From a virus: a stretch of 20,102 nucleotides of DNA. The notes below the pieces were generated by a model, which did no database searches, was not told where the DNA came from, and was given only the letters and a program-made list of their open reading frames with translations. The stretch spans positions 1-20,102 of IMG/VR virus record IMGVR_UViG_3300046535_000020. One strand, given 5' to 3'. The first letter of the stretch is position 1; every line of letters begins with the position of its first letter. Positions 1 through 20,102 of this stretch are shown piece by piece. The position numbers were made by a program, and so were the translations under genes.

Positions 1-3000
1 CCGATCGCGAACGGGTGCAGTTTCTTGTACTCGCCGCTATCCTTGAGTGACGATGCGATGTCAGCCATCGATGCGCCCGAGTTGAGGAAGAATTGCAGTC
101 CAGCCGCATCTGCCGGACGCCCGAGCAGGCTTTGGTACATGCCCTGAATCGTAGCTTCCGGCGACATCGCAATCGACTGCGTAATCGTCCCGAGCGGCAC
201 ACCCGATGCAGCCTGCTGCTGCCAGTACGCGAGCCCTGCTGCATCGGGCGCGCGGCCCAGCGACTGGTGGTACTGGTCGCTGATGGCGGACGTTGCGGCT
301 ACTACCGGATTGGCTTTCGCTGCCATGATCGCGGTCTGGAACCCGGCCAGCGCCTGTTGAATGCTCAGGCCCGTCGTGTCGATGCCCTTCAACAGATCGA
401 CCTGCTTCTTCGCCGCGTCGAGCATGGCGTTGAGCGAGTCGAGTTGCTTCTGGTCGACCGACAGCGTGCTGTCTGCGAGGTCTCCGAGTTGTGACAGGTC
501 GTTTTTCGTGCTGTACAAATCGCGCAGGTAGTCCGCGTACGAGCCGAACTTGGTCGAGGCGTCTTGCGAGACTGTCGACAGCGCGTCCTTCAGCGAGTCA
601 GCGGTCGGCAGCGGACCACCGGCCTTGGCGATCGCCAGTGCTGCCTCGATCTGCGCTTGCGCCGCTGCGCGGTCGGTCAGGTCCGTGCTTGCCGCCTTCA
701 TGCCGGAGAGCGTCGACTTGATCGCATCCGACAGAGCCTTCTCCGCGTTGATGCGCGCAGTCAGGGCGTCGGTCGTTGGCTTCATCGTGTTTTGCAGCAC
801 AGTAAAGGCATTGTCGACGTCGCCCATGAGGCCAGAAGCCACGTCTTTTGCGGCCTGCATCGCGTCCTTCGCGGCCTGTACCGCGTCTTTCTCGGCCTGC
901 AGCGCCGACACCCGGTCGTACAGCGCCAGGTTGCTCGCATCAATGGTCGCGCGCTCCTTGTCGTGGAGCTGCGCTGACGTCAGCGTGAGCGCGTCAAGCT
1001 TGTCTTGCAGGCTCTTGCGCTCGTCGGCGATCTCCTGCTCGGACTTCGTCGTGTCCACGATGGCCGCATGCGTCGCTGCAAACGCGCTTTCCAGATTCAT
1101 CAGCGAGGCGTACGTCTGCTGGCCAGACGTCGTGGTCAGGTCCAGGCATGCCACGACGCTTGCGAACTGCTCGCGGGTCTGCACCCAGCCGAGGTTCATC
1201 GCACCCAACTGCTGCGACACGTACGCTGCCACCGGCGCCAGTTGTTGCCCCTTGGTCAGGAAGTTCTGCGCAAAGTCTGCCGTCTTCGACTGGAGATTGT
1301 CGATGCCGCCCATGAGGCTGATCAGGCCCTCGCGCGCGCCGACCGACTCGATGCCGACTGCGCCGAAGGTCTTACCGATCGACTGCAGAGATGCATCCAG
1401 CTTGGCGTAGTCGGTTGCGACCCGGGTCAGGGTTTGCAGGTAGCCTTCGCCGACCTTGGCAAACTGGCCGAGGCCATCAACAGCCCATTGCGCCATCTGG
1501 TCGCCGAGTTTCGAGAACACGGCTTCCAGGGCCTTCTGCTGGTCGTCGCCAGACAGGCCTTTCAGGGACACGTTGCCGATGTCGACCACGAAGCTGTTCA
1601 GCTTGGCAGTGAAATCGTCGCCGCACGCGCCCAGCAACGTGCTCGCCTGAGTGATCGAGTCCGCCAGGGACTTGATGACCGCGCCAAACTGTCGGTTGGC
1701 CTCGTCTCCGAGCGGAGTCGTCTGGACGCTGGTCTTGTCCTTGCCGAACCAGCCGCCGCTCGTCGTGATGTCGGCGTAGGTCTTGGCATTGACGCCGCCA
1801 GAGAGCACCGACGCAAGCGACGTTTTGTCGAGCGTGAAGCCAGAATCAGCGACGGACTGCTTGCCCCCCATGATCGAGGTGAAGATGTTTTGGAACACCG
1901 GGATCTTGCTGGCGATGTAGCCGACTACTGCGCCCACCGCAGTGCCAATCGGACCGAAGTAGGAGCCCACTTCAGCGCCCGTCATGCTCATGTCTGCCGC
2001 GCCGAGGTTTGTGGTGCCGTAGCCATGAGCAAGGTTGCCAACTTGAGGATTGCTGATGTTCGTGTTCTGCACGATCTGGGACGCGAAGCTGCCGATATTC
2101 GTCTGGATCGCCTGCAGCGACGTGAGCATGCCCGACAGGTAGTTAATCTGCGTGCTGCTGTTCGCTGCGGTGAGCTCGATGGATTTGCTGATCGAGTCGG
2201 ACTTGGCATTGCTGTCGCCGAGGATCGTGCCGGTGCCTTGGGAGGCTTGACGGGCGGCGGCCGATGGTGCGCTGCCGCCGCCTGAAACCGCCACGCCGAA
2301 GCCTGCAATCACGGCCGCCATTGCGGCAACACCGGCAAAGCCGCCCCAGCCAGACTGCGCGAAGAATTGCGCAGCACCCGCCGCCATCGCGGGTGCAATC
2401 GACGCAAGGTTCATCGCCAGTTCCGCCGCGTGCATCACTTCGGACGCGGTCTGCAGGGCCTTGTAGCCGCGCGAGCCCGTATCGAAGAAGCCGGCGGCGG
2501 CACCGGCCATGTTGGCGTAGCTGTTGAGCGACTCCTTCGTATTCCGATCATTGAGCTTGTTGATGTCGTCCAGGTACTGCGCGTGAGTCAAGTTCCCTTT
2601 TGCGTAGGCGATATCAGCGTTTTTCCTAGCCTCGTCGTTCCTCGCCTGCTGCGCACCATAGGTTTGCATCACCCTGACCAAGTCCATGAGCGAGCGGCTT
2701 GCGCTGTCGAACGATCCCTTAAGGGCATTCCCGAAGTTCTGAGCCTTGGTCGGGTCCAAGTACTTGTCGAGATCGGCGGCGGCTTTGACAGCCGCCTCCT
2801 TCCCTGCGTTTTCGGTCTGAGATTGGCCCAGGGCTTGAATCTTTTCGATGTCCGCCTTCGCCTGCGCCAGCCACGCGGTATAGATCGTGCGCGCATTGTC
2901 CAGTGTCTTGTCGCTCGGGTCGAGGCCGCTGAGCATCTGCTCGGTTGCGTCTACCTGGCCCTGCAGCTCGACTGCCTTCTGCTGCTGCTGAGCAGCACGC

Positions 3001-5369
3001 AGCGCATCAACTTGCTCCCTGGTATTTCCGATTTCGAGCCCGTGCTGATGCTCCTTTTCGATCTGAGCGTCCAAGGATTTTAGTTCCGCATCTCCGGCCT
3101 TGCTAAGCGCGGCCAAGTAATCGTCCATCGGCTTCTTGTCATCGATGTCGATCTGCGCCGCGCCATTGGCTTCGATCTGGTCGCGTTCGATCTTCAGCAG
3201 GTTCAGCTTGTCGAGATGCGCCCGTCGCTCGACATCCGTCAGCCCGGACACGTGCGCCATGCGGAGCTCGTAGTTCTGCTTTTCCTCGTTGGCCTCCAGC
3301 GCGTTGCGCGTCATCTGGATGTCGAACTGCTCCTTGGTGAAGTTGCCGAGCTTGTATTGGTTGTTGATGTCGTCGGCTACGCCTTTCAGCTTCACGAGTG
3401 CGAGCTGGTCCTGGTCGGTGATCTGCTGTTGAGTGAGTTGGCGGGCCTCTTGCCCAATGGAGCGCTGGATGGATTCGATCTGCTTGTCAAGTTCCAGCTT
3501 GCGCGCCTCGACTGCTGGCGTATTCGCCGCCCCATCGAGCATGTCGCGCTCCTGTTGCAGCAGGTTGATGCGATGGAGCTGGCCTTGATTGAGCGACTCG
3601 GTGATCTTGTTCTGCTTATCAGCGGCGGCAGCAGCTGCAGTTGCCGAGGCTTGCGCGGCATCCTGCTCGGCCTTGTGTCCCGCGATCAGATCAGCGATGT
3701 ACTGTTTCTGCTTGGCGATCTGCTTGTCCAACTCCTTGTCGCCGCCGAAGAGGTTGGGTGCGCCCTGCATCTGATCGAGCGCCGCCTGAGCGGCTTGCAA
3801 CTGGGCCTGAAAAGGCGTGGCCGTGCCAGACATGTGCTCCTTGATGATGCCCCACGCCGTTGACATCGCATTGGCGAAGTCATGCCATGCTCCAGCCAGG
3901 CCGCCCACCTCCTTGGCCTGAACCGCCAAGTGCCCCGCCAGGACCTCTGCCAGCGTGATCTGGGCCTGCTGATGCTGGCCGGAGTCATCGAGCGCGCGGA
4001 TGTACTCGACGTTTTCGGCGGTCAGCAGGTGCATGGACTTCATTAGCTCTTCCGCGCCCTGCTTCGGGTCACTGAACAACTGGATCAGTTTCGGCGTGAT
4101 TTCCTCGACGCTTTGACCAGTCTGCTGCGCATAGTTTCCGGCGAGCAGAGCAATCTTCTCCAACGCCTGGCCGCCGATCTGGCCAGACGCAACGAAGCTC
4201 GTCACCATTTCCCGCGCAGCGCCACTCGTCATCTTGCCTGCGGCGCCAATCCGAGCAGCGAGCTCGTTGATGGAATCGACGGTCTGGCCGGCATAGTTGC
4301 TCGTCAGGCCGATGGCGGTGTTCATCGCCAAGAAGTCCTGTCGGCCCTGGTAAGCAGCGGCGGCGGCGAGCGCGAGCGGCCCGACGACCATGGTCGCGCC
4401 AAAAGCGATCGCACCAAATGTGCCGGCGAGTTCTTCCATCATCGCGCCGAGACCGCCTGCGCGGCTCGTCAGCACCATCAGTGAGCCAGGAATGCGCGAG
4501 AAGTTGCCTGCAACGACTTCGTGACCAAGCACCATCAGCTCGCGGGTCGCGCCAGCCGTGGCGAAGCCGCTTTTCTTCGCGCCGTCCTCGATCTTGCCAA
4601 ACCCTTCGACGCCGGCCTTCGCCATCAAACCCTGCGTCTTGGTGATCTCCTCCTCGAGACCTTGAAACGCCTTCATGGCTGCCGGATCTACGGAGTCGCC
4701 CATTTCCCTGCGCAACAGGGCCATATCCGATTGCAGCGAGCGCAGCTTCGTCCCGAGCGGGTCGTACTTGTTCAGGATGGCTTGCGTTTGCGCCGACAGT
4801 TCGCCCGTTCCCGCTGCGGCGGCACGCATGGCAGCAGTCGTGGCCGACATATTCAAGTTCTGCGCTCGGACGGTTTCCGCCACGCTGCCGGTCACGGAGC
4901 CAAGGCGTGCCTGGGCCGTTGCGAACCCGTTTGACGCCATCGCAGCATCGTTCATGGCAGCGGCTTCCGCCACAGAGGCGGCAACCATGTCGCGAATGCG
5001 TGCCGTAGCCGAGGCTTCCGATGCTGCAACCTGGTCATTGAAGCCAGCTTGCGCCGCCTTCATCGAGTTCAAGCGCTCGACCAGCGCTGCAGCTTGGTCG
5101 CCGACGCCGAGCAGTCCAGCCTTATAGATCTTGAGCTCGTCCGCGCCCATGCCGAAGGTCTTGATCTCCTCTTGAAGCGAGGCGATCATGCGGCGGCCGG
5201 CGTCATTGCGCGCCGAGGTTGCCTCGGTGATGCCCTGCAGGCCGTTGACGATGTCCTTCGTGGCTTTTCCGGTGATTGCTTGCGCCTCGCGCATATCAAT
5301 CGCGAGCTGGTCGACGTCGCCGGAAACGGAAACGACCAAACGGCCTACGGTTACGGCGCCACCACTCAT
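1..5369 (-). CDS. Tape measure protein, TMP_2-like (3' end outside window)
   Basis: The tape measure protein fills the tail tube, sets tail length and takes part in DNA delivery. One frame stays open from an ATG at 5369, preceded by a GGAG ribosome site, to base 1: 1789 whole codons, no stop, so the C-terminus lies outside. Residues about 160-450 look like the prophage tail-length tape measure family, with TRELMVLGHEVVAGNFSRIP followed by a hydrophobic stretch (about 314-337). Residues about 530-900 are charged, Gln/Ala/Lys-rich and probably coiled coil. Further hydrophobic segments lie near 985-1032 and 1134-1157, a common arrangement in tape measures thought to contact the host membrane. 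Near the edge (about 1695-1785) are two DUF4214-like repeats. The length and its place after the tail chaperone fit a siphovirus. The family is read from memory of motifs, but the role is secure. Confidence 0.93.
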   Translation of the reverse strand, partial: MSGGAVTVGRLVVSVSGDVDQLAIDMREAQAITGKATKDIVNGLQGITEATSARNDAGRRMIASLQEEIKTFGMGADELKIYKAGLLGVGDQAAALVERLNSMKAAQAGFNDQVAASEASATARIRDMVAASVAEAAAMNDAAMASNGFATAQARLGSVTGSVAETVRAQNLNMSATTAAMRAAAAGTGELSAQTQAILNKYDPLGTKLRSLQSDMALLRREMGDSVDPAAMKAFQGLEEEITKTQGLMAKAGVEGFGKIEDGAKKSGFATAGATRELMVLGHEVVAGNFSRIPGSLMVLTSRAGGLGAMMEELAGTFGAIAFGATMVVGPLALAAAAAYQGRQDFLAMNTAIGLTSNYAGQTVDSINELAARIGAAGKMTSGAAREMVTSFVASGQIGGQALEKIALLAGNYAQQTGQSVEEITPKLIQLFSDPKQGAEELMKSMHLLTAENVEYIRALDDSGQHQQAQITLAEVLAGHLAVQAKEVGGLAGAWHDFANAMSTAWGIIKEHMSGTATPFQAQLQAAQAALDQMQGAPNLFGGDKELDKQIAKQKQYIADLIAGHKAEQDAAQASATAAAAAADKQNKITESLNQGQLHRINLLQQERDMLDGAANTPAVEARKLELDKQIESIQRSIGQEARQLTQQQITDQDQLALVKLKGVADDINNQYKLGNFTKEQFDIQMTRNALEANEEKQNYELRMAHVSGLTDVERRAHLDKLNLLKIERDQIEANGAAQIDIDDKKPMDDYLAALSKAGDAELKSLDAQIEKEHQHGLEIGNTREQVDALRAAQQQQKAVELQGQVDATEQMLSGLDPSDKTLDNARTIYTAWLAQAKADIEKIQALGQSQTENAGKEAAVKAAADLDKYLDPTKAQNFGNALKGSFDSASRSLMDLVRVMQTYGAQQARNDEARKNADIAYAKGNLTHAQYLDDINKLNDRNTKESLNSYANMAGAAAGFFDTGSRGYKALQTASEVMHAAELAMNLASIAPAMAAGAAQFFAQSGWGGFAGVAAMAAVIAGFGVAVSGGGSAPSAAARQASQGTGTILGDSNAKSDSISKSIELTAANSSTQINYLSGMLTSLQAIQTNIGSFASQIVQNTNISNPQVGNLAHGYGTTNLGAADMSMTGAEVGSYFGPIGTAVGAVVGYIASKIPVFQNIFTSIMGGKQSVADSGFTLDKTSLASVLSGGVNAKTYADITTSGGWFGKDKTSVQTTPLGDEANRQFGAVIKSLADSITQASTLLGACGDDFTAKLNSFVVDIGNVSLKGLSGDDQQKALEAVFSKLGDQMAQWAVDGLGQFAKVGEGYLQTLTRVATDYAKLDASLQSIGKTFGAVGIESVGAREGLISLMGGIDNLQSKTADFAQNFLTKGQQLAPVAAYVSQQLGAMNLGWVQTREQFASVVACLDLTTTSGQQTYASLMNLESAFAATHAAIVDTTKSEQEIADERKSLQDKLDALTLTSAQLHDKERATIDASNLALYDRVSALQAEKDAVQAAKDAMQAAKDVASGLMGDVDNAFTVLQNTMKPTTDALTARINAEKALSDAIKSTLSGMKAASTDLTDRAAAQAQIEAALAIAKAGGPLPTADSLKDALSTVSQDASTKFGSYADYLRDLYSTKNDLSQLGDLADSTLSVDQKQLDSLNAMLDAAKKQVDLLKGIDTTGLSIQQALAGFQTAIMAAKANPVVAATSAISDQYHQSLGRAPDAAGLAYWQQQAASGVPLGTITQSIAMSPEATIQGMYQSLLGRPADAAGLQFFLNSGASMADIASSLKDSGEYKKLHPFAI

Positions 5370-5385
5370 GCGGACTCCAGAAATG

Positions 5386-5409
5386 AAAAAAGCCCGCCGA
5401 AGCGAGCTT
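5386..5409 (-). terminator. Intrinsic terminator just upstream of the tape measure gene
   Basis: On the minus strand an 8-bp stem (AAGCTCGC with GCGGGCTT, one G-U pair) closes a TTCG tetraloop and is followed by six Ts. It is the second of two tandem terminators after the cargo gene. The T run ends only about 16 bases before the tape measure ATG, leaving no room for a separate promoter. Confidence 0.8.
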
Positions 5410-5416
5410 TGAAATG

Positions 5417-5438
5417 AAAAACCCGCTGTTTAGCGGGC
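5417..5438 (-). terminator. Intrinsic terminator after the cargo gene
   Basis: On the minus strand, CCCGCT pairs with AGCGGG around an AAAC loop and five Ts follow. It begins 9 bases past the stop codon of the small membrane-anchored gene and is the first of a tandem pair, which is typical behind an autonomous cargo gene. Confidence 0.78.
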
Positions 5439-5446
5439 TGGGTGCA

Positions 5447-5842
5447 TCAACTCTTGTTCGTTGGCGGAGGGGCTGGTTCAGTGCAGGCGGCTGTGTACCG
5501 TTGCGCCGTTTCCAACCTGCCATCCTTGGCTATATCTACATAATCACCAACCGTGAGGAATGGCCTGTAGCCGACATATCCGCCGAAGCTGTTCTTGGCA
5601 TTTACCTCGCCGCATACAGTCAATCCGTCCTGAGCGACACTGACGTTTCTAAAGTCTGCCGACTCCGGATCTTTCAGTCGCCCCTTTACGACATCTTCTG
5701 CCTTGCTGATCATCTGGGAATTGTGATGCCAAGGCCGCGCGTCCGACTCAGATCCTGGGTTGACCGACCAGAGCGTGATGGCCCCCGCAAACACCACGGG
5801 AATCGCCCCGAGTAGCGCCATCTCTCGCCGTGCTATGCTCAT
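5447..5842 (-). CDS. Small membrane-anchored or exported protein, probable phage cargo (moron) gene
   Basis: This 131-aa protein starts at an ATG preceded by a GGGGGC ribosome site. Residues 9-27 form one hydrophobic segment after a basic N-terminus, predicting an inner-membrane anchor or uncleaved signal with the rest outside. The body contains RLKDPESADFRNV (55-67) and VCGEVNAKNSFGGYVGYRPF (76-95), a motif pair I recall from hypothetical proteins of proteobacterial chromosomes and prophages. Cys77 and Cys120 could form a disulfide. It interrupts the usual chaperone-to-tape-measure order, and two terminators follow it. A possible -10 element (GATAAT, 5856-5861) lies just upstream, but no good -35 is visible. 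By eye its GC content is lower than that of its neighbours. It is probably not a virion assembly factor; a role in altering the lysogen, such as superinfection exclusion, is inference only. Confidence 0.75.
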   Translation of the reverse strand: MSIARREMALLGAIPVVFAGAITLWSVNPGSESDARPWHHNSQMISKAEDVVKGRLKDPESADFRNVSVAQDGLTVCGEVNAKNSFGGYVGYRPFLTVGDYVDIAKDGRLETAQRYTAACTEPAPPPTNKS

Positions 5843-5888
5843 ATTGCCCCCGTGAATTATCCTAAGTGCAATACTACACCAGCCTGGA

Positions 5889-6664
5889 TCACGCCTTGGT
5901 CAATACATCAAGGGCTGACGACTCCATGACCTTGAGCCCTTGAAAGACCTCGGCGCGTCGCTTCTTTGGAACCTGCAGACCTTCGTAGACAACTGGCAGG
6001 GCCGCGTAGTCGAATCCGGCTCGGCGCGATTCCATGCCACCCGTCCATCTCCACTGGGTCGTCATGGCCAGGAACACTTCGAGAATCAGCCAGTTTTCTG
6101 GCCATACCTCGAAATATTCCGGCTCGTCGTTCGTGCCAAGCCAAGCGTCGATGGCATCGGAGGCGATACCGAAGCCTTCGAGGTCCGCGCGTGCCTCGCT
6201 ACCGTCATCCTTGCCACCGCGCGCCCAGTACGCGGCGGCATCCTTCAGTTTTTTGCTTTTGCGCCCGCGTTGATCTCGGAGACGGCCACGTTGATGGCGC
6301 GGAGCACGCTGGTGCCTCGGGTGCCACGCGCGGCGGCGCGCAGGGTCTCGCGGTTGAAGTCCAGCGGCTGATCATCTTCGCCAACGACACCCTTCCAGCC
6401 GGTCATGACCTGCATGATGCGGTCGATCATGCCGTCCTTCCAGGCGCTGGCCAGCACGGTCACGTCCTGTTCACCGGAGACCTGATCGGCTTGCGCCTGA
6501 GCGGCTTTCTGCGCCTCGAGTTCGAACGCATCGCGCTCGTCATCGGTCTGCAATTTGAACAGACCGGTGAACTCGTATTTCTGGGTCTTGCCGCCATCGA
6601 CGGCGACTTCGACCTTGACCGGCCAGGAGATGATTTTCTTTTCTTCGGATTGAATCTTGAACAT
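5889..6664 (-). CDS. Tail assembly chaperone, long frameshifted form (gpGT-like fusion)
   Basis: This is the predicted -1 frameshift product of the tail chaperone gene. Reading begins at ATG 6664, covers all 139 codons of the short form, slips back one base at A AAA AAC (6254-6248), and continues from CTG at 6248 to a TGA at 5889, giving about 258 aa. The extra 119 residues begin LKDAAAYWARGG, contain FEVWPENWLILEVFLAMTTQ and GFDYAALPVVYEGL, and resemble DUF1799, the second half of lambda-like chaperones. No Shine-Dalgarno-led start exists for this half; an internal ATG at 6077 would cut the domain in two. In lambda the long form binds both tape measure and tail tube protein and is absent from the virion. 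Its position between tail tube and tape measure genes is exactly as expected. Confidence 0.88.
6213..6254 (-). promoter_or_regulatory. Programmed -1 ribosomal frameshift signal
   Basis: On the minus strand the zero-frame codons GCA AAA AAC TGA contain the heptamer A AAA AAC (6254-6248), a canonical X XXY YYZ slip site directly before the stop. After an 8-nt spacer (6247-6240) comes a 9-bp stem: GCCGCCGCG (6239-6231) pairs with CGCGGTGGC (6221-6213), one G-U, around a 9-nt loop. Slip site, spacing and stem all match known -1 frameshift signals, and the shifted frame reads 119 sensible residues. Confidence 0.93.
6245..6664 (-). CDS. Tail assembly chaperone, short form (gpG-like)
   Basis: This 139-aa cytosolic chaperone coats the tape measure during tail assembly; it is made in excess over the frameshifted form. 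It opens with MFKIQSEEKKIISWPVKVEV, a beta-rich start typical of this family, then an Ala/Glu/Gln-rich helix (about 45-65). The C-terminal region is helical and ends in a Lys/Ala tail encoded by A-rich codons that double as the slippery site. A strong AAGGA ribosome site sits 6 bases before the ATG, and a stem-loop lies immediately before that site. The acidic and amphipathic composition, the size and the position after the tail tube gene support the call even though primary sequence in this family is weakly conserved. Confidence 0.88.
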   Translation of the reverse strand: MFKIQSEEKKIISWPVKVEVAVDGGKTQKYEFTGLFKLQTDDERDAFELEAQKAAQAQADQVSGEQDVTVLASAWKDGMIDRIMQVMTGWKGVVGEDDQPLDFNRETLRAAARGTRGTSVLRAINVAVSEINAGAKAKN

Positions 6665-6670
6665 GGGATT

Positions 6671-6721
6671 TCCTTTTCGCGAGGGATTATTTGCCCGTGC
6701 CCGCCGCCGCGCCCCGCGAAA
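6671..6721 (-). promoter_or_regulatory. Stem-loop adjoining the ribosome site of the tail chaperone gene
   Basis: In the 102-base gap after the tail tube gene, TTTCGCGGGG-type bases (6721-6712) can pair with CCC-T-CGCGAAA (6685-6675), about 10 bp with one bulged base. The 3' arm touches the AAGGA ribosome site (6675-6671). It could lower or couple translation of the chaperone relative to the abundant tail tube protein. The pairing is seen; the function is inferred. Confidence 0.4.
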
Positions 6722-6766
6722 GGCGACAGCGGCGAGTCGGTGCTCGGTTGCGGCTTGCGCCGGGTC

Positions 6767-7945
6767 TTACATGAAGCAGAGGGTCAGTTCGTCGTTGCCG
6801 CTGGCCGGCACGAAGGTTTGTTTCATGGTCAGCATGGTGATGCCGTCCTTGTCCGCATAAGCCGGGGATGCCAACTGCTGCTGCGGCGCGTCGATCTTGA
6901 CTTTGTTGCCAGCCACAGTGCCGTGCGTGACCGAGAAAACGCCGAGCGTGACGTTCTTGATGAGGGTCCACCAGTCTTTCGCGACCGTTGCGCCACCAGT
7001 GGAGACGGGGGTTGCCTCGATGGTGATCGAGCCGGACGGCTGGCGGTCGGTCAGCACAACGTTGTCAGCGCCGCCGGGCAGCGAGCGGAACGTGGTGGCA
7101 TTGGCCAGGTCGAAGCTGAAGTCCGCGCAGACCGCGCCGAGGAAGCCGGACACGTTCAGGTTCGTGGTGTTGATGCCGTTGATCGCCAGCGGCTGCTGGA
7201 ACTGCGTTAGCGTGACCGCCGGAATCGTCGCATCGGACGGCGTGGTAAACAGGCCGGTGAAGGTGAACGTGAGCATAGGGATGCCCTGCGCCGATGCCTT
7301 CAGCGCCACCGAACCACGGGCGCCGGTCATCTTGTGCAGGATGCTGTCGACGTAGCAGTAGAACGTCACCGATTCGAGGTTGCTCGACACCGGCTTGTAG
7401 ACGACCTGCGCCGGGATCGAAATGACGCTGGTGGCGTCGAGCGGAGTGCCGAGCGCGCTGGTGAAGGTCGCGACCTTGGTTGCGCCAACGTAGCTGGCGA
7501 TCACGGCGCTCTGGCCGCTGCCAGTGCCGCCGGTCACGTACACGGTCATACCAGAATAGGTGCCATCCGACGAGGAGGCGCTTGCGGGCAGCGTGCCCGA
7601 GGTGGCCGAGCCCGCCGTCAGCGTGCCGGTAACGGGGGCCGCGAGCGTGGTGGCCGACAGAGCGCAACCGCGGAGCAGTTCGTCGTACGCCGGCGCGGTG
7701 CCCGCGGTGCCCGAGCCAGCCAGCTCGATGTCGAACGAGACCTTGGCGTAGATTGCGGCCAGGACGCTGGGGTTGTTGCCCATGTACGCCTTGATATTCT
7801 GGCGCTGGACGACCGTCATCTCCATGGGGCTGACGGTCAGGTTACTCATCAGCAGGGCATCGCTGCCGGCGGTCGGGGTTGGATCGACGCCGTAAGTGGT
7901 TTCGATCTTCGACAGGATGGCACGCTTGCGGGTCAAAAAGCTCAT
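6767..7945 (-). CDS. Major tail (tail tube) protein with an inserted beta domain
   Basis: This 392-aa protein is predicted to polymerise into the non-contractile tail tube. The start MSFLTRKRAILSKIETTYGV (1-20) and the stretches VYKPVSSNLESVTFYCYVD (182-200) and HKMTGARGSVALKA (about 204-217) match what I recall of the phage tail tube family that includes Phage_tube_2. A GGAG ribosome site lies 6 bases before the ATG, two bases after the preceding stop. Residues about 104-177 look like an insertion: a Gly/Ser/Thr-rich beta domain containing DGTYSGMTVYVTGGTGSGQS, a pattern seen in many phage surface proteins. The uninterrupted family would join LLRGCALSAT directly to VVYKPVSS. The inserted domain probably decorates the outside of the tail. 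The gene is followed by the chaperone genes, as in lambda-like tails. Confidence 0.9.
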   Translation of the reverse strand: MSFLTRKRAILSKIETTYGVDPTPTAGSDALLMSNLTVSPMEMTVVQRQNIKAYMGNNPSVLAAIYAKVSFDIELAGSGTAGTAPAYDELLRGCALSATTLAAPVTGTLTAGSATSGTLPASASSSDGTYSGMTVYVTGGTGSGQSAVIASYVGATKVATFTSALGTPLDATSVISIPAQVVYKPVSSNLESVTFYCYVDSILHKMTGARGSVALKASAQGIPMLTFTFTGLFTTPSDATIPAVTLTQFQQPLAINGINTTNLNVSGFLGAVCADFSFDLANATTFRSLPGGADNVVLTDRQPSGSITIEATPVSTGGATVAKDWWTLIKNVTLGVFSVTHGTVAGNKVKIDAPQQQLASPAYADKDGITMLTMKQTFVPASGNDELTLCFM

Positions 7946-7947
7946 GG

Positions 7948-8142
7948 TTACTCCGTGGTGGTGGATTGTTCAGCCGGAGCAACCGGCGTAAAAAAACCCG
8001 CCGAGGCGGGTTGGTCTTGTGCTGCGGGTTCAGCCGGATCGGGTGGCGCTTCGCCCAGGTTGCGGGTGCGCTCGACCAGCTTGCGTTCGCCGCTTTCATC
8101 GATCACGTAGCTGCCGCCCTGCCCTTCGTATTGGTCGTTCAT
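7948..8142 (-). CDS. Small conserved phage protein of unknown function between tail terminator and tail tube genes
   Basis: This 64-aa protein overlaps the preceding gene by four bases (ATGA) and ends two bases before the tail tube start. Its first half is polar and includes GGSYVIDESGERKLVERT (9-26), which I recognise as a recurring motif of short proteins at this position in siphoviruses, though I know no function. The second half is Pro/Ala/Glu-rich and likely disordered. The codons for PASAGFF coincide with a perfect terminator hairpin, so this part may be kept for its RNA structure rather than its protein. It could be a tail assembly accessory factor; that is open. Confidence 0.7.
   Translation of the reverse strand: MNDQYEGQGGSYVIDESGERKLVERTRNLGEAPPDPAEPAAQDQPASAGFFTPVAPAEQSTTTE
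7991..8012 (-). terminator. Intrinsic terminator embedded in the 64-aa gene, upstream of the tail tube gene
   Basis: On the minus strand AACCCGCC pairs perfectly with GGCGGGTT (8 bp with a 2-base turn, or 7 bp closing a CTCG loop) and runs straight into six Ts. It lies inside the reading frame, 15 codons before the stop, and about 45 bases upstream of the tail tube ATG. Confidence 0.75.
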
Positions 8143-8546
8143 AACTGTCCTTCGAGTTGTCGGTAAAGGATTTGGTAAGAGGCCTCGGTGATGCCAAGGG
8201 CCGGGTTGTCAACGTCGATCTGGCGGTTCACCGCGGCAGCCGAAAGGTCGATCACGGCGCCGCCAAGCGTGCGATCCGTGTACAGCGCGGCGTGCGCTGC
8301 GGCGCGCGTCACCTCGGGCGCCAACGTAGGCGAATCGCCCTCAGCGCCGATCAGGAGCGACACGGACAGGTCCCAATACACGAACCCGACGCCAGCCGCC
8401 GCACGCGGCGACTCGGCGCCGACAACTACGACGATGGCCGGTAGGTCCTCGTACGAGTACAGTTTGTCCGTGGACAGACGCACCGATAGCCCTGCGCGCT
8501 GCAGTGCGCTCGTAATCGCCGCAGCAATCTGTTCGGTCTTGGTCAT
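8139..8546 (-). CDS. Tail terminator / tail-completion-like protein
   Basis: This 135-aa alpha/beta protein has a helical start MTKTEQIAAAITSALQRAGL, a strand-rich middle (ED-LPAIVVVVGAES, YWDLSVSLLIGAEG) and a further helix. That layout is like lambda gpU-type tail terminators, which cap the growing tail tube and form the joint to the head. It overlaps the gene before it by four bases and the gene after it by four bases. The assignment rests on fold-like pattern and on location immediately before the tail tube gene. Because the previous gene is also of tail-completion type, one of the two is likely the true terminator and the other a neck partner. Confidence 0.6.
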   Translation of the reverse strand: MTKTEQIAAAITSALQRAGLSVRLSTDKLYSYEDLPAIVVVVGAESPRAAAGVGFVYWDLSVSLLIGAEGDSPTLAPEVTRAAAHAALYTDRTLGGAVIDLSAAAVNRQIDVDNPALGITEASYQILYRQLEGQL

Positions 8547-8941
8547 AGCGGGTCGCGGTAGTGGATCTTGAAAGTCAGGTGCGTGAAGTAGGTTCGCGTC
8601 TCGAAATCGAACAGGTCGACGTCGCCTTGATAGAAACAGTCATCAACCTGGACGCCGGCCACGCTTAGTTTCCGCTTGCGATCGAGCGCCGCGCGGATTT
8701 GCGCAGCCACAGCAAGCGCATCGGCGCGACTCTTCGCCCAGGCCGATACCTGGTAGGTGGCGGATTTCAGCGGCGGGTCTGAGGTCGATCCTCGCTCACT
8801 CGATCCACTCAGGCGCTGGTACGTCACCGCCGGCAGCACCGGACTGTCCTGCATCACGTCTGGAGTAATCCGGCCCGCGACGAGTGCCCGTAGGCCCGGT
8901 GCTTGCGCGAGCAAGCCATTGATCGCAAGGCTGCCGTTCAT
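8543..8941 (-). CDS. DUF3168-like tail completion protein
   Basis: This 132-aa protein resembles the DUF3168 family of tail-to-head joining proteins. Visible hallmarks are an N-terminal helix ending LRALVAGRITPDVM, the strand VLPAVTYQRLSGS (35-47), YQVSAWAKSRADALAVAAQI (about 63-82) and a C-terminal strand pair FETRTYFTHLTFKIHYRD. In related phages it completes the neck or caps the tail tube before joining. It begins with an ATGA overlap on the HK97-gp10-like gene and ends with another on the next gene, so the three are probably translationally coupled. Confidence 0.75.
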   Translation of the reverse strand: MNGSLAINGLLAQAPGLRALVAGRITPDVMQDSPVLPAVTYQRLSGSSERGSTSDPPLKSATYQVSAWAKSRADALAVAAQIRAALDRKRKLSVAGVQVDDCFYQGDVDLFDFETRTYFTHLTFKIHYRDPL

Positions 8942-9477
8942 AGCTGGTCCAGTTGGGATGCGACCGAGCTCGAAATGGCCTCGACCACCGCGGGCGACTC
9001 ACTGGTCACTGCCGGCCCAAGGTACGGGTGAGCAGGCGTATTCGATTCGGACGTCTCGCGCTGGTGGAGTACGAAAGCGCGCGAGCCACGCAGGGCCTGG
9101 CCCATCTTGCGATTAATGTGACCCATCTCGACCCACATCGCGTAGTACGCAGAACTGGCGCCGAACTTCGATTTCTGAGCGCCGCTCAGGTCACCAGCGA
9201 CGACATTGAACACGACCCGGGTCGGTGTGCCGCGCCGCTCGACGGTGCGGATCGAGGCGCGCAGTGCGCCGGAGACCATGTGCGGATTGAGCGTGTCGGA
9301 GTGAGCGCCGCCGAGAGCCGTCACGGCAGCGGAAAAATTCTCCTTCGCGCGGGCGCCGATCATGTTCGCGCCTTGTCGGACGGCTTTGCGCATCACGCTT
9401 TGGGCGAGCTTTGCGGGCAGGCTGGCAAACCGGGCTTGCAACTCGGCGCCGCCGGACACGTTTGAATTAACCCTCAT
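8938..9477 (-). CDS. HK97-gp10-like neck/tail-completion protein
   Basis: This 179-aa protein fits the HK97 gp10-like family, found in the head-tail neck of siphoviruses. The N-terminal helix contains LPAKLAQSVMRKAVRQGANM, followed by ARAKENFS, the SGALRASI element (about 69-76) and the aromatic signature YYAMWVEMGH (about 110-119). The C-terminus carries HPYLGPAV, typical of the family's end (usually a PFLRPA-like motif). The start overlaps the head-closure gene by 11 bases. At 179 aa it is on the long side because of a loop around residues 120-145. The role in neck assembly is family knowledge; the order of genes supports it. Confidence 0.85.
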   Translation of the reverse strand: MRVNSNVSGGAELQARFASLPAKLAQSVMRKAVRQGANMIGARAKENFSAAVTALGGAHSDTLNPHMVSGALRASIRTVERRGTPTRVVFNVVAGDLSGAQKSKFGASSAYYAMWVEMGHINRKMGQALRGSRAFVLHQRETSESNTPAHPYLGPAVTSESPAVVEAISSSVASQLDQL

Positions 9478-9808
9478 TCGTGCCCTCGCTGTAGCTGAGT
9501 TCGATGTACTGGTGCATTTCGTCCACGTCGCGAGACGAGGTGATATTCAGGATTCGCCCGTTGTAGAGGATGCGACGCGCTGCCATCGCGACCGGGTCGG
9601 CAAACCGCTGCTGGTAGCGGATCGTGACGACGCCGCTGATTTGCACGCGCCCGGCTTGTGCGAGCAGCAGTTCGCGGCCCGACAGCGGATTGACTTCGGC
9701 CCAAACAGTTGCCACGTCGGACCATGTCGAGGTGGGCTGACCTAAGGCGTCCGTGCTCGTGTTGCGCGCCTGGATCGTGACGCGATGACGTAAGGTGCTC
9801 GCTCGCAT
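9467..9808 (-). CDS. Head-closure (head-tail adaptor) protein, SPP1 gp16 family
   Basis: This 113-aa protein fits the phage head-tail joining family that plugs the connector after DNA packaging. Landmarks are LRHRVTIQARNTSTDALGQP (6-25), the W-S-D-V-x-T-V-W-A-E-V stretch (about 29-39), SGRELLLAQ, and the ending RRILYNGRILNITSSRDVDE with a final beta strand. Length and motif order are normal for the family. Its ATG shares one base with the stop of the connector gene (TGATG), and its 3' end overlaps the gp10-like gene by 11 bases, so this is tightly coupled neck-module translation. Confidence 0.92.
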   Translation of the reverse strand: MRASTLRHRVTIQARNTSTDALGQPTSTWSDVATVWAEVNPLSGRELLLAQAGRVQISGVVTIRYQQRFADPVAMAARRILYNGRILNITSSRDVDEMHQYIELSYSEGTNEG

Positions 9809-10662
9809 CAGACCACCGACATGAACGGGTCAAGCAGGCCGTCGACATAAGGCAGCTCTTTGACGCCGCCCTTCTGCATGACTGCCACCTCTTCGCGGAA
9901 CTCGTACAGCGAACCCACGCGCAGGAGCATCCACGAACGAATTCCCGCCGGGACCACACCGACGAAATTGCGCCCGGTTCCGGGCTGCGTGAAGGTGACT
10001 GGCCGGCCGAATTCGTCGGTGAGCGTGTACACGCTCCCGTTTGCGCTGGCGATGGTGTAATTCGCGCCATCCTGCAGCGGCGCAGGCAGCACACCGCCGG
10101 AGTTGTAGAACGCTACCAGGTCACCAATTTTCCAGGTCACCGGGCCGGATATGCGGAACTCACCGGCCGCCAGCGCGCCGCCAGTGGTGATGGGAGAGGC
10201 GTACCCGGCGGTGTATGTCACCTTCACGGAGCCAATCTGCGGCAGCGGAATCGGCCAGATCTTGCCAAAGCGCGGCGTGATGATGGCCGGGCTCATGCCG
10301 TAGTTGACGACGTAGTCCGTATCCGGCATGACCCTCCAGCTACCATCCATGTCCAGGTACTCGATTCGCTCGATCGCCACCACCGGCGAATGCGGCAACC
10401 GGATCGCGTACGGCGGAATGCTGACGCTCGCGCCGATCGGCACGAACGAAGCGCAGCCGGGTGACGGGAAGGCGTCAATCACGTACTGCCAGCGCGCATG
10501 CATCAACTGCTGGCGGGTCTTCGACTCGACTGCCTGGCGGGCCGCAACGATCAGCGCCTTCAGCTTGGCATCGTCAAAGCGGTCGTCCAGACGGCGGTCG
10601 TGGCGCGCCTCTTCGACGTGCAGACATTCGCCGTTCGGGGGCGTGATCAGGATCAGTGGCAT
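9808..10662 (-). CDS. gp6-like head-tail connector with an inserted beta domain
   Basis: This protein is predicted to form the ring docked beneath the portal. The conserved parts are the N-terminal helices (ITPP to about residue 60, with LKALIVAARQAVESKTRQQL), the beta region IRLPHSPVVAIERIEYLD (87-104), VKVTYTAGY (146-154) and the C-terminal helix VPAGIRSWMLLRVGSLYEFR (237-256). Ordinary family members are roughly 100-200 aa; this one has 284. The excess lies mainly at about 174-236, a beta-rich block with GDLVAFYNSGGVLPAPLQDG and TFTQPGTG. It resembles short domains found in phage fibres and other virion proteins, wedged exactly between the last strand and the last helix. The ribosome site is weak (GGA). 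It is followed immediately by head closure. Confidence 0.9.
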   Translation of the reverse strand: MPLILITPPNGECLHVEEARHDRRLDDRFDDAKLKALIVAARQAVESKTRQQLMHARWQYVIDAFPSPGCASFVPIGASVSIPPYAIRLPHSPVVAIERIEYLDMDGSWRVMPDTDYVVNYGMSPAIITPRFGKIWPIPLPQIGSVKVTYTAGYASPITTGGALAAGEFRISGPVTWKIGDLVAFYNSGGVLPAPLQDGANYTIASANGSVYTLTDEFGRPVTFTQPGTGRNFVGVVPAGIRSWMLLRVGSLYEFREEVAVMQKGGVKELPYVDGLLDPFMSVV

Positions 10663-10713
10663 GGGAATCCGGTGGAAATGCGCCCCGACGTGCGGCCAGG
10701 GCGCGGGCGAGGC

Positions 10714-11160
10714 TTAGACGATCTGCTTGACGGCGGCCTGGTTGAATTGCGAGGCCGGCGAGTAGCGGGTGCTCGAACCGATCAGGGCGGCGCCGACCAG
10801 CGAGGCAGCGGTGCCGACGGTGACCGACAGGGCGACGAAGCCGTAGCCGTTGTTGACATCCAGGTCTTCGGCGCGCGCTTCGACCAGGGCCTGCACGTTA
10901 TCGCCGGTCGCCTTGACGATCTGTGCGATCGACTTGCCGGCGATGTCCTTGGCGCCGGTGCCGGCGGCATCCTGCGCCTGACGCAGCTTGGCGTCAACGG
11001 TGGCGGCAGCGCCGAGCACGCCGGTTTGCAGCAACGCAGCGACTTGGCCGACATTCGACAGCGGAACGAAGGCAGTGACGACGGTGCTAGGGGCAACGCT
11101 GGCCGGGTCGAGAGTCGCCAGAATGGCAGCCTTTTCGGAGAGTTTGACGTTCGGATTCAT
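10714..11160 (-). CDS. Conserved head-region protein, probable capsid decoration protein
   Basis: This 148-aa protein follows the capsid gene after a hairpin and has its own AAGGA ribosome site. It has LSEKAAILATLDPASV near the start, then GVLGAAATVDAKLRQAQDAA, GAKDIAGKSIAQIVKATGDN and a C-terminal beta part with YGFVALSVTVGTAASLVGAA. I recognise this as a recurring family placed directly after the capsid gene in Burkholderia-like and other proteobacterial siphoviruses, usually annotated only as hypothetical. No transmembrane segment or enzyme motif is evident. A role on the capsid surface is inferred from position and from the small beta-rich make-up. Confidence 0.65.
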   Translation of the reverse strand: MNPNVKLSEKAAILATLDPASVAPSTVVTAFVPLSNVGQVAALLQTGVLGAAATVDAKLRQAQDAAGTGAKDIAGKSIAQIVKATGDNVQALVEARAEDLDVNNGYGFVALSVTVGTAASLVGAALIGSSTRYSPASQFNQAAVKQIV

Positions 11161-11187
11161 GGTGTTCCTTGTATTGGAAGGGATTGA

Positions 11188-11207
11188 AGGGCGGCGTTAC
11201 CCGCCCT
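11188..11207 (-). promoter_or_regulatory. Stem-loop between capsid and decoration genes
   Basis: On the minus strand AGGGCGG pairs with CCGCCCT around a 6-base loop (GTAACG), eight bases after the capsid stop codon. No T run follows, so it is not a classical terminator. It could protect the 3' end of capsid mRNA or attenuate downstream translation. Confidence 0.45.
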
Positions 11208-11214
11208 GCCGCGA

Positions 11215-12519
11215 TCAGCGTGCGCCGAGGGTCACGAAGTAGCTGCGGGTGTTGGTGCTCTTGCCCTGCGGCGGGGTGATCGGGGCGGTCATGATTGGCT
11301 GGCCGTCCATGCGGAAGATGAAGCGGAAAGCAGTCGCATTGGCGTCGAAGTACAGGTGCATCGACGTATCGGTCTGGATCCCGTTGGCCTTGGTAATGGT
11401 GCGGTAGCCCTTGAGCGACACCAGCGACAGGTCGCCCTGCGCGCCGAGCGCGTTGGCGTGTTCCGACAAGATCAACGGACGACCGTTCAGGGTGCCGTCA
11501 TAGCCGCCTTCGCGCAGGCCGGTACCCGGCGGCAGGAAGATCGGGATCTGGCCCACGGTCATGCCTTCCAGCGCCGGCAGGATGTCGGGGTTGCCGATCC
11601 AGATGGCGTTTTTCAGCTCGCCGGTTTTCAGGCGGCTGCGCATCTTGGAGATGTTCATCTGCACGATGCTCGCGGCTGCCTGGCCGGATTCCTTGGCGAC
11701 CGTCACCAGAGAGCCACCCGTCAGGGCGCCATACGGCTGACCGCCACCCGGGCCGAACAGGATTGCCTCATTGGCCTTCCACTGGATCCGCTCGCTTGCG
11801 AGTGGTGCGAGATAGGAGCCGAGCGCCGGCGCATCTTCCAGCAGTTCGTTCGTCACAGGGACGAGCACCATCAGCTCTTTCAGGCGCTGCATATCGGTGC
11901 CCAGCACCGGCTTGCTGGCGTTGACTTGCGCGGCCTCGCCGCGCCAGTAAGCTTGGACGCCTGCGCCGCCCCACGGGGTGGTCTCGTCTTTCGGGAACAC
12001 CATCGAGTTGCCGGTAACCTCGGTGTTGGCGGTCATCGGCAGTAGCGAGCCCTCCTCCAGCGATGCGCGCCAGATCTCACGCGAGAAGTCCGGCGGGATC
12101 GCGTAGCCGCCGTCCGCGCCATTGCCCTCGTTCATGTAGGTGCCGGCACCCGGAGCTGCGGCACCGATCAGCAGGCGCTTGTCGATGGCATGACCCGTCT
12201 GCTGCGACATGGCCGCGCCTTTGACGGCTTTGAAGAACTCGCCGGACGACTTGAAGCCTCCCTTCGGGTCCAGGGTTGCGCGATCGACGCCGACTTCAAT
12301 GCGCGCGTCGGCACCGACTTCCACGCCCAGGTCGGCAGCTTCCAGGCGCTCGGCGCGCTCGATGTTGGCTTGCAGGCTTTCGGCCTCGGCCATGTGGGCA
12401 TCGAACTGGGTCAGTTCTTCGGCGGTCAGATCGCGCTTTTCGGCGGTGGCGGTTGCGCTCAGGCCCTTGGCGGCAGCCAGGGCAGCAGCTTTACGCTGCA
12501 TGAGGATACGTTTGTTCAT
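11215..12519 (-). CDS. Major capsid protein, HK97 fold
   Basis: This 434-aa protein builds the icosahedral shell. Residues about 1-65 are a charged, Ala/Glu-rich coiled coil (delta domain, serving as internal scaffold). A linker runs to about 115, and the shell domain begins around NEGNGADGGYAIPPDFSREI (130-149), the usual entry into the HK97 fold. Further landmarks are VPVTNELLEDA in the spine helix region and AIWIGNPDIL, LNGRPLILSE and a C-terminal strand near FRMDGQPIMTAPI. No separate scaffold gene is present and an S49 protease precedes it, so removal of the delta domain during maturation is expected, probably somewhere around residues 105-125. The ribosome site is unexpectedly weak (GAAAG about 9-10 bases upstream), and a terminator hairpin ends only 24 bases before the start. 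Confidence 0.96.
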   Translation of the reverse strand: MNKRILMQRKAAALAAAKGLSATATAEKRDLTAEELTQFDAHMAEAESLQANIERAERLEAADLGVEVGADARIEVGVDRATLDPKGGFKSSGEFFKAVKGAAMSQQTGHAIDKRLLIGAAAPGAGTYMNEGNGADGGYAIPPDFSREIWRASLEEGSLLPMTANTEVTGNSMVFPKDETTPWGGAGVQAYWRGEAAQVNASKPVLGTDMQRLKELMVLVPVTNELLEDAPALGSYLAPLASERIQWKANEAILFGPGGGQPYGALTGGSLVTVAKESGQAAASIVQMNISKMRSRLKTGELKNAIWIGNPDILPALEGMTVGQIPIFLPPGTGLREGGYDGTLNGRPLILSEHANALGAQGDLSLVSLKGYRTITKANGIQTDTSMHLYFDANATAFRFIFRMDGQPIMTAPITPPQGKSTNTRSYFVTLGAR

Positions 12520-12543
12520 GTGGATTTACTTTCGTTTGGGCGT

Positions 12544-12566
12544 AAAAAAAGCCGCTCTAGGCGGCT
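12544..12566 (-). terminator. Intrinsic terminator between protease and capsid genes
   Basis: On the minus strand AGCCGC pairs with GCGGCT around a CTAGA loop, running into seven Ts. It lies in the 136-base gap and leaves 24 bases before the capsid ATG, too short for a promoter. The rest of the gap shows no convincing promoter to my eye. Confidence 0.75.
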
Positions 12567-12655
12567 GGTTTAGGTGTTGCACAGATGCCCGATGGGGCGG
12601 CGCTTACCGTTCAATGGACCGGCTCACGTTGGGCTTGTGCGGCCCGAATTTGGTA

Positions 12656-13708
12656 TTACGTGGATGCGATCCGCAGTTCGCGCTCGCGGGCGGCGGTGCG
12701 CCATTCGTGGTTGCCGGCAGCCAGCTCCGGAGCGATTTCGGTGACGGTCGCATTGGCTATCCGCTCGGCCATTTCGGCATCATTCGGATCTAGCACTGCG
12801 CCCTCGGCCATCACGCCATCAATCTCCGCGGTCGCCTGCACGCCGCCCGACTTCATCGCACTCTTCATGCGCTTGACGACGCCTTGGAACGTGTCCACGC
12901 CGTCGATCATGTTCGCGGCGAGTGCGTCGGCGGGTAGCAGGCAGCGCCCCTGCCCCATACCATCGCGCACCGATGCAATCGGCTGACCGCGACCCTTAGC
13001 GACCGCCTGCGTGAAGGCTGCGTAGTAGGAATCGATCTGCGATTGAGTGAAGGCGCGGGCCTCGTCCGACAGTGGGCCGTAGCTGTTACCCTCGACCTTG
13101 TATTTACCGGCGCTGATGAACTCCTGCGAGACGCCCTCCATTTCCAGCGCCTTGCTCAGGTCGATGTGCTGGGTATAGACGCCGATGCTGCCGGTCATGC
13201 TGCCCTGAACCGCGTACAGCTGCGAGCACGCCGCGCCGAGCCAGTACGCAGCGGACGCGCATAGCGAGTTGACGAAGCCGTACACTGGCTTGACGCCACG
13301 CGCTGACATGATGATGTCGTACAGGTCGGAGACGCCGAACACGGAGCCGCCCGGCGAGTCGATGTCGATGATGATGCCGCTCACCGAATCGTCGGCCATC
13401 GCGTCGCGGAAGGACTGCGCGAAATTGTCGGTGCTGACAACGCCGCCGCAAACTTCGTCGATGGCGCTCGCGCGCTGCGTGACGACGCCATACAGCGGCA
13501 GGACGGCGATGCCACCGCCGACATTCGCGCCGGCCTTCTTGCGCTCGTTGCGCGCGGCCTGCGCTGCCTGGACGTCGGCCATTACTTCCGGCGAAGCGCT
13601 CTTTCCGAGCGCCCAGCTTTGAAGCACTGCCGACATGCGCGCCATGTAGGCCGGTTCGAGTGCCCAATATTCATTGGACACGGCTGACAGGATGCGGAAT
13701 TTGTTCAT
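12656..13708 (-). CDS. Head maturation protease, S49 (SppA-like) serine peptidase
   Basis: This 350-aa protein is a Ser-Lys peptidase expected to act inside the procapsid, cutting the capsid delta domain and then itself. The SppA-like core is clear: IAVLPLYGVVTQRAS (67-81), IIIDIDSPGGSVFGVSDLYD (112-131), then NSLCASAAYWLGAACS (147-162) with nucleophile Ser152, and SAGKYKVEGNSYGPLSDE (199-216) where Lys204 matches the catalytic lysine of bacterial SppA by position. Many capsid proteases belong to the ClpP or U35 type; S49 is the other common choice with HK97-type capsids. It lacks a signal peptide, as expected for a virion assembly enzyme. The ATG overlaps the portal stop (ATGA) and has a GAAGGA ribosome site within the portal gene. 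The last 50 residues are helical and charged and may guide it into the procapsid. Confidence 0.94.
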   Translation of the reverse strand: MNKFRILSAVSNEYWALEPAYMARMSAVLQSWALGKSASPEVMADVQAAQAARNERKKAGANVGGGIAVLPLYGVVTQRASAIDEVCGGVVSTDNFAQSFRDAMADDSVSGIIIDIDSPGGSVFGVSDLYDIIMSARGVKPVYGFVNSLCASAAYWLGAACSQLYAVQGSMTGSIGVYTQHIDLSKALEMEGVSQEFISAGKYKVEGNSYGPLSDEARAFTQSQIDSYYAAFTQAVAKGRGQPIASVRDGMGQGRCLLPADALAANMIDGVDTFQGVVKRMKSAMKSGGVQATAEIDGVMAEGAVLDPNDAEMAERIANATVTEIAPELAAGNHEWRTAARERELRIAST

Positions 13709-15264
13709 ACGGTTCCTTCGAGTGCCAGTTTGGTGAGGCGAGCCAGGGCGGCGTTGTAGATGTCGGATTCTTCGCTGCCGGCACTGATCGGGTCATTCCA
13801 GCGTGCGCGGATGTAGTGGGTCGCTTGCTGCTCACTGACTCCGAGCGCCTGCGCCACGAACGGCGAGTGCTTGTTCAGCGCCTCCGAGACTGCCATCGGC
13901 CAATCGCCATCCTTGAGTGCTGCAAGCAGAACCTGCGTTTCCTTGCGCGCCACGCGCTCTGCGGCGGCAACTGCCAGAGCATTCAGGCGTTCGGCGTTCT
14001 GTGGTGGCGCTTTAGCCGGGACTGGCGGCGCAGCCTTCTCGGCCTGCTCCTCTTCGTCCGCTTCGTCCTGTTGCTGGCTGACCGGGATCATGTTGACCAT
14101 CATCAGTGGCTCGTCCAGTCCCGGCAGCGGATCGCGATCTTCCATGATCCGGCCTTCGTTGCGGGTCAGTGTGCCGTTCATGACGCCGGTATTGATGTAC
14201 TCCGTGCGTGCTGCCATGTCGCCGCGCATCAGCTCCATAAACGGCATCCGGACAACGATTTCATCGTCAGGGTCGAGGAACGTGTACTTGATCGCCTCTT
14301 CCCAGCACACGACGCGCGGGCGAAGCTTGTTGGTGACGTACTCGATACCTTGGTGCTCAATATTGTTGTTGGTTGAACGGTCCAAGTCGCCGATCATGTG
14401 CGGCGGCACTTCGAACAGCGATGCGATTTCGCTGCGGTTCATCTTTTTCGTCTCGATGAACTGTGCGTCGGCGTTGCTGACGACCGGAGGCGGAACATAT
14501 TTCAGGCCATACTCGAGCACCGCGACCTTGCCCTTGTTGGCACCGCTCTGCTGCTCCTGCCATGTTTCGCGGAACAGGTTGCGCTGTTCCTTGTCCTTGA
14601 AGTTTGTCGGGTGCTCGATGATGCCGCTGGTTGGCGAGGCGTCGTTGTCGAAGAACCGGACGCCGTAGTCCTGTGCTGCAGCGCCGGTCGCGAGCATCTT
14701 GCGGGCCAGGGCGATGGGGTTGTATCCGACGATGCCATCCGATGACAAGCCCTTGATATGGAACATGTCCGTGCGGGCGATGATGACCTCGGAACCGTCG
14801 CGGTTGCGCACACGGTAGCGCCAGTTCGGGCCGCCGTCTGGCAAATCGGCCAGCAATTCGATCGTGATCCGGTCCGGATGGATCGGGTGCAGGTCTGTCG
14901 CCTCGCCTTTGCGATTGCTGACGATGTACGCGAACGCGTTGCCGCGCAGCTCCAGGTGGCCGTGCATCATCGCCCGGAATTCCATCGGGTTTTGGTAGGC
15001 GTTCGGGCGCTTGGCGAACAGGCGATAAAGCCAATGGTCGCGGATCTGCTCCTTCGCGCCATTCGGCTTCTCGCGGTACATCTGGAACGGCAGCGTCGAC
15101 ACGGCGTTCGCATGCACACGCACGCAGGCATAGACAGCGGTCAACTGCAGCGCCGTGTCGGGCGTGATGTTGGCGGCGCCGATGCGCGTCGGGACCGGGT
15201 TGAAGAAAAATCCGCCCCAGGCACTACGATCTCCGCTGTCCGCTTTCGGGTTGGTGAGAAACAT
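13705..15264 (-). CDS. Portal protein, HK97 type
   Basis: This 519-aa protein forms the dodecameric vertex through which DNA enters and leaves the head. Characteristic parts are the N-terminal region with LQLTAVYACVRVHANAVSTL (about 40-59), the LELRGNAFAYIV helix-strand, LHPIHPDRI, the HIKGLSSDGIVGYNPIALAR motif, and the crown/stem part with ETKKMNRSEIASLFEVPPHM and GDLDRSTNNNIEHQ. A C-terminal tail beyond about residue 395 starts with an acidic Gln/Glu/Pro linker and ends in a helical segment that may reach the protease or scaffold. Length is slightly above the common 400-450 because of that tail. The start comes directly after the stop of the tiny membrane protein (TAAATG). Confidence 0.96.
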   Translation of the reverse strand: MFLTNPKADSGDRSAWGGFFFNPVPTRIGAANITPDTALQLTAVYACVRVHANAVSTLPFQMYREKPNGAKEQIRDHWLYRLFAKRPNAYQNPMEFRAMMHGHLELRGNAFAYIVSNRKGEATDLHPIHPDRITIELLADLPDGGPNWRYRVRNRDGSEVIIARTDMFHIKGLSSDGIVGYNPIALARKMLATGAAAQDYGVRFFDNDASPTSGIIEHPTNFKDKEQRNLFRETWQEQQSGANKGKVAVLEYGLKYVPPPVVSNADAQFIETKKMNRSEIASLFEVPPHMIGDLDRSTNNNIEHQGIEYVTNKLRPRVVCWEEAIKYTFLDPDDEIVVRMPFMELMRGDMAARTEYINTGVMNGTLTRNEGRIMEDRDPLPGLDEPLMMVNMIPVSQQQDEADEEEQAEKAAPPVPAKAPPQNAERLNALAVAAAERVARKETQVLLAALKDGDWPMAVSEALNKHSPFVAQALGVSEQQATHYIRARWNDPISAGSEESDIYNAALARLTKLALEGTV

Positions 15265-15420
15265 TTAGCCCTTCCGGCTCATTGCCACGCCAAACAGCGT
15301 CAGTCCAATAACAAGGGCGCCGACCGTCACCAGCGCCGCCGGCACACTGACCATTGCCACGCCCGAGCCGATCAGGCCCAGGCCGGTCAGCAGAGAAAGG
15401 TTATAAACGGTCGGTGTCAT
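15265..15420 (-). CDS. 51-aa two-helix membrane protein between terminase and portal
   Basis: An ATGA overlap with the large terminase stop starts a 51-codon gene whose TAA directly abuts the portal ATG. The protein has a short polar start (MTPTVYN), then two hydrophobic stretches, about 8-28 and 29-47, joined by a small turn with a proline, and ends in a basic SRKG tail. That predicts a helical hairpin in the inner membrane. Similar tiny hydrophobic proteins occur between terminase and portal in many HK97-like prophages. The function is unknown to me; a holin-like or portal-membrane docking role would be speculation. The perfect fit of both ends to its neighbours makes it a real gene. Confidence 0.82.
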
Positions 15421-17135
15421 ACAAAGCTCGGTAGGTAGTCGTCGGGCATCTGCCCGCCTTCGTTCTGCATCGCGCGGCCGATGGCCATGATCAGCGCCAC
15501 GGCGCCGTCGATCTTGTTATCCTCGCCCTGCTTGATGGGCCGGACGACATCGTTATTGCCTGGCAGGTACTTGCCGATGACGTTGGACACGCACCAGGTC
15601 ATGATCGGGTTGCCGTCGTGATGGAACCGGCCGGACTCGATCGCGGCCTCGAGCTCCTTCATCGGGTCCGACATGTTTGTGTAGTTCTGCGTGACGACGA
15701 TCGGATTCAGGCCCTCGTCATCCAACTGGTGTGACAGGCCCGTTGCCCCGTAAGGGTCGATCGCGCTGTGATCGACAGGCGCCACCTTGTTTGCATCGAT
15801 CGCAGCGGCCAGGATCTCGCGGTAGTCGACCTCCGCACCCTCGGTCTCGTCGAGCAAGCCCATATTTACCCAAGCCTGAAACCTCTCAGCCATGCGCCTG
15901 TTGTCGTCGTTGCGCACGGTGTCTTCGGGAACCCAAAACTTCGGCGTCACGCTGTAGTAATGCCGCTTTCCGTCGATTTCCCGCGTGAACAGCCGCGCCA
16001 TGCTGTTCATGTCCAACTTACGCGCCAGGTCGAACCCGAGCGTGCAGGACTGGCCTTCGAACTGCTCGAGCGTCAGCGTCTTGTCCTCGCACTCGCGCCA
16101 CTTTTCGAGGTTGTAGAAGCCGGTTTTGGCCGACGTCCACACGTTCAGGTGCTTCGTCTTGAAGGTGTTCGTGAAGCGCGCGCTGCGGATCGCCTTCTGC
16201 TGCTGGCTTTCCAGGTACTCGCGATAGACCGACACACCCATGTTCGGGTTGGCCTTAACGAGCACCTCTGGATCGGTCCAGTCATCCTCCTCGTCGATCG
16301 TGAAGATCCAACCGAAAAGCTCGTCGTCGGGCACTGTCCCGTCGAGCATTTCGATGACCTGGCGCCGCTTGTCGTAGCACGGCCCCTCGATGTTCGCGCC
16401 GGCGGTCGTGATGATCAGAACCAGCGGCTGGCGCCGAGCGCCCATACCGGTCAGCATGGTCTCGTACAGCGCCGCGGAGTCGTGCTCGTGGTACTCGTCG
16501 ATGATCGCGCACGACGGTGACGCGCCATCGCCCGGATTGCCGATCAGCGGCTCGAAGCGGCTGCCGTCTTCCGGTAGATTCATGTTCGAAGCGTTGACTT
16601 CGATGCCGGCCGCCTCAATCAGCATCGGGGTGCGCTTGACCATCAAGCGGGCCGGCCGGAAGACCTCCCATGCCTGCTTTTCAGTGGTCGCGCCCGAGTA
16701 CACCTCGGCGCCGAACTCGCCGTCCAGCACGAACATACTGATGCCGACGCCGGCCGCGATCACGGACTTACCGTTCTTGCGGCTGACTTCCCAGTAGCTC
16801 TCGCGAAAGCGCCGGTAGCACGGCTTTTTCTTGTGCTTCCAGCCGAACGTGCACGCCAAGCCGAACTTCTGCCACGGCTCCAGCGTCACAAGTTGTCGTT
16901 TGAAGCCCCACTCGCCCTTCGTGTGCGGCAACAGTTCGATCAGTTGCAGCTTCTTTTCAGCTTCTTCGGCGTCGAATTTGTACGGATAAGCGGCGGCTTT
17001 GCTCGCTGCCATGTCGTCCAGATGCCGCTGGCAGGCCAATTTCACCCATCGGCAAGCCGGAATCCGGCCGGCTACGATATCGCGCGCATACTTGTTTGCC
17101 TGCTCGACCCTGGGATATTTTTGTTCTTTAGCCAT
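15417..17135 (-). CDS. Large terminase subunit (Terminase_1 family ATPase/nuclease)
   Basis: This 572-aa enzyme is the packaging motor that pumps DNA into the procapsid and cuts genome ends. The ATPase half shows an adenine-binding-like [10 protein letters not shown] (about 85-94), Walker A SRKNGKS (about 118-124), Walker B CAIIDE (about 209-214) and the coupling motif IITTAGA (about 241-247). The RNase H-like nuclease half begins at [10 protein letters not shown] (first metal-binding Asp about 369) and ends with the late Asp of [11 protein letters not shown] near the C-terminus. Size and order are normal for the family. It overlaps the small subunit by eight bases and the next gene by four. 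The early cluster [10 protein letters not shown] is the most diagnostic part. Confidence 0.97.
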
Positions 17136-17613
17136 TGATCAGCTTGCCGAACGGGTTATCGGGCTTCTTGTTGCCGCCGCCGACTAAGCGCTGCCGGCTT
17201 GCGGGGTCCAGGCCCAGCATCGAGCCGAACGTGACCATTTGCTTGGCCGCCTCATTCACCACAGTCAGCGCGGGATTTTTGATCGGGCCGCCAGTCGCGC
17301 CGGCAACCACCGTGCCGTTCTTGCGTACATCGTCGGAGGCTGCTCGCCAGTTCCCGTATGCCATGCAGAACGCCTCGACGTTGTGCAGATCGGTTACCTG
17401 CAACACCTTCTGCTTCAACAGGGGTGGCGCCACCCTTTCCCACATGTCGCGCGCCGGGCCGGTTATCCACTCTGGCGGGTCGATGTTCGTGACGAGGCCG
17501 AAATCCGGCTCAGCGTCGTTCAGCGCCCGCTTTCCTGGGTTGCCGGCGGCTTTTTTCCTGGCGGTCGGCTTCGGTTTTCGGCCTCGGCCGGCCACCGTTG
17601 CAATTCCGCCCAT
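17128..17613 (-). CDS. Small terminase subunit, P27 family
   Basis: This 161-aa protein recognises phage DNA for packaging and regulates the large subunit. The Lys/Arg-rich opening [20 protein letters not shown] (9-28) followed by [10 protein letters not shown] is the hallmark of the P27 family. Then come helices with [20 protein letters not shown] and a C-terminal helix near [20 protein letters not shown] that probably makes the oligomer and contacts the large subunit. An AAAGGCAG ribosome site lies just before the ATG, which supports this start. The stop falls inside the start region of the large subunit (eight shared bases). Confidence 0.93.
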
Positions 17614-17932
17614 AGGCTGCCTTTTGGATTTTTAATTTCGCGGATACAAAAAAAAGGGGGCGTGGCAGGTCTTTTAGCCTCATTTGGCCAAGGATTCAGA
17701 CCACCATCCCCCTTCGCGGATGCCTCTGCCGCCCTCCAGATGAGCCCAAGCGCATCGATCTCTACAGGTCGCGCGTGCTGACACCGCCTAAACATCGCGG
17801 CCTCTCTGAGCCCGTTTAAACGCGTTCTGAAGCATCGGCATTCGGCGCTCTCGCACTGTGTGCGGCGCAGCAGGCCAACTGTCTCGACCCGCGTTTTCCA
17901 GCACTCGCCACTCTGCGTGCGACTGCAGCATT
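17614..17932 (-). other. Gene-free gap between HNH and small terminase genes; candidate cos/packaging site
   Basis: No convincing gene fills these 319 bases. On the minus strand it contains a C5 run followed by T8 (about 17647-17660), and a 9-base direct repeat ATCCGCGAA near 17637-17645 and 17711-17719, about 74 bases apart. In phages with HNH plus P27-type terminase the cohesive-end site often lies near these genes, so this is the best candidate for small-terminase binding and cutting. An open frame crosses it on the minus strand but has no ribosome site or recognisable family. No strong promoter is visible. Confidence 0.4.
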
Positions 17933-18358
17933 TCAGCCCTTCGCCCACGGCTTCGGCCTACCTGCGCGCTCGCATGCCTGCGCCGTCGTGTTATGACAGG
18001 CAGCGCAGAGCGAGGCCCAGTTGTTCTCGCTATCCCAGAACAACGCGCGCGCCCGAGCAATCCGCTGCTCGTCGCCGCTGTCGATCGCTTCCTTCAATCG
18101 GTGTGGGATGGTGTGGTCAACCACGTTCGCAGCAGTCAGCCTGTTCTCGAGTTGGCAGCCAACACACAGCGGATGCTTGCGCAGGTAGTACTTGCGCGCC
18201 TGTTGCCACTTGTTGTCATAGCCACGCTCGTACGCTGTGCCACGGCGCTCGTCCTGCTGCTTCTGGGTCGCCCTCTTATGCATCTCGCAGTAGCCGGGCA
18301 GCGCGATCAGCTTGCCGCAGCTCGGCGCGCGACAGATGCTCTTGGCGCGGCCAGGCAT
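17933..18358 (-). CDS. HNH endonuclease of the packaging module
   Basis: This 141-aa protein carries an N-terminal zinc-knuckle pattern (Cys9, Cys14, Cys24, His27) and an HNH fold: CVGC (65-68), VVDHTIPHRL (79-88) with the catalytic His82, ENNWASLCAACHN (111-123) with the central Asn and the final His122, and the second Cys pair (118, 121). In HK97-type phages such HNH proteins act with the terminase at cos during genome cutting. Its location one gap before the small terminase matches that role. The ATG shares one base with the preceding stop (TAATG). All metal- and DNA-binding positions look intact. Confidence 0.93.
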   Translation of the reverse strand: MPGRAKSICRAPSCGKLIALPGYCEMHKRATQKQQDERRGTAYERGYDNKWQQARKYYLRKHPLCVGCQLENRLTAANVVDHTIPHRLKEAIDSGDEQRIARARALFWDSENNWASLCAACHNTTAQACERAGRPKPWAKG

Positions 18359-18663
18359 TACAGCTCGATGTCGAGGTATCCTCGGCCATGCGGCGGCTCA
18401 ACCAACGTTTGCCCATCGCTCGTCTGCACGGTGCAGATCGGCGCGTATCGCAGGCCAGGGATACCGGCGCCGATCAGCTGACTTGATGTGCTGCCGCTGA
18501 TCGATGCGCTGCCGAGGATCATGCTTGCCGCGTCAGGGTCAACCCCATCAACCGGCGTAATCGACCAGACAGGCGAGGAGATCGTGACGCCTGGCGCAAG
18601 ACGCGGGCCGAAATCCACAGTGAAGATCTCGGCCTCAGCGGCGCGCTTGGGATCAAAGTTCAT
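18358..18663 (-). CDS. Small Ig-like virion protein, fiber-tail adaptor-like
   Basis: This 101-aa protein is a single beta-sandwich-like unit: FTVDFGPRLAPGVTISSPVW (14-33), a Ser/Gly-rich middle (SASISGSTSSQLIGAGIPGL) and a final strand region YAPICTVQTSDGQTLVE. This pattern is familiar from small phage proteins annotated as fiber-tail adaptor or hypothetical structural proteins. It overlaps the 55-aa gene by four bases and the HNH gene by one. The two domains of the 328-aa neighbour show the same layout, so these genes probably share ancestry and build the same appendage. The exact site in the virion cannot be read from the sequence. Confidence 0.65.
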   Translation of the reverse strand: MNFDPKRAAEAEIFTVDFGPRLAPGVTISSPVWSITPVDGVDPDAASMILGSASISGSTSSQLIGAGIPGLRYAPICTVQTSDGQTLVEPPHGRGYLDIEL

Positions 18664-18827
18664 GTGTTGCCCCTTGGCGTTGCCACGTACACGCGGACTC
18701 GCTGCTGGCTGGTGTAGGTGCGATCTGGGTTTGGCTCGACGCTCGCCTGCTGCCCATCCAGCTTCCGCGCCGGCGCAATTCCCTGTGCCACCAGGTGCGC
18801 CTCTACAATCTTCGATGCATCAATCAT
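18660..18827 (-). CDS. 55-aa hypothetical protein in the appendage cassette
   Basis: An ATG at 18827 shares one base with the stop of the 328-aa gene (TGATG), and the TGA at 18660 overlaps the next start (ATGA). Within this 55-codon frame lie a short helix (IDASKIVEAHLVAQG), a polar middle (RKLDGQQASVEPNPDRTY) and a strand-like end (QRVRVYVATPRG). I do not recognise the family. The tight fit between two real genes is the main evidence that it is translated; a role as a small adaptor or assembly factor for the appendage is inference. Confidence 0.65.
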   Translation of the reverse strand: MIDASKIVEAHLVAQGIAPARKLDGQQASVEPNPDRTYTSQQRVRVYVATPRGNT

Positions 18828-19813
18828 CAATGATCCTGCCCACTAAAGTACACCGTCCGGTGAATGAGCTCTGTACTCGCCAGCGTCATCACCAACTCGC
18901 ACGAGTTCGTCGCGCCATCAGTCAGGTCCAGCCCGCCAATCAGCAGGATCGCCTTGCCGCCCTGGACCGCTGGCACAGACAGCGCAGTCACGCCGGTCGC
19001 GTTTGGCGTCTGCACCGTCGCGATGGTGGTGTTGCCGCTCAATGCCAGGTCGCCGCTCACGTCGAATGCAAAGAAGCGCCGGTCGTCCGGATCCTTGCCG
19101 AACATTTGCGACCTGTCATCCAGTGCGGTGAGCAGGACCGTGCCGTCGATGATCTCGCCATTCGCGCACGTCACGCGGAAGGTGAACTGACCGCCAGCCG
19201 GGTCGAGCGCGCCGATCTTCGCTACCATCAGCGAGCCCTGAAGCGCCGGGCCTTCCAATACAGTGACGTTCGAGTTGACGATCGCAACCGAAGTCGCCGT
19301 GGTCGCCCCGTCTGCAAGTGGCTTGCTGAAGTCGCCGACGATGTAGACCTGGTCGTTGATGCCCTTCGTGAGCTTGACCGGGCCGGTGTCGGTGAACACA
19401 GCGACACGCGGGTGGCCGGCAAAGTAGGCGGTGCGCGATGCGGGAACGGTGATGTTGCTCGTGCCAGTCTGCGCGTTGCCCGGTGTGACAGTTGCCACAC
19501 CTGTGCTGCTTGCGTTGGCTTGCGTGCTGCTTGCGGCGGTCTCGTTGACCGTGACCGGAACGTAAGTCGCCGGCGTGACAGTCGCGGCGGCGGTCGAACT
19601 GGTGTTGGCCTGGGCGCTGTTGGCGGCCGTCTCGTTCACGGCTTTCGGGCCGCTGGCGCCCGGCGTGACAGTCGCGGCACCGGTGCTGCTCGCGTTGGCC
19701 TGAATAGTCGTGGTTCCGGCCATGGCCTCGACGACGCCGGCCGGCATTGTTGGTGCCGCCAGCACGACAGCCGCGCCAATCGCGGCGGCCCCGATTGGAC
19801 GTAGGCCGAGCAT
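18827..19813 (-). CDS. 328-aa probable virion appendage protein with 30-residue repeats and two Ig-like domains
   Basis: Four zones are visible. Residues 1-31 are hydrophobic (PIGAAAIGAAVVLAAP), perhaps a membrane-seeking or buried N-terminus. Residues 38-115 hold two full and one partial copy of a 30-residue Ser/Thr/Ala-rich repeat, each opening with QAN-SST, passing through ATVTP and the first two ending in VNETAA. A link (TVPASRTAYFAGHPRVAVFT) leads to two Ig-like units, about 156-230 (DFSKPLADGATTAT to NGEIIDGTVLLTA) and 247-323 (FDVSGDLALSGNTTIATV to ELIHRTVYF), similar in layout to the 101-aa protein downstream. No enzyme motif is evident. It overlaps both neighbours by one base. The repeats suggest an extended stalk carrying adhesive domains. 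A tail or head fibre role is inferred; I know no named family for the full protein. Confidence 0.6.
   Translation of the reverse strand: MLGLRPIGAAAIGAAVVLAAPTMPAGVVEAMAGTTTIQANASSTGAATVTPGASGPKAVNETAANSAQANTSSTAAATVTPATYVPVTVNETAASSTQANASSTGVATVTPGNAQTGTSNITVPASRTAYFAGHPRVAVFTDTGPVKLTKGINDQVYIVGDFSKPLADGATTATSVAIVNSNVTVLEGPALQGSLMVAKIGALDPAGGQFTFRVTCANGEIIDGTVLLTALDDRSQMFGKDPDDRRFFAFDVSGDLALSGNTTIATVQTPNATGVTALSVPAVQGGKAILLIGGLDLTDGATNSCELVMTLASTELIHRTVYFSGQDH
19469..19702 (-). repeat. In-frame 90-bp tandem repeat (2.6 copies)
   Basis: Within the 328-aa gene, the blocks 19702-19613, 19612-19523 and 19522-19469 encode successive 30-residue repeats starting QANASST, QANTSST and QANASST. The exact 90-base spacing preserves the frame. 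Copies differ enough to be old rather than a fresh duplication, but copy number could vary between relatives. Confidence 0.85.
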
Positions 19814-20102
19814 CAGTTCGCCCCGTCACCGAGGAAAATCTTGTAATGCGCGCCGCTGGTGTCGTTCGTAACGAACGCGCCGGGGGTCGACGATCCCTGC
19901 ACGACAATGCGCGCATGACTGATACCGATCTTCCGGCTGCCGCTCTGATAGTTGAAGTCGGATTGATGCGAGAAATTCGTGCCCGTATTGTGCTCGGTGT
20001 CGTACAGCGTGACCTGCAGCGCGTGGTCACCCTGCATCACGAACGAGTTTTGCGTCCATTCGGCCAGGTAGTGGTGGATGCTCGACGCGTGGTTCGCGCC
20101 CT
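19813..20102 (-). CDS. C-terminal end of a beta-helix-like appendage protein (5' part outside window)
   Basis: The frame is open from the window edge to a TGA at 19815-19813, giving 95 visible residues. A GTG at 20040 is probably an internal valine because the residues before it (HHYLAEWTQNSF) continue the same pattern. The segment shows repeated short strands separated by turns rich in Asn, Gly, Ser and His (MQGDHALQVTLYDTEHNTGT, ISHARIVVQGSSTPGAF, AHYKIFLGDGAN), as in right-handed beta-helix proteins such as phage tailspikes and pectate-lyase-like proteins. The stop shares one base with the next start, placing it in the same operon. The beta-helix reading is from pattern only, and the family is uncertain without the missing N-terminus. 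Confidence 0.55.
   Translation of the reverse strand, partial: GANHASSIHHYLAEWTQNSFVMQGDHALQVTLYDTEHNTGTNFSHQSDFNYQSGSRKIGISHARIVVQGSSTPGAFVTNDTSGAHYKIFLGDGAN

What the first reader, a model, noticed from the sequence alone, without database searches (positions are those of the whole stretch)
6213..6254. Complete -1 frameshift signal in the tail chaperone gene, recovering a full second domain
The minus strand reads GCA AAA AAC TGA: a textbook A AAA AAC slip site right before the stop, an 8-nt spacer and a 9-bp GC-rich stem with a 9-nt loop. Slipping back one base opens 119 further codons with a DUF1799-like sequence (FEVWPENWLILEVFLAMTTQ). Simple gene calling sees only a 62-codon fragment from an internal ATG. 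Tail chaperone frameshifting is known in lambda-like phages; this signal looks very well formed and may be efficient.
Basis: partly seen in the sequence, partly recalled or inferred. Interest (0 to 1): 0.72.

Follow-up and report, generated by a model that had tools for sequence, protein, structure and literature searches.

The report
Phage tail-chaperone -1 frameshift site
A bacterial virus very probably makes a short and a long version of its tail-building helper protein from one gene by letting a few ribosomes slip back one base; this trick is well known in tailed phages, and this is a clear, previously unlabelled example backed by strong conservation in related phages.

Summary
On the minus strand a 139-codon gene (6664..6245) ends GCA AAA AAC TGA. 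The A AAA AAC heptamer lies at 6254-6248, and a GC-rich hairpin follows at 6240-6212. The -1 frame gives 119 further codons matching Pfam DUF1799 (E 1.5e-19). The gene lies between the tail-tube-like gene and the tape-measure gene, as lambda G/GT does.

Comparative evidence is much stronger than one sequence allows. All 92 related loci carry AAAAAAC or GGGAAAC in register at this junction; 54 of 56 non-redundant ones have the zero-frame stop immediately after it. The hairpin is kept by synonymous constraint in close relatives and by compensatory changes in distant ones.

Best explanation: programmed -1 ribosomal frameshifting makes a G-like chaperone and a scarcer 258-aa G-T fusion, with DUF1799 as the T domain. 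The frameshift is inferred, not shown.

Two reader details fail. The 62-codon ORF starts with GTG, not ATG. "May be efficient" has no support: AAAAAAC is reported as a low-efficiency heptamer in E. coli.

New member of a known kind: the same heptamers are published for phages Loki, phiCbK and Colossus. The modest addition is that the signal looks near-universal in DUF1799 phages and is rarely annotated.

The parts
6245..6664 (-). G-like tail assembly chaperone ORF, 139 aa, ends ...KAKN-stop; AAGGA upstream of the ATG
   Evidence: phrog_569 (tail) E 6.6e-11 and phrog_313 (tail assembly chaperone) E 0.0039; all 31 aligned relatives match phrog_569, 10 match Phage_TAC_4 and 9 match phrog_313
6248..6254 (-). 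slippery heptamer A AAA AAC, zero-frame codons AAA AAC, -1 frame codons AAA AAA
   Evidence: in-register AAAAAAC or GGGAAAC in 92 of 92 related loci
6245..6247 (-). zero-frame stop TGA directly after the heptamer
   Evidence: stop at this exact place in 54 of 56 non-redundant relatives
6241..6247 (-). 7-nt spacer (8 nt if the outer U-A pair is not formed); includes the stop
   Evidence: 4-fold sites invariant in close relatives; compensatory changes
5889..6248 (-). T-like -1 frame extension, 119 codons plus stop; reached only after the slip
   Evidence: no ATG/GTG/TTG in this frame between 6371 and 6077
5907..6119 (-). DUF1799 (PF08809) match within the extension
   Evidence: E 1.5e-19, 70.4 bits, cut-off 26; 31 of 31 aligned relatives match
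6767..7945 (-). upstream neighbour: tail-tube-like protein, 392 aa
   Evidence: phrog_290 (tail, 'minor tail protein') E 8.3e-25
3..5369 (-). downstream neighbour: tape measure protein, runs off the window
   Evidence: PF06791 TMP_2 E 3.3e-29

Best explanation
The element is a programmed -1 ribosomal frameshift signal in a phage tail assembly chaperone gene of the lambda G/GT type. Most ribosomes stop at TGA 6247-6245 and release the 139-aa G-like protein. A minority pause against the hairpin at 6240-6212 with Lys and Asn tRNAs on AAA AAC, slip back to AAA AAA, and continue through 119 codons. This gives a 258-aa G-T fusion whose C-terminal part is DUF1799. By analogy with lambda, many copies of G and a few of G-T would coat the tape measure protein, and the T (DUF1799) part would recruit tail-tube subunits. 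Shown here: the sequence elements, their conservation, the domain match and the synteny. Inferred: the slip itself, its rate, and the binding roles.
For: (1) Anatomy: heptamer, spacer, hairpin and open -1 frame. (2) DUF1799 matches in the shifted frame. (3) 92 of 92 loci found by the T-domain protein carry AAAAAAC or GGGAAAC in register; among 56 non-redundant ones 45 are AAAAAAC and 11 GGGAAAC, and 54 have a stop directly after it. (4) In 12 close sequences, 6 of 7 four-fold sites in the stem codons are invariant against 1 of 10 elsewhere (Fisher p 0.004); the seventh varies only C/T, a G-C to G-U change. (5) Two gapless alignments of more distant relatives show covariation above all 500 shuffles and above every slid register. 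(6) Half of the 56 relatives have a stem of 9 or more contiguous pairs at this place against 1.5% of control windows. (7) The slip-to-GTG region evolves as coding in the T frame: 41 of 45 third positions vary against 20 and 22 of 45. (8) Gene order tail tube, G, T, tape measure. (9) The homologous gene of Stenotrophomonas phage Silvanus is annotated as a two-piece joined frameshift product.
Against: No expression data. In E. coli both heptamer types are low-efficiency (PMC4066793). The window's own G protein is below the Pfam cut-off for Phage_TAC_4 (E 0.067). The predicted G fold resembles HK97 chaperone 2OB9 only weakly (Z 4.3, rank 11, though 98 residues align). The hairpin z-score on this one sequence is modest. 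One cultured relative, Microcystis phage vB_MaeS-yong1, has no in-register heptamer.
Confidence: 0.95

Rival explanations
1. RNA polymerase slippage on the A run, not ribosome slippage, makes mRNAs with an altered number of As and so the fusion protein.
For: The site is a run of six As; some relatives have seven.
Against: 11 of 56 non-redundant relatives have GGGAAAC, which has no long homopolymer, at the same place and register. The conserved hairpin at ribosomal spacing has no clear role in polymerase slippage. Six As is short for transcriptional slippage (own knowledge).
Confidence: 0.02
2. The DUF1799 frame is a separate gene with its own start; the overlap with the chaperone gene is accidental.
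For: Gene callers and several GenBank records list a separate downstream ORF; VarioGold is published with separate chaperone and DUF1799 genes (PMC9658991). 10 of 56 relatives have a start with an SD-like motif between slip site and core motif.
Against: In the window the first start in frame, GTG 6077, lies inside DUF1799 and would remove the FEVWPENW core. 17 of 56 relatives have no ATG/GTG/TTG before the core. It does not explain the in-register heptamer in every locus or the covarying hairpin.
Confidence: 0.03
3. Sequencing error or a decayed gene: the frame break is an artefact.
For: A-runs are common error sites.
Against: The same break recurs in 92 contigs and in 10 of 11 cultured phages examined, and both frames are under coding constraint.
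Confidence: 0.005

Closest known systems
Lambda G/GT tail assembly chaperone frameshift (Levin 1993; Xu 2004; reviewed in PMC5009743)
   Same: -1 frameshift near the end of the gene between tail tube and tape measure; short G and rarer G-T fusion (about 30:1 in lambda).
   Different: Other T-domain family here (DUF1799); AAC heptamer followed at once by the stop; a conserved hairpin. That lambda's heptamer is GGGAAAG is own knowledge.
Acinetobacter phage vB_AbaS_Loki gp12-gp13 (PMC5313236)
   Different: The passages read mention no hairpin, and DUF1799 is not named in the paper. A small gene also lies between its chaperones and tape measure, but of another family.
Caulobacter phage phiCbK group (PMC3556154)
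   Same: AAAAAAC in phiCbK and GGGAAAC in Colossus, the same two heptamers found across the relatives here.
   Different: Large prolate phages; homology to this protein was not tested.
T1-like and related DUF1799 chaperones: Silvanus, Stevie, Hanrivervirus phages
   Same: Homologous DUF1799 protein in Silvanus and Henu8; Silvanus is annotated as a joined frameshift product, Stevie is described with a conserved translational frameshift; Henu8 has AAAAAAC TAA plus a hairpin.
   Different: About 30-38% identity in the T domain, and different hairpin sequences.

Membership tests
Phage tail assembly chaperone G/GT with programmed -1 frameshift | Gene lies between the tail tube gene and the tape measure gene | tested here: met
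   tail-tube-like phrog_290 upstream, TMP_2 downstream; one small ORF intervenes at 5447-5842
Phage tail assembly chaperone G/GT with programmed -1 frameshift | X XXY YYZ heptamer in the right register at the overlap of G and the -1 frame | tested here: met
Phage tail assembly chaperone G/GT with programmed -1 frameshift | G protein belongs to a known tail chaperone family | tested here: met
   PHROG tail families; 10 of 31 homologs match Phage_TAC_4 and 9 match phrog_313; the window's own Pfam score is below cut-off
Phage tail assembly chaperone G/GT with programmed -1 frameshift | G fold like HK97 tail assembly chaperone (2OB9) | tested here: inconclusive
   Z 4.3, rmsd 4.5, 98 residues aligned, rank 11
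Phage tail assembly chaperone G/GT with programmed -1 frameshift | Both G and G-T proteins are made, G-T as the minor product | not testable with these tools
   needs reporter assay or proteomics
DUF1799 (PF08809) | Score above Pfam gathering cut-off | tested here: met
   70.4 bits against a cut-off of 26
Stem-loop-stimulated -1 frameshift site | Stable hairpin 5-9 nt after the heptamer, kept by selection | tested here: met
Stem-loop-stimulated -1 frameshift site | The hairpin raises the slip rate | not testable with these tools
   needs stem-breaking and stem-restoring mutants in a reporter

The most novel reading that the evidence does not exclude
The DUF1799 phages use a distinct, conserved design: only the low-shift AAC heptamers (AAAAAAC, GGGAAAC), a stop codon placed directly after the heptamer, and a covarying hairpin that covers the first codons of the T domain. 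The stop codon may take part in setting the slip rate (termination-coupled frameshifting) and not merely end the G protein.
Probability: 0.12. Interest if true: 0.45.

Novelty: new member of a known kind. Interest (0 to 1): 0.25.

Why it matters
It assigns a role to the DUF1799 'unknown function' family: in these phages it is very probably the T domain of the tail assembly chaperone, normally reached by a -1 frameshift. Of twelve cultured-phage records read, only one (Silvanus) joins the two halves; the others list them as separate genes or call only one half. A simple rule (AAAAAAC or GGGAAAC plus stop plus hairpin before DUF1799) would correct annotation. The pairing of low-shift heptamers with a strong hairpin gives a convenient set of natural variants for testing how phages tune the G:GT ratio.

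Tried and rejected
Rfam found nothing in the window. PDB sequence profiles of G and T gave only chance-like hits (ribosomal L20 at E 0.006 for T). Foldseek of both predicted models found nothing significant, and VIA-align listed HK97 chaperone 2OB9 only at rank 11, Z 4.3. NCBIfam had no match. Folding 141 nt instead of 48 nt gives competing structures and a weaker z-score of -1.45, so single-sequence folding is weak evidence; the comparative tests carry the claim. No SD-like motif was seen by eye in the 20 nt before the heptamer. An independent T start, transcriptional slippage and sequencing error were considered and rejected as given under rivals. The G-T fusion was not folded: a -1 join is not letter-for-letter readable from the window, so G and T were predicted apart (pLDDT 84.9 and 85.5). 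Xu 2013 and 2014 on lambda are not held in the library.

Full report
What was checked. The minus strand was read directly. The zero-frame ORF 6664..6245 encodes 139 aa and ends GCA AAA AAC TGA. The heptamer A AAA AAC is at 6254-6248 and the stop at 6247-6245. The -1 frame continues from CTG at 6248 for 119 codons to a TGA at 5891-5889. One detail is wrong: the 62-codon ORF starts with GTG at 6077, and the first in-frame ATG is at 6065.

Chance. AAAAAAC by itself means little: two occur in the window and about one is expected. The 48-nt fold is better than most shuffles but not extreme (z -2.17). A 36-nt hairpin as stable as this is in the top 0.11% of positions on the strand. The decisive test is comparative.

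Related sequences. A search with the T-frame protein gave 80 viral contigs and 12 genome contigs. In every one of the 92, the T frame contains AAAAAAC or GGGAAAC in the correct register at the end of an upstream ORF. After removal of near-duplicates 56 sequences remain (the window included): 45 AAAAAAC and 11 GGGAAAC; the next codon is TGA in 38, TAA in 10, TAG in 6 and not a stop in 2. Among 11 cultured phages, 10 show the same arrangement; Microcystis phage vB_MaeS-yong1 does not. The search patterns did not include the slip codons, so this is not selection by the search.

The hairpin is under selection. In 12 close sequences (the window and 11 relatives 60-69% identical to it in T) the stem is almost letter-for-letter conserved, including degenerate third positions: 6 of 7 four-fold sites in the stem are invariant against 1 of 10 elsewhere in T (Fisher p 0.004). 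The one varying site changes only C to T, which keeps a G-U pair. In more distant relatives the stem sequence changes but pairing is kept. On two gapless alignments (21 and 15 sequences) the covariation score is 0.219 and 0.339, with 0 of 500 shuffles as high and all slid registers lower. The register of each group was chosen by best pairing, so the percentage paired is biased upward; the both-sides changes (for example C-G to G-C at columns 21-34 and 22-33 of A2) are less affected. Half of the 56 sequences have 9 or more contiguous pairs at this position against 1.5% of control windows from the same loci.

The extension is a real protein. It matches DUF1799 at E 1.5e-19, as do all 31 aligned sequences. 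Between the stem and GTG 6077, where no start codon exists, 41 of 45 third positions vary against 20 and 22 of 45 first and second positions, the pattern of a translated frame. An independent start at GTG 6077 would cut away the FEVWPENW core.

The G half. The window protein matches PHROG tail families (phrog_569 E 6.6e-11, phrog_313 'tail assembly chaperone' E 0.0039). Across 31 sequences all match phrog_569, 10 match Phage_TAC_4 and 9 match phrog_313. The predicted model (pLDDT 84.9) aligns over 98 residues to HK97 tail assembly chaperone 2OB9, but with a low Z of 4.3 at rank 11, so this is only suggestive. The neighbours are a tail-tube-like gene upstream and a tape measure gene downstream.

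Mechanism. The best reading is programmed -1 ribosomal frameshifting that gives many G and few G-T molecules, as in lambda, where G coats the tape measure protein and T recruits tail-tube subunits (reviewed in PMC5009743). Ribosome rather than polymerase slippage is favoured because GGGAAAC replaces AAAAAAC at the same place in 11 of 56 sequences and because the hairpin sits at the usual distance. The slip and its rate are inferred.

Efficiency. Sharma et al. 2014 name A_AAA_AAC and G_GGA_AAC as heptamers of low efficiency in E. coli (PMC4066793), and two HK97-like chaperone genes gave 6-7% (PMC3711429). A low-shift heptamer with a strong hairpin fits a low, set ratio. The host of this phage is not known; the nearest genome-contig relative is from Massilia (L082).

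Relation to what is known. AAAAAAC directly before the chaperone stop was described in phage Loki (PMC5313236), and AAAAAAC and GGGAAAC in the phiCbK group (PMC3556154). Stevie is described with the frameshift (PMC4319613) and Silvanus has it annotated as a joined gene. Only one paper in the library names DUF1799, and it lists the chaperone and DUF1799 as separate genes (VarioGold, PMC9658991). So this is a new member of a known kind; the added value is a near-universal signal in DUF1799 phages and evidence that its hairpin is selected.

Noticed in passing
window 5447-5842 (-): A 131-aa ORF (phrog_2320, unknown function, E 4.6e-22) is inserted between the chaperone and the tape measure gene. 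Of the close relatives only L012 has a recognisable copy (48% over 56 aa); L005 has a different ORF there, and most have none. It looks like a moron insertion spot.
   Followed up: partly
window 3-5369 (-): The tape measure protein carries a DUF4214 domain (PF13946, E 2.1e-10, aa 1699-1739) near its C-terminal end, an unexpected addition to a tape measure protein.
   Followed up: no
L096 1840-2080: Microcystis phage vB_MaeS-yong1 has the same gene pair but no in-register slippery heptamer at the junction; it may express the two halves separately or use another shift.
   Followed up: partly
L025 3001-3032; L029 942-973; L030 2998-3029: A few relatives have CTCC after the first six bases of the heptamer, so the zero frame runs on 8 more codons before its stop: natural variants lacking the adjacent stop.
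   Followed up: no
L104 1796-3240: In Pseudomonas phage PS-1 the record lists partition and anti-repressor genes directly after the DUF1799 gene, where the tape measure gene is expected.
   Followed up: no
L094, L097, L098, L100, L101, L102, L103, L104, L105: In these cultured-phage records the G and T halves are listed as two separate genes, with the T half often cut to an internal start, although the slip signal is present.
   Followed up: partly
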